A DNA stretch of 64,000 nucleotides from an uncultured Clostridia bacterium (lineage in GTDB: Bacteria > Bacillota > Clostridia > Oscillospirales > Acutalibacteraceae). Below, piece by piece: positions 1-64,000 of the stretch. The stretch is from the NCBI GenBank assembly GCA_947166625.1, contig CAMVEX010000002.1:62001-126000 (forward strand). Direction: 5' to 3'. The notes under the pieces were generated by a model. The model was not told the DNA's origin. It did no database searches and saw only the letters and a list, made by a program, of their open reading frames with translations. The position numbers were made by a program, and so were the translations under genes. Position 1 is the first letter of the stretch; every line of letters starts with the position of its first letter.

Positions 1-494
1 GGCGGGAGAGGCTCGCGCTTCTCGGTATGGTTGCTGTATTTGATCTCGGCAGGCTCCGGGACCGCATCCGGCATAACGACCGTTTCAAGCTCAAAATTAA
101 ACGGATCGAAATCATCGGCTATACCGTCATCCTCAAAAAACATCTCCTGCCCGAATACCTCGCCGCCCGAAAAAATATCGGTGGGCTCGGGGATCTCCTC
201 CTCTGCCGATAAATTGAAATCATCGGTTTTGAGAGTAAACATCCCTTCATCGTATTCGCTGCCGGAAAGCATCTGCTCAAGCTTTTGAGCGGCAGACCTC
301 GTCTTGGGCTCCGACGGTTCAAATGATTCTCCGCTCTCCTCGGCGATGAGCCTGTCTATATCCTCAAGCGACCATTCTTTTGAAGGCGTACCGTCTGCAT
401 CTCCGGCTTCGGGAATTCCCTCCGAAGAACGGACCTCGCTCAGAATCTTTTCAAGCTCTTCGTTTTGTAAATCCGTATTTGTAAAATCGCTCAT
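1..494 (-). CDS. Acidic hypothetical protein, C-terminus beyond window
   Basis: Open reading frame of 164 codons that begins at ATG 494 and runs off the left edge, so only the N-terminal part is visible. It starts MSDFTNTDLQNEELEKIL and is strongly acidic, with many Glu, Asp and Ser residues and little hydrophobic character. I see no signal peptide, membrane segment or recognisable domain in this part. It starts 10 nt after the rlmB stop codon, so it is probably the last visible gene of the same transcript. The visible part could be a disordered leader in front of a domain lying outside the window. I do not recognise the family. Confidence 0.7.
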   Translation of the reverse strand, partial: MSDFTNTDLQNEELEKILSEVRSSEGIPEAGDADGTPSKEWSLEDIDRLIAEESGESFEPSEPKTRSAAQKLEQMLSGSEYDEGMFTLKTDDFNLSAEEEIPEPTDIFSGGEVFGQEMFFEDDGIADDFDPFNFELETVVMPDAVPEPAEIKYSNHTEKREPLP

Positions 495-504
495 GCCCTT
501 CACC

Positions 505-1269
505 TCACCTGTGTTTAATAACTTCATACATAAGAATTCCCGCCGCAACGGAAGCATTCAGTGAATTTATTTTGCCCTTCATGGGCAGGGATACGATAAA
601 ATCGCATTTTTCTCTGACGAGCCTGCTGATGCCCTTGCCTTCATTGCTTATTACCAAAGCGACCGGGCCGGAATAATCGACGCTGTCCCACCGGGAGCCG
701 TCCATATCGGCGCCGTATATCCACAGGCCTTTTGATTTAAGCTCATCTATAGTCTGGGCGAGATTTGATACTCTCGCTACGGGAACATATTCCACCGCCC
801 CCGCCGAAGCCTTGCCCACGGCGTATGTGAGAGAGGCTCCTCTTCGCTTCGGGATTATTACTCCGTGAGCGCCGCTTGCGTCTGCCGAGCGGATAATCGC
901 ACCGAGATTATGAGGATCTTCAATACCGTCAAGAATGATGATAAACGGCTTTTCGCCCGCCTGTCCGGCTTTTTCGAGAATATCATCCACCTGAGCATAT
1001 TCTATTGCCGAAGCCCTCGCGGCGATCCCCTGATGGTTGGCTCCGCCGCACATTGCGTCCAGCTTCCTGCGATCGACCTCTTTGATAACTATTCCGAGCT
1101 CTCTCGCCTTGCCTAAAATCATGCCTATCGAGCCGGTACGCTCGCCGGATGCCACATACACCGTATCGGTCTGCCTGCCGTTTTTTATGGCTTCAAGCAC
1201 GGCGTTCCTGCCGATTATCATATCGTCGCCGGCATCATTATTCAATTCCGTCTTCGGTCTTTTATCCAT
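505..1269 (-). CDS. rlmB: 23S rRNA 2'-O-ribose methyltransferase, RlmB/TrmH family
   Basis: A SpoU/TrmH-type methyltransferase of 254 residues; family members use SAM to methylate a ribose 2'-OH, RlmB acting on G2251 of 23S rRNA. The N-terminal substrate-binding part (GRNAVLEAI, about residues 19-27) is followed by the trefoil-knot motifs: DPHNLGAIIRSAD (Asn and Arg of motif 1), LVISNEGKGI (motif 2) and SLNASVAAGI (motif 3). Start ATG 1269 has GGAGG 7 nt upstream. It lies 31 nt after the PfkB gene, within a minus-strand group. Another SpoU methyltransferase is at 24346; this one keeps the RlmB-type N-terminus. Confidence 0.92.
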   Translation of the reverse strand: MDKRPKTELNNDAGDDMIIGRNAVLEAIKNGRQTDTVYVASGERTGSIGMILGKARELGIVIKEVDRRKLDAMCGGANHQGIAARASAIEYAQVDDILEKAGQAGEKPFIIILDGIEDPHNLGAIIRSADASGAHGVIIPKRRGASLTYAVGKASAGAVEYVPVARVSNLAQTIDELKSKGLWIYGADMDGSRWDSVDYSGPVALVISNEGKGISRLVREKCDFIVSLPMKGKINSLNASVAAGILMYEVIKHR

Positions 1270-1300
1270 TATCTCACCTCCGCAAACGGATGATTTATTT

Positions 1301-2179
1301 TCAATACAGTTCCTTTATATACGCCTCAACATCGCTTCTTGTGCCCTTGAAGGGACCGGGCGTTTCCATTTTGAGAGATACCGTGGCGGTAGCGGTAAGG
1401 AGCGAATCCTCTATCGAATTATCAAGGCGCTCGTTTATATAGGCGGCAAAGGTGGTGTCTCCCCTGCCGGTCCTACCGCTCAGATTTCGTGATTTTATCG
1501 GGCAGGTATAGAATTCTCTGCCGTCATAAATGAGCACCTCGGTATTATGGGTGATCATTATTTCACGGGAGCCCCACGAATAGAGATGCTTTGCCGCTTC
1601 TTTACGGTCTGAGCAGCCCGTGAGTATCTCCGCCTCGGCGGCGTCGGTTTTGAGATAGGTGATGCACGGGAGGCATTCTTTTTTATCCGCCCAATCCTCA
1701 AAATACATGGAGCCGTCTTCGGCAACGTGCCTGAGCATGCCCTGAACATCGAGGGCAAGCGGTTTTTTCTTGGAGAGAGTTACGATCATTTCCGTATCAA
1801 AATCCCCGTAAACAAGACCGGCGAGATGATAGATGCCTACATCGGCAGCGGGTATCTCGGAGGCTTTGAAGGGGTCGCCCTTTGAGGTGCAGGTGCAGGT
1901 GCGTCTCTCCTTATCGGCTGTATGATAAATATTGGTGATTTCGGTGCTTTTTTTGCTGTCAAGAAGAATGATATCCTCTCTCGGGATCGTAAACTGCTCA
2001 AGGCGGTCTGCATCCTTGGGGGCAAGCTTCGTTACGGCAAGCACTCTGTGACCCAGAGCGTAAGCCGACGCTGATGAATAGACTACCGCGCCTCCGACGA
2101 TCTTTACGGTGTTGCCGAGGTGATCGGTATTTGTGTCAAGGGTAGCGTGGCCGATTATCATTGAACTGAATTCAGGCAT
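1301..2179 (-). CDS. PfkB-family carbohydrate/nucleoside kinase
   Basis: A ribokinase-like kinase of 292 residues. The N-terminal strand and glycine pair (VKIVGGAVVYSSASAYALG) and the C-terminal catalytic motif SGRTGRGDTTFAAY, where the Asp would be the catalytic base, define the family. The usual GAGD is GRGD here. ATG 2179 (MPEFSSMIIG) is preferred over longer in-frame starts because GAGGT lies 7 nt upstream. The upstream MBL gene ends at 2190. Substrate cannot be read from the sequence; sugar or nucleoside are both possible. No transporter or pathway neighbour narrows it. Confidence 0.8.
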   Translation of the reverse strand: MPEFSSMIIGHATLDTNTDHLGNTVKIVGGAVVYSSASAYALGHRVLAVTKLAPKDADRLEQFTIPREDIILLDSKKSTEITNIYHTADKERRTCTCTSKGDPFKASEIPAADVGIYHLAGLVYGDFDTEMIVTLSKKKPLALDVQGMLRHVAEDGSMYFEDWADKKECLPCITYLKTDAAEAEILTGCSDRKEAAKHLYSWGSREIMITHNTEVLIYDGREFYTCPIKSRNLSGRTGRGDTTFAAYINERLDNSIEDSLLTATATVSLKMETPGPFKGTRSDVEAYIKELY

Positions 2180-2189
2180 ATTTTTTACC

Positions 2190-2879
2190 TCATATTTCAT
2201 AAGTCTCGCCCTCGTGAGCAACGGATATTCCCGGAAAGGCCGCGAATTCGGGCTCGGGATCGTAATCGGGGCTCAGATGGGTGGACAGGATTTTTATATC
2301 GTAATTTTTATTTAATTCTTTCGCGATTTCAACATTCATGTGAGGGCCTTTGAAATCCGCGGGCTTTGATGTATCCGCAAGGAGCAGATCCGCTCCGCGG
2401 CATAATGCGGGAATATTATCGTTATAAACAGTGTCGCCGGTATATGCGACGGTTTTTTCTCCCTCGACCCTGACCGCGAGGCAGGGCACGGTATGCTTCA
2501 TATCAAAGAAGCTCAGGGTAAAATCCCCTGCTTTCACCGAATCGGCGCTTGTGACGGGGATCACCTCAAATAGAGGGTGATCGAGCAGCAGACGGCACCA
2601 CGGAGTATCATCGACCTGTGTGATGATTTTTACCCTGCGGTCAAGCTCTTCGAGCCTGTATCTGAAGGAGAGCAGATCGCTCGTATGATCATAATGCAAA
2701 TGAGAGATAAACACGGCTGTGAGCTCTGAAATATCAACAAGCTGCGTGAGCCTTGACATCGAGCCCGGCCCCATATCCATCACGAGATTTGTATCGCCCT
2801 GCGAAACGAGATAGCAGCTTCCGGCGTGATTTCCGCTCCGCGCATAAGGGCCGTATCTGCCTATGACGGTGAGCTTCAT
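2190..2879 (-). CDS. MBL-fold metal-dependent hydrolase
   Basis: A 229-residue metallo-beta-lactamase-fold protein resembling the RNase Z-like/YhfI group. The metal-binding motif HLHYDH occupies residues 60-65, a TGDT segment provides the bridging Asp, and a late STHLSPDY carries another His. There is no signal peptide, so it is cytoplasmic. Its ATG overlaps the end of the PI-PLC-like gene by 4 nt, implying translational coupling. Likely a phosphodiesterase or related hydrolase; the substrate is not evident. Confidence 0.85.
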   Translation of the reverse strand: MKLTVIGRYGPYARSGNHAGSCYLVSQGDTNLVMDMGPGSMSRLTQLVDISELTAVFISHLHYDHTSDLLSFRYRLEELDRRVKIITQVDDTPWCRLLLDHPLFEVIPVTSADSVKAGDFTLSFFDMKHTVPCLAVRVEGEKTVAYTGDTVYNDNIPALCRGADLLLADTSKPADFKGPHMNVEIAKELNKNYDIKILSTHLSPDYDPEPEFAAFPGISVAHEGETYEI

Positions 2880-3772
2880 ATCTTTTTACCTATCGCCTTT
2901 GCGTATTCTTCTCTGAGCTCGGGTTTTACGATATTTTTGAGAAGGTTGAGCCAAAGAATATAATTTTCCTTCATGTGATCCCTGGTCATAAAATCTCCTG
3001 CGATAATATTGACCTTATCGAGCAAAACGGGGTCCGAAGCTATCTCTTCGATTATCTGAGGGAAATAGATCCTGTCTTCCTCATCGAGAGCCTTAGGCCA
3101 TTTGAGCCCGTTTTCCGTGCCTATATTCGGGGTCTGCTGAGATTGGAACCAGAAGAAACCGTCGCTGTCAAGTTCTCTGAGATAATTCACGCATTCCTTT
3201 GCGAATCTCTCGGGCTTAAGGCCGAATACAACGGGATCCCAGGGCTCGAGAAGCTTTATGTCACGGCTGAATTTATATTCTTCATCCGCGTGGTGTATCA
3301 CATATTTTTTGCCGCTCTTTCTGATGTCGCCCACCGTCAGCGCTTTGAGATCGGGGATATCGGTGAGAGCATATTTCTCCGGCTGAAGATACTTATCTAT
3401 CAGCTCATCGACAAGCTCCGGATCGGAATGGTTGCTGAGGGTGAAAGGACCAACGGTCTGCTTCTGATAAGCTCTGACATCGAGGATAAAGAAATCATCA
3501 TAATTACTGACTATCTCGCCGAAATATGAGAACGCCTCATCCGCGGTCATCCCCTTCATTATCCCGTGGGCGATGTAGAGCTTATTCTTTTTTTGACTCA
3601 GGCGAATCCCGAACTTACGCACACCGTAGCGATACTGATCGAGCGGAGTTCCGTTTTGACAGCAGGCCGTGACATTCATTCCCTTCGTGCCCGAATTATG
3701 AGCGCCGGGAATGGCGACCTTGGTAATCTTAGCATCATCGACGATGTAAGTGAGCCAGTTTTCATAAAACAT
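2876..3772 (-). CDS. PI-PLC X-domain-like phosphodiesterase
   Basis: A 298-residue protein with the features of phosphatidylinositol-specific phospholipase C X domains: IPGAHNSGT near residue 21 (first catalytic His) and LYIAHG further on (second His), with FFILDVRAYQK in between. Start ATG 3772 (MFYENWLTYIVDD) is chosen because AGGTGATT lies just upstream and the longer frame extends into the preceding gene. That gene ends at 3775. No signal peptide is visible, unlike secreted bacterial PI-PLCs, so an intracellular or non-classically exported enzyme is implied. Substrate unknown. Confidence 0.8.
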   Translation of the reverse strand: MFYENWLTYIVDDAKITKVAIPGAHNSGTKGMNVTACCQNGTPLDQYRYGVRKFGIRLSQKKNKLYIAHGIMKGMTADEAFSYFGEIVSNYDDFFILDVRAYQKQTVGPFTLSNHSDPELVDELIDKYLQPEKYALTDIPDLKALTVGDIRKSGKKYVIHHADEEYKFSRDIKLLEPWDPVVFGLKPERFAKECVNYLRELDSDGFFWFQSQQTPNIGTENGLKWPKALDEEDRIYFPQIIEEIASDPVLLDKVNIIAGDFMTRDHMKENYILWLNLLKNIVKPELREEYAKAIGKKI

Positions 3773-3774
3773 AA

Positions 3775-4995
3775 TCAAATCACCTGAAAAATATAGAATT
3801 TGAGATAATCGGTCTCGGGTACGTTTCTGAGTATCGGATGGTCGCAGCATTGCTGCCTGACCTCTATCTGCTTGAGCCTCACTCCCGCATCCGCGGCAGC
3901 CTGGGAGAGCATATCTTCAAAAAGATCGCTTCTCATAAAATGGGAGCAGGAGCAGGTGGCGAGATAACCGCCTCTGGGAAGAATTTTCATCGCCCTGTAA
4001 TTTATCTCTTTATATCCTCTCTGCGCGGAGGCGACCGTCTTGCGGCTTTTTGTGAAAGCGGGAGGGTCGAGGATAATAAAATCGTACGGTCTGCCGCCGT
4101 TTTTTTCCGTTTCGGTAAGCAGCTCGAAAACATCTGCGCAGACAAAATCAATACTTTCTTCAAGTCCGTTTCTCACGGCATTCGCTCTCGCCTGAGCTAT
4201 CGCCGTTTCGCTCACATCCGCCGCGGTAACTTTAAGCGCGCCGCCCTTCGCCGCATTAAGCGCGAATGAGCCTGTGTGGGTGAAGCAATCAAGCACCCTT
4301 CTGCCCTTTGCGATGCGTCTGACAGCGAGGCGGTTATACTTCTGATCGAGAAAATATCCCGTCTTTTGCCCGTTTTCAAAATCAACATCAAAATCTATGC
4401 CGTTTTCGCATATAACGGTATGAGTGGTTTCGCCGTGAGGGTATTTTTCATACCAGCCCTTGCCGAGTTCAAGACCTTCACGCTCTCTCAGAACGGCGTC
4501 ATTGCGCTCATAAATGCCCGAAATATCCACTCCGTATTCTCCGAGGATCTTAATGAGCAGAGAGTAGATCATATCCTTGCGCATTTCAATGCCGTATGAC
4601 AGCACCTGAGTGACGAGTATATCCGAAAATCTGTCAACGGTCAGCCCGGGCAGCTCATCCGCCTCGCCGAATACCAGGCGGCAGCATCCGAAATCATCGC
4701 CCATTACCGCTCTGCGGTAATCAACGGCATAGCGCAGCCTTCTCTCCCAAAAAGCGGGCGAAAAGGTTTCATTGGCGTTATCGGAGAGAATGCGCAGCCT
4801 TATCTTGCTCTCAAGGCTGACAAGCCCGGTGCCCAGATACGCGCCTTTGCGGGATGCGACATCGGCAAGGCAGCCGTTTTGAATATCACCCGTGACGGCG
4901 GTTATCTCCGCGTCATATACCCAGGGATGCCCTCCTCTGAGCGCTCGCTCCGCTTTGGGTGTAACGGAAACTATCGGAAATTGACGATTTTTCAT
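3775..4995 (-). CDS. rlmI: Class I rRNA methyltransferase, RlmI/YccW-like
   Basis: A 406-residue SAM-dependent methyltransferase with an N-terminal PUA-type part (residues about 1-70, GGHPWVYDAEI) and a C-terminal Rossmann methyltransferase domain. Visible motifs are VLDCFTHTGSFALNAAKGG (SAM loop), FIILDPPAF and LATCSCSHFM. RlmI methylates C1962 of 23S rRNA in E. coli, and the layout fits that family. ATG 4995 with CGGAG upstream is used; the 36-codon upstream extension has no family support. It heads the minus-strand group ending at position 1 and follows the hairpin at 5091-5132. Confidence 0.87.
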   Translation of the reverse strand: MKNRQFPIVSVTPKAERALRGGHPWVYDAEITAVTGDIQNGCLADVASRKGAYLGTGLVSLESKIRLRILSDNANETFSPAFWERRLRYAVDYRRAVMGDDFGCCRLVFGEADELPGLTVDRFSDILVTQVLSYGIEMRKDMIYSLLIKILGEYGVDISGIYERNDAVLREREGLELGKGWYEKYPHGETTHTVICENGIDFDVDFENGQKTGYFLDQKYNRLAVRRIAKGRRVLDCFTHTGSFALNAAKGGALKVTAADVSETAIAQARANAVRNGLEESIDFVCADVFELLTETEKNGGRPYDFIILDPPAFTKSRKTVASAQRGYKEINYRAMKILPRGGYLATCSCSHFMRSDLFEDMLSQAAADAGVRLKQIEVRQQCCDHPILRNVPETDYLKFYIFQVI

Positions 4996-5315
4996 TTTGA
5001 CTCCGTAAACTATCGGTTGAGAATGGGTCTTGCTTACACCCGGCTTTTTGAATTGCCGCCTCACCTGAAGCGATATTCCGGAAAACCGGCAAAAAAGTCG
5101 CACTGCCGAATGTGTGCAGCATTCGGCAGTGCTTGGGGAAAGAGAAAATAAAAATGAAAAAAGAAGATGTCAAAACTGTATGGGGCTTCGCTACATATCA
5201 TAATACCCGATTTCTGCTATATAATTATGAATAAGCAAAGAATATTCTGTTAACAGTTTGTGAACAAGAGCATTTTTATTCACTGCCTGATGCTGTTTTT
5301 ACGCTGAATTCGATC
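4996..5315. other. Intergenic region with terminator and minus-strand promoter candidates
   Basis: This 320-nt gap separates the aminopeptidase gene from rlmI. Besides the hairpin at 5091-5132 it holds two minus-strand promoter-like pairs: TTGTTC-17-TATTCT at 5239-5267 and TTGACA-17-TATTTT at 5145-5173. Both lie upstream of the hairpin in the minus direction, so transcripts starting there would meet it early. They could make a short RNA or an attenuated rlmI leader. No coding frame of interest is seen. Confidence 0.5.
5091..5132 (-). terminator. Rho-independent terminator after the M18 aminopeptidase
   Basis: Perfect 13-bp inverted repeat (GCACTGCCGAATG at 5100-5112 and its complement at 5120-5132) with a 7-nt loop. 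On the minus strand it is followed by GACTTTTTTG, a clear U tract. It lies about 184 nt beyond the aminopeptidase stop. Confidence 0.9.
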
Positions 5316-6713
5316 TTATTTGCTTTCGAGGAATGCCTTGAAGCCCTTCCAAGCCATATAAACATCGTTTTTGGCAACTATTTCAAATGGGGCATGCATT
5401 GAGAGCACAGGCACTCCGACATCGACTACATTTACGCCGAGGTTGGCTATATATTTGGCGACTGTTCCTCCGCCGCCTCCGTCAACCTTGCCGAGCTCGC
5501 CGGTCTGCCAGACGGTTTTTGATTTATCGAATATCGTTCTGATTTTTGAAACAAACTCGGCGTTTGCGTCATTGGTGCCGCCCTTGCCGCCCGAGCCCGT
5601 GTATTTTGTGACAACGATACCTTTATTGAGATAGGCGGAATTATTCTTTTCAAAAGCGGAGGCGAAGGTGGGGTCAAATCCCGCATTTACATCCGCGGAA
5701 AGACATTCCGACGCCCTGAGCACATCCCTGCACGGCACTCCCGCGAGAGCGGCGAGGTCACCTATGAACTGCTTGAGATAAGCGGACTGAAGGCCGGTGT
5801 TTCCGTCGGAGCCCGTTTCTTCTTTATCGGTTATGACGGTAACGGTTGTAAATTCGGGCTTTTTGACATCAAACTCCGCCATGACGGAGGGATAAGCGCA
5901 GACGCGGTCATCGTGGCCGTAAGAGCCTATCAGGCTTCTGTCAAATCCGACATCCACCGCAGGATATGCGGGCACGGCTTCAAGCTCCGCCGAGAGGAAA
6001 TCCGCCTCAACTATGCCGTATTTCTCATTGAGAAGCTTCATGAGATTAAGCTTTACGAGCTTATCGCCCTTCTCTTTCCCGAAGGGACGGGAGCCGATGA
6101 GGATATTGAGCTCCTCACCCGCGATAACCTTTTTCATTGAACGGTCTTCTCTGTCAAGATGGGGAAGAAGATCGGTGATCACAAATTTGGGGTCGCCTTC
6201 ATCATCGCCTACGCGAACGGTGACGCAGGAGCCGTCTTTCTTATAAATTACGCCGTGAAGCGCAAGGGGAACCGTAGGCCACTGATATTTTTTGATACCG
6301 CCGTAATAATGGGTCTTGAAATAGCCGAGCTGCTCATCCTCATAAAGCGGATTGGGCTTGAGGTCGAGCCTCGGGGAATCTATATGCGCGGCAACGATTT
6401 TGGTGCCCGCGGCAACGCTCTTTTTGCCGAAGGTGGTAAGAATAAGCGCTTTGCCGTGAACATCATAAAAAACTTTATCGCCGCTCTTATATTTGCCCTT
6501 GGGGTCAAACTCCCTGTATCCCTTTGAGGAAGCAAGCTCTTTGACATAGGCGTTTATTTCACGCTCCGTGCGGCAGGCATTCAAAAATCCGATATAGCCC
6601 TCACAGAATTTTTCCGCTTTGGCTATCTCTTTGTCGTCGCATACAAAATATGCGCTTTCGGGTGTATAGAAGAGCTCTTCTTTGAGAAGCTCCTGCTCTG
6701 TTTTTTTGCTCAT
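5316..6713 (-). CDS. apeA: M18-family (aspartyl) aminopeptidase
   Basis: A 465-residue M18 metallo-aminopeptidase that removes N-terminal residues, typically acidic, from peptides in the cytoplasm. The dinuclear zinc motifs are visible: AAHIDSPRLDLK (His110, Asp112), DKEETGSDGNTG (catalytic Glu pair), SADVNAGFDP and the C-terminal SMHAPFE. The start codon overlaps the stop of the Sua5-CoaE gene as ATGA, and AAGGAGG lies inside the end of that gene, so the two are translationally coupled. Length matches the family. Confidence 0.93.
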   Translation of the reverse strand: MSKKTEQELLKEELFYTPESAYFVCDDKEIAKAEKFCEGYIGFLNACRTEREINAYVKELASSKGYREFDPKGKYKSGDKVFYDVHGKALILTTFGKKSVAAGTKIVAAHIDSPRLDLKPNPLYEDEQLGYFKTHYYGGIKKYQWPTVPLALHGVIYKKDGSCVTVRVGDDEGDPKFVITDLLPHLDREDRSMKKVIAGEELNILIGSRPFGKEKGDKLVKLNLMKLLNEKYGIVEADFLSAELEAVPAYPAVDVGFDRSLIGSYGHDDRVCAYPSVMAEFDVKKPEFTTVTVITDKEETGSDGNTGLQSAYLKQFIGDLAALAGVPCRDVLRASECLSADVNAGFDPTFASAFEKNNSAYLNKGIVVTKYTGSGGKGGTNDANAEFVSKIRTIFDKSKTVWQTGELGKVDGGGGGTVAKYIANLGVNVVDVGVPVLSMHAPFEIVAKNDVYMAWKGFKAFLESK

Positions 6714-8314
6714 ATCAATTCCTCCTTTACTGTCTTTGCTATCTGAGCAACTGTATCATTCAAATCAACATTGTTGATTATAACATCCGAGTGTGATTTA
6801 TAGTATTCCTCATCCTTTTGCGCATTGATACGCAAAAGAGCCTCCTGCTCGCTGACGCGATCGCGGGCGATGATCCGACCGAGCCTTGTCTGCTTATCTG
6901 CACATATACAGATAACCTTATCGCAGACTGCGGTCAGCGGGCTTTCAAAAAGCACGGGAGCGTCTATCAAGGCAGCCCTTGCTCCCGATTTCTCCGCATC
7001 ATGGATCGCCGATATGCTCGCCGCCGTTATAGCGGGATGAGTGATCCTGTTTAGGATCTCCGTTTTTTCGGGGGTTTCAAAAGCTCTCTTTGCAAGAAGC
7101 CTGCGGTCAAGCTTTCCCTGCGCGACAATATCCGCTCCGAAGCTCTCGCAGAGAGCATTTATTATTTCGGGACCTTCCACGGCTTCACGCGCGATCATAT
7201 CCGTATCTATCACGGAAAAACCGTATTTTTTGAATTCGTCCGCCGCCACGCTTTTGCCGGCGCCCGTCTGCCCCGTAAGCCCGTAAACGGGTATCTTGAT
7301 ATCGAGGTCGATAATACGGAACGCCGCCGATCTGATAAGCCGGTTGAATACTGCAAGACCCACTCCGTCGGATGAGGGGCATCTGACAAACGCCTTTTTG
7401 CAGCCCGTTTCATCCACTTTGCGAAGCGCGTCAAAAAGATCATGCGCCTGCGAAAGGCTGCTGTTTTCACTTCCGTACTCTATAAATTTATCAAAATGCC
7501 TGCCTTCGCCTTTGAAGCAAACCGCGCAGATTTCTTCATTATGAGCTTTAAGGAATTTTTCGTATTTTTCAAAACTGCCCTTGATGATCGTGACCTGCGC
7601 TCTCGGCGCATAATGTTTATATTTCATTCCGGGAGAGCTTGCTTTTTCGCCGTCGCGGAGCTTTTCAAACACAGCGTGCGATATTTCGATCTTACCGAGC
7701 ACTCTCTCAAGGTCTGCGGGCGTAACGCCTCCCGGTCTGAGAAGAGCCGGAGGATCCGTGACGAGAGTTACGACCGTTGACTCAACGCCGACATCGCATT
7801 CTCCACCGTCAACCACGGCGTCTATCCTGCCGCCGAGATCTCCGATAACGTGCTCTGCCCTTGTGGGGCTCGGCCTGCCGGATGCATTCGCAGAAGGGGC
7901 GGCAAGCGGAAAACCGCATTTTGCTATTATCTCCCTCGCGCAGGGATTTGACGGCATTCTTATGGCAACCGTATCAAGCCCCGCGCTGACCTCATCGGGA
8001 ATCAGCGATGATTTTTCCATAATTACCGTGAGGGGCCCGGGCCAGAATTCACGGGCGAGGTCATACAGCCTTTCATCAACTTTTTTGACCAGCGGCGGGA
8101 TCTCATCAAGAGATTGAACATGGACTATCAGCGGATTATCCTGCGGTCTGCCCTTCGCTTCAAATATCTTTTTTACCGCTTCGCCGTCGAGAGCATTCGC
8201 GGCAAGCCCGTAAACGGTCTCGGTGGGTATGGCGACGAGCCCGCCTTTTTTAAGTATCTCCGCCGCGGTCTGAGCGGCTTCGGGGTTATCTGATTTCAGA
8301 TAAAGGGTTTCCAT
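6710..8314 (-). CDS. Fusion of threonylcarbamoyl-AMP synthase (Sua5) and dephospho-CoA kinase (CoaE)
   Basis: A 534-residue two-enzyme fusion. Residues about 1-335 are Sua5: a YrdC domain with IPTETVYGLAANA and APSANASGRPSPT, the linker SSPGMKYKHYAPRA (about 227-239) and the C-terminal Sua5 domain. It makes the threonylcarbamoyl-AMP used for t6A37 in tRNA. Residues about 341-534 are CoaE, the last step of CoA synthesis, with Walker A GQTGAGKS at 348-355 and DTDMIAREAVE. Both halves look complete. The ATG at 8314 has GGAG 6 nt upstream; a TTG four codons earlier is less likely. It sits between prfA and the aminopeptidase. Confidence 0.92.
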   Translation of the reverse strand: METLYLKSDNPEAAQTAAEILKKGGLVAIPTETVYGLAANALDGEAVKKIFEAKGRPQDNPLIVHVQSLDEIPPLVKKVDERLYDLAREFWPGPLTVIMEKSSLIPDEVSAGLDTVAIRMPSNPCAREIIAKCGFPLAAPSANASGRPSPTRAEHVIGDLGGRIDAVVDGGECDVGVESTVVTLVTDPPALLRPGGVTPADLERVLGKIEISHAVFEKLRDGEKASSPGMKYKHYAPRAQVTIIKGSFEKYEKFLKAHNEEICAVCFKGEGRHFDKFIEYGSENSSLSQAHDLFDALRKVDETGCKKAFVRCPSSDGVGLAVFNRLIRSAAFRIIDLDIKIPVYGLTGQTGAGKSVAADEFKKYGFSVIDTDMIAREAVEGPEIINALCESFGADIVAQGKLDRRLLAKRAFETPEKTEILNRITHPAITAASISAIHDAEKSGARAALIDAPVLFESPLTAVCDKVICICADKQTRLGRIIARDRVSEQEALLRINAQKDEEYYKSHSDVIINNVDLNDTVAQIAKTVKEELI

Positions 8315-8343
8315 CGTTTTCTCCAAATATATCAGTTAAACAG

Positions 8344-9423
8344 TCAGCCTTCCGGGGCGCTTGCTTTCAGCTTCTCCGCGGTATCTGCGGTGATCAGCGC
8401 GTCGATTATCTCATCGAGATCGCCGTTTACGATCGACTCTATCTTATAGAGCGTAAGGTTTATACGATGATCGCTGACCCTGCCCTGCGGGAAATTATAG
8501 GTGCGGATCCTTTCGCTTCTGTCACCGGTGCCTACCTGAGCGCGGCGCTCGCCTGCTATTGCGCTCTGCTGCCTGCTCATCTCCATTTCGAGAATTTTGG
8601 AACGCAGCACCTTCATGGCTTTGTCTTTGTTTTTATATTGGCTTCTCTCATCCTGACACTCGACCACCGTACCCGTCGGCAGGTGAGTGATGCGGATGGC
8701 GCTCTCGGTCTTATTTATATGCTGGCCTCCGGCTCCGCTTGAGCGGAAGGTGTCTATCTGCAAATCTGCGGGATTTATCTCAACATCGACCTCTTCCGCC
8801 TCGGGCAAAACGGCAACGGTGGCTGTAGAAGTCTGGATCCTCCCCTGGCTCTCCGTTTCGGGCACTCTCTGGACCCTGTGGACTCCGCTCTCGAATTTGA
8901 GGCGCGAATACGCTCCCTCGCCCTCGATCATAAAGCTGATTTCTTTGAATCCGCCGAGCTCCGTCGCATTTTCGCTGACGATCTCACACCGCCAGCCCTT
9001 CGCCTGGGAATACATTGAATACATCCTGTAAAGCACGCCTGCGAAAAGAGAAGCCTCTTCGCCTCCTGCCCCTGCCCTTATCTCGACAACAACATTTTTA
9101 TCATCATTGGGATCGCGCGGAAGGAGCAGGATCTTAAGCTCCTCCGAGCAGACGGTCAGGCTCTCTCTGGCATTTTCAAACTCATCGCGCACCATTTCCT
9201 TAAAATCGGGCTCGAGACCGCCCGCGTCGAGCAGTTCCTTTGCCTCGATCATTTCCGACTCGATTTTTTTATATTCTCTGTATTTTTCAACAACGGGCGT
9301 AAGGACCTTGATCTCCTGCATTATTTTTTTGTATTCTTCGATATCGGAGGCTATATCGCTTTCGCAAAGCCGCTCATTGAGCGACTCATACCTCTGCTCA
9401 ACCTCTCTTAACTTATCAAGCAT
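8344..9423 (-). CDS. prfA: Peptide chain release factor 1
   Basis: A 359-residue class I release factor reading UAA and UAG. The anticodon-like tripeptide region is [14 protein letters not shown], with PET in the PxT position, and the hydrolysis motif GGQ lies in [12 protein letters not shown]. Start ATG 9423 ([12 protein letters not shown]) matches other RF1 proteins; it overlaps the last 8 nt of the DUF951 gene. A GTG three codons upstream lacks a ribosome site. The prfA-Sua5 order is common in Firmicutes. Confidence 0.97.
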
Positions 9424-9604
9424 CTTCCTCACGCATTACTTTCTTGATATTCTTTTCCGCTTTTATGCGCTCAAGCATTATTTCTCTGCCGCATTTGAGG
9501 CATCTGATTTTGAAATCCGCCCCTATGCGAAGCACGAGGAATTCATTGCAGCCGCAGGGATGCGGCTTGCGCATAAGCAGTTTATCGCCTAATCTTATAT
9601 CCAT
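9416..9604 (-). CDS. DUF951 small Cys-rich protein
   Basis: A 62-residue protein matching the DUF951 pattern: [18 protein letters not shown], then [28 protein letters not shown]. The Cys residues (CGC and CLKC) could form a zinc-binding knuckle. Family members are widespread in Firmicutes and have no assigned role. ATG 9604 fits the family N-terminus better than the GTG at 9610. Its end overlaps prfA by 8 nt, so the two are probably co-translated. Confidence 0.88.
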
Positions 9605-9642
9605 ATTCACTCACAAATTCGTTTTTAATGCCGATCGGTAAA

Positions 9643-10683
9643 TCAGCCGCTGTAAAAATGCTGAACCCAGCAGAGATTTTTGGTGGGGTCCGGCTCGGCG
9701 GCGACGCCGATTCCGATCTTTTTGAAATTCGGATTCATAATATTTTCATAGTGGCTCTGCGAAGCCTTCCACGCGGCGCATACATCCGCCGGGGTGGAAT
9801 AATACCAGCCGAGGTTTTCGCCGGACATCCCAGTGGTGTAGCCGTTTTCTTTGAAAAGCGAGGTGTAACTCTGAAGATTGGGTCTGTAATGGGAATGCTT
9901 GCCGGACCACGCAAGCTCCTCCGCTCTGACATTTGCCTGAGTGGTGAGCCTTTCATCGAGAGTAAGTGGAGCAAGGCCGCCCGCGGCTCTCATATTGTTT
10001 GTGAGCCTGAGCACCTCGTTGATATATGCGGCGTAGGTCTGCCTGTTGGCCTTTGCGGCGGGAAGCAGATCGTTGTAGCTCGCGATATAGGTGCTGCGGT
10101 CATAGATCCTCTTTGTTTCCTCCTCTTTGAGCAGGAACTTTTTGCCGTTGGCATCATAGCCGTAATAAAGCGTAACATAGCGGTGAAGATCCACTCCGTA
10201 TTTGAGATCGGAATTATATACCTTCTCCGTCTTATCAACTCTGCCCGAATAGCCCGAAATGCTGCCTGAAGAGGTGGAGGGCGCCTTTGTGGTTGTCGCA
10301 CGGGTGGTCGTGGTGCGCGCCGCCCTCGTGGTGGTGGTGCGGGAAGTCCTCTGAGTCGTTGTGCGCGAAGTCCTGACGGCCGTGGTCGCTTTCGTGAGAG
10401 TTTCGGTAATTTTTTCCGTTATTTTTTCGGTCGTCTCTGCGATTTTTGACGCAAAGGTACCGGAAACTGCGGCGGTGGATTTGCCCGTTTGCTCCCGGCT
10501 TTCGGTCTCGGACTCACTTGTATCGGATTGAGTTTCGGTCATTTCAGTTTCCGAAACGGATTTTTCGGTTTTTGTTGACGTGATGCTGCTGACATCAATC
10601 TCTTTCAGCTTCGGCAGCGAGCATGATGCAAGGATAACAAGCATCAACGTCAGGGCGATCGCCGCCGCTGTTTTAGCTTTCAT
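9643..10683 (-). CDS. CAP/SCP-domain lipoprotein with Thr-rich linker
   Basis: A 346-residue exported lipoprotein. The N-terminus is a lipoprotein signal with lipobox LASC (Cys21). A low-complexity Ser/Thr/Glu stretch follows, with repeated TTTRAARTTTTRATTT units up to about residue 140, probably a wall-spanning linker. The C-terminal part (about residues 215-346) is a CAP/SCP domain with EVLRLTNNMRAAGGLAPL, the His in WSGKHSHYRP and the ending GIGIGVAAEPDPTKNLCWVQHF. CAP proteins are secreted, with varied functions. GAGGTG 6 nt upstream supports ATG 10683. It lies 15 nt after the DUF6171 gene. Confidence 0.88.
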   Translation of the reverse strand: MKAKTAAAIALTLMLVILASCSLPKLKEIDVSSITSTKTEKSVSETEMTETQSDTSESETESREQTGKSTAAVSGTFASKIAETTEKITEKITETLTKATTAVRTSRTTTQRTSRTTTTRAARTTTTRATTTKAPSTSSGSISGYSGRVDKTEKVYNSDLKYGVDLHRYVTLYYGYDANGKKFLLKEEETKRIYDRSTYIASYNDLLPAAKANRQTYAAYINEVLRLTNNMRAAGGLAPLTLDERLTTQANVRAEELAWSGKHSHYRPNLQSYTSLFKENGYTTGMSGENLGWYYSTPADVCAAWKASQSHYENIMNPNFKKIGIGVAAEPDPTKNLCWVQHFYSG

Positions 10684-10698
10684 AACTAACACCTCGAA

Positions 10699-10950
10699 TT
10701 ACCAGTAACTTTTGGGACATTTATTCTTTTTGAACGCCGCTCTGAATTCCGGATAGCATCCGCATTTGAGGCAGGTGCCGTCCGCAAGGAACTCACATTC
10801 GCCGCATTTGGCGAGCCTGAATTCATATTCTGCGCTGTCTGTTTTTTCATTTTCCGTCAGTTTTTCTATCCTGCGGCGTATATCCTCAAGCACATCTGCG
10901 CGCCCGCTCTCAATAAGCAGGCATCTGCGGCAGATCCTTACATCATTCAT
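10699..10950 (-). CDS. Small Cys-rich protein, DUF6171-like
   Basis: An 83-residue soluble protein with three cysteine groups: CRRC near the start, CGEC in the middle and CLKCGC plus CPKSYW at the end, suggesting one or two zinc sites. The arrangement resembles DUF6171, a family of unknown role. Its ATG overlaps the stop of the GH51 gene as ATGA, so it is translationally coupled to it. The link to arabinose metabolism is positional only. Confidence 0.75.
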
Positions 10951-12425
10951 CTTTCAATAATAAATTTCACGACCGAGCAGGCGGGGATATCGGCGACAAA
11001 GCCGTCCGCCGTTTTGGTGAATCCTTCAAAAGCCTGAGTTTTGACAGCTTCCTTGCAATCAAAAGTATTGTAAGCGTCAATGGCGCCGGTGAGGATCTCG
11101 GCTCTGATTTCTTTGATCTCGCTGTCTGCCACCTGGCACTTTATCTGAACGCTCTCGGAGGCGCTTGTGTTGGCGACGGTGGAACAGATCACTCCGTTTT
11201 CATCCTCGGTCGCGCTCTCGATGAGACGGGGAAGCCTGTCGCTGTCGGTCCCGACCTCGTCGGTGGTTATATATGAGCCGAGCAGAGTGTTATTCTGATG
11301 ATCCTTAAACATTTTGAAAACGTAATAGGTGGGAGTGAGCACCATATCGGCGCCGTCCGTAAGGGCAACGGATTGAAGCACATTTATCGTCTGAGCTATG
11401 TTGCACATCCTGATCCTGTCGGAATGTTTATTAAAGATATTTAAGTTTATCGCCGCGACTATCGCATCGCGCATTGAATTCTGCTGATAAAGAAATCCGG
11501 GATTTGTGCCGGGCTCGACATCGTGCCAGGTGCCCCATTCATCTATAACGAGCTCGACCCTCTTTGAGGGATCGTATCTGTTCATTATCTCAAGATGACG
11601 GCGGATGATTTCGTCTATATGATAAGCCTTGCGAAGGGTGGTGTAATACTCATCGGTCGAAAATTCCGTTGCGCTGCCTTTATGCCCCCAATCGTGGGTA
11701 ACGGTGTAGTAATGGAGAGCGAGGCCGTCCATGTGCCTGCCCGCGTTTTTCATCACGGTTTCGGTCCAGTTGTAATCCTCGGCGTTGGGTCCGCAGGCGA
11801 CTTTGTAAATCCTGCTGTTTCCGTCATAATTGCGGACATAAGTCTGATAGCGCCTGTATTCATTCGCGTAGTATGCGGGATCCATATTGCCGCCGCATCC
11901 CCAGTTTTCGTTGCCGACTCCGAAATATTTTACGCGCCAGGGTTTATCTCTGCCGTTTTTGCGGCGGAGATTTGCCATGGGCGATTCGCCGGCGAAGGTC
12001 ATATACTCGACCCATTCGCTCATTTCTCTGACGCTGCCGCTGCCGACGTTGCCGGTGATATACACATCGCAGCCGAGCTGATCGCAGAGCTCAAAGAATT
12101 CATGAGTGCCGAAGCTGTTATCCTCGATGACGCCGCCCCAATGGGTATTTATCATCTTTTTGCGCATGGCAGGGTCGCCGATACCGTCCATCCAGTGATA
12201 TTCATCTGCAAAGCATCCGCCCGGCCATCTCAATACGGGAAGGCCCATCTCTTTGAGAGCGTTTACGACATCCGTCCTCATCCCGTTCACATTGGGAATA
12301 TCGGAATCTCTGCCTACAAAAAGGCCCTCATAAATACATCTGCCGAGATGCTCCGAAAAATTGCCGTAAATATCCTTGCTGACGGTTGATTTCTTTTCGT
12401 TGGGGTTGATGAGATATTTTTCCAT
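10947..12425 (-). CDS. abfA: Alpha-L-arabinofuranosidase, GH51
   Basis: A 492-residue GH51 enzyme that releases L-arabinose from arabinoxylan or arabinan side chains. The N-terminus [20 protein letters not shown] and [13 protein letters not shown] are typical. The acid/base Glu173 is in VGNENWG and the nucleophile Glu296 in VIDEWGTWH. There is no signal peptide, so it acts on imported oligosaccharides. GGAGG stands 5 nt before ATG 12425. It is the first gene of the run leading to the aminopeptidase; no transporter or arabinose-pathway gene lies beside it. Confidence 0.95.
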
Positions 12426-12601
12426 AACAGCCTCCGGTGAAATATAATATGCAGAGATTTCCGCCTCAAAAATGCGCCGGATCTCCGATTATCTGATATA
12501 GTATATCACATATATTTTAATAAATAAATACTAAATTTCAAAAATAATGACTTTTTTCGCATTTATCGGGTAGGGGAAGAAACGGCATATAAACGAAAAT
12601 A

Positions 12602-12622
12602 CGGAGCCGCAAAGCGGCTCCG
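12602..12622 (-). terminator. Terminator after the beta-helix lipoprotein gene
   Basis: CGGAGCCGC and its exact complement flank an AAA loop. On the minus strand it is followed by TATTTTCGTTT, a moderate U tract. It lies 19 nt past the stop of the gene at 12641, separating the polysaccharide-type trio from GH51. Confidence 0.85.
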
Positions 12623-12640
12623 TACCCGTGATAACGATAT

Positions 12641-14125
12641 TCAAGCTGTCTGTGAAGGATCCACGGTGACATTGCCCGGCATTTCGCCGTCCGGTTTCAT
12701 ATTGCCGGGAAATACCGCGTTTCCGTTTTCGTCGGTCGGCATTTCGGGAGGAGTTGCTCCGTTTGCGCCGAAATCTTTTCTGCCTCTGCCGGTCACGGTT
12801 TCGCCGTTTTCATCGGTGAAATTTTCTCTCTCCGGTCTTGTGAGAGTTTCTCCGTTTTCATCCGTCATCTGCTCTCTGTTACCGAATCCGCCTAAACCGC
12901 CGCGCATTCCGCCCATAGCTCCGCCGAATTGATTTGACATTTCGGTGATCTTTTCTCCGTTCACGGTCACTTCGCCGCCGTTTATCTTTCCGGAGGTTAC
13001 ATAATCAAAAGCCGACTGCGCCGTTATATCAACCGTTCCGCCGTTTATCTCAATGGTACCGTTTGAATCTATCGCGTCGGTATCGCCTGCACCCATTTTG
13101 ATCGTCAGGCTGCCTGCGTTGATGATCACCTGAGGATCGTAAAATTCGCTCTTTGCCGCGGCGTTGATGCCGTCATCGGAGGCGCTGATGTTTATCTCTC
13201 CGCCATTTATGGTGATGACCGTTGCCTCAAGCGCCTCGTGAGCGGTGATATCAAAGCTGCCGCCGTCTATTGTCAGAGCAGTCACGGCATGGATCCCGTC
13301 ATCGGAGGATTCGATTTTGAAAGCGCCTCCCTGAATATAGACAAAGCCTTTTTCCTTATCCGTCTCTTCATCGGCATGGAAGGCGTCATCGCCCGATTTG
13401 ACGGTAAAACTGCCACCGCATATCCTTACGGAATTCTCGCCCTCGAAGCCCTTTTCCGCGGAAGTTATATCATATTCTCCGCCTGTTATCACGAGGTCGC
13501 TTTTGCTTACTGCGGCGTGCTTCCAACCGGCGTTTACGGTGAGCTTGCCCGATCCGTTAAGAGTGAGATCGCAATCCGCGAATATCACGCCGTCAACCGT
13601 TTTTTCCGAATCGGTCTGCGTATATTCTTTTCCGCCGTCGGCAAGCGAATTTTCCGTCCCTTCGGCAAGGGTTATAAACAGCTTATCGGCAGATTTCGCG
13701 TAAATCGCGGCGCCGTCCGAATTGCTTATCTCGGCTCCGTTCAGGACTATCTGAATTTTATCCGTTTCTTCGGCGTCAACGATTATTTCGCCGTCCGTCA
13801 GTTTACCTGAAACAATATATACGCCCTCGTCGGTGATAGTGACCGACGAGCCGTCGATTTTAACGGCAGAAGAGGTTGACTCCGCCGAGCTTCCGTTCAG
13901 GACTATCGTCTGCGTCTCTCTGTCGGCATAGGAGAAATCAAGGTCTCGCTCGGTAAAATAATCCGCGTTGGCTTCATTGACTTCAACCTGCGCGCTCTTT
14001 TCGGAATTATTCGTTGCTGAGCCGGAATCATCTGAAGCGCTGCCCGCGGAGCAGCCCGCAAAGGCTGCAATTATCATTATCAGAGAAAGTATGATCGCCG
14101 TATATTTCAAAATATTTCTTTTCAT
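12641..14125 (-). CDS. Beta-helix carbohydrate-binding lipoprotein (Cthe_2159-like)
   Basis: A 494-residue lipoprotein with signal peptide and lipobox AFAGC (Cys25). Residues about 60-400 consist of repeated turns such as GVYIVSGKLTDGEIIVDA, LTLNGSGKLTVNAG and ALTIDGGSFDITA, the pattern of a parallel beta-helix as in the Cthe_2159/DUF4353 family, which binds acidic polysaccharides such as polygalacturonate. The C-terminal 90 residues are Gly-rich and carry DENGET-type repeats. It lies 48 nt after the DUF4956 gene and belongs with it and the VTC gene, a grouping found in many Firmicutes. Confidence 0.85.
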   Translation of the reverse strand: MKRNILKYTAIILSLIMIIAAFAGCSAGSASDDSGSATNNSEKSAQVEVNEANADYFTERDLDFSYADRETQTIVLNGSSAESTSSAVKIDGSSVTITDEGVYIVSGKLTDGEIIVDAEETDKIQIVLNGAEISNSDGAAIYAKSADKLFITLAEGTENSLADGGKEYTQTDSEKTVDGVIFADCDLTLNGSGKLTVNAGWKHAAVSKSDLVITGGEYDITSAEKGFEGENSVRICGGSFTVKSGDDAFHADEETDKEKGFVYIQGGAFKIESSDDGIHAVTALTIDGGSFDITAHEALEATVITINGGEINISASDDGINAAAKSEFYDPQVIINAGSLTIKMGAGDTDAIDSNGTIEINGGTVDITAQSAFDYVTSGKINGGEVTVNGEKITEMSNQFGGAMGGMRGGLGGFGNREQMTDENGETLTRPERENFTDENGETVTGRGRKDFGANGATPPEMPTDENGNAVFPGNMKPDGEMPGNVTVDPSQTA

Positions 14126-14173
14126 TTCATTTCACTCCTTATTATCGGTTTGATCGTTGATTCGTGATTTCGG

Positions 14174-14851
14174 TCAAAGCTCGCTGCCCTCGGTCGAAGG
14201 ATAGCCGCAGCTTATCTCAAGATTTCCGTTTTGTTCTCTGAGAGAATCAATGAATTGTTTGAGCGACGCTCCCTGCTTCATTTTTATCCTGTAGGTCAGC
14301 TTGTAAAGCGTGCCCATATTCGAGGTCTTGACATCGGTCATTTCATGAAGATCGGTGAAGGAAGAGAGCACATCTTCAAATACCCCTTCAAATTCGAGAT
14401 TTTCGGGAACGGTTATTTTAAGGATCCTGTATCCTTCCTCTTTTTTATCGAAGAATCTGCTCATGATAAGCAGCAGAACGGATATCACAAGGGCGAAGAT
14501 CGCGGCGATCCCTATATATCCCATACCTGTCGCAAGGCCTACCGCCATAGCAAGGAATATCGCGGTGATCTCCTGCGCCTTGCCTGCCGCGGAGCGGAAT
14601 CTCACAAGGCTGAATGCGCCCGCGACCGCAACGCCCGCGCCTATGTTTCCGTTTACGAGAAGTATCACAAGCTCTACTATCGCGGGGATAAGAGCGAGAG
14701 TCACCGCAAAGCTTTTGCTGGTTTTTATCTGACGGGTGTAAAAGAAGGCTATCACGCCTCCGAGAATAAGTGACACCGCCGTAACAACGAGGAACGACGC
14801 CCCCGTAAAAGTTCCGTTTTCAAGTACGGTTCCGAGTATATTGTCAAGCAT
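14174..14851 (-). CDS. DUF4956 integral membrane protein
   Basis: A 225-residue protein with about four membrane segments in the first 130 residues (FLVVTAVSLILGGVIAFFY, LALIPAIVELVILLV, ITAIFLAMAVGLATGMGYIGIAAIFALVISVLLLI) and the conserved GAFSLVRFRSAAGKAQE. A soluble C-terminal ferredoxin-like part follows. ATG 14851 has AAGGAG 9 nt upstream and overlaps the VTC gene by 8 nt. DUF4956 proteins regularly accompany VTC-domain and CotH proteins; the role is unassigned. Confidence 0.9.
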   Translation of the reverse strand: MLDNILGTVLENGTFTGASFLVVTAVSLILGGVIAFFYTRQIKTSKSFAVTLALIPAIVELVILLVNGNIGAGVAVAGAFSLVRFRSAAGKAQEITAIFLAMAVGLATGMGYIGIAAIFALVISVLLLIMSRFFDKKEEGYRILKITVPENLEFEGVFEDVLSSFTDLHEMTDVKTSNMGTLYKLTYRIKMKQGASLKQFIDSLREQNGNLEISCGYPSTEGSEL

Positions 14852-15605
14852 ATTTGTAAACTCCTTTCTCATTCAAAACAGGTAAAATGATTTTTTCCGT
14901 TCTCTCGACGGAATTTTCTTTTGATTTAAGGTCCGTATATGCGTTACCGTATTTTGAGAAACTCATCGGATAAATACGGTATTCAGAGAGCAGCCTCGCT
15001 ATGTTGAGCGGCACGGCGCCGGCGATTTTAAGCTCCATAAGGTGCATTCCCTCTTTGATTATCGGGCTGCCGCCCGCTCCGTAAGTGAGATCGAGGGCGG
15101 ATGTCCGGTAGCGGATGTTGTCATCGAAGGTGATCCTCAGATCCGGATCGTCATCCCCCGCGAGGGCGATCCTGTCATAGCTGAGCACCACGGCGGGCGC
15201 AAGATTTTTCCATGCCGCCAGAAGGCTGTCTATTTCACCGGAAATCTGTGTTTCCTCATCCGGCCGGCACGCGCCTGCGAGATATCCGAGAGCGCGGTCA
15301 TAGGGCATTGATATTCTCCTCTTGTAAACCACGCCTTTGTATTTTTTCTTTATCTCTACAAATGCGTTTGAATCGGATGAGGGGACTCCGTATGTCCTCA
15401 GGCGAAGCTTTTCTTTATACACCGGTTTTTCAAGAGAAGCCCTTATCATCCTGAAATCCGGAGTATCATAGTATATATTCATTATCTTGCTCCTGCCGTA
15501 TTGATCGATATGCGCGATCCCTTCAAGACTTGAAAAAAATCCGGCAAACTGCTCATCATCAAGCATATACTTTATTTCGGTACGTTCAAAGCAATTCTTA
15601 AACAT
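14844..15605 (-). CDS. VTC-domain (polyphosphate polymerase-like) protein
   Basis: A 253-residue protein of the VTC/CYTH-like tunnel fold. Basic and acidic residues typical of the triphosphate tunnel appear in FERTEIKYML, MNIYYDTPDF, KEKLRLRTYG and FVEIKKKYKGVVYKRR. Yeast Vtc4 makes polyphosphate from ATP; most bacterial members in this gene context are untested. GTG-AGC-GAA precedes ATG 15605, which has AAGGAG at 8 nt. First gene of the VTC-DUF4956-beta-helix set, divergent from the aromatic operon. Confidence 0.88.
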   Translation of the reverse strand: MFKNCFERTEIKYMLDDEQFAGFFSSLEGIAHIDQYGRSKIMNIYYDTPDFRMIRASLEKPVYKEKLRLRTYGVPSSDSNAFVEIKKKYKGVVYKRRISMPYDRALGYLAGACRPDEETQISGEIDSLLAAWKNLAPAVVLSYDRIALAGDDDPDLRITFDDNIRYRTSALDLTYGAGGSPIIKEGMHLMELKIAGAVPLNIARLLSEYRIYPMSFSKYGNAYTDLKSKENSVERTEKIILPVLNEKGVYKYA

Positions 15606-15722
15606 TTCGCTCACTCCTTGTCTGTGCCTGTGAGTGCATAATAAACCGTCTGCCTTAAACGAAACTTAAAGCCGAAAAACTTTTTTGAAAAATCTCAAAA
15701 TTTCGGAATCATGAAAAAATTG

Positions 15723-15751
15723 TTGACATCATCGTAATAAAGTGGTAAATT
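15723..15751 (+). promoter_or_regulatory. Promoter of the aromatic amino acid operon
   Basis: TTGACA at 15723-15728, a 17-bp spacer, and TAAATT at 15746-15751. Transcription would begin near 15758, giving a leader of about 210 nt before pheA that contains the leader peptide and attenuator. Confidence 0.8.
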
Positions 15752-15783
15752 ATCTATCAAGAATTACGAAGGGAGTTCCCGTT

Positions 15784-15876
15784 ATGACAGATAAGCTCAA
15801 TACCCGTATCAACGGGAATTCATATTTTTACGCTTACGTTCGCTTTTTTGCGGGCTTTTATTTCCGTACTCAATAA
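15784..15876 (+). CDS. Phe/Tyr-rich leader peptide of the aromatic operon
   Basis: A 30-codon frame with its own ribosome site (GGGAG at 15771-15775, 8 nt from ATG 15784) and stop TAA 15874-15876. Residues 13-27 read SYFYAYVRFFAGFYF: five Phe and four Tyr in 15 positions, and no Trp. It lies between a consensus promoter and a terminator-like hairpin in front of pheA-aroBCA-tyrA-DAHP synthase. Such a peptide has the form of a ribosome-stalling sensor for charged tRNA-Phe and tRNA-Tyr, like E. coli pheL. It does not resemble any domain and is likely made only for regulation. Confidence 0.85.
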   Translation: MTDKLNTRINGNSYFYAYVRFFAGFYFRTQ

Positions 15877-15941
15877 GTATATTTTCCGACGTAAGCAGAT
15901 AGGATAAGACCAAAGCGGTTCTGTTTCGTACGGAGCCGCTT
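15832..15941 (+). promoter_or_regulatory. Attenuator: alternative RNA pairings downstream of the leader peptide
   Basis: Three pairings are directly visible. GCTTACGT (15832-15839, Ala-Tyr-Val codons of the leader) is complementary to ACGTAAGC (15889-15896). TCCGTAC (15863-15869, last leader codons) is complementary to GTACGGA (15928-15934). The latter overlaps the 3' half of the terminator stem 15913-15921/15933-15941. A ribosome stalled on the Tyr/Phe codons would leave 15863-15869 free to block the terminator; one reaching the stop codon would cover it and let the terminator form. An upstream pairing, TTCCCGTT (15776-15783) with AACGGGAA (15811-15818), surrounds the leader start. Confidence 0.8.
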
Positions 15942-15950
15942 ATTTTAATA
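15913..15950 (+). terminator. Attenuator terminator before pheA
   Basis: Stem AAGCGGTTC (15913-15921) with GAGCCGCTT (15933-15941), 9 pairs including one G-U, 11-nt loop, followed by ATTTTAATA. The U tract is interrupted, fitting a conditional rather than complete terminator. The pheA ribosome site GGAGGA begins 4 nt later. Confidence 0.8.
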
Positions 15951-15967
15951 CCCGGAGGAAGAGAAAA

Positions 15968-17071
15968 ATGGCTGACATCAACAAAGCGAGAGAAGAAATC
16001 GCCAATGCGGACAGAGAGATAGCAAAATATTTTGAGATCAGGATGAACGCCGCGGCAGAGGTAGCGGCTTACAAAAAAGAATACGGGCTGCCGATAGAGA
16101 GCAAGGCTCAGGAGGCGGTCGTGATAGAAAGAAATCTGTCGCATATCAAAAACAGCGAATTAAAAAACTATTATCTTTCGCTCTGCGAGCATCTCATAGA
16201 ACTGAGCAAAAAATATCAGTATCGGCTCAACGAGGGCACAAAAGTAGGATATAACGGTTCTGTCGGCGCTTTTGCTTACATTGCCGCCACAAAAATATTC
16301 CCCGGCGCCTTGCCGACGCCGTTTGATTCATTTGAGAGCGCTTATAACGCGGTCTGCAATGATGAATGCGACCTTGCCGTGCTCCCGATCGAAAACAGCT
16401 ACGCGGGCGAAGTAAGCACGGTGACGGACCTGATGTTTGACGGTCCGCTGAGCGTAAACGGAGTATATTCTCTCCCCATCACTCACAATCTCATAAGCCT
16501 TCCCGGGGCGGAATTATCCGATATAAAAACGGTGATAAGCCACCCTCAGGCTCTCGCTCAATGCCGTAATTTCATCAAAAGCCACGGCTGGAAATGCGTT
16601 GAAGCGGAGAGCACCGCGCAGGCGGTCAAATCCCTGGCGGGAGCGGGCGATATTCACACAGCGGCAATAGGCAGCGAAGAGGCGGCAGAGATAAACGGGC
16701 TCAAAATTCTTTTTGCGGGCATTAACGAAAGCAGAGATAACACTACGAAATTCGCCGTATTTTCAAGATCTTTTATCCCCGAGGCATACGCCGAAAAAGA
16801 CAGCAAATTTATTCTCATGTTTACCGTAAACGATGAAGCGGGCGCTCTCGTAAAAGCGCTGAGCGTAATAGGAAAATACGGATTCAATATGAGCGCTCTG
16901 AGAAGCCGCCCCGTAAAATCAAAGGCCTGGCAATACTATTTCTATACGGAGATTGAGGGCGACGATAATTCGGAGCCGGCGCGGAAAATGATAGACGAGC
17001 TGAGCGCTCAATGCAAAAAAATACGCATCATAGGCCACTACAGCGAAAGCGGTGTTTCAAATGATAATTAA
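15968..17071 (+). CDS. pheA: Bifunctional chorismate mutase / prephenate dehydratase
   Basis: A 367-residue P-protein: AroQ-type chorismate mutase (about 1-88), prephenate dehydratase (about 91-270) and a C-terminal ACT domain (about 280-360). It turns chorismate into phenylpyruvate. Dehydratase motifs include LAVLPIENSYAGEV and NTTKF at 258-262, where most relatives have TRF. In the ACT domain the Phe-binding motifs read GALV (292-295) and RSRP (312-315) rather than ESRP. GGAGGA lies 8 nt before the ATG. First structural gene behind the attenuator; its last codons overlap aroB. Confidence 0.94.
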   Translation: MADINKAREEIANADREIAKYFEIRMNAAAEVAAYKKEYGLPIESKAQEAVVIERNLSHIKNSELKNYYLSLCEHLIELSKKYQYRLNEGTKVGYNGSVGAFAYIAATKIFPGALPTPFDSFESAYNAVCNDECDLAVLPIENSYAGEVSTVTDLMFDGPLSVNGVYSLPITHNLISLPGAELSDIKTVISHPQALAQCRNFIKSHGWKCVEAESTAQAVKSLAGAGDIHTAAIGSEEAAEINGLKILFAGINESRDNTTKFAVFSRSFIPEAYAEKDSKFILMFTVNDEAGALVKALSVIGKYGFNMSALRSRPVKSKAWQYYFYTEIEGDDNSEPARKMIDELSAQCKKIRIIGHYSESGVSNDN

Positions 17072-18065
17072 AGCAAAAGGATATGACATAATCATAGAAA
17101 AAAATTCCCTCGGCAAGGCGGGAGAATACTTTGATCTGAATAGAAAAGCGCTTATTGTTACCGACAGCGGAGTACCCGCAGAGTATTCAAAAGCGGTCTT
17201 GGCCTGCTGCGGGAAAGGCTCGCTGATAAAGACGATACCTCAGGGAGAAAAAAGCAAATGCTTCGATATGCTGGAGGAGCTCCTTGAAGCCATGCTGAAC
17301 GCCGGCTTCACGAGGAAAGATTGCGTTGTCGCCGTAGGCGGAGGCGTTGTGGGAGATCTTTCGGGATTCGCCGCCTCAATGTATATGAGAGGTATCGATT
17401 TTTATAATATCCCGACAACTCTGCTCTCGCAGGTGGATTCTTCCGTCGGCGGAAAGACGGCGATCGACTTCCGCTCGGTAAAAAATATCGTGGGCTCCTT
17501 CTACCCTCCCAAAGGGGTGCTGATAGATGAAACGGTCCTCTCCACCCTGCCCCGCCGCCAGCTTAACAACGGGCTTGCCGAGGCGATCAAAATGGGTATG
17601 ACACATGATGAGAAACTGTTTGAAATATTTGAAAACGGCGATCCTTATGAAAGCCTTGATGAGATAATCGAGAGATCACTCAGAGTCAAAATATCGGTGG
17701 TCAACGCCGATGAAAAAGAAGCCGGGCTCAGACGGGTGCTGAATTTCGGCCACACGATAGGTCACGGCATCGAATCAGAAAAGGACGGAGCGATGTATCA
17801 CGGCGAGTGCGTCGCAATAGGAATGATCCCGATGTGCTCCGAAAGCGCGGCGCAAAGGCTAAAAAAGGCTCTTGAAAAAGTCGCCCTCCCCTCATCCTGC
17901 GACGGTGACAGAGAAAAAATATTTGAAACCGCTCTCCACGATAAAAAGAGCGGCGCAGACGGAATCACGGTCACGCTCTGCGACAGACCAGGCTCTTTCA
18001 GATTTGAAAACATATCGCCCGATACTCTCAGAGAAAAAATCAATCGGGCGGTAAGGGAGAAATAA
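17061..18065 (+). CDS. aroB: 3-dehydroquinate synthase
   Basis: A 334-residue NAD- and metal-dependent enzyme making 3-dehydroquinate from DAHP, the second shikimate step. Motifs are VAVGGGVVGDLSGFAAS (NAD site), PTTLLSQVDSSVGGKTAID and the metal-binding His residues in NFGHTIGHGIE and MYHGECVAIGM. ATG 17061 lies inside the end of pheA, an 11-nt overlap; a GTG nine bases earlier is possible but less likely. Length is typical. Confidence 0.96.
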   Translation: MIIKAKGYDIIIEKNSLGKAGEYFDLNRKALIVTDSGVPAEYSKAVLACCGKGSLIKTIPQGEKSKCFDMLEELLEAMLNAGFTRKDCVVAVGGGVVGDLSGFAASMYMRGIDFYNIPTTLLSQVDSSVGGKTAIDFRSVKNIVGSFYPPKGVLIDETVLSTLPRRQLNNGLAEAIKMGMTHDEKLFEIFENGDPYESLDEIIERSLRVKISVVNADEKEAGLRRVLNFGHTIGHGIESEKDGAMYHGECVAIGMIPMCSESAAQRLKKALEKVALPSSCDGDREKIFETALHDKKSGADGITVTLCDRPGSFRFENISPDTLREKINRAVREK

Positions 18066-18067
18066 TA

Positions 18068-19159
18068 ATGAAAAACACATTCGGAAACAGCGTTTCGCTG
18101 ACAATTTTCGGCGAGAGCCACGGCGAATTTATAGGCGCGGTCATCGACGGTCTCGCGCCCGGGATCACGGTAGATGAAAATTTCATCTCTTCACAGCTCG
18201 CTTTGAGGCGCCCCTACGGAAAAACGGGAACAAAGAGAATCGAAGCGGACGCTTTCAAAACGGTCAGCGGAGTTTTTCAGGGCAAAACCACCGGCACTCC
18301 CGTCTGCATACTCATACCAAATGAAAATACCAGAAGCTCGGATTATTCGCTCAGCGCTTATATCCCGAGACCGGGTCACGCGGATTTTACCGCGAATAAA
18401 AAATATCACGGCTTTGAGGATTACAGAGGCGGAGGGCATTTCAGCGGCCGCATCACAGCCGCTCTCACAGCCGCGGGTGCAATAGCGATATCGGCTCTGC
18501 GCAATAAAGGGATCCTCATAGGCACCCATATAGCGAGATGCGCAAAAATCAACGACAGAAAATTCAAAAATCTTGAAGAGGATATAGCCCTCGTCAACTC
18601 TCTGCGCTTTGCCGCTCTTGATGAAGACAAAGGCAAAAAAATGCAGGATGCGATAAAGCAGGCGGCGAAGGAGGGCGACAGCGTAGGCGGAATCCTCGAA
18701 ACCGCCGTCACCGGTCTGCCGGCAGGGCTCGGCGAGCCGTGGTTTGATTCGGTGGAAAGTCTGCTTTCTCACGCGCTGTTTTCTATCCCTGCCGTCAAAG
18801 GGATACAGTTTTCAAACGCCTTTTCCAAGATCGACCTGCCCGGCAGCAAATACAACGACCCGTTCATTCTGAATTCGGGCAGAGTAGAAACGGCGACCAA
18901 TAATAACGCAGGGATCAACGGCGGGATCACAAACGGTATGCCCATCATCTTTGAATGCGCGGTCAAACCGACTCCTTCGATTTTCAGAGAGCAAAAATCC
19001 GTTGACCTCATGCAGATGAAAGAAACGGAGCTTAAAATCGAGGGCAGGCATGACCCCGCCGTCATTCACAGAGCGAGGGTAGTCGTTGACAGCGTGACCG
19101 CGCTTGTGATCTGCGATCTGCTGGCTCAGCGCTTCGGCACTGATTATCTGGGTGAATAA
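18068..19159 (+). CDS. aroC: Chorismate synthase
   Basis: A 363-residue FMN-dependent lyase producing chorismate from EPSP. The N-terminus FGESHGEFIGAVIDGLAPG carries the first conserved His; HADFTANKKYHGFEDYRGGGHFSGR and NNNAGINGGITNGMPI are signature segments. It starts 3 nt after aroB. All eight enzymes of the operon are close-packed on the same strand. Confidence 0.97.
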   Translation: MKNTFGNSVSLTIFGESHGEFIGAVIDGLAPGITVDENFISSQLALRRPYGKTGTKRIEADAFKTVSGVFQGKTTGTPVCILIPNENTRSSDYSLSAYIPRPGHADFTANKKYHGFEDYRGGGHFSGRITAALTAAGAIAISALRNKGILIGTHIARCAKINDRKFKNLEEDIALVNSLRFAALDEDKGKKMQDAIKQAAKEGDSVGGILETAVTGLPAGLGEPWFDSVESLLSHALFSIPAVKGIQFSNAFSKIDLPGSKYNDPFILNSGRVETATNNNAGINGGITNGMPIIFECAVKPTPSIFREQKSVDLMQMKETELKIEGRHDPAVIHRARVVVDSVTALVICDLLAQRFGTDYLGE

Positions 19160-19160
19160 A

Positions 19161-20369
19161 ATGAGAGCTGAAATATTCCCTTCAAAAGCAAGCGGAGAAA
19201 TTACCGCTCCCCCTTCAAAAAGCGCGGCTCACAGGGCGATAATCTGCGCCTGCCTCGCCGACGGAGAGAGCAAAATCTCCAATATAGAATATTCGCAGGA
19301 TATACTCGCGACGGTTGACTGCATGAGAGCTCTCGGAGCCGAAATCAATGCGAATGACGATTCTTTAACGGTAAAAGGGCCTGTTTCAAAGCGCAAATGC
19401 GCCGTTCTCGGCTGCAGAGAAAGCGGAAGCACGCTCAGGTTTATCATACCGCTCGCCTCACTGATATGCGAAGAATGTTTGTTCGCTCTCTCCGGCAGGC
19501 TTGCCGACAGGCCGCTCGGAGTTTATGAGAAGCTGTTTGCGGAAAACGGGATCTCAATGGAAAGAAATGCCGACGGGCTTAAAATCAGAGGCAGTCTCAA
19601 GCCCGGCATCTTCACTGTTGACGGCGGCGTGAGCAGCCAGTTCATAAGCGGTTTGCTCTTCGCGCTCCCTCTGCTCGGAGGCGGCAGCGAAATAAGGATT
19701 ATTCCTCCGATCGAGAGCAGACCTTATATTGATATGACTTTATCCGCTCTCAAAAGATTCGGCGTCGCAGTTCAATTCAGCGATAAAAACATAATCAGAG
19801 TAAAGGGCGATTCACGATACCGCCCCTGCGATATAAGCATAGAGGGAGACTGGTCCAATGCCGCTTTTTTTGAGGCTTTGAATTTTTCGGGCGGCAGCGT
19901 AAAGATAAACGGGCTTGACCCCGAAAGCGCTCAGGGCGACAGAATATGCACGGAGCTTTTCAGAAAACTCAAAGGGGAAAACAGCGAAATAGATCTCTCC
20001 GACTGCCCCGATCTCGGCCCGGTGATGATGGCATGCGCATATCTGAACGGCGCCGTTTTTACGGGCGTTTCACGGCTTCGCCTCAAAGAGAGCGACAGAT
20101 GCGGGGCAATGGCTCTCGAGCTCTCAAAATTCGGGATAAAAACGCAGCAGACCGAAAACACCTTTACCGTTTACAAAAGCCGGCTTCAAAAACCGGCGCA
20201 GCCCCTTGATTCGCATAACGATCACAGGATCGCGATGGCGATGTCGGTCCTCTGCGCTCAGACGGGCGGCGTGATCGAAGGGGTGCAGGCGGTAGGCAAA
20301 AGCTTCCCCTCATTCTTTGATAAACTCAAATCAACAGGAATAAAGGTAATATTAAATGAAACTTCTTAA
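19161..20369 (+). CDS. aroA: EPSP synthase (3-phosphoshikimate 1-carboxyvinyltransferase)
   Basis: A 402-residue EPSP synthase joining PEP to shikimate-3-phosphate. PPSKSAAHRAII gives the Lys-Ser phosphate site; CRESGSTLRFIIPLA and LKESDRCGAMALELSKFG are the other conserved blocks, with SHNDHRIAMAMSVL near the end. ATG 19161 is chosen over a GTG at 19152 that lies within aroC. The segment 90-LGCRESGSTLRF contains Glu where the usual motif is GNAGT-like, as in class II-type enzymes. The end overlaps tyrA by 14 nt. Confidence 0.95.
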   Translation: MRAEIFPSKASGEITAPPSKSAAHRAIICACLADGESKISNIEYSQDILATVDCMRALGAEINANDDSLTVKGPVSKRKCAVLGCRESGSTLRFIIPLASLICEECLFALSGRLADRPLGVYEKLFAENGISMERNADGLKIRGSLKPGIFTVDGGVSSQFISGLLFALPLLGGGSEIRIIPPIESRPYIDMTLSALKRFGVAVQFSDKNIIRVKGDSRYRPCDISIEGDWSNAAFFEALNFSGGSVKINGLDPESAQGDRICTELFRKLKGENSEIDLSDCPDLGPVMMACAYLNGAVFTGVSRLRLKESDRCGAMALELSKFGIKTQQTENTFTVYKSRLQKPAQPLDSHNDHRIAMAMSVLCAQTGGVIEGVQAVGKSFPSFFDKLKSTGIKVILNETS

Positions 20370-21213
20370 TACGCAAAACATAATGATAGTGGGTCTCGGC
20401 CTTATGGGCGGCAGCTATGCGAAGGCTCTCAAGCGCCTGGATTTTCACATCTGCGCCATTGACACAAACAGCGATTCCATAGATTTCGCGCTTGAAAACG
20501 GAATAATAGACGAGGGCTTCACCTCCCCCGATCCCGACGCTCTCGGCAAAGCCGATATATTGATCTTCGGCCTTTACCCGAATGTTTTCAAACAATGGAT
20601 AGCGGATAATCAGAAATATTTCAAAAGCGGCGCGATCATCACCGATGTCACGGGCGTGAAGCAATGCATAGTGTATGATATTCAGAGCATCCTGCGCGAT
20701 GACGTTGAATTTATCGCCGCTCACCCGATGGCGGGCAGAGAGGTTTACGGAGTGCGCAACAGTACGGAAAAAATGTTCAGAGACGCAAACTTCCTCGTTG
20801 TACCCACCGAAAAAAACACTCCCGGCGCCGTTGAATGGTGCAAGGAACTCGGCAGGCTGCTCGGTTTCATAAATGTGACCGTTCTTTCGCCGGAGGAGCA
20901 CGATAAGATGATAGGCTTCGTCTCGCAGCTTACCCACTGCATCGCGGTAGCGCTCATGACCTGCTCCGACAACACTCACCTCGCCGATTACACTGCCGAT
21001 TCATTCAGAGATCTTACGAGGATAGCGAATATCAACGACAATATGTGGAGCGAACTGTTTTTGCTCAATAAAGAAGCTCTGCTGAGCGATATTGACAGAT
21101 TCATGGCGGAAATGCAGACTCTTCGCGATTTGCTTGAAAGCGATGACCGCGAGGGACTGAGAGCCAAAATGCGCCTTTCCACAGAGAGAAGAGCTGCATT
21201 CAATAAGAAATAA
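20356..21213 (+). CDS. tyrA: Prephenate dehydrogenase
   Basis: A 285-residue NAD(P)-dependent enzyme making 4-hydroxyphenylpyruvate from prephenate, the tyrosine branch. The N-terminal Rossmann motif is VGLGLMGGSYAKAL; the catalytic His lies in FIAAHPMAGREVYG, and LSPEEHDKMIGFVSQLTH follows. There is no fused chorismate mutase or ACT domain, so this branch has no obvious allosteric domain. It overlaps aroA by 14 nt. Confidence 0.94.
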   Translation: MKLLNTQNIMIVGLGLMGGSYAKALKRLDFHICAIDTNSDSIDFALENGIIDEGFTSPDPDALGKADILIFGLYPNVFKQWIADNQKYFKSGAIITDVTGVKQCIVYDIQSILRDDVEFIAAHPMAGREVYGVRNSTEKMFRDANFLVVPTEKNTPGAVEWCKELGRLLGFINVTVLSPEEHDKMIGFVSQLTHCIAVALMTCSDNTHLADYTADSFRDLTRIANINDNMWSELFLLNKEALLSDIDRFMAEMQTLRDLLESDDREGLRAKMRLSTERRAAFNKK

Positions 21214-21240
21214 AAATCCTATAAGGAGAGTGAAAATAAT

Positions 21241-22266
21241 ATGAATATGGATTTTGAAAAAAAGCTTCCGATACCTATGGAAGTAAAAGAGATGTATCCC
21301 GTTTCCGTGCAGGTCCAGCACACATTTGAGGAGAAATGCGCAAAGCTCAAAAGTATTTTTTCGGGCAATGACAACAGATTTCTGCTTATCATAGGCCCCT
21401 GCTCGGCAGACAGGGAAGACAGCGTGATGGACTATATTTCAAGGCTTGTTCCCGTTCAGGAAAAGGTCAAAGATAAAATTATGATAGTCCCGAGAATTTA
21501 CACAAACAAGCCCCGCACCACCGGCTCGGGCTACAAGGGTATGCTTCATCAGCCCGATCCTAACGCAAGGCCTAATCTCTTTGAGGGTATCATCGCCATC
21601 AGAGAGCTTCATATGAGGGCTGTCAGAGAAACGGGCTTCGTCTGCGCCGACGAAATGCTTTACCCCGGCAATTACAAATATCTCGATGATATTCTCGGAT
21701 ATGTCGCCATAGGCGCGAGGAGCGTTGAAAATCAGGAGCACCGCCTTACCGCAAGCGGTATCGATGTGCCCGTGGGTATGAAAAACCCGACCAGCGGAGA
21801 TATAGATGTGATGATTAACGCGATAACCGCCGCTCAGGGCTCTCATCATTTCATTTACCGCGGCTGGCAGGCGAAATCCGCAGGCAACCCGTACGCTCAC
21901 GCGATTCTCAGGGGATATGTGAATAAGCACGGCAATTCTCTGCCCAATTATCATTATGAGGATCTCAAATTCGTAAACGAAAAATATCTCGCCTCCGGGC
22001 TCAACAATCCCGCGGTCATCGTTGACTGCAACCACGCGAATTCCGGCAAGCAGTATATCGAGCAGATAAGGATTGCGAAAGAGATAGCCGGAAGCAGAGC
22101 ATACGATCCCGATATCAAAAAGCTCGTAAAAGGCCTGATGATAGAGAGCTATATCGAGGACGGATGCCAGAAGGGCAGCGGCGAATACGGGAAATCAATA
22201 ACCGACCCCTGCCTCGGCTGGGAAAAGACCGAAAAGCTTATCTGCGAGCTCGCGGATATACTCTGA
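21241..22266 (+). CDS. 3-deoxy-7-phosphoheptulonate (DAHP) synthase, AroF/G type
   Basis: A 341-residue class I-alpha DAHP synthase condensing PEP and erythrose-4-phosphate, the entry to the shikimate pathway. Motifs include LLIIGPCSADRED, PRIYTNKPRTTGSGYKG, GARSVENQEHR, GMKNPTSG and VIVDCNHANSGK, with the metal-binding Cys and His. It resembles the feedback-controlled E. coli AroF/G/H family; which amino acid inhibits it cannot be read. AAGGAG lies 12 nt upstream of the ATG. Symbol not assigned because aroF, aroG and aroH cannot be told apart. Confidence 0.95.
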   Translation: MNMDFEKKLPIPMEVKEMYPVSVQVQHTFEEKCAKLKSIFSGNDNRFLLIIGPCSADREDSVMDYISRLVPVQEKVKDKIMIVPRIYTNKPRTTGSGYKGMLHQPDPNARPNLFEGIIAIRELHMRAVRETGFVCADEMLYPGNYKYLDDILGYVAIGARSVENQEHRLTASGIDVPVGMKNPTSGDIDVMINAITAAQGSHHFIYRGWQAKSAGNPYAHAILRGYVNKHGNSLPNYHYEDLKFVNEKYLASGLNNPAVIVDCNHANSGKQYIEQIRIAKEIAGSRAYDPDIKKLVKGLMIESYIEDGCQKGSGEYGKSITDPCLGWEKTEKLICELADIL

Positions 22267-22280
22267 TAAGAGGTCGGATC

Positions 22281-23504
22281 ATGTACGGTTTACTCGGAAG
22301 GAAACTTTCACATTCGCTCTCTCCGCAGATCCATTCATATTTCGGCAGTTACGGCTATGAACTTTTTTGCCGCGAGAGCGAAGAACTCGATTCATTTTTT
22401 GAGGATGAGTCGATCGACGCATTCAATGTCACGATCCCATATAAAATCGAGGCCTTTGAGAGATGCGATATCCTCAGCGATACCGCGAAAGAGATCGTCA
22501 GCGTAAATACCGTTGTCCGCAAAGGCGGCATGCTTTACGGCTACAACACCGACCTTTTCGGTTTTGAATACATGGTAAAAAGGGCGGGCGCCGAATTCGC
22601 CGGCAAAAAGGTGCTTGTGCTCGGAAGCGGCGGAGCAAGCAAGACCGCGGTCGCCTCTTCAAAGAGGCTCGGAGCGCGCGAGGTGATTGTGATCAGCCGT
22701 AGCGGCGAGAATAATTATGAGAATATTTATGATAACGAAGATGCGCAGATCATAGTAAATACAACGCCCGTGGGGATGTTTCCCGAAAACGGTGTCTCAC
22801 CCGTCAGCCTTAAAAAATTCAAACATATTGAATTTGTCGCGGATTTGATATATAATCCCTGTATGACAGCTCTGCTTATCGAGGCAGGCGAGCTCGGGAT
22901 CCCATATACAAACGGTATGCCGATGCTTGTGGCTCAGGGCTTTTTATCCTCGGAGCTGTTTTTTGATAAAAAATATGATGACGGTATAATCGAAAATGCC
23001 TTGACCGATATTCTTCACAGGATGAAAAATATCGTCCTTATCGGTATGCCCGGCAGCGGCAAGACCACCGCGGGCAAAAAACTCGCGGCTCTTACGGGAA
23101 AAGACTTTACCGATACCGACGAAATCATCGTTGAATCCGAAGGCAGATCCATTCCGGATATTTTTGAGCAAAGCGGCGAGGAATATTTCAGAAACGCCGA
23201 GACCGCCGCTGTATCCGAATGCGGCAAGAGGCTCGGTATCATCATAGCCACCGGCGGCGGCGCAGTTATGCGCAAAAAAAACAGAGACGCTCTCAGGCAA
23301 AACGGGCTCGTGATCTATCTCAGGCGCGGCCTTGACGAGCTTTCGCGGGAGGGCAGACCTCTCAGCTCGGGCGACGGCGCTCTGAGCAGGATTTTTGAAG
23401 AACGCAGAGCCGTATATGAAGGCTTTGCCGATTATATCATTGATGTTGACCGTGATCCCGAGGTCACGGCGGAAAGGTTGTTAAAATGCGTATCCTTGTA
23501 TTAA
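22281..23504 (+). CDS. Shikimate dehydrogenase - shikimate kinase fusion
   Basis: A 407-residue fusion. Residues 1-about 245 are AroE: GLLGRKLSHSLSPQIH, NVTIPYKIEAF (Lys55), NTDLFGF (Asp91) and the NADP loop LVLGSGGASKTAV. Residues about 248-407 are AroK: Walker A GMPGSGKTT at 255-263, DTDEIIVESEG, IIATGGGAV and LRRGLDELSREGRPL. It performs steps four and five of the pathway. ATG 22281 has GAGGT upstream; a longer frame starts inside the DAHP synthase gene and lacks support. It overlaps aroQ by 19 nt. Confidence 0.95.
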   Translation: MYGLLGRKLSHSLSPQIHSYFGSYGYELFCRESEELDSFFEDESIDAFNVTIPYKIEAFERCDILSDTAKEIVSVNTVVRKGGMLYGYNTDLFGFEYMVKRAGAEFAGKKVLVLGSGGASKTAVASSKRLGAREVIVISRSGENNYENIYDNEDAQIIVNTTPVGMFPENGVSPVSLKKFKHIEFVADLIYNPCMTALLIEAGELGIPYTNGMPMLVAQGFLSSELFFDKKYDDGIIENALTDILHRMKNIVLIGMPGSGKTTAGKKLAALTGKDFTDTDEIIVESEGRSIPDIFEQSGEEYFRNAETAAVSECGKRLGIIIATGGGAVMRKKNRDALRQNGLVIYLRRGLDELSREGRPLSSGDGALSRIFEERRAVYEGFADYIIDVDRDPEVTAERLLKCVSLY

Positions 23505-23995
23505 ACGGTCCGAATATGAATCTGCTGGGCATAAGAGAAAAAGACATCTACGGCGAAAGCTCATACCGCGAGCTTTGCAGGATGATCGAGCGCAAGGCTG
23601 ATGAGCTCAATGTTTATGTTGATATGTATCAGTCAAATCACGAGGGCGATCTTGTTGACAAAATTCAGGAAACCTACAAAGGCACCGACGGAATCATCAT
23701 CAACCCCGCCGCCTATACCCATACCAGCATCGCAATTCTCGACGCTCTTAAAACGGTTAAAAAGCCGACGGTAGAGGTGCATATCACCGATATCAGCGAG
23801 CGCGAGGATTTCCGCAAGCTCTCTTATGTGAGCATGTATGCGGAAAAGACCATCATGGGCAAGGGATTTGACGGCTATATCGAAGCTCTTGAATATCTTG
23901 TTGAAAAGCTCAGCGCTCAGGAGGCGGAGGAAGCCAAAAAGCGTGAAGAAGAGAGAGAAAAGGAAAGAGCCGCCAGAGAGGGCGAGCAGGCCTGA
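23486..23995 (+). CDS. aroQ: Type II 3-dehydroquinate dehydratase
   Basis: A 169-residue type II dehydroquinase. LNGPNMNLLGIREKDIYG (Arg and Tyr of the active-site lid), IINPAAYTHTS, and VEVHITDISEREDF are the family motifs. The C-terminal 25 residues are a Lys/Glu/Arg helix absent from typical members. The ATG lies inside aroK. It is the last gene of the aromatic operon, which therefore encodes every step from PEP and erythrose-4-phosphate to phenylpyruvate and hydroxyphenylpyruvate. Confidence 0.95.
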   Translation: MRILVLNGPNMNLLGIREKDIYGESSYRELCRMIERKADELNVYVDMYQSNHEGDLVDKIQETYKGTDGIIINPAAYTHTSIAILDALKTVKKPTVEVHITDISEREDFRKLSYVSMYAEKTIMGKGFDGYIEALEYLVEKLSAQEAEEAKKREEEREKERAAREGEQA

Positions 23996-24345
23996 GCCGA
24001 CGCGGACAAGACCTTTTTTAACTGTTTATCCCTTAAATTTTGCCTGCCATCGTGCGGGTGTTCATAAAAAAGTGATGCCTCAAAGAGCGATCTTTGCAAA
24101 TCCGGACAAATCTCATCTCTTTGAGGTAAAAAGCAGTTTTCCCGTGAAAAATAAGCCGCAGAACAAGGAAGGTTTGCGAAAGCATACTTTGTGTATGGAA
24201 AGCAAATCCGGCGATGTTCTGCGGTTTCAGTTTTCCGTGAAAACCATTACTGTTTTGCGAATGCCCGCCCTTCAGCGGGCTTTTTGCATATTTTATTTGT
24301 ATATTCCGAAATTTATGTTATAATTCCGTCAGAGGAATGATGTTT
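23996..24345 (+). other. Structured intergenic region after aroQ
   Basis: About 350 nt without a gene. It holds an inverted repeat CCTCAAAGAG/CTCTTTGAGG with arms ending at 24087 and starting at 24117; a long interrupted hairpin from CCGCAGAAC (24156-24164) to GTTCTGCGG (24216-24224) with inner arms CATAC/GTATG; and near-identical direct repeats CAGTTTTCCCGTGAAAA (24134-24150) and CAGTTTTCCGTGAAAA (24228-24243) on both sides of that hairpin. A terminator ends the region. Confidence 0.6.
24263..24285 (+). terminator. Terminator of the aromatic operon
   Basis: GCCCGC (24263-24268) and GCGGGC (24275-24280) with a 6-nt loop and TTTTT directly after. It is the only strong intrinsic terminator downstream of aroQ before the next gene. 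Confidence 0.88.
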
Positions 24346-25167
24346 ATGAATATAATCGAAATAAAAGATTTTGCGGCAAAAGAGCTTGACGCATACGCGC
24401 GGCTGAGCGAGCGGGAGCTGCTCAACAGAGATAAACCCGAAAACGGGCTGTTTGTCGCGGAGAGCCCCAAGGTTATCGCCAGAGCTCTTGACGCAGGGTA
24501 TGAGCCGGTCTCGCTCCTTTTAGAGAGAAAGCATATTGAGGGCGAAGCGAAGGATATAATCGAGCGCTGCCCGGGTATTCCGGTTTATACGGCGGAGTTT
24601 GATGTGCTCACCCGGATTACGGGATTCAAGCTGACGCGAGGTGCGCTTTGTCTGATGAAAAGGAAGCCGCTCGCCTGCGTAAAAGAGATCTGCAAAAGCG
24701 CCGACAGAATTGCGATCCTCGAGAGCGTGATGAATCCCACAAACTGCGGCGCGATAATACGCTCTGCCGCCGCTCTCGGATTTGACGCGGTGCTGCTCAC
24801 CGCGGAATGCTCCGACCCTCTTTATCGGAGGGCGGCAAGGGTGAGTATGGGCACGGTGTTTCAGATCCCGTGGGCCTTTATCCCGAGATCCGATTGGCAG
24901 AGAAACACCTTTGAATATCTTAAATCGGAGGGCTTTGCAACGGTTTCAACGGCTCTCGAAAAAGATTCCGTCAGGCTTGATGATAAAAAGCTGAATTCTG
25001 AGGAAAAGATCGCGGTGATCCTCGGCACAGAGGGCGAAGGGCTATCGCCCGAAACGATCTCTCTGAGCGATTATACGGTAATGATCCCTATGAAACACGG
25101 GGTGGATTCGCTCAATGTCGCCGCCGCTTCCGCCGTGACCTTCTGGCAGCTCGGCAAAAGATTTTGA
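24346..25167 (+). CDS. SpoU/TrmH-family RNA 2'-O-methyltransferase
   Basis: A 273-residue methyltransferase. An N-terminal RNA-binding-like part (LLNRDKPENGLFVAESPKVIARAL) precedes the knot domain with LESVMNPTNCGAIIRSAAALGFDAV, VILGTEGEGLS and GVDSLNVAAASAVTFWQ. It probably methylates rRNA or tRNA ribose; the target is unknown. Four in-frame ATGs are clustered at the start; 24346 is chosen because GAGGA lies 9 nt before it, while the first at 24337 is too close. It differs from RlmB at 505 in its N-terminal domain. Confidence 0.88.
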   Translation: MNIIEIKDFAAKELDAYARLSERELLNRDKPENGLFVAESPKVIARALDAGYEPVSLLLERKHIEGEAKDIIERCPGIPVYTAEFDVLTRITGFKLTRGALCLMKRKPLACVKEICKSADRIAILESVMNPTNCGAIIRSAAALGFDAVLLTAECSDPLYRRAARVSMGTVFQIPWAFIPRSDWQRNTFEYLKSEGFATVSTALEKDSVRLDDKKLNSEEKIAVILGTEGEGLSPETISLSDYTVMIPMKHGVDSLNVAAASAVTFWQLGKRF

Positions 25168-25268
25168 CGCGGCTATTGAAGAACGGGCGGCACGGTGATA
25201 AAATAAGGTTGATATAGATATTTCGGTGTAATTTCAAATTATAAATTCGGTAAAAAGGCTGTGAATCT

Positions 25269-26867
25269 ATGAAAATAATGTTTATCGGCGCAAATCACGA
25301 GGTAACGGGCTCCTGCACTCTCATAGAGGCGTGCGGCAAAAAAATACTTGTTGACTGCGGTATGGAGCAGGGTCCCGATATATATGAGAACTGCGAGCTC
25401 CCTGCCGCGCCCGGCGAAATAGATGCGATATGCCTCACTCACGCGCATATCGACCATTCGGGCAAGATACCCAATATGGTCGCGAACGGATTTTCGGGTA
25501 AGATACACATGACCGAAGCTACCGGCAAGCTCTGCTCGATAATGCTCCGCGACTCCGCCCATATACAGGAATTCGAGGCTCAGTGGCGTAACCGCAAGGC
25601 AAAGCGGAGCGGTGAGGATGAATATTCCCCTCTCTATACTTCGCAGGATGTGGATAAAACAATAAGGCAGTTTGCCACTCACGGATATGAGGATACGGTA
25701 AGGCTTTTTGACGGAATAGAGATAAGCTTTTATGACGCGGGCCATCTGCTCGGCTCATCAAATATTCTTTTCAGGATCACCGAAGGCGGCGTTACAAAGA
25801 CCATCCTCTTTTCGGGAGATGTCGGAAATCTTAACAGACCTCTCATAAAAAATCCTCAGACTCCGCCGAAATCGGATTACGCCGTATGCGAATCCACATA
25901 CGGTGACAGAGTCCACGGCAAAGCTCCGGACTATGTAGGTCAGCTCGCAAAGGTCATAAACGAAACTCTGACTCAGGGAGGAAATCTCGTTATACCCGCC
26001 TTCGCGGTCGGCAGGACTCAGGAGCTGCTTTATCTGATAAGGGTGATAAAAGAGAATAATCTCTGCCCCGATTGCGGGAATTTCCCCGTTTATATGGATT
26101 CGCCTCTCGCTATAGAGGCCACAAATATATATTCGTCGGAGGTTGCGGAATATTTTGACGATGAAACGGTGAGGCTGATTGAATCGGGTATCAATCCGAT
26201 CTCGTTCCCGAATCTCAGGCTTGCAGTTTCAAGCGAAGAATCCACCGCAATAAACAGTAACCCGGAGCCGAAGGTCATCATTTCTGCCTCCGGTATGTGC
26301 GAAGCGGGCAGGATCAGACACCACCTCAAGCATAATCTCTGGCGCAAGGAGAGCGCTGTATTATTCGTCGGTTTCCAATGCGAAGGCACTCTCGGCAGGC
26401 GTCTGGTTGACGGCGCGGCAATGGTCAAGCTCTTCGGCGACAATATCACCGTCAGGGCAAAAATCTACAATATGAACGGATTTTCGGGCCATGCTGACAG
26501 AAATATGCTGCTTGACTGGCTGAGGCAGGTCGGCGCCGGGCAGATATTCATAAATCACGGCGAAGATTCGGTTTCGACCGAATTCGCCTCGGTCTGCGAA
26601 AAAGAGCTCTCCGTCCCCTGCTGTGTCCCCTACAGCGGAGATGTTTACGATCTTATTACCGGAGAATGCATCGAGAAGGCAAGGATTACACGCGCCGCGG
26701 GCAAAAAGGAATTCGCGACAAAGCGTGCTAAGGATGTGTTTGACAGGCTTATTTCGGCGGCGGCAAGGCTTCGCAGAGTGGCCGAATCCCTCAAGGGCAG
26801 TTCAAATAAGGAGATTGCTCAGTTTACTGATAAGATCAACAATCTCTGTGACAAATACGAAAAATAA
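25269..26867 (+). CDS. MBL-fold beta-CASP RNA metallo-hydrolase
   Basis: A 532-residue cytoplasmic enzyme with an N-terminal metallo-beta-lactamase domain (THAHIDHSG, about residues 58-66; GHLLGSSN; FSGDVGNL) and an inserted beta-CASP domain (NLVIPAFAVGRTQELLYLI, MDSPLAIEAT, ISASGMCEAGRIRHHL), then the terminal motif FSGHADRN and NHGED. This order matches the CPSF73/YSH1-like exonuclease or endonuclease group. Residues about 470-532 add a charged helical tail. RNA target not evident. It is followed 20 nt later by the putative acyltransferase gene. Confidence 0.92.
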   Translation: MKIMFIGANHEVTGSCTLIEACGKKILVDCGMEQGPDIYENCELPAAPGEIDAICLTHAHIDHSGKIPNMVANGFSGKIHMTEATGKLCSIMLRDSAHIQEFEAQWRNRKAKRSGEDEYSPLYTSQDVDKTIRQFATHGYEDTVRLFDGIEISFYDAGHLLGSSNILFRITEGGVTKTILFSGDVGNLNRPLIKNPQTPPKSDYAVCESTYGDRVHGKAPDYVGQLAKVINETLTQGGNLVIPAFAVGRTQELLYLIRVIKENNLCPDCGNFPVYMDSPLAIEATNIYSSEVAEYFDDETVRLIESGINPISFPNLRLAVSSEESTAINSNPEPKVIISASGMCEAGRIRHHLKHNLWRKESAVLFVGFQCEGTLGRRLVDGAAMVKLFGDNITVRAKIYNMNGFSGHADRNMLLDWLRQVGAGQIFINHGEDSVSTEFASVCEKELSVPCCVPYSGDVYDLITGECIEKARITRAAGKKEFATKRAKDVFDRLISAAARLRRVAESLKGSSNKEIAQFTDKINNLCDKYEK

Positions 26868-26887
26868 TCAGGACAGGCGGTACGTCA

Positions 26888-27802
26888 ATGAAATATTTAT
26901 CGGATCATTTTAAGGAAATAGAAAAAAGGACTCAATTCCCCGAGGAAGCGATCCCGGTGCTCGAGGAGGTTGCCGAAAGGCTTGACAGCGATAAAAAGTT
27001 CGGCGCAAAATTCGAGGCCCTGCGTAAGGGTTATATGTATGGCAGAGGCAGGCTCGGCAATTATACAAAAAAGCTTGAAAAGCTTGCGGAAAAATATGAT
27101 ATTCACCCCTACACCCTTGAAATGGTGTTTCTCATGGTATGCTGTGAGCTGCTCCATAAGCGCTACCGCCGCAAGGGAATAAGCGAGGAGATTTACTGGG
27201 ACGGAGTGTGCGATCTGAAATACAAGCTCGTTGAGTGTATCGAATGCGAGCATGTGGTCGGCACCTTCGTGGCGGATTGGAATGACGGCTTTTTGCGTAT
27301 GACAAGATTCGCCCTCGGCAGATTCCAGTTTGAATACAGCGATTTCGATAAGGATTACACAACCAAATTGGGAATAAAAATCAAAAAAGGGCAGGATTGC
27401 CTTAATTTCCATATACCCTCATCGGGAGTTCCTCTGACGGATGATGTCAGGCTTGATTCTTACAGACGCGCCTGGGAATTCTTTAAGGATATAAGAACTC
27501 CGGACGGATATCTGATTCTCACCTGCGGCTCGTGGCTTCTCTTTCCGAAGCACGAAGAATTTCTCGATAAAAATTCAAACATAATGAAGTTTTACCGGGA
27601 TTTTGAGATATTTGAGGGCAGAGAAAAGGATAATTTCAACGATGATTGGCGTATCTGGGGCCACTATTCGGATCTGCCTCTTGAAGAAAGACCCGCCGAC
27701 ACCAAGCTGCGCGCCGCTTATAAAAACTGGATGATGGCGGGCAACAAAACCGGCTACGGAATAGGTCTGATAGTTCTGAAAGACGGAAAACCGGTTAAAT
27801 GA
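26888..27802 (+). CDS. Putative acyltransferase (GNAT-like C-terminal domain)
   Basis: A 304-residue soluble protein. An N-terminal helical part (LGNYTKKLEKLAEKYDIHPYTLEMVFLMVCCELLHKRY) precedes FALGRFQFEYSDF, CLNFHIPSSGVPL, SYRRAWEFFKD and LTCGSWLLFPKHEEFL. These blocks resemble the proteins annotated as acyltransferase domain-containing, with an N-acyltransferase N-terminal part and a GNAT-like C-terminal domain. Substrate unknown. It follows the beta-CASP gene by 20 nt and is probably cotranscribed with it. Confidence 0.6.
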   Translation: MKYLSDHFKEIEKRTQFPEEAIPVLEEVAERLDSDKKFGAKFEALRKGYMYGRGRLGNYTKKLEKLAEKYDIHPYTLEMVFLMVCCELLHKRYRRKGISEEIYWDGVCDLKYKLVECIECEHVVGTFVADWNDGFLRMTRFALGRFQFEYSDFDKDYTTKLGIKIKKGQDCLNFHIPSSGVPLTDDVRLDSYRRAWEFFKDIRTPDGYLILTCGSWLLFPKHEEFLDKNSNIMKFYRDFEIFEGREKDNFNDDWRIWGHYSDLPLEERPADTKLRAAYKNWMMAGNKTGYGIGLIVLKDGKPVK

Positions 27803-27835
27803 TCCGAGATCGAAGACGAAACAATATAACAGGTT

Positions 27836-27862
27836 TTAGCACTCTGTAAATCAGAGTGCTAA
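27836..27862 (+). promoter_or_regulatory. CIRCE operator (HrcA) upstream of clpB
   Basis: Exact consensus TTAGCACTC-N9-GAGTGCTAA. HrcA binding here would repress clpB until heat or misfolding stress. A promoter-like TTGTTC-17-TATTCA follows at 27874-27902, so the operator lies just upstream of that -35; a promoter before the operator is also possible. Confidence 0.93.
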
Positions 27863-27952
27863 TTTTTAACATTTTGTTCACAGTTTGCTCCGATTTTATT
27901 CATAACGAAATTGTAGAATACAATCGGAAACATTGATAAAGGGGGGCAAACC

Positions 27953-30532
27953 ATGAATTCGGAAAAACTCACAAGAAAAAGCATTGAAGCAATTCAAAAC
28001 GCTCAGCGTATCGCCGCGGAGCACGCAAATCAGCAGATAGAGCAGATCCATATTTTCTACTCTCTGCTCAGCTCGGAAAACGGGCTTGTGCCTTCGCTGA
28101 TACAAAGCATGGGCGTTAATTCCGCGGCGCTCACAAACACCCTTCAGACCAAGATCGATTCTCTCCCGAAGGTAAGCGGCGGAGATTCATATTTTTCGCA
28201 ATCCGCGGCGGCGGCGCTCGACGAAGCGGAAAAAGCGGCAAACAGCATGAAGGATGATTATATCTCGGTCGAGCATATTATGCTCGGGCTCATCCGCAGA
28301 GCCGACCCGGATATGAAGCAGATATTCAGAAACTGCGGCATTGATGAAAACAAATTCCTCGTCGCCCTCAAAAATGTGAGAGGCAGCGGCTCCGTAAAGA
28401 GCGACAATCCCGAAGAAACTTATGACGCTCTCAAAAAATACGGCAGAGATCTTACCGAAATGGCGCGTGAGCAAAAGCTCGATCCCGTGATCGGCAGAGA
28501 TGAAGAGATAAGAAACGTTATAAGGATCCTTTCAAGAAAAACAAAAAACAACCCCTGCCTTATAGGCGAGCCCGGAGTAGGCAAAACAGCGATAGCCGAG
28601 GGGCTGGCTCAGCGTATCATAAAGGGCGATGTGCCCGAAAGGCTGAAGGGCAGGACCCTGTTTTCGCTTGATATGGGTTCGCTTGTAGCGGGCGCAAAAT
28701 ACAGAGGCGAATTTGAAGAGCGCCTCAAAGCCGTGCTCACCGAAATTCAAAAGAGCAACGGCAAAATAATCCTGTTTATCGATGAGCTTCATCTTATAGT
28801 CGGCGCGGGCAAGACAGACGGCGCCATGGATGCAGGCAATATTCTCAAGCCCATGCTCGCAAGGGGCGAGCTCCACTGTATCGGCGCGACTACTCTGAAT
28901 GAATACAGGCAGTATATCGAGAAGGATGCCGCGCTTGAAAGAAGATTTCAGCCCGTTATGATCGACGAGCCGACCGTTGAAGACACCATTTCCATCCTCA
29001 GAGGATTAAAAGAGAGATATGAAGTCTATCACGGCGTAAAGATTCAGGATAACGCCCTTATCGCCGCCGCGACATTATCAGACAGATATATAAGCGACAG
29101 ATTCCTTCCCGACAAGGCGATAGATCTTGTGGATGAAGCCTGCGCGACCATCAAGACGGAGATCGACTCCATGCCCGGCGAGCTTGACGAGATCTCTCAT
29201 AAAATAATGCAGCTTGAGATCGAGGAGGAAGCCCTCAAAAAAGAGACGGATAAACTCTCCGTAGAGCATCTTGAGCAGATAAAATCCGAGCTTTCATCAC
29301 TGCGTGACGAATTCAATTCGCTCAAAGCAAAATGGGAAAACGAAAAATCCGCTATAGGTAAGATAAGAGAGCTTCGCAGCGAAATCGAGAATATAAATTC
29401 ACAGATCGAGCACGCTCAGAATGATTATAATCTTGAAAAACTCGCTCAGCTCAAATACGGCAAACTCCCCGAGCTTCGCAAACGGCTTGAGGAGGAAGAG
29501 GCAAAGGCGGATACGGGCTCCGCTTCCATTCTCAGGGATAAAGTGACGGATGAAGAAATAGCAAAAATCGTTTCACGCTGGAGCGGCGTACCCGTTTCAA
29601 AACTCGTTGAGAGCGAGAGAGACAAGCTGCTCCATCTTGACGAAATTCTCCATAAGCGAGTTATCGGGCAGGATGAAGCGGTGCAGAAGGTGTGCGAGGC
29701 GATACTCCGCTCAAGAGCCGGCATCAAAGACCCCGGCAAGCCCATAGGCTCATTCCTTTTCCTCGGCCCCACGGGCGTGGGCAAAACAGAGCTTGCCAAA
29801 GCGCTGGCTCAGGCTCTCTTTGATGATGAGCATAATATGATAAGGATAGATATGAGCGAATATATGGAGAAATTCTCCGTCTCGCGACTTATCGGCGCTC
29901 CTCCGGGATATGTAGGCTACGACGAGGGCGGTCAGCTCACCGAGGCCGTGCGCCGCAGGCCTTACAGCGTTGTGCTCTTTGATGAAATTGAAAAAGCGCA
30001 TCCGGATATATTCAATGTGCTGCTCCAGGTGCTTGATGACGGAAGGATAACCGATTCGCAGGGCAGGACCGTTGATTTTAAGAATACGATAATCATAATG
30101 ACCTCAAATCTCGGCTCCGATCTCATACTTGACGGAATCGAAAACGGCGAGATCTCACAGAGCGCGAGAGACGGCGTGACCGCCCTGCTCAGAAGCTCAT
30201 TCAGACCCGAATTTCTCAACAGAATCGACGAAACGGTATTTTATAAGCCGCTGACCCGCGAAAACATAGACGGAATCATCGATCTGCTCGTCCAATCGCT
30301 CAGGCAGAGGCTTGAGGAAAAGCAGCTCGGCCTTGAGATCACACCCGAGGCGAAGAAATTCATTGCAGACGAGGGCTATGACCCGGCTTACGGCGCAAGG
30401 CCGCTGAAGCGATTCCTTCAATCGAGAGTTGAGACCCTCGCGGCTAAAATGATCATCGCGGATGATCCCGCTCCCGGCTCGACCCTTCTGATAGACTTCG
30501 ACGGCGAAGCTCTCACGGGGCAGGTCAAATAA
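27953..30532 (+). CDS. clpB: ATP-dependent chaperone/disaggregase ClpB
   Basis: An 859-residue Hsp100 hexamer that works with DnaK to dissolve aggregates. The order is N-domain (1-about 145), first AAA+ module with GEPGVGKT (about 206), the coiled-coil middle domain (about 405-525, rich in Glu/Lys), second AAA+ module with GPTGVGKTE (about 605) and a C-terminal domain. GYVGYDEGG in the pore loop and [14 protein letters not shown] (Walker B) are intact. The middle domain separates it from ClpC. AAGGGGGG precedes the ATG. A CIRCE operator lies 90 nt upstream. Confidence 0.97.
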
Positions 30533-30558
30533 AACAATTTGATATATCTGCATTCTCG

Positions 30559-30586
30559 GCAGGCGTTCTCCGGAGCGCCTGCTTTT
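30559..30586 (+). terminator. clpB terminator
   Basis: GCAGGCGTTC (30559-30568), loop TCCG, and GAGCGCCTGC (30573-30582), with one G-U pair, then TTTT. It lies 26 nt after the clpB stop. Confidence 0.92.
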
Positions 30587-30826
30587 AAATATTGTTCCAA
30601 TTTAGTATATTCAATACTTTGTGTGTAGTGTTATACCGTTCATGTAATTGAGTTCTTATTTCGTAAGTTTTGTTTTTGGCTGAACTAATTTTAACAGGCC
30701 TCAATCATTTTTTATGTCTCTTTGTCTCATATCTATTGCAAACTGACACACATTCGCTATTTTCATCAAAACTCCTTATTGAATATTAGGTGATATTATG
30801 ATATATATGATTTAGAGGTGATTGAT
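30587..30826. other. AT-rich gap before the zinc-ribbon gene
   Basis: About 240 nt, much richer in A and T than surrounding sequence, with no gene. AATATTAGGTGATATT near 30783 is nearly repeated as AATATTAGGGGATATT at the beginning of the next gene, which may reflect a small local duplication. No clear promoter of consensus type was found. Confidence 0.4.
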
Positions 30827-31528
30827 ATGTCAATATTAGGGGATATTTTTGCCAGTTTTAATTCAAATAATAACAACACAACAAAAACATATGTAAATAA
30901 CTCTAATCAGCCTACAAGATATATGGAATTGACTTGTTCAAAATGCGGAGGCAAGCTCAATCTTGATTTGGATCACCTTCAGGCTTACTGCCCTTACTGC
31001 GGGGAAAAACTGATGATTGATACCAATCAGTTGGGTATGATTCTTGCTGAAAAAGAAGAGACTAAGCGCAAACAGCTTGAGCTTGAACACGAAGAAAGGA
31101 TGGAAAAATATAGAACAGAGAAACAAGAAAAATCAGAAAAAACCACAACATTGATTATTGGCGTTATAGTTATTATTTCGCTTCTTTTTATTTGTCTGCG
31201 ACCTATATTTTCATTATCCTCTAAAAAGACTTACCCCAAAGAACAGGATATGAAGGATCAAGTTGCTCGGCTTGAATCATTAGTTCAAGAAATCAAGTCC
31301 GATATGGATAATAAAGATTATGATTCCGCTATGTACAAGGCAAATCAACTTCATTATACTTATGTGGGTTGGAGCCGTGAACAAGAGTCAGCTTTGGCTG
31401 AAAAATGGGATAGCATCCGTGAAGAAACAATCAAAATGATAGAAGAAGCCAAAGTAAGAGATTCAGGAGCCTCGACAACAAATGCAGCCGTTACCTTCAA
31501 TGGTGGCGGCTTTATGTTTTCTATTTAG
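30827..31528 (+). CDS. Zinc-ribbon membrane protein of unknown role
   Basis: A 233-residue protein. Residues about 35-60 form a zinc ribbon (CSKCGG and CPYCGE), then a charged helix (EEETKRKQLELEHEERMEKYRTEKQ), one membrane segment (TTLIIGVIVIISLLFICL, about 108-125) and an outer helical part with a tryptophan-containing DYDSAMYKANQLHYTYVGW. AGAGGTG 6 nt upstream supports ATG 30827. Its codons favour A and T at third positions, unlike its neighbours, suggesting recent acquisition. I do not recognise the family. Confidence 0.7.
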   Translation: MSILGDIFASFNSNNNNTTKTYVNNSNQPTRYMELTCSKCGGKLNLDLDHLQAYCPYCGEKLMIDTNQLGMILAEKEETKRKQLELEHEERMEKYRTEKQEKSEKTTTLIIGVIVIISLLFICLRPIFSLSSKKTYPKEQDMKDQVARLESLVQEIKSDMDNKDYDSAMYKANQLHYTYVGWSREQESALAEKWDSIREETIKMIEEAKVRDSGASTTNAAVTFNGGGFMFSI

Positions 31529-31604
31529 CACACCATCAAAACCGCTTGCATTTGCCGGATGTTTGTTGTATCATAAAATCAGATCTTTACCGGGGGAATG
31601 AATT

Positions 31605-32516
31605 ATGGACAAAATATTTGATTTGCTTCATTTCGCTTTCAGGCAAAAAGATGCGATTTACAGGGTCGGCAGGATGCTCGGCTCCCTGTTTGCGGGCGGA
31701 TTCTCATTCAAAAAGATCGCTGCCGTGATCGTCGCTTTTTTTGAGATGTTCGGCTGCGTATTATTCGATTTGCCGCTGACCCCTGCCGGAGAGGAGCTTG
31801 ATCTTAACGGTTATTCGCTCGTTTTCAGCGATGAATTCGAGGGAGATTCTCTCAACGAGGATGTGTGGTTTCACAGAGGGCTCGGCGCGAGGAGAAACGG
31901 AATAAACTCCGCCGGCCAGGTCAAGGTAGAAAACGGCAATCTGGTGATCACCTGCGAATAACTGGAAGACGGCGCATACGGCGCAGGCTGGTATGCCGGA
32001 GCGATAGCGCTTAAAGAAAACTACAAAAACGGTTATTTTGAAATCAAATGCAAATGCAATGACGGCGGCGAATTCTGGAGCGCATTCTGGATCCAGGCGG
32101 AGCATCCCTATGACCACGATTTATCAAAGGGCGGCGTCGGCGGAGCGGAGCTTGATATCTTTGAGGCTCCCTACGGCGCAGAAAAGAATCCTTCGCTCAG
32201 AAACTCCGTTACGCAGACCATTCACTGCAACGGCTGGGATGATGACAAAGAGAATATCGATTCGAGGATGCTCGGCAAATTCAAGGGCAATAATATCTAT
32301 GAGGAATATAACACATACGGCCTTAAATGGACCGAGGATGAATATATATTCTATATCAACGGCGTTGAAACAGCGAGATCGTCATTCGCTTCAGGCGTAT
32401 CTCAGGAAGAGGAGCAGGTGATAGTTTCTCTTGAGATACCCGATAAAATCACTCATGAAAAGGATTTTTCATCAAGCTTTATCGTGGATTATGTAAAAAT
32501 CTGGCAAGAGCAGTAA
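31605..32516 (+). pseudogene. GH16 beta-glucanase interrupted by one in-frame TAA
   Basis: Continuous frame of 304 codons with a single internal stop, TAA at 31959-31961 (codon 119). Before it are a membrane segment (about residues 35-56) and the start of a GH16 domain (YSLVFSDEFEGDSLNEDVWFHR). After it, in the same frame, the domain continues: LEDGAYGAGWYAGAIALKE, the catalytic motif ELDIFE (nucleophile Glu182, acid/base Glu187), YNTYGLKWTEDEYIFYINGV and VDYVKIWQEQ. In relatives a Tyr often stands at the stop position, so TAC or TAT to TAA is the simplest change. Catalysis is lost unless the stop is read through. Confidence 0.85.
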
Positions 32517-32573
32517 TTCAAAGCGGGTCAACGCAATAATCACAATAAGTTTTCATAAAACGGAGGAAAGAAT

Positions 32574-34097
32574 ATGTCAGTCATTACGGTCGCGGGAGCC
32601 GGTACGGGCGGCCTTGTCGCGGCGATGAAGCTCGCCTCGCAGGGGCATGATGTCACCGTATATGAGAGGCTGAGCGAGCAGGATTGCGGCTATGAGCAAA
32701 AAGACGCTTTTGACGCCACAGCCATGGAATACGCGGGCATTGAGATACCCGATGATTTCATCGCGCCCGGAAACGATATCACATTCTATCCGCTTGATGA
32801 AAATATCGAGCCGATAACCACTCCCTCGCCCGAGAATTATAAAAATATCACGGTTGACAGAAAGGTGCTTTTCAGATACCTCTGCTCTCTGGCAAAGGAT
32901 GCGGGAGCAAAATTCGTTTTTGAAACGGAGATCACCGCTCCGATCATCCTCGGCAGCAGGATCTGCGGAATCAAAACATCTGCGGGCGATATATATTCCG
33001 ATCTCGTCATCGACGCCTGCGGTATGAATTCGCCGCTCAGAAAAAATATGCCCGAATTCACCGCTATAGACAGAGAAACGGAAACTCACGATTATCTTCA
33101 CGCCTACAGAGCCGTTTTTGACCGCACTCCGGATGTGACCGAATTCGGCGAGAGATATAAGATCTATATCAACAGCGATACGGGCTTCACCTGGATAATC
33201 ACCGAGGAAGACTGTGTTGACGTGCTGATAGTCGATTTCAACGAGATCCCATTTTCCATGGTGGCAGACAGGCTCCATAAAATCAGCCTGAGAAATCCGC
33301 AGATGGGAAAAAATATGATAAAAAACGGCAAATTTATGAGCATCCCCATCCGCCAGCCTCTCGCCGTCCTTGTGGCGGACGGTTACGCCGCCGTGGGCGA
33401 CAGCGCCTATATGACCTACGCGGCAAAAGGGTCGGGCATTGCGTATTCGATCAAGGCAGGCACAATGCTCGCAAATACCGTCTCGCTCGATGATCAGGGG
33501 CTTTTTGAGGCGGAAACTCTCTGGGATTATCAAAAGACTTTTTATAAAGAAATCGGCTTTGACGCTTGCAGGATCGCGCTTGTCAAAAACCTGCTGCCGT
33601 ATATGACGGCGGATGAGATCAACGAGATATTCAAGCTCAGACTCGTCACATCCGAAGAGCTCGAAAAGCTGATAAACGGCGATTATCAAAAGAGCAAGCT
33701 CCCAGGAATGATAATGGATAAGATCAAGCTCATCGGCGATCTGCCCGAATTCCGCTCTCAGCTGCTTATGCTCGCCGGCTGGTTCGGCAAATTCGCCGTG
33801 ATCGAGCCCTTCCTCCCCGGCAAATACTCCCGCGAAGACGCGGATAAATGGCGCGACAGATACAATAAATTCTTTGAATCTGTCGGCAGCAGCTCCGATT
33901 CTCTCGCGCAGGCTGTGGAAAAGGCGGAGGAAAAGAAAGAAAAGAAGGATAAAAAAGCCGCTCAGAAGGCGGAAAAAGCGGAGCAGAAAGCCGAGCAAAA
34001 GGCCGAAAAGGCAGAGCAAAAGGCGGAAAAATCCGACGCAAAAGACAAGAAGAAGAAAAAGAATCAGGAAAATCAGGATACCGAAACGGCGGAGTGA
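32574..34097 (+). CDS. FAD-dependent oxidoreductase with Lys/Glu/Ala-rich tail
   Basis: A 507-residue flavoprotein of the geranylgeranyl-reductase/halogenase-like type. The FAD motif VAGAGTGGLVAAMKLA (GxGxxG, residues 6-21) opens the protein; LVIDACGMNSPLR and GYAAVGDSAYMTYAAKGSGIAYSIKAG are the other flavin-binding blocks. The last 60 residues repeat KAEQKAEKAEQ-type units, basic and low in complexity, which may bind nucleic acid or membrane. Start ATG 32574 has GGAGG upstream. The stop codon sits in the loop of the next terminator. Substrate unknown. Confidence 0.8.
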   Translation: MSVITVAGAGTGGLVAAMKLASQGHDVTVYERLSEQDCGYEQKDAFDATAMEYAGIEIPDDFIAPGNDITFYPLDENIEPITTPSPENYKNITVDRKVLFRYLCSLAKDAGAKFVFETEITAPIILGSRICGIKTSAGDIYSDLVIDACGMNSPLRKNMPEFTAIDRETETHDYLHAYRAVFDRTPDVTEFGERYKIYINSDTGFTWIITEEDCVDVLIVDFNEIPFSMVADRLHKISLRNPQMGKNMIKNGKFMSIPIRQPLAVLVADGYAAVGDSAYMTYAAKGSGIAYSIKAGTMLANTVSLDDQGLFEAETLWDYQKTFYKEIGFDACRIALVKNLLPYMTADEINEIFKLRLVTSEELEKLINGDYQKSKLPGMIMDKIKLIGDLPEFRSQLLMLAGWFGKFAVIEPFLPGKYSREDADKWRDRYNKFFESVGSSSDSLAQAVEKAEEKKEKKDKKAAQKAEKAEQKAEQKAEKAEQKAEKSDAKDKKKKKNQENQDTETAE

Positions 34098-34111
34098 TCC
34101 GCCGTTTTTTT
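34087..34111 (+). terminator. Terminator overlapping the flavoprotein stop codon
   Basis: CGGCGGA (34087-34093) and TCCGCCG (34098-34104) flank the loop GTGA, whose last three bases are the TGA stop codon; seven T follow. It separates this gene from csoR-copA. Confidence 0.93.
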
Positions 34112-34128
34112 ATTTTATCCGAAAGCTC

Positions 34129-34157
34129 TTGACATATACCCTGCGGGGGTATATAAT
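34129..34157 (+). promoter_or_regulatory. csoR-copA promoter
   Basis: TTGACA at 34129-34134, 17-bp spacer, TATAAT at 34152-34157: a perfect consensus. The spacer carries the CsoR operator-like sequence at 34136-34152. Confidence 0.93.
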
Positions 34158-34185
34158 AAAACCATAAAATACCCCTTATGGGTAT
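34136..34185 (+). promoter_or_regulatory. Two CsoR operator-like sites
   Basis: ATACCCTGCGGGGGTAT (34136-34152) lies between -35 and -10; ATACCCCTTATGGGTAT (34169-34185) lies just downstream of the start of transcription. Both resemble the ATACCC-GGGTAT palindromes bound by CsoR. Binding would block polymerase and early elongation until Cu(I) releases the repressor. Confidence 0.82.
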
Positions 34186-34199
34186 GTGAGGTGAATCAA

Positions 34200-34505
34200 A
34201 TGACAGAAAGCAAAAAATGTTGCTGCGAAAAGCATACGGCAAGGAGCGAAGAGCAAAAGAAAAGGCTTCTCAACCGCCTTAAGAGGATAGAGGGGCAGGT
34301 CAGAGGTCTTGAATCAATGATCGAAAATGACACCTATTGCAACGATATTCTGATTCAGTCCGCCGCCGTAAACGCCGCGCTGAATTCATTTAACAAAGAG
34401 CTGCTGAACGCTCATATCCATACCTGCGTTGCCCGTGATATCAGGGCGGGAAAAGACGAGGTGATAGACGAGCTCTCGGCAACGATACAGAAGCTTATGA
34501 GGTGA
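34200..34505 (+). CDS. csoR: CsoR-family metal-responsive repressor
   Basis: A 101-residue helical repressor. [23 protein letters not shown] carries the DNA-binding helix; DTYCNDIL and [10 protein letters not shown] give the Cu(I)-binding Cys-His-Cys set. The N-terminus has an extra CCCEKH. AGGTG 6 nt upstream favours ATG 34200 over a GTG at 34191. Its operators lie within its own promoter. The end lies 2 nt before copA. Confidence 0.92.
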
Positions 34506-34507
34506 CT

Positions 34508-37048
34508 ATGAAACAGTATAATGTTACCGGAATGAGCTGCGCCGCCTGCTCGGCAAGGGTGGAAAAAGCCGTATCTTCCGTTTCGGGGGTGACATCCTGC
34601 TCGGTGAGCCTGCTCACAAATTCAATGGGCGTCGAGGGCACGGCAACAGATTCCGAAATAATCGAAGCGGTAAAAAAGGCGGGCTACGGGGCATCGGTCA
34701 AGGGGGCGTCGGCGGCAAAAAAGCAGGATGACGCGCTCAAAGATAACGAAACTCCCCTGCTCATAAAGAGGCTCGTTTCATCCGCCGTATTCCTGCTGAT
34801 ACTTATGTATTTCTCAATGGGCCATACGATGCTCGGTTTGCCGCTTCCGCCGTTTTTTGACGGCAACCATATCGCCATGGTGCTTGCGCAGATGATACTT
34901 GCCGCGGCGGTCATGATAATAAATAAAAAATTCTTTGTAAGCGGCTTCAAAGGGCTGATACACAGAGCGCCGAATATGGATACGCTCGTCGCCCTCGGCT
35001 CGGGCGCCTCTTTCGTCTGGAGCGTATCGGTGCTGTTTATGATGACGGATGCGCAGGTCAAAGGCGATTCGGCGAGGGTAAATGAGCTGATGCATCAATT
35101 CTATTTTGAATCGGCGGCCATGATCCTCACCCTTATCACTATAGGCAAAATGCTTGAGGCGAGATCAAAGGGAAAGACGACGGACGCGCTGAAAAGCCTT
35201 ATGAATCTCGCTCCGCAGACAGCGGTGTTATATAAAGACGGGGCTGAGATAACCGTGCCGGTGAGCGAGGTAAACCGAGGCGATATATATATCGTGAAGC
35301 CGGGCGAAAGCATACCGGTTGACGGCAAAATCATTTACGGCTCCTGCGCGGTGGATGAATCCGCGCTGACTGGCGAGAGCATCCCTGTTGACAAAAAAAC
35401 CGGCGACGAAGTATCCGCCGCAACCGTAAATCAATCGGGCTATATCAGATGCGAGGCGGTCAGGGTCGGAGAAGATACGACGATTTCGCAGATAATCAGA
35501 ATGGTGAGCGACGCCGCCGCCACAAAAGCGCCTATCGCCAAAACGGCGGATAAGGTGAGCGGTATATTCGTGCCCGCCGTGATTTCGATAGCCGCCGTCA
35601 CTCTGGCGGTATGGCTCCTGCTCGGCAGAGATTTCGGCTATTCGCTGGCGAGAGCCATTTCGGTGCTTGTCATAAGCTGCCCTTGCGCTCTCGGGCTCGC
35701 AACGCCGGTTGCGATAATGGTAGGCAGCGGCGTCGGAGCGAAAAACGGGATTTTATTCAAAACAGCCGCTTCTCTCGAAAGCGCTGGCAAGGTCAAAGCC
35801 ATCGCTCTGGATAAGACGGGCACCATCACCAACGGCGCTCCCGAGGTCACGGATATAATTCCCTGCGAAGGATTTGACGAAGCCGCTCTGATGAAGCTTG
35901 CCTTCTCAATAGAATCAAAAAGCGATCATCCGCTCGCAAACGCGATAATCGAAAGAGCAAAGGCGGAGGGAATAACCGCCGACGAAGCGGAAAACTTCAG
36001 AGAAATTCCCGGAAACGGGCTCTCGGGAATAATCGGAAAAGAAGAGGTCCGCGCCGGAAATTTAAGTTTTATAAATCAATTTTCGACCGTACCCTCGGAA
36101 TTGACACAAAAAGCGAAGAAACTTGCCGACGAGGGCAAAACGCCCGTATTTTTTTCGGTGTCGGGGAAACCGGCGGGCATTATCGCCCTTGCCGATACCT
36201 TGAAGTCCGACAGCGCTTCGGCGATTTCGCAGCTGAAAAATATGGGCATTAAAACGGTGATGCTCACGGGCGACAATGAGCGCACGGCAAAAGCCCTCGC
36301 CTCGGCCGCGGGAGTGGATGAAACGGTCGCGGGAGTTTTGCCGGGAGGCAAGGAAGAGATCATCCGCAAGCTCGGCGAATGCGGCCCCGTTGCCATGATA
36401 GGCGACGGCATCAACGACGCTCCGGCTCTGACAAGGGCAGATACGGGCATCGCCATAGGCGCGGGTACGGATGTAGCGATAGACGCCGCCGATGTTGTAC
36501 TGGTCAAGAGCAGCGTTTCCGACGCCGCGGCAGCCGTCAGATTGAGCAGGGCGGTTTTACGAAACATTCGCCAGAATCTTTTCTGGGCATTCTTTTACAA
36601 TGCGATCGGAATTCCGCTTGCCGCAGGTTGCTTCACATTCCTCGGCATCACACTCAATCCGATGTTCGGCGCGGCGGCAATGAGCCTCTCAAGCTTTTGT
36701 GTGGTGACAAACGCCCTCAGGCTGAATCTCGTTAAAATATATGATCCGCGGCGCGATAAGCCGGTAAAAAATCCCATTACTCTGCCGGCTCTTACAGATA
36801 AAACAGTAAACGAAAGCGAGGATGAAAAAATGATAAAAACCACGGTTAAAATCGAAGGAATGATGTGCCCTCACTGCGAGGCGACGGTAACAAAGGCTTT
36901 CAAAACTGCGTTCGGAGCGGAAAATGTTACCTCCTCACACGAGCAGGGAGAAACGGTAATAATTTCGGATAAGCCGATCGACGAAGCAAAAGCGAAAGAA
37001 ACGGTTGAGAGCGCAGGATATAAATTTATCGGGATAAAATCGGAATAA
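34508..37048 (+). CDS. copA: Cu(I)-exporting P-type ATPase with C-terminal CopZ-like domain
   Basis: An 846-residue P1B ATPase. The N-terminal HMA domain has MSCAACS (Cys11, Cys14). The core has the membrane motif [11 protein letters not shown], phosphorylation site DKTGTIT, SDHPLA and [11 protein letters not shown] second HMA domain occupies residues about 775-846, with MMCPHC (Cys787, Cys790), an unusual place since extra HMA domains are usually N-terminal. An internal ATG at 36830 is preceded by GAGG at 8 nt and could start this domain alone. Copper export is inferred from csoR and CPC. Confidence 0.95.
36830..37048 (+). other. Possible internal start giving a free CopZ-like chaperone
   Basis: In-frame ATG within copA with GAGG at 36818-36821, 8 nt upstream. 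The product would be 72 residues ([20 protein letters not shown] and onward), the size of free CopZ chaperones. Sequence alone cannot show it is used. Confidence 0.4.
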
Positions 37049-37074
37049 AATTTCCGTTCATAAAAAACAGAAAA

Positions 37075-37101
37075 TGACCGTCACCCAAAAGGTGACGGTC
37101 A
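37075..37101. terminator. Shared terminator between copA and the 37125 gene
   Basis: TGACCGTCACC and its exact complement, 11 bp, with loop CAAAA. A-rich sequence on the left and ATTTTT on the right allow it to end transcripts from both sides. Confidence 0.92.
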
Positions 37102-37124
37102 ATGATTTTTGCGGTCTTGTTTCG

Positions 37125-38549
37125 TTAAAGAATTACTCCGAGATCCGTATAGCCGGCGATTATTCCGTTGAGTTTCATCCGCTCCTCCTCGGTGATTTTT
37201 ACCGCCTTATCGGAATTTACTCCTTTGCCGTTTACGGTAATTATACCGGAGGATGAATCATAGTAATAATATTTTTTGCCCCCGTCGGTATCGATCATTA
37301 TATTTATATCGCTGATATTATCGTAACCGGGGTCTTTGAAGGAGTATTTATTGATTATTTTTTTGACTGCCGCAGCGTCGTCGGCAAGCAGCCCGGGAGC
37401 GTTGTTATAGGCAACATTGCTCACATAAACATCCGATCCGATATTGCCGACATGCGTTGTTGAGGAGGTATCATAACAGGTATTTGAATCAACGATTTTA
37501 ACTTTTACGGAGCCGGCGTTTTTGCTGAGTAACGCGTTGTTTTTATCCACCTCGTCCATAATGAACCAATAAGCCATATCGCAGGTGCCCACCGGCGGCT
37601 TATATCTGTTGACCCGTATCTCGTTTCTTGCCTCATCCAAAAAGACGCCGACATAGTAATTCGAGCCGCTGCTCTCGGAGGTGACAATGATTATGAGGGC
37701 TTTGTTCTCAAAGAATTTATCGGTGTATTTTTCATTTAATTTGCTGAATTTTGATGAATAATCCTTACTCGCAAAATCATATTCCGATTGGTTTTTGTTA
37801 AAGAAACTATCCAGTTCCGCCCTGCTTTTTATGAATACGGCATAGGGATACTTACGGTTTTCACTGCAGGTATTTGACATACGGATATAGTGCAGAGTAT
37901 CGGCGGAATTGAATGAATAGGAATTCGGAACGGGAGAGGTGGATTTGACCGTTGTTTTTTCCTCAACGCGCTTTGCCGGTGAAGGGGTGTATTCCCTGGA
38001 TATTTTGGGGCGTGCGCCCTCGGTTTCGCTCACGGTCTTTTCGGCGGATTCTTTATCCTGCACCGAAGCGGTCTCCTCACCCTCTTTTTGAATATCCACT
38101 ACCTTATCTATGACCCCGTTTTTTTCTTGGGAAACAGAGGGGACAAACTCAACCTTGACCCTGTCTCTCTTCACAAGATCGCTCATTTTTCCCTTTTCGA
38201 GAGGGATCTCGATTATTTCACCGGCGCTCAGTTCACCCGTGCTCTCCGAAACTTCGATAAAAATACCGTCTTCGCTCTTTTTGACAACGGAGCCCGTTAC
38301 GGTGCTTACTTCGGGGTCTATTATCATACCCTCCCAAAGCTTGTCGATGGATTTAAGGCTGTGAGGAAATCTATAAACTTCGGTTTCGGTAAACATGAGA
38401 TTCTTATAAAACGGTCTGTTCCATTTGACGATTTTATAAGCGAGTGCGTTATAGGTCTTTGTGCCGTCGGCATAAGTCTTGGGAACGGGGATAAACAGCC
38501 CGCCGGCGATCAGGACAGCCGCAGCGGCGATAATGATTTTTTTCTTCAT
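37125..38549 (-). CDS. Exported protein of unknown function
   Basis: A 474-residue protein with an N-terminal signal or anchor (KKKIIIAAAAVLIAGGLFIPV, residues 2-22), then TYADGTKTYNALAYKIVKWNR, a start seen in short exported proteins of gut Clostridia. A low-complexity charged linker (about 150-205) precedes a larger globular part rich in Tyr, Ser and Asp. No catalytic motif is recognised. GGAGG precedes the ATG. It follows the anti-sigma-like gene by 44 nt and is probably the third gene of the sigma operon. Confidence 0.75.
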   Translation of the reverse strand: MKKKIIIAAAAVLIAGGLFIPVPKTYADGTKTYNALAYKIVKWNRPFYKNLMFTETEVYRFPHSLKSIDKLWEGMIIDPEVSTVTGSVVKKSEDGIFIEVSESTGELSAGEIIEIPLEKGKMSDLVKRDRVKVEFVPSVSQEKNGVIDKVVDIQKEGEETASVQDKESAEKTVSETEGARPKISREYTPSPAKRVEEKTTVKSTSPVPNSYSFNSADTLHYIRMSNTCSENRKYPYAVFIKSRAELDSFFNKNQSEYDFASKDYSSKFSKLNEKYTDKFFENKALIIIVTSESSGSNYYVGVFLDEARNEIRVNRYKPPVGTCDMAYWFIMDEVDKNNALLSKNAGSVKVKIVDSNTCYDTSSTTHVGNIGSDVYVSNVAYNNAPGLLADDAAAVKKIINKYSFKDPGYDNISDINIMIDTDGGKKYYYYDSSSGIITVNGKGVNSDKAVKITEEERMKLNGIIAGYTDLGVIL

Positions 38550-38593
38550 TTTTTCTCCTCCGTTTTATACAAGGTGATTTCTTTCGGCAAAAA

Positions 38594-39949
38594 TCATTCC
38601 GGCTTATAGGCGGAAGATGCTGATGTGTATTCAACAAGACCTGCCGTTGTGCCGTTTTGATAGGGAAGGGTCGTGCCTGTTTTGCGAAGCTCGTCAAAGG
38701 TGACATTATAGCTGTTTTTAAGGAATGATTCCACATTGTCTTTGCCGACATAGAAGGTGAAATAATAACCGATAAGATTGGTCTGGATATATCCGCTCTC
38801 ATAGACCCTGAATTTTTTATTGTTGATATTCAGCTCTTTGAGACTGACCGATAAAGTCACATAGCTTCCGGTCAAAACCGCCGATTCGTCATTCTTTGCC
38901 GCAGTATCCGAAAGGAGATACTTTTTGATATCGGCTTTATTCTCATCATTTACCGGCATTGAGATATTCATTAAGCGTATTCCGCCGTATGTAACGGTAT
39001 TGTCATAATCGACCGCTTTCAGGAATTCACCGACACTCGCCGGCTTATACTGCGTGTTGATATACGGATAGATATTGCTCTCTCCCTTGAATTTTACACC
39101 GATAACATACTTTTTGTCAAATCCCGAAAGGGAGTAGATATCTGCCGTAGTGGTATGCTCGGTATCTTTGCCGACCCCTGCGGGCACATAGTTTACCGCC
39201 TTTACGCCGGATTTTATCAGGGTAGCGGAGCGCTTTGTTTCCCTTTTGCCCTCGGTGTAGCCGTAGGGATAAGAATACTCAACGCCGTCATAGATTATGC
39301 CGGGGAATTTACCGGGGGTGGTCCTTCTTTCCCAATCAGTTTCAAGCACCGTTTCCGCCGAAACGACAGTTAAAGCCCTTCGGGTTGTGGTCGCGTGAGC
39401 GCTCGCCTGCTCAACCCCAACTATTGTTTCCGGCGAATCATAATCGGAATTCCCGTCTTTTTTGCCGGATGTGGGTATCTCAACTAAGGCAGTCTGATTT
39501 TTCCCCTGCGAATCAACATATGTCACAAGCGCTTTGCCGGTCGATTTAATGCTTTCTTTTTCATCTACTTTTGCAACCGCAGTATGCGTTTCGCCGTTGT
39601 CATCGGTATATTTTATGAGAATCTCATCATTCTCTTCAAAGAAAGAAGACTCCTCAACGCTTATCTGCGCGGCGGCAGATGAAGTGCCGCCGTCTTTGAT
39701 TTTTTCATTCACCGAATCGGGGGTAAGAGTGATCTTGTTATTGCTCAGGCTCTTTACGGCAAATCCCGCGCCGATAACAAGCGTGATCGCTGCCGCAGCG
39801 GCAACAAAGCTCTTGGTCCTTTTTGCTTTAAGGCTCTTTATCTCACCCGCAGGCTTAATTTCGCCCGCCCGTTTTGATATTTCATCCCATCTGTCGGGGA
39901 CGGATGCGTAAGCTTTCTCTTTTAATTCTTTTTCAAATTTACTTTTCAT
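38594..39949 (-). CDS. Membrane anti-sigma-factor-like protein
   Basis: A 451-residue single-span protein. The first 46 residues are cytoplasmic and charged (FEKELKEKAYASVPDRWDEISKRAGEIKP), followed by a membrane segment (FVAAAAAITLVIGAGFAV, about 48-65) and a long outer domain. It overlaps the sigma gene by 11 nt, the usual layout of sigma and anti-sigma pairs. It lacks the His-x3-Cys-x2-Cys zinc motif of classical anti-sigma domains, so the assignment rests on position and topology. The outer domain is unrecognised and may sense an envelope signal. Confidence 0.7.
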   Translation of the reverse strand: MKSKFEKELKEKAYASVPDRWDEISKRAGEIKPAGEIKSLKAKRTKSFVAAAAAITLVIGAGFAVKSLSNNKITLTPDSVNEKIKDGGTSSAAAQISVEESSFFEENDEILIKYTDDNGETHTAVAKVDEKESIKSTGKALVTYVDSQGKNQTALVEIPTSGKKDGNSDYDSPETIVGVEQASAHATTTRRALTVVSAETVLETDWERRTTPGKFPGIIYDGVEYSYPYGYTEGKRETKRSATLIKSGVKAVNYVPAGVGKDTEHTTTADIYSLSGFDKKYVIGVKFKGESNIYPYINTQYKPASVGEFLKAVDYDNTVTYGGIRLMNISMPVNDENKADIKKYLLSDTAAKNDESAVLTGSYVTLSVSLKELNINNKKFRVYESGYIQTNLIGYYFTFYVGKDNVESFLKNSYNVTFDELRKTGTTLPYQNGTTAGLVEYTSASSAYKPE

Positions 39950-40478
39950 TTCCTTCGCCTCCCTTAAAACTCTTTTTAAGTTTTTTAATGGCGTTGTTAT
40001 AGGTCCAGAATACCGTGCCTTTCGGCAGATTCAGCTCTTCGGAGACCTGTGTGAGAGTCATTTCGCCGAATAATCTCAGCGTAACAATATCACGCTCTTT
40101 TTTATTTAACGCCTCAAGCATTTTAAGCGCGGAAATACGGGAATCGGAGCCGTCGGTGAAATCTGCCGCTTCGGGTAGTTCCGAAGCCTCATCAAGCGAT
40201 GTGGCTCTGTTTGACCGCCTGAGATGATCCATCGCACGGTTTTTGGCTATGGTAAATATCCACGATTTCCCTTTTTCGCGCGAATCGTATGAGGCGCAGT
40301 TGCGCATAACGGAGACAAATGTATCCTGCATCACATCCTCGGCGGCGTCCGGATCGCCTACAAGACGCAATGCGTAAAAATACACGGGCTTGCTCATCGC
40401 CGCATATAATTCTTCGAGAGCAGTCATTTCTCCACGGGCAACTCTTTGCATAAGCAGGTCTGTCTCGTGATTTGTCAT
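39939..40478 (-). CDS. ECF-type RNA polymerase sigma factor
   Basis: A 179-residue sigma-70 family regulator. Region 2 includes YFYALRLVGDPDAAEDVMQDTFVSVMRNCASYD and SWIFTIAKNRAMDHLRR; region 4 includes LNKKERDIVTLRLFGEMTLTQVSEELNLPKGTVFWTYNNAIKKL, a clear helix-turn-helix. AGGAGGTGAG precedes the ATG. It heads the three-gene operon with the membrane partner and the exported protein; its target promoters are unknown. Confidence 0.93.
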   Translation of the reverse strand: MTNHETDLLMQRVARGEMTALEELYAAMSKPVYFYALRLVGDPDAAEDVMQDTFVSVMRNCASYDSREKGKSWIFTIAKNRAMDHLRRSNRATSLDEASELPEAADFTDGSDSRISALKMLEALNKKERDIVTLRLFGEMTLTQVSEELNLPKGTVFWTYNNAIKKLKKSFKGGEGNEK

Positions 40479-40570
40479 TCTCTCACCTCCTCATTCAACA
40501 TAACGCCGGGGAAAGGAAAAGTATTTGAAAAATTTGTTTCTCTGTTTATTTATATCATTTTTACAGGTGA

Positions 40571-40599
40571 TTGACAATATCGGATATTTGTCTTATACT
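40571..40599 (+). promoter_or_regulatory. Promoter of the zinc-ribbon protein gene
   Basis: TTGACA (40571-40576), 17 bp, TATACT (40594-40599), 66 nt before ATG 40665. The ECF sigma gene starts on the other strand 93 nt to the left, so the region is divergent. Confidence 0.8.
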
Positions 40600-40664
40600 G
40601 TAATCACGGCAAGTTTAATTTTATATAGCGAATATAATTTATCTGTTACGAAAGGAAAATAACT

Positions 40665-41096
40665 ATGTTCTGTCCACATTGCGGCGCCAAGGCTGACGAC
40701 GGCGCTTTATTCTGCTCAAGCTGCGGCTCACCCATTCAGGCTCCCGAAACAAGGAGCAACCCCGAGCCGAATCCTCAGACCGGCTATCAGCAAAGCGGCA
40801 GCTATCAGCCGTCACCCTATTATCAGAATAATCAGAATTACGCCGGCGGCCAAAACGCATACGGCAATCAGCCTGCCGAGCCGGACGCTCCCAACGCAGG
40901 GTTTGCGATCCTCGGATTTTTTATTCCCATTGTCGGAATAATCCTGTATTTTGCCTTCAGGGACGCAACTCCCCTCAAAGCCAAAAGCTGCCTGAAGGGA
41001 GCGCTCGCAGCGATAATCTGCTCCGTTGTAATCTCAATTTTGGGCGTTATCATCGCCATATTGATCCCTGCGATCATGATGGGGTCGCAAATCTGA
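40665..41096 (+). CDS. Zinc-ribbon and two-span membrane protein
   Basis: A 143-residue protein. The first 23 residues are a zinc ribbon (CPHCGA and CSSCGS), followed by a Gln/Asn/Tyr/Pro-rich linker (about 35-75) and two hydrophobic segments (AGFAILGFFIPIVGIILYFAF and AAIICSVVISILGVIIAILIPAI). Such proteins are common in Firmicutes without a defined role. It is followed 21 nt later by the cyclodeaminase-like gene, suggesting one transcript. Confidence 0.8.
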   Translation: MFCPHCGAKADDGALFCSSCGSPIQAPETRSNPEPNPQTGYQQSGSYQPSPYYQNNQNYAGGQNAYGNQPAEPDAPNAGFAILGFFIPIVGIILYFAFRDATPLKAKSCLKGALAAIICSVVISILGVIIAILIPAIMMGSQI

Positions 41097-41117
41097 AACA
41101 ATTAACGGGGGACTGTT

Positions 41118-42206
41118 ATGTTTAAGCTCGAAGAATACCGCCACCCCGATTTCGGCAGAGAAATCTTTATAAATTCGCCCGATGCGAAGCTTGTGAGCGT
41201 CGAAAAAGACGGCGTTGCCCCCGATAACTTCCACGCGACGAGCATTTTCCCGGAATATTTTAAAATAAACGGGAAATGGATGATGGCGGATGAGAGCCGT
41301 ATGGACTGCGTGCCCGTATATGACGGCAATAAAATAAAAGTAACGGAATTCCGCCTGCTCAAAAAAGGAGACAGAGTGGTCTGCGGCCGCACAGAAAAAT
41401 GCGAAGAGGGCATATACATTCACACAAGCGGCTTTGAAAACGGCGAAACCGACAGAGAAACCTTCGCCTTCCGTCAGGGCCATTCCAGAGAAAGCTCTTT
41501 CTCAAGAGATTATGATGAGCTTTATGACCTGCTCCGCTATGAAAAAGACAACGGAAAAATAGTGTGGGTAATGGGCCCTGCATTCTCATTTGACCACGAT
41601 GCGAGAGACGCATTTTCCGCCGTTATAGGCGGCGGTTATGTCCACGCCGTGCTCGCGGGTAACGCGCTCGCCACACACGATCTTGAGGCGGCTTATCTCA
41701 ATACGGCGCTCGGTCAGAATATCTACACTCAAAAAAATCAGAAAAACGGGCATTACAATCATCTTGAAACCATTAACAGGGTCAGATATTACGGCTCGAT
41801 TTCCGAATTCATAAAAGCCGAAGGCATAGATAACGGGATCATCTTCAACTGCGAAAAAAACGGGATCCCCTATGTGCTTGCAGGCTCGATAAGGGATGAC
41901 GGACCGCTTCCCTGCGTTTACGGCAACGCATACGAAGCGCAGGACGCGATGAGAAACTGCGTCAGAGACGCTACGACCGTTATCTGTATGGCAACCACCC
42001 TTCACACGATAGCCGTGGGCAATATGACTCCGTCATACAGAGTTTTGCCGGACGGGACGGTAAGAAAGGTTTATTTCTACTGCGTGGATATTTCGGAATT
42101 CACCGTTAACAAACTCACCGACCGCGGCTCGCTCTCATCAAGAGGGATCGTCACCAACGCGCAGGATTTCATAGTCAACACGGCAAAAGGTCTCGGGCTG
42201 TATTAA
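41118..42206 (+). CDS. Ornithine cyclodeaminase-like LOR/SDH-domain protein
   Basis: A 362-residue protein matching the LOR/SDH (TIGR00300) core, known from archaeal ornithine cyclodeaminase and the C-terminal part of cyanobacterial arginine dihydrolase. Conserved blocks are VEKDGVAPDNFHAT, LAGNALATHDLEAAYLNT, HYNHLETINRVRYYGSI, LAGSIRDDGPLP, ATTLHTIAVGNM and DRGSLSSRGIVTNAQDF. The usual extra N-terminal domain of longer relatives is absent. It may convert ornithine to proline with NAD, which is inferred from family only. The argCJBD operon lies 11 kb away. Confidence 0.72.
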   Translation: MFKLEEYRHPDFGREIFINSPDAKLVSVEKDGVAPDNFHATSIFPEYFKINGKWMMADESRMDCVPVYDGNKIKVTEFRLLKKGDRVVCGRTEKCEEGIYIHTSGFENGETDRETFAFRQGHSRESSFSRDYDELYDLLRYEKDNGKIVWVMGPAFSFDHDARDAFSAVIGGGYVHAVLAGNALATHDLEAAYLNTALGQNIYTQKNQKNGHYNHLETINRVRYYGSISEFIKAEGIDNGIIFNCEKNGIPYVLAGSIRDDGPLPCVYGNAYEAQDAMRNCVRDATTVICMATTLHTIAVGNMTPSYRVLPDGTVRKVYFYCVDISEFTVNKLTDRGSLSSRGIVTNAQDFIVNTAKGLGLY

Positions 42207-42231
42207 GCAAAATGAGGATAATAAAGCAAAA

Positions 42232-42258
42232 CATCCGCAGAAGCATTTTCTGCGGATG
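42232..42258. terminator. Shared terminator between convergent genes
   Basis: CATCCGCAGAA (42232-42242) and TTCTGCGGATG (42248-42258), loop GCATT. AAATTTTTT follows on the plus side and TTTTGCTTT on the minus side, serving both the cyclodeaminase-like and CofE-like genes. Confidence 0.92.
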
Positions 42259-42265
42259 AAATTTT

Positions 42266-42964
42266 TTATTTGATTTTTCTGATAAGACCCATCGGAGTCT
42301 GCTCGTGAGACTGACCGAGAGGATTGTCTTTGAGCACTCTCGCCATAAGGTCACGGTCGGTATCCGGAGGATACGCGCCCATTATAACTCCGCCGAGATC
42401 ATTTATATCGGTAACGAGTACGGGGCAGCCGAGAGATTTTGAAACCTTCTCGCAAACCTCGTCCGGATCAAGCGGAGAGAGAGAAACGCATTCGTTATAG
42501 GGCGGCAGAGTGCAGTCGCACGGACCGTCGATGGAGCGTGCCTTTTCGCCGGCGATCTTATAAAACCAGCCCCTCTTGCCTATCAGCTTGCCGAAAGCGG
42601 AAACACCGGCGGCAAAAAGGATTCTCGGGGTGCCGCATTCACGCAGAGCCATTTCCATAGTCTCGGGGATCCCCAGACCGATGCCGTAGGGAGTTTTAAG
42701 CACGAATTTACAGAGAATTTTCGCAAGCTTTCTCGGATGTATATCCTTCATCGGTATCGCCCTGCCCTGAGTGCATCCGACCGCCTTTTCGGTGATAAAA
42801 AACACATCGCCGGGCTGAAGATGCTCTTTGGCGTATTGATTTGCAACATCGACTATATCATCCTTCTCCGTGATAACGTGAGTTTTGATCGCGTAGCGCT
42901 CATAGGTTACGCCGTCAACCTCAATATCCTTGACCTTTTTTTCATTTACAGTAATGTTATCCAT
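42266..42964 (-). CDS. CofE-like (F420-0:L-glutamate ligase family) protein
   Basis: A 232-residue protein with the CofE fold pattern: IKTHVITEKDDIVDVANQY, LQPGDVFFITEKAVGCTQGRAIP, and the late VLVTDINDLGGVIMGAYP. In archaea and actinobacteria CofE adds Glu to coenzyme F420; no other F420 gene is seen here, so another gamma-glutamyl ligation is plausible. GAGGT precedes ATG 42964, which overlaps the GT2 gene by 8 nt, so the two are coupled. Confidence 0.75.
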   Translation of the reverse strand: MDNITVNEKKVKDIEVDGVTYERYAIKTHVITEKDDIVDVANQYAKEHLQPGDVFFITEKAVGCTQGRAIPMKDIHPRKLAKILCKFVLKTPYGIGLGIPETMEMALRECGTPRILFAAGVSAFGKLIGKRGWFYKIAGEKARSIDGPCDCTLPPYNECVSLSPLDPDEVCEKVSKSLGCPVLVTDINDLGGVIMGAYPPDTDRDLMARVLKDNPLGQSHEQTPMGLIRKIK

Positions 42965-43919
42965 TTTTTACCTCTGTATCTTCGCCGTATTTTTTGCTCT
43001 TGATTATTTCTTTTGCTATGTAAATCGGCCTTCTCTTGCCCTGAATATAGGTCCTCGCGAGGTATTCACCGATAATTCCGAGGCAGAGAAGCTGGATCCC
43101 GCCTATCGCAAGCAGCAGCAAAACTGCGCTGTTTGCGGCTGTGTAAACACCCTTGAAAGCCGAGCATCTTATTATGATATAAATGAGATAAATCAAAAAT
43201 CCCGCAAGCGAGGCGCCGCCTGCGACCGTCGCAATTCTGAGCGGTGCGGTAGTGAATCCGAAAATCCCCTCAAAAGCATATCTTACAAGCTTCCAAAACG
43301 ACCATTTTGTTTCGCCCGTCGCGCGTTTGCCCGCGGTGTAGGGGATAAATTTCGTCTTGAATCCGACCCACGAAAACAGCCCTTTGCTGAATCTGAAATA
43401 TTCATCCATTCCGAGTATCGCCTCAGCCATCGGCCTGCGGAAGGTGCGGAAATCGCTCGCGCCCTGCCTGAATTCGGTGTCGGCGAATTTATTTATCAGC
43501 TTATAAAAATTATCCTTGAAGAATACGAGGGACTTGCTCTCTCCCCTGCTCTCCTGATAAGCGGCGATACAGTCAAATTCGGGCTTTGACTCAAGGCTTC
43601 TCACCATTTCGAGAGCGATGGCGGGGCTTTGCTGAAGGTCGGCGTCGATAATGGTGATAAATTCACCCTGCGCATTTTCAAGACCCGCGTACATTGCGGA
43701 TTCCTTGCCGAAATTACGCGAAAAATTTACTATTTTGACGGGTATATCGCCCTCAAGCAGTTTTTTCATTTCGCGCAAGGTGCCGTCACGGCTGCCGTCA
43801 TTAACGAATACGATTTCGTAATCGAATCCGGCGTTTTTGAAATCATTCTGAACCGCTTTGTAAAAGAGCGGTATGTTTCCCTCTTCATTGAAGCAGGGAA
43901 CTACAAGTGAAAGCTTCAT
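42957..43919 (-). CDS. Family 2 glycosyltransferase with C-terminal membrane anchor
   Basis: A 320-residue polyprenyl-phosphate-sugar-synthase-like GT2. The catalytic half starts [15 protein letters not shown], with VNDGSRDGT and the metal motif [10 protein letters not shown]; two membrane segments follow ([19 protein letters not shown] and [23 protein letters not shown]). DPM1/GtrB-type members load a sugar on undecaprenyl phosphate. ATG 43919 has GAGG at 8 nt; the ATG two codons earlier is less good. It overlaps metK by 4 nt. Confidence 0.88.
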
Positions 43920-45055
43920 CTGCATAACCTCAGTTCATCGGCTCTGTCTGTTTTTTCCCACGGCAGGTCGATATCCGTCCTGCCCATGTGCCCGTAAGCC
44001 GCAACCTGCCTGTAGATAGGTCTCCTCAAATCAAGAGTTTCAATGATACCCGCCGGGGTAAGGTCAAATTTTTCTTTTACGATCTTTGCTATATCCGTAT
44101 CGGGGATAACGCCCGTGCCGTAGGTTTCGGCAAATACCGAAACGGGCTCGGCAACTCCGATAGCGTAGGCGAGCTGGATCTCGCATTTTTTGGCAAGACC
44201 CGCCGCAACAATATTTTTCGCCACATATCTCGCGGCGTAAGCGGCGCTGCGGTCAACCTTGGTGGGGTCTTTTCCGCTGAATGCCCCGCCGCCGTGGCGC
44301 GCATATCCGCCGTAGGTATCCACAATGATTTTTCTGCCCGTAAGTCCGCTGTCCCCTGTGGGGCCGCCGATGACGAATTTACCGGTGGGGTTGATATGAT
44401 AAACCGTTTTTTCATCGAGCATATCGGCGGGGATGACACGCTTTATCACATTCTCGATTATTTCGCTTCTCAGCTTTTCATAGCTCACGGATTCACTGTG
44501 CTGAGAGGATATGACAACGGTATCTATCCTTACGGCGTTTCCGTTTTCGTCATATTCAACGGTGACCTGGCTCTTGCCGTCCGGTCTGAGATAGGGCATG
44601 AGCCCGTCAACTCTGACCTTGGTAAGCCTTGCGGCGAGCTTATGGGCAAGCGAAATGGCAAGAGGCATATACTCCGGCGTTTCATCACACGCATAGCCGA
44701 ACATCATTCCCTGATCGCCTGCGCCGGCTCTGTCAACACCGAGCGCTATATCGGCGCTCTGGCGGTTTATGGAAGTAATGATCGAGCAGGTGTTGCCGTC
44801 AAAGCCCTTTTCTGATGAATCGTAGCCTATATCGCAGATGACCTTGCGCGCGACGGCGGGAATATCTATCTGAGCGGATGTGGAAATTTCGCCCATTATC
44901 ATTATGAGCCCCGTTGTCGCCGAACACTCGCAGGCGACTCTGCCGTTGGGATCCTTCTCAAGAATGGCGTCAAGCACCGCATCGGAAATCTGATCGCAGA
45001 TCTTATCGGGATGGCCGTTTGTGACGGATTCGGATGTAAAGAAATAATGTGCCAT
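43916..45055 (-). CDS. metK: S-adenosylmethionine synthetase
   Basis: A 379-residue enzyme forming SAM from methionine and [30 protein letters not shown] opens the protein; [21 protein letters not shown] and [19 protein letters not shown] are the classic signatures. ATG 45055 has GGAGG 5 nt upstream; a longer frame reaches into the riboswitch and is rejected. Transcription is controlled by the SAM-I riboswitch. GT2 and CofE-like genes follow in the same transcript. Confidence 0.97.
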
Positions 45056-45104
45056 AATAACCTCCGTAAAATGCGTTACGCGACGAAAAGCGCAGTTCCC
45101 GCTC

Positions 45105-45136
45105 AAAACCCGCCGAGGCGCTTGGCACCCGGCGGG
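45105..45136 (-). terminator. Expression-platform terminator of the metK riboswitch
   Basis: CCCGCCG (45109-45115) and CGGCGGG (45130-45136) form a 7-bp core, with further pairing possible inside the loop. On the minus strand the 3' side is followed by TTTTG. It would form when SAM is bound. Confidence 0.8.
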
Positions 45137-45144
45137 CGAAAACA

Positions 45145-45238
45145 CCTTATCTTTCGGCAGAATGCCGCAGGAATTAGCACCTTGATAACCAGGTTGCCGG
45201 GCTTCACAGGGCCTGTCCCTCCGCCGCTCTTTATAAGG
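45145..45238 (-). ncRNA. SAM-I (S-box) riboswitch
   Basis: Read on the minus strand, the closing helix CTTAT/ATAAG, AGAGCGGCGGAGGGACAGGC, GTGAAGCCCGGCAACC and AAGGTGCTAATTCC match the S-box core in order and spacing. It lies between a consensus promoter and the metK start, with a terminator downstream. SAM binding is expected to stop transcription early. Confidence 0.96.
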
Positions 45239-45258
45239 AATATTTACTTAACGTGACA

Positions 45259-45287
45259 ATTATATAACCGATACGCCGTTTTGTCAA
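45259..45287 (-). promoter_or_regulatory. metK promoter
   Basis: On the minus strand TTGACA, 17 bp, TATAAT, an exact consensus. The -35 begins only 4 nt after the end of gdhA, so no room remains for a gdhA terminator before it. Confidence 0.93.
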
Positions 45288-45290
45288 GAC

Positions 45291-46634
45291 TCAGATTAAG
45301 CCCTGAGCCATCATGGCATCCGCAACCTTTATGAAGCCTGCGATATTCGCGCCGGCGACAAGGTCATAACCGAAGCCGTATTTCTCAGCGGCCGCGGCGG
45401 AGCTGTCGTGAATATTCACCATGATCTGATGAAGCTTAGCGTCAACCTCTTCGGCGGTCCAGCTGTAGCGCATTGAATTCTGACTCATCTCAAGCGCGGA
45501 GGTGGCAACGCCGCCGGCATTGACAGCCTTTGAGGGAGCGACCGCCTTGCAGTTTGCCTTGAGATAGGCAAGCGCTTCGTTGGTGGTGGGCATATTGGCG
45601 ACCTCAATATAGTAAGGAACGCCGTTGGCAACGATCTGCTCGGCTTCCTTCATGCCGATCTCATTCTGAGTGGCGCAGGGAAGAGCAACATCGACTTTTA
45701 CTCCCCAGGGCTTCTCGCCCGCATAGAATTCCACGCCGAATTTATCCGCGTAATCCTGAACCTTATCTCTGCCGCTCGCTCTCATTTCGAGCAGATAGTT
45801 TATTTTTTCTTCCGTTACGATACCGTCGGGATCATAGATATAGCCGTCGGGGCCCGATACGGTGACTGCCTTGCCGCCGAGCTCTGCGATTTTTTTGCAG
45901 GCGCCCCAGGCGACATTGCCGAATCCGGAAACGGCGAAGGTCTTGCCCTTGATATCCTCGCCGAAATGTTTGAGGACCTCGCAGGTGTAATAGATCGCGC
46001 CGTAACCCGTTGCCTCGGGTCTGATGAGAGAGCCGCCGTATGAGAGATTCTTGCCGGTGAGAACGCCGTTATCAAATGAATCTCTGATCCTTCTGTATTG
46101 GCCGAAGAGATAGCCTATCTCTCTTGCGCCTACGCCTATATCGCCGGCGGGGACGTCAACATTGGGGCCGATATGTCTGTAAAGCTCGCTCATAAATGCC
46201 TGGCAGAAGCGCATGATCTCCCCGTCGCTCTTGCCTCTGGGATCAAAATCGGAGCCGCCCTTACCGCCGCCTATGGGCAGGCCGGTGAGGCTGTTTTTGA
46301 AGGTCTGCTCAAACGCAAGGAACTTCATAATGCCGATATAAACGGTGGGGTGGAAACGAAGGCCGCCCTTGTAGGGACCGATAGCGCCGTTAAACTGGAC
46401 CCTGTAGCCGCGGTTGACATTAACTTTGCCGCTGTCATCTACCCAGGTAACTCTGAAGGTGATGGCTCTCTCGGGCTCTACCATTCTTTCAAGCAGGCCT
46501 GCTTTTTCATACTCCGGATGCTGCGCGACAACAGGCTCAAGAGAAGTCAGAACTTCTTCGACCGTCTGCACAAATTCGGGCTCGGAGACGTTCTTTGCCG
46601 CAACATCTTCGATGATTCTTTTGACATAACTCAT
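45291..46634 (-). CDS. gdhA: NADP-type glutamate dehydrogenase
   Basis: A 447-residue hexameric-type dehydrogenase assimilating ammonia into glutamate. YKGGLRFHPTVYIGIMKFLAFEQTFKNSLTG, LPIGGGKGGSDFDP (catalytic Lys) and DVPAGDIGVGAREIGYLFG are the substrate-site motifs; VSGFGNVAWGA is the coenzyme loop. ATG 46634 has GGAAG at 8 nt. It has its own promoter at 46691-46719. It provides glutamate, the precursor used by the arginine operon further right. Confidence 0.97.
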   Translation of the reverse strand: MSYVKRIIEDVAAKNVSEPEFVQTVEEVLTSLEPVVAQHPEYEKAGLLERMVEPERAITFRVTWVDDSGKVNVNRGYRVQFNGAIGPYKGGLRFHPTVYIGIMKFLAFEQTFKNSLTGLPIGGGKGGSDFDPRGKSDGEIMRFCQAFMSELYRHIGPNVDVPAGDIGVGAREIGYLFGQYRRIRDSFDNGVLTGKNLSYGGSLIRPEATGYGAIYYTCEVLKHFGEDIKGKTFAVSGFGNVAWGACKKIAELGGKAVTVSGPDGYIYDPDGIVTEEKINYLLEMRASGRDKVQDYADKFGVEFYAGEKPWGVKVDVALPCATQNEIGMKEAEQIVANGVPYYIEVANMPTTNEALAYLKANCKAVAPSKAVNAGGVATSALEMSQNSMRYSWTAEEVDAKLHQIMVNIHDSSAAAAEKYGFGYDLVAGANIAGFIKVADAMMAQGLI

Positions 46635-46690
46635 AATACACACTTCCTTAGTGACTGCCGGTTAAACGGCAATCAAATTTCACACGGGTA

Positions 46691-46719
46691 ATTTTATCAC
46701 AACTGCACTGCCCGTACAA
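46691..46719 (-). promoter_or_regulatory. gdhA promoter
   Basis: Minus-strand TTGTAC, 17 bp, TAAAAT, about 57 nt before the gdhA start. It lies just beyond the terminator hairpin of the upstream isomerase gene. Confidence 0.7.
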
Positions 46720-46727
46720 GCAAAAGA

Positions 46728-46755
46728 AAATCGCCGAAATAAATTTCAGCGATTT
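46728..46755 (-). terminator. Terminator after the first sugar isomerase-like gene
   Basis: AAATCGC-C-GAAAT and ATTTC-A-GCGATTT, a hairpin with one mismatch and an AA loop (minimal). The minus strand continues TTTTCTTTTG. It separates the isomerase pair from gdhA. Confidence 0.75.
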
Positions 46756-46816
46756 ATACAAAATTATATTATCAACGGGAAAAGTTAGGGAATACTTTAT
46801 ACATAACGGCAATTTG

Positions 46817-47683
46817 TCAAATTCCAAGATAAGCCCTGAGATTGTCAAATCCGATACGGATCCCCGAAATACAATCCTCCATACCCTCAAATTCAACGCT
46901 CACAAATCCGTCATAACCGGAATCTTTGATCGCGTTGAGGCAGGCGGATACATCCACATTACCGTGGCCGATGATTGCGCCTCTGAGATAATTCCCGCCT
47001 CTTGATTTGAAAAATCCCTCGCCGGGGTCGGCGCCCCGTGCGCTCTTGATATGAAAATCCTTAGCGTGGATATGCTTCGCGTATGGGATCATACGCCTGA
47101 CCGCACTCAGATTATCCTCATCGGCGCAGCTGAAATTGCCTATATCGATCAGCGCTCCGAAATTATCGCTCCCGACCCCTTTGATTATGCGCTCTACCCT
47201 CTCGCTGTCCTGGCAAAAGAATCCGTGATTTTCCGTCATGGTGACTATCCCGAGAGTTTCGGCATAATCAGTTATCTGCTTTGCGCCGCCGACCATCACG
47301 GGCAGGGCGTCATCAAAATCCTTAAACGGGCAGCCCTCGGGGATCCCCCAAGCTATATCGTGCCTCAAGGTAGGCGCGCCGAGGATCTTTGCAACATCGA
47401 GCTTTTTACACACTCTTTCTATCTCGGCTGAATTCGTGCCGCCGAAGAATCTGAGCATATCCGCGCCTATGGTGTAGCTGATGACGGGCAGAGAATTGCG
47501 CTCGCATTCCTCTCTGATTTCTGCGGCATACTGCTCCTCTGTAAGACCTTCGGGAGTGTTGAGATCGGTGAATTCTATTCCTTCAAAGCCCATTTCGCGG
47601 GCGATCTTGACAATACTTTTCTGATCCTGTCTGCCGGAGCTTATCAACTGCTGAAAGCTGTAACTGCTGACTCCGATTTTCAT
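46817..47683 (-). CDS. Sugar phosphate isomerase/epimerase-like TIM-barrel protein
   Basis: A 288-residue xylose-isomerase-like (AP endonuclease 2) barrel. GVSSYSF, MGFEGIEFTDL, TENHGFFCQDSE, ALIDIGNF, HIHAKDFHIK and GHGNVDV supply the metal-binding Glu, Asp and His residues expected of the family. It is cytoplasmic. The next gene upstream, 2 nt away, is a second barrel of the same fold, so they may act in one catabolic pathway, such as inositol or an unusual sugar. The exact reaction is not readable. Confidence 0.82.
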   Translation of the reverse strand: MKIGVSSYSFQQLISSGRQDQKSIVKIAREMGFEGIEFTDLNTPEGLTEEQYAAEIREECERNSLPVISYTIGADMLRFFGGTNSAEIERVCKKLDVAKILGAPTLRHDIAWGIPEGCPFKDFDDALPVMVGGAKQITDYAETLGIVTMTENHGFFCQDSERVERIIKGVGSDNFGALIDIGNFSCADEDNLSAVRRMIPYAKHIHAKDFHIKSARGADPGEGFFKSRGGNYLRGAIIGHGNVDVSACLNAIKDSGYDGFVSVEFEGMEDCISGIRIGFDNLRAYLGI

Positions 47684-47685
47684 AT

Positions 47686-48525
47686 TCAGATCCTCTCTTT
47701 AAGAAACTCTACTGCCGTGCGGATATCTTTTTCGGGGTCATCGCCGACCTCGCGCTCAATGGTAAGGAAGCCGTGATAGCCTATATCTCTGAGAGCATTC
47801 AGATATTCATTCCAGGGCACACTGCCCTCTCCGAGAGGCACCTCTTCAAAGCTCGGTCCGGTGACTATCGGATCTTTTTTGACTCCGTAAATTATCTCGG
47901 GGTCTTTATAAAAAAGCTGCTTTCCGTCTTTTGCGTGGGTGTGAACGATATAGTCCCTGAGATTGTAAACCGCCTTTGCGGGGTCGTCGCCGGTAACCAT
48001 CACGAGGTTGGCGGGGTCAAGATTGACCGCGACGCCCGTTGAGCCGAGAGAATCAAGGAAGTTTTTAAGGGTCGCGCTTGTTTCGGGGCCTGTTTCGACC
48101 GCGAAATGGGCTTGAATACTGTCTGCAAAACCGGCAAGCTCGGCGCACGCCTCCTGCATTATTTTGAATCTGTCGCTTCCGCTGTCTTCCGGGACTACGC
48201 CTATATGAGTGGTAACAATATCGGTGCCGAGCTCTTTGGCAAGCTCGATAATCCTTTTTGATTTTTCGATTCTGGCGGGATTTTCATCGGGATCGGTAAA
48301 TCCTCCGCCGAGGTCTCCGCAAAGAGCGGATATGACAAGACCGTTATCCGCCACGAGCTTTTTGAATTCGGAGCGCTTATGAGAATTCATATTTTCGGGA
48401 GCCATTTCTCCGCGTGTGGCATAAACCTGAATGCCCTGGGCGCCGACCTGCGCGGCTTTTACTACCGCCGTGGGAATATCCACCCTGAAGCTGTCAATGA
48501 TAACACCTATTTTGAAATCAGCCAT
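47686..48525 (-). CDS. Second sugar phosphate isomerase/epimerase-like protein
   Basis: A 279-residue TIM-barrel protein of the same superfamily as its neighbour but only distantly similar. Metal-site segments are [51 protein letters not shown] and LTIEREVG. Coupled by a 2-nt gap to the 46817 gene. No kinase, dehydrogenase or transporter is adjacent, so the pathway is open. Confidence 0.82.
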
Positions 48526-48643
48526 AATTATCCATCCTTTCCGAATTTACGGATTCGCCGCGGCAAATCCCGGTATGCCCTTATAATAACATCAGCCCGG
48601 CAATTTATCAAGGATTTTTAATCATTTTGAGCCGGGTGAGCAT

Positions 48644-48669
48644 AAAAAAAGACCGCGCGAGGCGGTCTT
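48644..48669 (-). terminator. hsp20 terminator
   Basis: AAGACCGC (48649-48656), 5-nt loop, GCGGTCTT (48662-48669). On the minus strand seven T follow. It lies 15 nt after the hsp20 stop. Confidence 0.93.
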
Positions 48670-48684
48670 GAAAATATGCGGTGA

Positions 48685-49143
48685 TCATTCGATTTCGAGC
48701 TTCCTCGATTCGGGAGCTGCGGGCTGCTTCTTGGGAAGGGTGAGCTTGAGCACTCCGTCTTCATACTTTGCCTTGATGCCGTCGGCGTCTATGCCGCCGA
48801 TATCAAATGACCTTGAGTAAGAGCCGTAAGAACGCTCCATACGGATAACCTTATCCTTCTCATCCTTATCCTCATACTTGCTGTGGCGCTCGGCGCTGAT
48901 AACGAGGTTGTCGCCATCTATGCTCAGGTTGATGTCATTTTTGTCAAAGCCGGGCAGGTCTGCTTCGAGCATATAGTGATCGCCTTCGTCTGTTACATCG
49001 GTCTTGAATTCGGCAAGCTCTCTGTTATCAAAGAAGTTTCCGAAGGGGAAGCCGAAGAAATTGCGCTCAAAATCTTCCATAGTGCGGAAGGGGTTGATGC
49101 CGTAAGTCGGATGATTTGTATTTTTTCTTGTAAGTTCAAACAT
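48685..49143 (-). CDS. Hsp20/alpha-crystallin small heat-shock protein
   Basis: A 152-residue small heat-shock chaperone holding unfolded proteins. The alpha-crystallin domain runs from about residue 45 to 140 with FKTDVTDEGDHYMLEADLPGFDKNDINLSIDG and ends in the typical GVLKLTLPKK. ATG 49143 has AGGAGG 8 nt upstream; a longer frame lacks support. The CIRCE operator at 49268-49294 places it under HrcA, as for clpB. Confidence 0.95.
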   Translation of the reverse strand: MFELTRKNTNHPTYGINPFRTMEDFERNFFGFPFGNFFDNRELAEFKTDVTDEGDHYMLEADLPGFDKNDINLSIDGDNLVISAERHSKYEDKDEKDKVIRMERSYGSYSRSFDIGGIDADGIKAKYEDGVLKLTLPKKQPAAPESRKLEIE

Positions 49144-49267
49144 AATAATACCTCCTGTTGCTCCTTTGGGGAGCCTTTTCATTTTTTGTCCTGTCCCTTT
49201 TGACAACTATATGATAACCGTAAAAATCGGATATTTTGTTATGCAAATGTTAACTGATTGTAAATTG

Positions 49268-49294
49268 TTAGCACTCATTTATATTGAGTGCTAA
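49268..49294 (-). promoter_or_regulatory. CIRCE operator (HrcA) upstream of hsp20
   Basis: Exact TTAGCACTC-N9-GAGTGCTAA, 125 nt before the hsp20 start. The site is palindromic; the plus-strand gene at 49437 begins beyond its own promoter at 49362-49391, so hsp20 is the likelier target. Confidence 0.92.
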
Positions 49295-49361
49295 TTATTG
49301 CCTTTTGATGTTTCACTTCATTATTTTTTGCTTTTCGATCATCAAATTATTTCCTTATTTA

Positions 49362-49391
49362 TTGACATATTTTAATATTCTGTGATAATAT
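49362..49391 (+). promoter_or_regulatory. Promoter of the DUF5058-type gene pair
   Basis: TTGACA (49362-49367), 18 bp, TAATAT (49386-49391). It lies 46 nt before the TTG start codon at 49437. Confidence 0.75.
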
Positions 49392-49436
49392 TACTTTTGT
49401 TAATAAATTCTTAACGAATTGACAGGAGGGATCCTA

Positions 49437-50309
49437 TTGGAGCAGTTCAAAGAGAGCCCCGCGATGTATGCCATAGCCTTCGGAGTTATCGCATTCATAG
49501 CGGCTCAGTCTTTCTTCTTTATCGTTAAATCGTGGAAACACGGCAAAGAGCTCGGCATCAAGCGTGAAACGCTGATGAATACCGTAACATCAAGCATTCT
49601 GTTTTCGATAGCGCCGGCTATTTCCATCCTCGTGACCGTGTTTGTGCTCGCAAAAGCGCTCGGCGTCATTCTTCCGTGGATAAGGCTTACAGTCATCGGC
49701 AACCTCGCCTATGAAACCGTCGCCGCAGAGACCGCTCTGAATAATCTCGGCGGATCGCTGAGCAAAGAGATAACGGATATGAAGCAGTTTTCGACCGTCG
49801 TTTGGGCTATGACGATCGGCTCCGTATTTCCGCTCACCTTCCTCCCCATCGTTTGCAAAAAGCTTCAGAAAAAAATCGGCGGAGCCGTCAGCAAGGATGA
49901 AAGAACCGCAAAGATGGGCGATATCCTCTCCGCCGCGGCATTTATCGGCATCATCTCCGCTTTCATAGCGAGAGCCATAAACGGCTGCACCATAGCGACC
50001 GAGCCGGTGCTTGACGCTGCCGGAAATGAGATGTTTGACGAAGCGGGCAAAAAAATAACCCAGAAGATCATCACTGAATCCTCCGGCGCCCTTTCTATCC
50101 TCACTCTCATATTCGCGATAATCTTTATGCTTATATTCATGACGCTCTGCCGCAAGGTAAAGGCGCTCGAAAAATTTGAATCATTCGCAATGCCGCTCGC
50201 AATGTTTGCGGCTATGGCGTGCGCAGTCATATTCTCAAAGATACTGCCGCCGAGCATTGCCGATTTCACCTGGTATGAAGTAGGAAAGGCGGTGACGGGA
50301 AATGGCTGA
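49437..50309 (+). CDS. DUF5058-like multispan membrane protein
   Basis: A 290-residue protein with about six to seven membrane segments, among them YAIAFGVIAFIAAQSFFFIV, SILFSIAPAISILVTVFVLA, ILTLIFAIIFMLIFMTL and AMPLAMFAAMACAVIF. The pattern resembles DUF5058 proteins, which are unassigned. The start is most likely TTG 49437, since AGGAGG lies 7 nt upstream; the first ATG (49464) would cut off the N-terminus. It overlaps the next membrane gene by 8 nt (ATGGCTGA), pointing to a two-subunit complex, perhaps a transporter. Confidence 0.7.
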   Translation: MEQFKESPAMYAIAFGVIAFIAAQSFFFIVKSWKHGKELGIKRETLMNTVTSSILFSIAPAISILVTVFVLAKALGVILPWIRLTVIGNLAYETVAAETALNNLGGSLSKEITDMKQFSTVVWAMTIGSVFPLTFLPIVCKKLQKKIGGAVSKDERTAKMGDILSAAAFIGIISAFIARAINGCTIATEPVLDAAGNEMFDEAGKKITQKIITESSGALSILTLIFAIIFMLIFMTLCRKVKALEKFESFAMPLAMFAAMACAVIFSKILPPSIADFTWYEVGKAVTGNG

Positions 50310-51000
50310 TAAAAAGAATTATTTTGACAGGGTCCATATCTGGGGCACCGTCTGGAACTACGCCGCACTTCTGATGATGATGATGGTACCGGTAATGATG
50401 TCGATCATCCTCAAAACCTGGCCGAGCCTCAATATCATCGGCAAGGTGGTCGCAACTCTCGCTCCCCTCTACTGGGTCACGGGCATTATCGAGGTGGTCA
50501 CTTATGTGCCGATGCTCGGCGCGGGAGGCACATATCTCTCATTCGTGACCGGAAATATCTCAAACCTCAAGCTCCCCTGCGGCCTTAACGCGATGGAAAA
50601 CGCGAAGGTAAGACCAAACACGGAGGAGGGCGAGGTAATAAGCACGATCTCAATCGCCGTTTCATCCCTGACGACCACCATCGTAATTGCGGTCGGCGTG
50701 CTTGCCTTCGCCAAGGTTTTCAGCACGGCGAGCGACAATCAGACTTTCAAGGCGGCGTTCAGCAACGTCCTTCCCGCCCTTTTCGGCGCTCTGGGCGCAA
50801 GCTATTTCGCCAAGCACTGGCGTCTGGGCATAGCTCCGATAATCTGCGGAGTGATAGTCCTTCTCATCGCTCCGTCAACGGGAGTCGGAATACTTATGTT
50901 TGTTACCATAGTCGTATCGATCATAGGCGCCGTGCTTATATACCACGATTTATTCTTCCCCTTGTTAAAGGGAATTTTCGGCAAAAAGAAAAACAAATAA
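50302..51000 (+). CDS. Partner membrane protein of the DUF5058-like gene
   Basis: A 232-residue integral membrane protein with about six segments (YAALLMMMMVPVMMSIIL, VVATLAPLYWVTGIIEVV, SSLTTTIVIAVGVLAFA, ALFGALGASYFA, PIICGVIVLLIAP, VTIVVSIIGAVLIYH) and a basic C-terminus. MLGAGGTYLSFVTGNISNLKLPC is a distinctive loop that may line a pore. It is translationally coupled to the preceding gene. No ATP-binding partner is adjacent, so any transport would be ion-coupled or passive. I do not recognise a named family. Confidence 0.68.
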   Translation: MADKKNYFDRVHIWGTVWNYAALLMMMMVPVMMSIILKTWPSLNIIGKVVATLAPLYWVTGIIEVVTYVPMLGAGGTYLSFVTGNISNLKLPCGLNAMENAKVRPNTEEGEVISTISIAVSSLTTTIVIAVGVLAFAKVFSTASDNQTFKAAFSNVLPALFGALGASYFAKHWRLGIAPIICGVIVLLIAPSTGVGILMFVTIVVSIIGAVLIYHDLFFPLLKGIFGKKKNK

Positions 51001-51046
51001 GCAATAAGCAAATGTCAATCCGGGGGATCCGGATACGGAGGTCAAA

Positions 51047-52171
51047 ATGAACACAGGCTTCAAAAAAATAACATCGGTTTTATCAATCGCTCTCGTAATA
51101 TTGATGGCTCTTTCCGCCATACCTTTTAATGCAAAGCTCGCGGTAATACCCGCGATCACCGCCTCGGCTCAGGAGGATGAGCCTTTACTCACCCTTGAAG
51201 TTCTTTCCGATACTCATGTCGGTTCCGATGACACGCTCAGTCTTTTCAAAGACGGCGTCAATAAGATCAACGCGCAGGAAACTCACGCGGACGGTGTGAT
51301 CGTTGCGGGCGATATTACAAACAGCGGATGGGAATCCGAATACAGAGATTTTTATGAAACACTGCTTAAAATCGAGGATTCAAAGCTGATTACCGCAAAC
51401 GGAAACCACGATTACGGTCAGACGAAGCCCCGCGAGGAACACAGACCGGTTGCCATAAAATACCGCAATCAAAGTCTCGGAGTTGAAAGCGAAAAAGATT
51501 ATTACAGCACCGAGGTCAAGGGCTACAAGGTCGTTGTGCTCGGCGACGAAGGAAGCGCTCCCAACAGCGCGTCTATCAGCGATGAACAGATCGCGTTTCT
51601 CGATTCCGAGCTCGCTCAGGGTGCTAAAGACGGAAAGCCCTGCTTCGTTATCTGCCACTGGCCTCTCAAAGGCACTCACGGCGAAGCGCTGCTCTGGCCC
51701 ATTATCCCCGGCGGCAGCGTAAAGGCGGCAACCACCAGAAAACTCAAGCAGGTCATGGGCAAATACGATAATGTATTCTACATCAGCGGCCATCTTCACG
51801 CCGGCCTTAACGGGCCGATAGCGAGGCTCTTCAATATGTCCTGCGTTCAGGTAAAAAACGGTATAAACTGCATCAACGTGCCGAGCTTCGGCAAGGGAAA
51901 CAGATTCGGCGTAACGGCAAAAGGCACGGGAATGCGCTTCACCCTTACCGAGGATAAGCTGCTCATTGAAGGAAGAAACTATCTTACAGGCGAGTGGTAC
52001 GGCAAATATACATACGAGCTCGGAGTCAAGAGCTTCACTCCCCCCGCCGCAGATGACCCGCAGCCGGGCGACAGCCCCGTTGCTCCGCTACCCGATGACA
52101 ATACGGATTTAACGGAGCCTGCCGATACAAAACCCGAGATCATTCCCGATGGGATCGATCCCGCCGCATAA
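51047..52171 (+). CDS. Secreted calcineurin-like metallophosphoesterase
   Basis: A 374-residue exported phosphoesterase. The signal peptide covers about residues 1-43 (SVLSIALVILMALSAIPF and a cleavage region near ASAQ). Metal-site motifs are VLSDTHVG, VAGDITNSG, ANGNHDYG, VICHWPLKG and SGHLHAG. The last 40 residues are a Pro/Asp-rich tail. It follows the DUF5058 pair by 46 nt and may be cotranscribed. The substrate could be a nucleotide, phosphosugar or phospholipid; nothing decides. Confidence 0.88.
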   Translation: MNTGFKKITSVLSIALVILMALSAIPFNAKLAVIPAITASAQEDEPLLTLEVLSDTHVGSDDTLSLFKDGVNKINAQETHADGVIVAGDITNSGWESEYRDFYETLLKIEDSKLITANGNHDYGQTKPREEHRPVAIKYRNQSLGVESEKDYYSTEVKGYKVVVLGDEGSAPNSASISDEQIAFLDSELAQGAKDGKPCFVICHWPLKGTHGEALLWPIIPGGSVKAATTRKLKQVMGKYDNVFYISGHLHAGLNGPIARLFNMSCVQVKNGINCINVPSFGKGNRFGVTAKGTGMRFTLTEDKLLIEGRNYLTGEWYGKYTYELGVKSFTPPAADDPQPGDSPVAPLPDDNTDLTEPADTKPEIIPDGIDPAA

Positions 52172-52181
52172 TACGCAGAAA

Positions 52182-52209
52182 AGGCTCGCAGGAACAAACC
52201 TGCGAGCCT
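52182..52209 (+). terminator. Terminator after the secreted phosphoesterase
   Basis: AGGCTCGCAGG (52182-52192) and CCTGCGAGCCT (52199-52209), 11 bp, loop AACAAA. The following GAAATTATATTTTG is a weak U tract. Confidence 0.82.
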
Positions 52210-52299
52210 GAAATTATATTTTGCTTTGTTATCTTACGTTCAGTAATAAATATACAAAATTTATTCATTATGATATATGTAATTGTTCCTATTTATCAA

Positions 52300-52328
52300 T
52301 TGAATATTGATCATTGCGATGTTATAAT
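52300..52328 (+). promoter_or_regulatory. Promoter of the E2-like gene
   Basis: TTGAAT (52300-52305), 17 bp, TATAAT (52323-52328), 66 nt before ATG 52394. Confidence 0.7.
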
Positions 52329-52393
52329 TTATGCGATATATACAAATCAATTTTATATTTATTCATAAACCACACAACAGGGAGGGAATAAAA

Positions 52394-53308
52394 ATGAAAC
52401 CTGCCAAAACAACATGGTTCGGGATCCAGAGAAAAATAATCGCCAATATGACAACGGAGAGCTGGCAGACGGTCCCCCACATCGGCTACAGCTACGAGCC
52501 CGAGGTCTCCAAATTCATGGCGGCTGTCAAGGATCTGAACGCTTCGGGGAAATTCAGTTCAAAAATTACCGTAAACACCATGATGCTCAAAGCTATCGCA
52601 GAGGGGCTTAAGGCGGCTCCCGAGCTGAATGCGCAGATCCATTTTGACGCAAAAAGAGTGAAGGGCTATGTCACCGAATATGAGGATATTCACGCCTCGA
52701 TGACCTGGGTGCTCCCGAATAACGAAATGATGACCATCAACCTTCACGATATAGGAAGCAAATCGCTCAAAGAGCTCAACGATTATATAAACGACACCGC
52801 CCGCAGGATCGGCAACACCAATCTTGACGAAGTAATGTATTCTATCTCTTTTGACGATACGATTCAAAAGCTTAAAAGGGGGCATATCCTCAAAGCGGTT
52901 AACAGACTTATCGGAGCGAAGCTCGGCAAGCACAAGGTGACAACATTAAAAGGTCAGGCCAAGAAGGATTATTATGCCATCCCCGAAACCGACCGCCTCA
53001 CCAAAGAGGATATCCGCCAGGGTACGGTGTGCATTTCAAATATCGGCTCTACCACAAGAGGCATTCACGGGCGCTGCACGATGCTCGCGATCATCCCGCC
53101 CGAGGTATTTGTTATATGCATGAGTTCGGTTCAGAAACAGCCGGTCGTCACTCAGGATGAAAACGGAAACGATATCGTCGTCCCCGGAAACGTGATGCCC
53201 ATGCAGCTTGTTTTTGACCACAGAGCGCTTGATTTCGCAAAGCTCATCCCATTCATTAAACGCCTTGAGGGAATATTTGAAAATCCCGAAGAAATATTCA
53301 GCTGGTAA
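52394..53308 (+). CDS. Stand-alone 2-oxoacid dehydrogenase E2-type acyltransferase
   Basis: A 304-residue protein with the catalytic core of dihydrolipoyl acyltransferases: RKIIANMTTESWQTVPHIGYSYEPEV, ITVNTMMLKAIAEGL, ELNAQIHF, GTVCISNIGS and the motif VFDHRALDF, in which His and Asp match the HxxxD site. There is no lipoyl or E1/E3-binding domain and no E1 or E3 gene nearby, so it is unlikely to be part of a dehydrogenase complex. GGGAGGG precedes ATG 52394; the upstream extension is not supported. It probably transfers an acyl group from CoA; the acceptor is unknown. Confidence 0.82.
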   Translation: MKPAKTTWFGIQRKIIANMTTESWQTVPHIGYSYEPEVSKFMAAVKDLNASGKFSSKITVNTMMLKAIAEGLKAAPELNAQIHFDAKRVKGYVTEYEDIHASMTWVLPNNEMMTINLHDIGSKSLKELNDYINDTARRIGNTNLDEVMYSISFDDTIQKLKRGHILKAVNRLIGAKLGKHKVTTLKGQAKKDYYAIPETDRLTKEDIRQGTVCISNIGSTTRGIHGRCTMLAIIPPEVFVICMSSVQKQPVVTQDENGNDIVVPGNVMPMQLVFDHRALDFAKLIPFIKRLEGIFENPEEIFSW

Positions 53309-53315
53309 AAAATCA

Positions 53316-53345
53316 GGACGGTCCTTAACGGACCGTCCGTTTTTT
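53316..53345 (+). terminator. Terminator after the E2-like gene
   Basis: GGACGGTCC and GGACCGTCC with loop TTAAC (53316-53338), then GTTTTTTG. Since argD converges, it also isolates the two transcripts. Confidence 0.92.
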
Positions 53346-53349
53346 GTTT

Positions 53350-54516
53350 TTATTTGGATGCGCAGGCAGATTTTATATTTTTTACTGCTTTTTCGAGCAC
53401 ATTCATGGGGATATTAAGCGCCGGAAGCAGCCTCACTTTATCTTTTGCCGTGAGGCATAGAACTCCGTTTTCCATAGCGGTTTTCACGACCTCGGAGGCG
53501 CTCTTTACAGTCTTTATGCCTATCATCAGACCGAGTCCGCTTACGCTCTCTACGCCATCGGCGCCCTCAAACTCGCCGAAAATATATCTGCTCTTTTCTT
53601 TTACTTCATCAAGCAGGGCGTCATCGATCCTGTCTATTATGCTTATCGCCGCGGCGCAGCAAACCGGATTTCCTCCGAAGGTAGAGCCGTGATCTCCGAA
53701 GCCGAAAACATCCTTTACCTTTTCGCCGAGGAGCGTTGCTCCGAGAGGCAGACCGCCTGCGAGCCCTTTTGCGGTGGAAACTATATCGGGCTTGATCCCG
53801 TAATTCATATATGAATAGAGCATTCCGCTCCTGCCGTTGCCCGTCTGCACCTCATCCGTGATAAGGATAATATCATTTTCAGCGGCGTAATCATAAACGC
53901 CTCTGACATAATCCGGGTCGAGCGGTATCACTCCGCCTTCGCCCTGGACGCACTCGATCATTATAGCCGCGGCCTTTGTTTCCTCCGCGGTTTTTTTCAG
54001 CTCTTCGAGATTCCCCGCCTCAACATGGGCAAATCCCGGGGTGAGCGGCGTAAACAATTCGTGATAATGCTCCTGCCCCGTTGCCGCAAGGGTGGTGAGG
54101 GTCCTTCCGTGGAAACTGTTTTTAAGGGTGATGACAGTAAAGTGATCCCCGCCTTTTTTCTCCGCGGCATATTTTCGGGCGGCTTTGATGGCGCATTCAT
54201 TCGCCTCTGCGCCGGAATTTGAGAAAAACACCTTTTTCATTCCGGTTTTAAGGCAAAGTTTTTCCGCGAGGATAACGCAGGGGTCGGTGTAATACAGATT
54301 GGAGGTATGCTGTACCTTCGAGATCTGGTCGGTGATCGCCTGCTGCCATTTTTCATCCGCGATGCCGAATGAGGTCACTCCGATGCCGCTCCCCATATCT
54401 ATATATTCTTTACCCGTTTCATCCCGGAGCACGGAGCCCTTGCCGCCGACTATCTCGATAGGGAATCTGTTATAGGTCGAGGCTATATATTCCCTGTCTT
54501 TTTCTTTGATATTCAT
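53350..54516 (-). CDS. argD: Acetylornithine aminotransferase
   Basis: A 388-residue PLP aminotransferase making N-acetylornithine. VFFSNSGAEANECAIKAARKY, SFHGRTLTTLAATGQ, LITDEVQTGNGRSG and STAKGLAGGLPLGA (PLP Lys) are the class III signatures. Its ATG overlaps the stop of argB by 4 nt. Last gene of argC-argJ-argB-argD. Confidence 0.95.
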   Translation of the reverse strand: MNIKEKDREYIASTYNRFPIEIVGGKGSVLRDETGKEYIDMGSGIGVTSFGIADEKWQQAITDQISKVQHTSNLYYTDPCVILAEKLCLKTGMKKVFFSNSGAEANECAIKAARKYAAEKKGGDHFTVITLKNSFHGRTLTTLAATGQEHYHELFTPLTPGFAHVEAGNLEELKKTAEETKAAAIMIECVQGEGGVIPLDPDYVRGVYDYAAENDIILITDEVQTGNGRSGMLYSYMNYGIKPDIVSTAKGLAGGLPLGATLLGEKVKDVFGFGDHGSTFGGNPVCCAAAISIIDRIDDALLDEVKEKSRYIFGEFEGADGVESVSGLGLMIGIKTVKSASEVVKTAMENGVLCLTAKDKVRLLPALNIPMNVLEKAVKNIKSACASK

Positions 54517-55382
54517 TCATTTCCTCCGTTAAACATGGTGCCCGCGCCCTCATTGGTAAGAAGCTCTATAAGGATCGAATGAGGGATGGTGCCGTTCATG
54601 ATGACAACGCTCTTTACCCCGTCATCTATCGCGTCAAAGCAGCATTTCACCTTCGGGATCATACCGCCGGAAATGGTGCCGTCGGCATAATACTTCTCTG
54701 CGTCTTCCCTTGTGATCTCGGGGATCAGCGTGGTAGGATCGTCCTTATCCTTCATCACTCCCGAAATATCGGTCATGAGCAGGAATCTCTCTGCCTTGAG
54801 CGCTCCCGCGATCTTTGCGGCGGCGGTGTCGCCGTTTATGTTATAAGCATTCCCGTTTCTGTCACAGCCGAGAGTTGAAATAACGGGAATATAGCCTTTT
54901 TCAAGCAAATCAAGTATCGGCTTCTCATTTATCTTTGTGATCTCGCCCACATAGCCGAGCCTTTCATCCTTGATTTCAGCCTCGATAAGGCGTCCGTCCA
55001 TTCCGGAGAGCCCGATAGCCTTTGCGCCCTTTTCCTCAAGGTAATTAACGAGGGTTTTGTTGACCTTGCCCGCAAGCACCATCTGGACTATATCGACTGT
55101 CTCTTTATCCGTAACTCTCAAGCCGTCAACAAATTCGGGCTTCTTGCCGAGTTTTTGCATCATATCGCTGATCTCGGGTCCGCCTCCGTGGACGAGGACG
55201 ACCTTGACCCCGATGGTCCAGAGCAAAACGAGATCGAGCATGACCTGATGCTTCAGTTCTTCATTTATCATGGCGTTGCCGCCGTATTTTACAACGACTA
55301 TCCTGCCGGTGTATCTCTTTATGTAAGGCAGAGCGGTGATTATATCGTGGATACGCTCGCTCGCCGAATATTCGCTCTTCAC
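54513..55382 (-). CDS. argB: Acetylglutamate kinase
   Basis: A 289-residue amino acid kinase phosphorylating N-acetylglutamate. VVVKYGGNAM, LVHGGGPEISDMM, VISTLGCDRNGNAYNINGD and GGMIPKVKCCFDAI match the family. The start is a GTG at 55382 with GGAGGG upstream. An N-terminal helix (ASERIHDIITALPYIKRY) like that of arginine-inhibited kinases is present, so feedback inhibition is likely. Confidence 0.95.
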   Translation of the reverse strand: MKSEYSASERIHDIITALPYIKRYTGRIVVVKYGGNAMINEELKHQVMLDLVLLWTIGVKVVLVHGGGPEISDMMQKLGKKPEFVDGLRVTDKETVDIVQMVLAGKVNKTLVNYLEEKGAKAIGLSGMDGRLIEAEIKDERLGYVGEITKINEKPILDLLEKGYIPVISTLGCDRNGNAYNINGDTAAAKIAGALKAERFLLMTDISGVMKDKDDPTTLIPEITREDAEKYYADGTISGGMIPKVKCCFDAIDDGVKSVVIMNGTIPHSILIELLTNEGAGTMFNGGNE

Positions 55383-55394
55383 TCTGATCCCTCC

Positions 55395-56609
55395 TCAGGT
55401 ACGGTAGTCTCCGTTTATTTTTACATAATCGTATGTAAGATCGCACCCCCACGCCGTCGCGGATTTATCTCCGCTTTTGAGCTCTATGAGGATCTCTATC
55501 TCTTTTTCGAGCAGGATCTCTTTTGCGAATTCTTCGCTGAATTCGATCCCGGCTCCGTCAACGCAGACGGGTATCTCGCCTTTCGCGCTCTTAAACGAAA
55601 CGTCGATCTTATTGACATCCACATCCGCTCCGCTGTAGCCGATGGCGCAGAGCACTCTGCCCCAGTTTGCGTCCGCTCCGAACATCGCCGCCTTGAGCAG
55701 AGAAGAGCAAATAACGCTCTTGGCGACCGTCTTTGCCGTGGGCTCATCCTTCGCGCCCGTCACTTTGCATTCGAGAAGCTTTGTGGCGCCTTCGCCGTCA
55801 CCCGCTATCATCCTGCAAAGATTTACGGTAACGGTATTGAGGGCCTTCATAAATGCGCAGAACGCCTCTCCTTCGTAATCAATGATCTCATTCCCCGCCA
55901 TTCCGTTTGCGAGCACGGTGACCATATCATTAGTGGATGTGTCTCCGTCAACCGAAACCATATTGAAGGTGTTTCCGATATCGCCGCTGAGGGCTTTGCG
56001 GAGCATTTCGGGCGATATTGCGGCGTCGGTCGTGATGAATACAAGCATAGTCGCCATATTGGGATGGATCATGCCGCTTCCCTTTGCGATCCCGCCGATT
56101 TTGCAGACCTTGCTGCCGATCTCGAATTCGACCGCGACCTCTTTTTTAACGGTATCGGTAGTCATTATTCCCTCTGCCGCCTCGGCGCTCCCGTTTTCAT
56201 TGAGAGAATTTATCAAAGCGGGAATCCCGAGCCTGATCGGCTCTATATCAAGCGGCTCACCGATCACTCCGGTAGAAGCCACGACGACATCGTTTTCATC
56301 TATCGCAAGAGCGTCTGCCAAAAGGCCGCTCATCTTTTCCGCGATCTCTATGCCGTTCGCATTGCAGGTATTCGCGTTTCCGCTGTTGCAGATGACCGCC
56401 TGAGCGAAGCCGTCAGACAGATGCTTTTTTGTGACCGTCAGCGGGGCTCCCTTAACGAGATTTGTGGTATATACCGCCGCCGCAGTTGCTTTGACCTCGC
56501 TGTAAATCAGCGCAAGATCTCTTTTTTCTCTGTTTTTGCGTATTCCGCAGTGAACACCGCCCGCCGTGAATCCTTTTGCAGCGCATACGCCGCCTTCGAT
56601 AATTTTCAT
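55395..56609 (-). CDS. argJ: Bifunctional ornithine acetyltransferase / N-acetylglutamate synthase
   Basis: A 404-residue self-cleaving enzyme that moves the acetyl group from acetylornithine to glutamate, closing the cyclic arginine route; bifunctional members also use acetyl-CoA. Cleavage is expected before Thr187 in HPNMATMLVF. VVASTGVIGEPL and SVDGDTSTNDMV are conserved. It lies 12 nt upstream of argB and 11 nt after argC. No separate argA was seen. Confidence 0.95.
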   Translation of the reverse strand: MKIIEGGVCAAKGFTAGGVHCGIRKNREKRDLALIYSEVKATAAAVYTTNLVKGAPLTVTKKHLSDGFAQAVICNSGNANTCNANGIEIAEKMSGLLADALAIDENDVVVASTGVIGEPLDIEPIRLGIPALINSLNENGSAEAAEGIMTTDTVKKEVAVEFEIGSKVCKIGGIAKGSGMIHPNMATMLVFITTDAAISPEMLRKALSGDIGNTFNMVSVDGDTSTNDMVTVLANGMAGNEIIDYEGEAFCAFMKALNTVTVNLCRMIAGDGEGATKLLECKVTGAKDEPTAKTVAKSVICSSLLKAAMFGADANWGRVLCAIGYSGADVDVNKIDVSFKSAKGEIPVCVDGAGIEFSEEFAKEILLEKEIEILIELKSGDKSATAWGCDLTYDYVKINGDYRT

Positions 56610-56620
56610 TTTTGCCTCCG

Positions 56621-57541
56621 TTAAATCGTCAGACCCGTTGTTTCATCAACGCCCATAACTATATTCATATTTTGCACAGCCGCGCCCGAGGCGCCTTTGC
56701 CGAGATTATCAAACCTTGAAACAAGAAGTATTCTCTCATCATTGCCGCAGACGGTTATCAGCATACCGTCCCTGCCGCTCATGAGCCCGGCAGACATAAA
56801 TCCGCTCTCATCCTCATCGGAATACCTGACAACAGACCCCGAATAATATTCTTTATAGACCGATTTTATATCCTCCGCAGTGCCGTTGATATTGCCTGCA
56901 AAGAGAGGGACCGTTACCTCCATGCCGCTGTAATACGGAGCGACTATCGGGCAGAATACTGGCGGATTTTCGAGAGCGCAGACCGCCTTCATCTCGGGCA
57001 GATGCTTATGCTGCTGACCCGTGCCGTACATTCTCGGCGCATCAAGCAGGCAGTCTCTCTCATCCCCTTCATACTCCGCGATCATCTTTTTGCCGCCGCC
57101 CGAATACCCAGTAAGCGAAAAGCAATCAAGCATCGCGCTCTTCGGGATAATACCGCATTCGGTGAGAGGAGCCACAAGAGAGATAAATCCGCTCGCGTGG
57201 CATCCGGGATTTGCGATGCGCTTTGAAACCGCGATTTTTTCTCTCTGACCCGTCAGCTCCGGGAAGCCGTAAGCCCAACCTTCGCTGACCCTGTGAGCGG
57301 TGGAAGTATCTATCAGCACCGTATCGCTTCCGTCTGCAAGGGCGGCGGCTTCAATTGCCGCGGCATCGGGCAGGCAGAGGAAGGCGATATCCGCATTAAA
57401 AATCGCTTCTCTGCGGGCTTCGGGATCCTTGCGCAGAGATTCATCGAGCTTGATAAGCTCTATATCTTTTCTCTCGGAAAGGCGGGAGTTTATACGAAGA
57501 CCCGTAGTCCCCGCGCTTCCGTCGGTAAACACTTTGATCAT
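56621..57541 (-). CDS. argC: N-acetyl-gamma-glutamyl-phosphate reductase, type 2
   Basis: A 306-residue reductase of the shorter type 2 class. VFTDGSAGTTGLRI is the NADP loop and NPGCHASGFISLV has the catalytic Cys; FSLTGYSGGGKKMI is conserved. Start ATG 57541 has GAGG 6 nt upstream. First gene of the arginine operon, behind a consensus promoter and tandem ARG boxes. Confidence 0.94.
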   Translation of the reverse strand: MIKVFTDGSAGTTGLRINSRLSERKDIELIKLDESLRKDPEARREAIFNADIAFLCLPDAAAIEAAALADGSDTVLIDTSTAHRVSEGWAYGFPELTGQREKIAVSKRIANPGCHASGFISLVAPLTECGIIPKSAMLDCFSLTGYSGGGKKMIAEYEGDERDCLLDAPRMYGTGQQHKHLPEMKAVCALENPPVFCPIVAPYYSGMEVTVPLFAGNINGTAEDIKSVYKEYYSGSVVRYSDEDESGFMSAGLMSGRDGMLITVCGNDERILLVSRFDNLGKGASGAAVQNMNIVMGVDETTGLTI

Positions 57542-57570
57542 ATTAAACCTCTCATGAATAATATGCAAGT

Positions 57571-57599
57571 ATTATACAATAATATACAGAAACAGTCAA
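57571..57599 (-). promoter_or_regulatory. argC promoter
   Basis: Minus-strand TTGACT, 17 bp, TATAAT, 30 nt before the argC start. A degenerate ARG half-site overlaps its -35. Confidence 0.9.
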
Positions 57600-57654
57600 G
57601 GATTATTGCATAAAAATTGAATATTATTGCAGATTTAATGAATATTATACATAT
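57595..57654 (-). promoter_or_regulatory. Tandem ARG boxes (ArgR/AhrC)
   Basis: Two 18-bp boxes, ATTGAATATTATTGCAGA (57616-57633) and AATGAATATTATACATAT (57637-57654), are separated by 3 bp, the usual 21-bp period of ArgR hexamer sites. A third, weaker copy in phase occupies 57595-57612 and overlaps the argC -35. Repression of argCJBD by arginine is the expected outcome. Confidence 0.75.
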
Positions 57655-57744
57655 TATGAAGTTTTATTGTTCATTATTCACACTATTGCATTTGCAAACA
57701 ACATAATGTAATATATATACATCACTCTGAAACGGAGCAAGACA

Positions 57745-58482
57745 ATGAAGATTCTCGTTATTTCGGATATTCACGCAAACCTTCCCGCGCTTAACGCCGT
57801 ATTGGAAAAAGAATCGGACGCCGACAGGATCATCTGCGCGGGCGACCTTGTAAATTACGGCTATCATCCGCATGAGGTCATTGAAATATTCCGCCGCACC
57901 GAAATCGAGACGGTCTGCGGAAATCACGATCTCGAAATAATCCGCAACGCCACCCTCAAGAGAGGCGAACGCGCCGTCGGATTCACAAAATTCACAGTGG
58001 AACAAATGACCGGCGAAGATATTGAATATCTCGCATCCCTGCCGCGCAACCTCAATTTTGAAGCGGACGGGGTGAATTACTGCGTAAGGCACGCATATAA
58101 CACGATCGAGAGAAAAAATCAATTCCTGCTCTCTCTGATCGGCAAAGATTCACTGCGAGCATTTGACACACGGTGGAACAAATATTCAAACGCGCCGAAC
58201 GCGGAGAAAAAATGCTTTATACTCGGGCATTCTCATAACGCGTGCATATTCTCTCTGAGCGATGACAGATCCGTATATAATCCGGGCACTCTTTACTACT
58301 TAAAGGGGCGCGATGAAAGAGCCTACAGAGCCGCGTCATATATGGTGATCAATGACGGGATCCCCGAAATTAGGCACTGTGACTATGACAATTCCGAAAA
58401 CGCCCGCCTTGACAGAGAAACAAACAGATTCGGCGCAAGCTATTATCTCAATCATCTTCACGGAAAACAAGATGATAAATGA
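57745..58482 (+). CDS. Calcineurin-like phosphoesterase (YfcE/MJ0936-type)
   Basis: A 245-residue cytoplasmic metallophosphoesterase. Metal-site motifs appear in order: SDIHANLPAL, CAGDLVNYG, VCGNHDLE, CVRHAYN and LGHSHNA. This class includes 2',3'-cyclic and bis-p-nitrophenyl phosphodiesterases without a clear physiological substrate. The promoter TTGCAT-17-TAATAT lies at 57686-57714. Divergent from argC, so the ARG boxes may also affect it. Confidence 0.85.
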   Translation: MKILVISDIHANLPALNAVLEKESDADRIICAGDLVNYGYHPHEVIEIFRRTEIETVCGNHDLEIIRNATLKRGERAVGFTKFTVEQMTGEDIEYLASLPRNLNFEADGVNYCVRHAYNTIERKNQFLLSLIGKDSLRAFDTRWNKYSNAPNAEKKCFILGHSHNACIFSLSDDRSVYNPGTLYYLKGRDERAYRAASYMVINDGIPEIRHCDYDNSENARLDRETNRFGASYYLNHLHGKQDDK

Positions 58483-58530
58483 TTTTTGAGCAAAAGCGGG
58501 AATCATTGAAAATCTTATAACCGCGCTGTT

Positions 58531-58570
58531 AACCCCGACCTCAGGCTGATCTGCGGTCGGGGTTTGTTTC
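58531..58570 (+). terminator. Terminator after the phosphoesterase gene
   Basis: AACCCCGACC (58531-58540) and GGTCGGGGTT (58555-58564), 10 bp, then TGTTTC. The minus-strand flank lacks a U tract, so it serves mainly the plus transcript. Confidence 0.85.
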
Positions 58571-58591
58571 ATTTACATATTCGGTTGAATA

Positions 58592-60622
58592 TTATTCGTC
58601 CTCGGCGTCTGCCTTGGCTTCTTCAATGACCTTCTGGGCAACGTTTTCGGGAGCCGTCTCATAATGATCGAATTCAAATGAGAAATAGCCTCTGCCGATA
58701 GTTACCGAGCGGAGAACGGTAGCGAAATCGCCCATCTCGCCCATGGGGACCTCAGCGGTAAGCTCCTGCATCTTGGGATCCTCTTCGCTCTGACCCATTC
58801 CGAGAACTCTGCCGCGTCTCTTGGTAACATCGCCCATGATGTCGCCGAGATTATCGCCGGGCATATAAGCCTTAAGAAGTCCGTAAGGCTCAAGAAGTTT
58901 GGGACCTGCCTGCGCCATACCGTTTTTGAAAGCGATTCTCGCGGCGGTCTGGAACGCCATATCGTTGGAGTCAACGGGGTGTGAAGATCCGTCATAAAGG
59001 GTCGCTTTGATTCCCACGACCGGGCATCCGGCAAGGGGACCCTTGAGGATCGCCTGACGGAGACCTTTTTCGACCGAGGGGATGAAGTTTCTGGGAACGG
59101 CGCCGCCGACTACTTCGTCTGCGAACTCAAAGCCTTCGCCCTGGAGGGGCTCGAAGCGTACCCAGACATCACCGAACTGGCCGCTGCCGCCGGACTGCTT
59201 CTTATGACGGCCCTGAACGGAAGCTGTCTTGCTGATAGTCTCTCTGTAAGCCACTTTGGGAACGGAGAGCTCAACCTCAACATTGAATTTATTTTTGAGC
59301 TTGGTGACCACTGCATCGAGATGCTGCTCGCCGAGAGTGGAAACTACCTGCTCGTGAGTTTCTACATTTGTGGAGAATGATACTGTCGGATCCTCGCTGA
59401 TGATCCTGTTGAGACCCGCGGCAACTTTATCCTCTTCGCCCTTCTTCTTGGCTCTGATAGCCATCGAGAGGCAGGGAGCGGGATAATTGACGCCTTCGAG
59501 AGTGAGATCGCTCTTGGGCGGGCAGAGAGTGTCGCCGGTTTTGAAGCCGTCAAGCTTCGTGACGATACCGATATCGCCGGCAACTATCTCGGCGGTATCT
59601 TCCTGCTTTTCGCCCTTGAGGAAGAGCATCTTGCCTATCTTTTCCTGATTTTCGGTGCGGCTGTTGTAAGCGGGAACAGAGCCCGAAAGCTTGCCGGAAA
59701 TTACCTTGAAGAATGACATCTTGCCGAAGCGGTCATCAATGGTCTTGAAGCAGACAGCCGCAACGGGACCGTTTTCGTCAACCTTGATATCGCCCTCAGC
59801 CGCGTGAGTGGCGTCGGGAGCGGAGGCGACTATACCGTTGAGAAGAAGATCTACGGCGTCGGTATTGTAACCGGAGCAGGCATATACGGGATAAATGTCA
59901 CCGTTTAAGATGCCGGCTTTAAGACCTGAAGCAATCTCTTCGGGGGTAAGGGGCTCTTCCATAAAGAATTTTTCCATAAGAGCCTCGTCTGCCGATGCGA
60001 CAGCCTCGGTAAATGCCGCCTGCATATCGGCTATGGCTGCGTCATCGGGAACGGCAACTTCGCTTGCCTTGCCGTTATTGTATTCAAAAGCTTTGCCTGT
60101 TGAGAAATCAACGTATGTGGTGCCCGAATAATGGACTACTACGGGGCAGATGGGTGCGCCGTATTCCTCTTTGAGAGCGTCAAGAGTCTTGCCGAAATCG
60201 GCATTCTCGGCGTCGCAGCGTGAAACCGCGAAAATCTTGGCTATACCTCTTTTATCGGCTGCTTTATAAGCCTTCTCAGCGCCTACATCTATACCTGAGC
60301 CGGACGCGAGGACTATGAGAGCAGCTTCTGCCGCGCGGATGCCTTCGGCAACGCCGCCCGCAAAGTCAAAAAGACCCGGAGTGTCGAGAATATTTATCTT
60401 GGTGTTGTTCCATTCAAATCCCGCCATAGAGGTGGTGATAGATGCCTTGCGCCTTTTTTCTTCGGCGTCATAGTCGAGGACCGTGTTGCCGTCGGCTACT
60501 CTGCCGAGACGGTCTGTTGCTTTTGCAAGGTAGAGCATTGCCTCGGCAAGTGTGGTTTTGCCTCTGCCGCTGTGACCGGCTATGGCGATGTTTCTGATGT
60601 CTTTTGCATTATAAGCTTTCAA
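58592..60622 (-). CDS. EF-G-like GTPase (FusA2 type)
   Basis: A 676-residue protein with the five-domain order of EF-G. The P loop GHSGRGKTT (residues 16-24) is intact, but the G3 motif is DTPGLFDF with Leu84 replacing the catalytic His of DTPGH, and the G4 motif is SRCD rather than NKxD. These changes match EF-G-like paralogues rather than the translocase. TTG 60622 is the probable start, with AGGAGG 7 nt upstream (LKAYNAKDIRNIAIAGHSG). It may act on ribosomes under special conditions; function unproven. Confidence 0.85.
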   Translation of the reverse strand: MKAYNAKDIRNIAIAGHSGRGKTTLAEAMLYLAKATDRLGRVADGNTVLDYDAEEKRRKASITTSMAGFEWNNTKINILDTPGLFDFAGGVAEGIRAAEAALIVLASGSGIDVGAEKAYKAADKRGIAKIFAVSRCDAENADFGKTLDALKEEYGAPICPVVVHYSGTTYVDFSTGKAFEYNNGKASEVAVPDDAAIADMQAAFTEAVASADEALMEKFFMEEPLTPEEIASGLKAGILNGDIYPVYACSGYNTDAVDLLLNGIVASAPDATHAAEGDIKVDENGPVAAVCFKTIDDRFGKMSFFKVISGKLSGSVPAYNSRTENQEKIGKMLFLKGEKQEDTAEIVAGDIGIVTKLDGFKTGDTLCPPKSDLTLEGVNYPAPCLSMAIRAKKKGEEDKVAAGLNRIISEDPTVSFSTNVETHEQVVSTLGEQHLDAVVTKLKNKFNVEVELSVPKVAYRETISKTASVQGRHKKQSGGSGQFGDVWVRFEPLQGEGFEFADEVVGGAVPRNFIPSVEKGLRQAILKGPLAGCPVVGIKATLYDGSSHPVDSNDMAFQTAARIAFKNGMAQAGPKLLEPYGLLKAYMPGDNLGDIMGDVTKRRGRVLGMGQSEEDPKMQELTAEVPMGEMGDFATVLRSVTIGRGYFSFEFDHYETAPENVAQKVIEEAKADAEDE

Positions 60623-60725
60623 AGGTCTTCCTCCTAAACCTCGGTTTAACCGAGAATAATTCACAATAGCGGGTCAATAATATCATAAATAATAAGGGAT
60701 TTCAACGATTTTTTACGAGTTTGAC

Positions 60726-60763
60726 AAAAAAATATTGCCCCGCATTTTGAAACAGGGCAATAT
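60726..60763 (-). terminator. Terminator after the YtvI-like gene
   Basis: ATATTGCCC (60732-60740) and GGGCAATAT (60755-60763) with a 14-nt loop; the minus strand continues with six T. It separates the permease from the EF-G-like gene. Confidence 0.88.
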
Positions 60764-60815
60764 CCACAATGATAGAGTTTTTATTTTAGATATTTCGTAT
60801 ATCTGTAAAGTGCTT

Positions 60816-62081
60816 TTACTTTACATTATCGGGAGCCGGTATTTGCTCCTGCGGTTTTTTTCCGGGCTCCTCATTTTCGGCTGTTTTCTTCTCGGTTTCC
60901 GCAGGCTGTTCACTCCCTGAGCCGCCCCACAGATGGATTATCCCTTCATCGTTGAGGGTCTTTACGATAACGACCGTGATCGGCAAAATAAGGATCCCGA
61001 AAACGCCGAATACCTGAATGCCGATATACATTGACATCAGGGTGATGACCGGGTGGACATCGACATTTGAAGAAACTATCTTGGGCTCCACCACCTGGCG
61101 GATAACGGTGATTAATCCGTAAATCACAAGCAGCCCGATCCCGAGCGGGATCTTATGCATAAAAAGGCTTATTACTCCCCAGGGGATAAGTATCGTGCCC
61201 GTTCCGAAAACGGGTAAAATATCGACTATCGCCGTGCAGATCGCTATGGCAAATATGTATCCGCCTTTATAGATCCCCGCGAATTTGAGGATATGCAGGC
61301 CTATCAGCATTTCGCAAAATGTGATAAACAGCACCGTCGCGTAGGACTTACACCATTTACCTAAAATATCAAATATGACATGCTTCGTCTTTGAGAGTGT
61401 TTTTGCGCACTCGGGGGAAGCGACTTTCTTGATCACCTTTATAAGGCCGTCATAGTCGGAGGTCATGAAGAAGCAGGAGATTATTCCGATAAGGACCGCG
61501 GTGAGAAAAGCCGGAATGGTCTTTGCCTTTGAAAGGATGCCGAAGATAGGTGTGGCGATAGATGAAAAATCGAAGCCTCCCATCGAAGGAGCTGCGGCAG
61601 CCGCGCTCTCCGAAATTACCTCGGTCTCTTCTTCTCTCACATAGCCGAGTATCTGCTCTGCGATTCCGCTCACGGTCTGAGTCAGAGAATCCCCGAGCTT
61701 GCCGGGCAAGCGTTCGGTATATCCTACAAGGTAATTTTCAGCGGATTCGATCAGATCGGGCAGAGAGCTGAGCTTTGCGGCAAGGCTTTTGCCGAATTCA
61801 TAAAGCTCCGTGCCCGCGAGATAGCCCACAAGGGTCAGCACCCCGGCAAGCAACGCGATGATCAGCAGCACGAACACGACCGAAAGCAGCTTTTTATTGA
61901 TATGGGTTTTATCATTTATCTTCCTTATCGGCTTCTGAAGAAGCATGGCTATGAGGAAGGCGAGAATAAAAGGCGCAACCAGCCAAAGCGCGTATTTGAT
62001 AAAGAGATAATACAAAACCACAAACAGCGAAAAATAAACAATATTCACGAGCAGTTTTTTTCTTTTTTCGATAATCTCCAC
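60816..62081 (-). CDS. AI-2E family permease, sporulation YtvI-like
   Basis: A 421-residue membrane protein with about eight segments, beginning VNIVYFSLFVVLYYLF and LVAPFILAFLIAMLL, and the conserved block ILPVFGTGTILIPWGVISLF near the end. The loop around 140-180 is polar and Ser/Ala/Glu-rich. The last 45 residues are a charged Pro/Glu tail. GTG 62081 has GGAG 8 nt upstream and is preferred. The family exports or exchanges small molecules; YtvI was named from sporulation, role unclear. Confidence 0.82.
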   Translation of the reverse strand: MEIIEKRKKLLVNIVYFSLFVVLYYLFIKYALWLVAPFILAFLIAMLLQKPIRKINDKTHINKKLLSVVFVLLIIALLAGVLTLVGYLAGTELYEFGKSLAAKLSSLPDLIESAENYLVGYTERLPGKLGDSLTQTVSGIAEQILGYVREEETEVISESAAAAAPSMGGFDFSSIATPIFGILSKAKTIPAFLTAVLIGIISCFFMTSDYDGLIKVIKKVASPECAKTLSKTKHVIFDILGKWCKSYATVLFITFCEMLIGLHILKFAGIYKGGYIFAIAICTAIVDILPVFGTGTILIPWGVISLFMHKIPLGIGLLVIYGLITVIRQVVEPKIVSSNVDVHPVITLMSMYIGIQVFGVFGILILPITVVIVKTLNDEGIIHLWGGSGSEQPAETEKKTAENEEPGKKPQEQIPAPDNVK

Positions 62082-62255
62082 CGTTGTCACTCCATTGAAA
62101 TATTCTGCTTTCGATTTTACAACATATTGCGCTTTTTTACAATCATATCGGGAAAAATTCAAAAATTTTTAAAAAGTGAAAATTTTCTCTTTATTCTTTG
62201 TCTGTTTTATGATATTATAGTATGAGTGATTTCACTTCTTAAAGGAGGCGATTGT

Positions 62256-63476
62256 ATGTATGTTGCGATAATGGGTTACGGCACGGTCGGCTCAGGCGTA
62301 GCCGAGGTGCTCAAAAAAAACCATGCGCACATCGTCAAAAAAAGTCTGCAAGACAGTCTTGAACTAAAGTACATCCTCGATCTGCGAACATTCCCGGGTG
62401 ATCCGAATGAATCGCTTGTGACGGATGATTTCAATAAAATTCTGAGTGACCCCGAGGTCAAAATAGTTGTGGAAACCATGGGCGGTCTCAAACCGGCTTA
62501 TGATTTCGTGCTCGCCTGCCTCAACGCCGGCAAAAGCGTTGTAACTTCCAATAAAGAGCTCGTAGCCGCAAAGGGCATAGAGTTGCTCGAAGCGGCGAAG
62601 GCAAACAATGTGAATTTCCTTTTTGAAGCGAGCGTAGGCGGCGGGATCCCCATAATCAGGCCGATAATCCAGTGCCTTTCAGCCAACAAAATAACGGAGG
62701 TAGCCGGGATCCTCAACGGCACCACAAACTACATACTCACCAGAATGTTTTCCGACGGAGCGGATTTTGAAGACGCCCTTGCGGATGCTCAGGAGCTCGG
62801 ATATGCCGAGCGCGACCCGTCCGCCGATGTTGACGGGATCGACGCCTGCCGCAAAATATGCATCCTTGCCGATCTCTGCTTCGGCAAAGAGGTAAAGCCC
62901 GATTCATTCAGTACGGAAGGCATCAGAGATATTACAAAGACCGATGTAAAATATGCCGAGGCATGGGGCGGAGTTATCAAGCTCGTAGCCTCTGCCAAAG
63001 CGGTAAACGGCGGCAGAAATGTTTCCGTATGCGTTTCGCCCGCCCTGATAAGCGGCGAGAGCCAGCTCGCTTGCGTGAGCGGAGTATTCAACGCGATCCT
63101 CGTGAGGGGCAACGCTCTGGGCGACGCGGTGTTTTACGGGCGCGGAGCGGGCAAACTCCCGACGGCAAGCGCCGTTGTGGCGGATGTGATAGACTGCGCG
63201 AGGCATTTAGGCAGGCGCAAGCCCTTCGGATGGGTCAAATCTCCCGAGGGGTATGTGCTCCCCGATGATGAATTCAAGGGCAAATTCTTCGTGAGATGCG
63301 ATTCGAGTTTTGAAGAGATAGCGGACACTTTCGGCAAGGTCGAATACATCAATATCGAAGATCCGCCCGAAAATGAAAAGGCTTTCATAACGCCCATGAT
63401 CACAAAGGGCGATCTCAATAAAAAATGCGAAACCCTCAGAGAAGTCAAATCCGTGATCAGAGTAACGGATTATTGA
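62256..63476 (+). CDS. hom: Homoserine dehydrogenase
   Basis: A 406-residue NAD(P)-dependent enzyme reducing aspartate semialdehyde to homoserine, on the way to threonine and methionine. Motifs: VAIMGYGTVGSGVAEVL (coenzyme), TSNKELVAAKG, EASVGGGIPIIRPI, and AGILNGTTNYILTRM with DPSADVDGIDACRK. The C-terminal ACT-like part is short. ATG 62256 has AAAGGAGG 7 nt upstream. It is followed 41 nt later by lysC. Confidence 0.95.
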   Translation: MYVAIMGYGTVGSGVAEVLKKNHAHIVKKSLQDSLELKYILDLRTFPGDPNESLVTDDFNKILSDPEVKIVVETMGGLKPAYDFVLACLNAGKSVVTSNKELVAAKGIELLEAAKANNVNFLFEASVGGGIPIIRPIIQCLSANKITEVAGILNGTTNYILTRMFSDGADFEDALADAQELGYAERDPSADVDGIDACRKICILADLCFGKEVKPDSFSTEGIRDITKTDVKYAEAWGGVIKLVASAKAVNGGRNVSVCVSPALISGESQLACVSGVFNAILVRGNALGDAVFYGRGAGKLPTASAVVADVIDCARHLGRRKPFGWVKSPEGYVLPDDEFKGKFFVRCDSSFEEIADTFGKVEYINIEDPPENEKAFITPMITKGDLNKKCETLREVKSVIRVTDY

Positions 63477-63492
63477 TAATTAAGGAAAGGAG

Positions 63493-63508
63493 CGGTCCGC
63501 GGACCGCA
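63493..63508 (+). repeat. 16-nt perfect palindrome between hom and lysC
   Basis: GCGGTCCGCGGACCGC lies between an AAAGGAG sequence and a second, weaker AGG before ATG 63518. In RNA it would form a 6-bp stem with loop CGCG next to the ribosome site. Confidence 0.6.
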
Positions 63509-63517
63509 GGTTGAAAT

Positions 63518-64000
63518 ATGGGACTTATTGTAATGAAATTCGGCGGATCTTCGGTAGCCGATGCGTCAAGAGTAATGAATGTCGCCGGGATCGTTACCGA
63601 GGCTTACGCTCAGGGCAACGATGTCGTGGTCGTGGTTTCGGCACAGGGCGACACTACCGATGACCTCATCGAAAAGGCAAAAGAAATCAATCCCGGCGCA
63701 AATAAGAGAGAGATGGATATGCTTCTGACAGCCGGAGAGCAGATTTCCATTTCGCTTCTCTCAATGGCTATAGAAAAACTCGGCTATAAAGCGGTTTCCC
63801 TGCTCGGCTGGCAGGCGGGTTTCAACACAAATTCCGTTTACGGCAGCGCGAGGATCAAAAAGGTTGACACCGCGAGGATAAAGCTCGAGCTTCAAAAGAA
63901 AAATATCGTGGTCGTAGCCGGCTTCCAGGGGCTCAATAAATATGATGACCTCACTACTCTCGGAAGAGGCGGCTCCGATACGAGCGCGGTCGCCATAGCG
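63518..64000 (+). CDS. lysC: Aspartokinase, C-terminus beyond window
   Basis: The first 161 codons of an aspartate kinase, cut by the right edge. MKFGGSSVADASRV (Lys and Gly-rich ATP loop), VVVVVSAQGDTTDDLI, LLTAGEQISISLLSMAI, VAGFQGLNKYDDLTTLGRGGSDTSAVAIA are the expected N-terminal blocks. It phosphorylates aspartate, the first step of the threonine, methionine and lysine pathway, and pairs logically with hom 41 nt upstream. Regulatory ACT domains, if present, lie outside. Confidence 0.93.
   Translation, partial: MGLIVMKFGGSSVADASRVMNVAGIVTEAYAQGNDVVVVVSAQGDTTDDLIEKAKEINPGANKREMDMLLTAGEQISISLLSMAIEKLGYKAVSLLGWQAGFNTNSVYGSARIKKVDTARIKLELQKKNIVVVAGFQGLNKYDDLTTLGRGGSDTSAVAIA

Follow-up and report, generated by a model that had tools for sequence, protein, structure and literature searches.

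A phenylalanine- and tyrosine-rich leader peptide and a predicted transcription attenuator before an eight-gene aromatic operon of an uncultured Clostridia bacterium

We define "the window" as the whole stretch of DNA analysed here, 64,000 nucleotides from an assembly of 2.49 Mb that is 97.5% complete. On its forward strand lies an eight-gene operon, pheA aroB aroC aroA tyrA aroF aroEK aroQ, whose content covers all seven shikimate steps and the two branches to phenylalanine and tyrosine. The genes encode chorismate mutase-prephenate dehydratase (pheA, 15968..17071), 3-dehydroquinate synthase (aroB, 17052..18065), chorismate synthase (aroC, 18068..19159), EPSP synthase (aroA, 19152..20369), prephenate dehydrogenase (tyrA, 20356..21213), a DAHP synthase of the AroFGH type (aroF, 21241..22266), an aroE-aroK fusion in a single frame (22281..23504) and type II dehydroquinase (aroQ, 23486..23995). 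No AroFGH-type DAHP synthase other than this aroF was found in the genome. Judged by its gene content, the operon makes both of the amino acids that its leader is proposed to sense. The nearest named relatives of pheA come from rumen and gut metagenome assemblies labelled Ruminococcaceae, Clostridiaceae, Oscillospiraceae or Clostridia. Divergent genes on the reverse strand (14174-15614) encode a VTC domain and DUF4956, and the first of them starts 109 nt upstream of the promoter described below. The only gathering-level Rfam match in the window is a SAM riboswitch at 45144-45239 on the reverse strand (81.6 bits).

The DNA upstream of pheA carries, all on the forward strand, a promoter (15723..15751; TTGACA at 15723-15728, a 17-nt spacer and TAAATT at 15746-15751), a Shine-Dalgarno sequence, AAGGGAG (15769..15775), and a short frame that appears translatable, running from ATG at 15784 to TAA at 15874-15876 (15784..15876, 30 codons plus TAA). 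The predicted peptide, MTDKLNTRINGNSYFYAYVRFFAGFYFRTQ, has 30 residues, among them 5 Phe, 4 Tyr and no Trp. A preliminary description of this DNA had placed the promoter, the ribosome site and the aromatic frame at these positions, and all three are there. Akin frames were found in L059-L063, L065, L066, L002, L098, L121 and L125, which together with the window form a group that we call class A, with L072, L073, L097, L101 and L032 as looser members. Its members have a common core such as YAYVRFFAGFYF and terminators of the type GCGGTTCTG..., ACGGTTCTG... or GGCGGCTTCG.... In all 12 leaders compared by eye the promoter reads TTGACA or TTGACT, 17 nt and a TANANT-like element (TATCAT in L065), and AAGGAG occupies the same place in the 11 leaders other than the window's. 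Inside the frame is a small hairpin, GTTCGC-TTTTTT-GCGGGC (15838..15855, forward strand), whose GCGGGC is almost letter-invariant in class A, with synonymous codons nearly fixed; the switch model set out below leaves this hairpin unexplained.

The run of codons for the products of the operon is richer than chance would provide. When the 320 nt upstream of pheA were shuffled 2000 times with dinucleotides preserved, no shuffle reached nine Phe or Tyr codons in 15, and a chance open reading frame was rejected on that count. The leader RNA also folds more stably than expected (z = -3.41; 0 of 200 shuffles equally stable). Among 61 distinct regions upstream of pheA orthologues (at least 45% identity), several of which have another coding frame ending directly upstream of pheA, 22 contain at least 7 Phe or Tyr codons in 15, compared with 16 of 1220 shuffles; the same mark is reached in none of 17 regions upstream of a more distant type of pheA. 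The 39 regions below the mark of 7 include L066, L068 and L003, which have shorter or less rich frames and were accepted as leaders.

Leader-peptide attenuation of the trpL and pheL kind, with its scheme of alternative 1:2, 2:3 and 3:4 pairings, has long been known, and the strands that such a scheme would use can be assigned here. Strand 1, GCTTACGT (15832..15839), spans codons Ala17-Tyr18 and part of Val19 and pairs with 15889-15896. Strand 2, ACGTAAGCAGA (15889..15899), can pair with strand 1 or with strand 3, TCTGTTTCGT (15920..15929), which is the end of the terminator 5' arm plus its loop and serves as the antiterminator partner of strand 2. The same 11 nt are thus shared between two helices (8 bp with strand 1; 10 bp with strand 3, one bulge). 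All three strands lie on the forward strand of the DNA, as does the intrinsic terminator at 15913..15950, which stands before the first gene of the operon and has a T-rich tail, ATTTTAATAC. The arms that had been proposed for it, 15913-15921 and 15933-15941, do pair when G-U pairs are allowed; the stem has 12 pairs (15913-15924/15930-15941) and not nine.

A further helix, hairpin 0, appears in the computed fold near the start of the frame. Its 5' arm (15773..15783, forward strand) covers part of the ribosome site, and its 3' arm (15811..15821, forward strand) consists of early codons of the frame. In 8 of 12 leaders only 0-4 of 300 shuffles gave as good a hairpin; it is weak by the same comparison in L066 (158), L002 (75), L098 (179) and L125 (34). 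Over nine leaders, own arms paired better than swapped arms (p = 0.0025), and the hairpin is kept in L063 and L065 with both arms changed in letters. Hairpin 0 probably limits the reloading of ribosomes.

The alternative pairings were examined by a swap test, in which each leader's own strands were compared with the strands of other leaders, the search segments being chosen without regard to their own partners. With 10 leaders the joint p was 0.00024 (2:3 alone, 0.0003; 1:2 alone, 0.017), and with seven leaders, one per cluster, it was 0.006. Of the 11 leaders tested for a 14-nt segment able to pair with both arms, 7 have one that 0-4 of 200 shuffles equal; the segment was no better than shuffles in L066 (98), L002 (60), L072 (44) and L073 (70), although the 2:3 helix of L002, considered separately, is strong (4 of 300 shuffles reach it). 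In individual leaders, 15 in all, between 0 and 46 of 300 shuffles equalled the best 2:3 duplex, with 25 doing so in the window. Both pairings are made with other letters in L098 and, by eye, in L125 (strand 2 CGTCCGAGCAG), and also in L097, L101 and L032. In an alignment of 10 leaders, 95.8% of the cells of the terminator were paired and two of its pairs were changed on both sides; the corresponding values were 87.0% and zero for 2:3, and 83.8% and zero for 1:2. Column covariation says little about 1:2 and 2:3, since the position of strand 2 differs in L066 and L002. As far as comparison of sequences can tell, the support for these two helices comes from the replacement of whole strands.

Leaders with unrelated letters make similar helices. 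Class B (L013, L018, L024, L094; peptide pattern FF.FS.AFYFGYAYF) has 2:3 helices that 0, 0, 0 and 37 of 200 shuffles equalled, respectively, and 1:2 helices that 0, 8, 1 and 1 of 300 equalled. In class C (L003, L006, L007, L068, L070, L040; pattern MF...YYFYF) the 2:3 helices are mostly weak (L003 80, L068 75, L070 125 and L006 34 of 200 shuffles as good), with a clear one in L040 (5 of 200). The swap tests and class B indicate that mutually exclusive 1:2 and 2:3 pairings are under selection. Alignment with relatives had been proposed as a check on the preliminary description, and it bears out the kind of mechanism described: the frame, the terminator and the alternative pairings are kept while the letters change.

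Folding computations used two models of the ribosome, one of which considers only the RNA downstream of it, whereas the other gives it a footprint and keeps the RNA upstream as well. The bare helices have energies of -18.0 (terminator), -13.0 (1:2) and -8.7 (2:3) kcal/mol. When no ribosome is present, 1:2 dominates in RNA ending at 15931 (P 0.96) and in RNA ending at 15935 (0.85, versus 0.11 for 2:3). In the downstream-only model, 2:3 has a P of 0.88-0.95 in RNA ending at 15931 at the 13 computed positions with the A site at codon 14 or later, and it still forms in RNA ending at 15935 with the ribosome at codons 1-12 (0.82-0.93); a ribosome at the stop codon gives 0.95 at 15931 and 0.80 at 15935. 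Since 2:3 forms with the ribosome at codons 1-12 or at the stop codon, termination would require that the ribosome be free or have left, or that 1:2 fold round it. The footprint model yields 1:2 at 0.88 with the ribosome at the stop codon; there 1:2 is lost only when the A site holds one of codons 14-24, 2:3 never exceeds 0.26, and F25, Y26 and F27 come too late to free strand 2. The two models disagree on the level of 2:3, and as modelled the direction of the switch is supported by folding while its strength is not. For the complete RNA, the terminator is the favoured structure at equilibrium wherever the ribosome was placed (P 0.76-0.98), which implies that the antiterminator must win kinetically.

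Taken together, the conserved frame, the terminator and the exclusive pairings that survive sequence change are what a ribosome-mediated attenuator of the classical 1:2/2:3/3:4 kind should possess, and the leader is very probably one, in agreement with the mechanism first proposed for it. RNA polymerase would start near 15758 and a ribosome would load at 15769-15775. Were charged tRNA-Phe or tRNA-Tyr in short supply, the ribosome would slow with codons 14-24 (Y14, F15, Y16, Y18, F21 and F22) in its A site, cover strand 1 (15832-15839) and leave strand 2 (15889-15899) free; strand 2 would pair with strand 3 (15920-15929) ahead of the synthesis of the terminator 3' arm, and the polymerase would continue into pheA-aroQ. 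When supply is good the ribosome would finish the peptide and leave, strand 1 would pair with strand 2, and strand 3 would be left for strand 4, so that transcription stops near 15945. An RNA that carries no ribosome would form 1:2, making termination the default. The direction of control, like the ends of the RNA and the kinetic preference, is what we infer from this arrangement.

To trace the leader among relatives we built a covariance model of class A (R1). The 45 genomes of the genus contain 11 strong copies (94.8 bits or more), one per genome, of which 10 lie directly before a matched pheA; the eleventh (in G285, where pheA is split between contigs) precedes a frame that begins like pheA. 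In 398 genomes of the family, strong copies occur in G000, G262 and G087 only, and all other matches score 38.5 bits or less. Matches below 40 bits mostly resemble any terminator: aromatic frames were sought at 10 such loci and seen at two, namely L153, which is the leader of a DAHP synthase gene, and L152, whose frame is far from the match. The weak matches in G286 and G255 precede pheA and correspond to the leaders L097 and L101. When class A and the other sequence classes are combined, leaders before pheA or DAHP-synthase genes were found in 26 genera of the family. One member of the same genus, G015 (L113), has a pheA with no leader. In that genome (L113, 308-555 and 3289-3325) pheA lies behind a gene that by eye is methyltransferase-like, with only a terminator between them, and a T-box on the same contig precedes a gene resembling a TrpB paralogue.

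L153 carries the leader MTARTQNVNFYSFFTPYFSWGFFCYKKLIK before a DAHP synthase gene, and in it an ATTGAGC strand forms a helix with the terminator arm that 3 of 500 shuffles equal. This finding led us to examine the regions upstream of related DAHP synthase genes. The sample (n = 48) consisted of the best 30 loci and 20 chosen from the lower-scoring part, minus L197 and L207, which have short upstream DNA; it includes L173, which is L153's own gene. At least 7 Phe, Tyr or Trp codons in 15 were present in 23 of the 48 regions (9 of 29 and 14 of 19 in the two parts), compared with 30 of 1440 shuffles and none of 48 antisense readings. The triple Ile, Leu and Val reaches the same mark in 19 of the 48. 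Being rich in three given residues is thus unremarkable in itself, and it is the shuffle and antisense controls, run for Phe, Tyr and Trp only, that carry the claim. Antiterminator helices in this class vary in strength, the number of 200 shuffles that equalled them being 0 in L173, 8 in L177, 9 in L178, 13 in L176 and in L189, 27 in L194, 34 in L184, 46 in L174, 111 in L181, 137 in L195 and 148 in L186; L200 and L202 received no terminator score. A further class of DAHP-synthase leaders, with YFYFYF runs, comprises L214, L216, L217, L218, L219 and L220 (genera g63, g98, g18, g1, g23 and g7). G029 has two DAHP synthase genes (L173, L222) whose aromatic leaders differ: NFYSFFTPYFSWGFF contains Trp and AEYRYFSFTGYYF does not.

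The presence of Trp in these leaders tends to follow the capacity to make it. A search of the window's genome for trpE and IGPS detected neither, which fits a leader that has no Trp codons. Over 48 genomes with a recognised leader, Trp is encoded in the leader in 10 of 16 with IGPS and in 7 of 32 without (Fisher p = 0.007), or, by distinct genus states, in 9 of 15 versus 3 of 16 (p = 0.023); the genomes are incomplete and related, and the association is suggestive only. One leader per genome entered this test (G029 has two), and L181, L186, L189, L195 and L003 were included although they are below the mark of 7. Four of the peptides (G286, G247, G157, G170) were shortened at one end, which leaves the presence of Trp unaffected. 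Five of the seven Trp-coding leaders without IGPS come from the window's own genus.

Other readings of the leader differ in the strand that acts as antiterminator or in the signal that is sensed. The preliminary description assigned the antiterminator to 15863..15869 (forward strand) paired with 15928-15934, and as the main antiterminator this pair is very unlikely. The complement exists as an exact 7 bp in the window, is perfect by eye in L060 and L061 as well (one mismatch in L059 and L062), and in the 10-leader alignment has 77.1% of its cells paired and three pairs changed on both sides, more than 1:2 or 2:3. Against it, its register is lost in L063 (-2.2) and in L065 (which pairs out of register, -9.7), own strands barely exceed swapped ones (p = 0.047, versus 0.0003 for 2:3), its P is 0.02 or less in RNA ending at 15935, and it uses the 3' arm of the terminator, the last part to appear. 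We prefer 2:3 because of the swap test, the position of the arm and the folding; the column counts do not favour it. Thus 15889-15899 with 15920-15929, opposed by 15832-15839, probably fits the antiterminator role better, and the 15863-15869 strand would be secondary at most: five of its seven pairs nest outside the 2:3 helix and could extend it. The signal might instead be a free metabolite sensed by the peptide core YVRFFAGF through nascent-chain arrest of the TnaC type. The core varies remarkably little across class A, and several DAHP-synthase operon leaders also contain [VAP]-R-[FY]. Yet the core Val, Ala and Gly are nearly always GTT, GCG and GGC and its Arg nearly always CGC, codons with genome fractions of 0.25, 0.37, 0.57 and 0.21, respectively; such near-fixed codons indicate a constraint on the RNA (the small hairpin). 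Moreover, the core is absent from classes B and C and from the YFYFYF leaders, which have only Phe/Tyr richness in common, and we judge peptide-mediated arrest to be highly improbable. T-boxes, through which amino acid operons of the Firmicutes are usually controlled, are common in the genus (all 45 genomes have a match, and G000 has 10). A T-box, a riboswitch or protein-mediated antitermination is nonetheless scarcely credible here: the leader has no gathering-level Rfam match, and a scan with E up to 10 returned five matches, to unrelated families only, with E of 2.9 or worse. Scans of 19 relatives' loci gave only a T-box in L113 far from pheA, 5S rRNA and tRNAs. T-boxes, riboswitches and the known Rfam leader families were rejected for the leader since no covariance model matched.

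Within the ribosome-mediated attenuator, which remains our preferred reading, the amino acids sensed are a separate matter. Phe shortage alone might be effective, the Tyr codons being passengers or a mere delay. Phe is commoner than Tyr over the 48 leaders (233 F, 177 Y), and the Phe-Tyr-Phe leader AroR, which precedes aroF in C. glutamicum and at which stalling raises transcription, is reported to answer to Phe and to show no effect of Tyr supply (PMC11802643). On the other side, three of the six aromatic codons in the window's switching range are Tyr, and Y14, Y16 and Y18 are those nearest strand 1; tyrA is within the operon; and all 48 leaders, which were picked for F/Y or F/Y/W richness, have both residues. 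A response to Phe alone seems to us the less probable course, unlikely if far from negligible, and on balance we lean towards both Phe and Tyr being sensed by the one leader.

The kind of switch proposed is already known, and similar ones exist in other bacteria. The closest in logic is the aroR-aroF attenuator of C. glutamicum, reportedly described by Neshat et al. in 2014, where a leader with Phe and Tyr precedes an operon with a DAHP synthase; compared by description, it differs in belonging to the Actinobacteria and in having only three aromatic residues named. In E. coli pheL-pheA (as also in pheST and trpL), a leader with regulatory codons likewise stands before pheA under charged-tRNA control (PMC11802643); the leader here shows no sequence relation to pheL in Rfam scans, has Tyr as well as Phe, and stands alone before the entire set of shikimate, Phe and Tyr genes. 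The uORFC-13-1 motif of Acholeplasma aroF is described as an upstream frame that has one or more Phe codons, together with a terminator, ahead of a DAHP synthase; compared by that description it differs in having 24 representatives, from Acholeplasma and environmental sequences only, and no Tyr named (PMC8632094). In the Firmicutes, published work reports leader-peptide attenuation for hisS-like genes (hisS*/hisZ) of Bacilli (PMC2965389), predicts it for hisZ of Clostridium difficile and Bacillus (PMC4833913) and describes it for ilv of S. aureus (PMC5794164) and for rli60-ilv of Listeria (PMC5864092), the same kind of mechanism for other amino acids and operons. The tyrosine biosynthesis T-box of the B. 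cereus group is likewise charged-tRNA control by RNA of an aromatic operon in Firmicutes, and differs in that the RNA itself binds tRNA and there is no leader peptide (PMC2494555). The suggestion that such a leader is new to the lineage therefore stands only in part, given the Bacilli systems and the C. difficile prediction. Among the matches listed from the openly licensed literature, no title or start of an abstract names a Phe/Tyr leader attenuator in Clostridia or, for this lineage, a Tyr-rich leader ahead of an entire aromatic operon; this is no proof of absence.

For the family as a whole we regard as evenly balanced the proposition that aromatic operons headed by pheA or a DAHP synthase gene are ruled by quickly evolving leader-peptide attenuators and not by T-boxes. 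Under this proposition the letters of every strand would be replaced from genus to genus, with the 1:2/2:3/3:4 logic retained, a hairpin of the leader's own would close the ribosome site, and the residues of the leader would follow synthetic capacity (Phe and Tyr always, Trp mostly with the Trp pathway). Tyr-rich leaders have, to our knowledge, rarely been described, and the window's leader for that reason allows dual Phe/Tyr sensing to be tested directly. The numerous unrelated leaders, whose composition tends to track Trp prototrophy, constitute a natural experiment on the origin and retuning of attenuators. The genus is rich in T-boxes, yet its aromatic operons appear to be governed by ribosome stalling.
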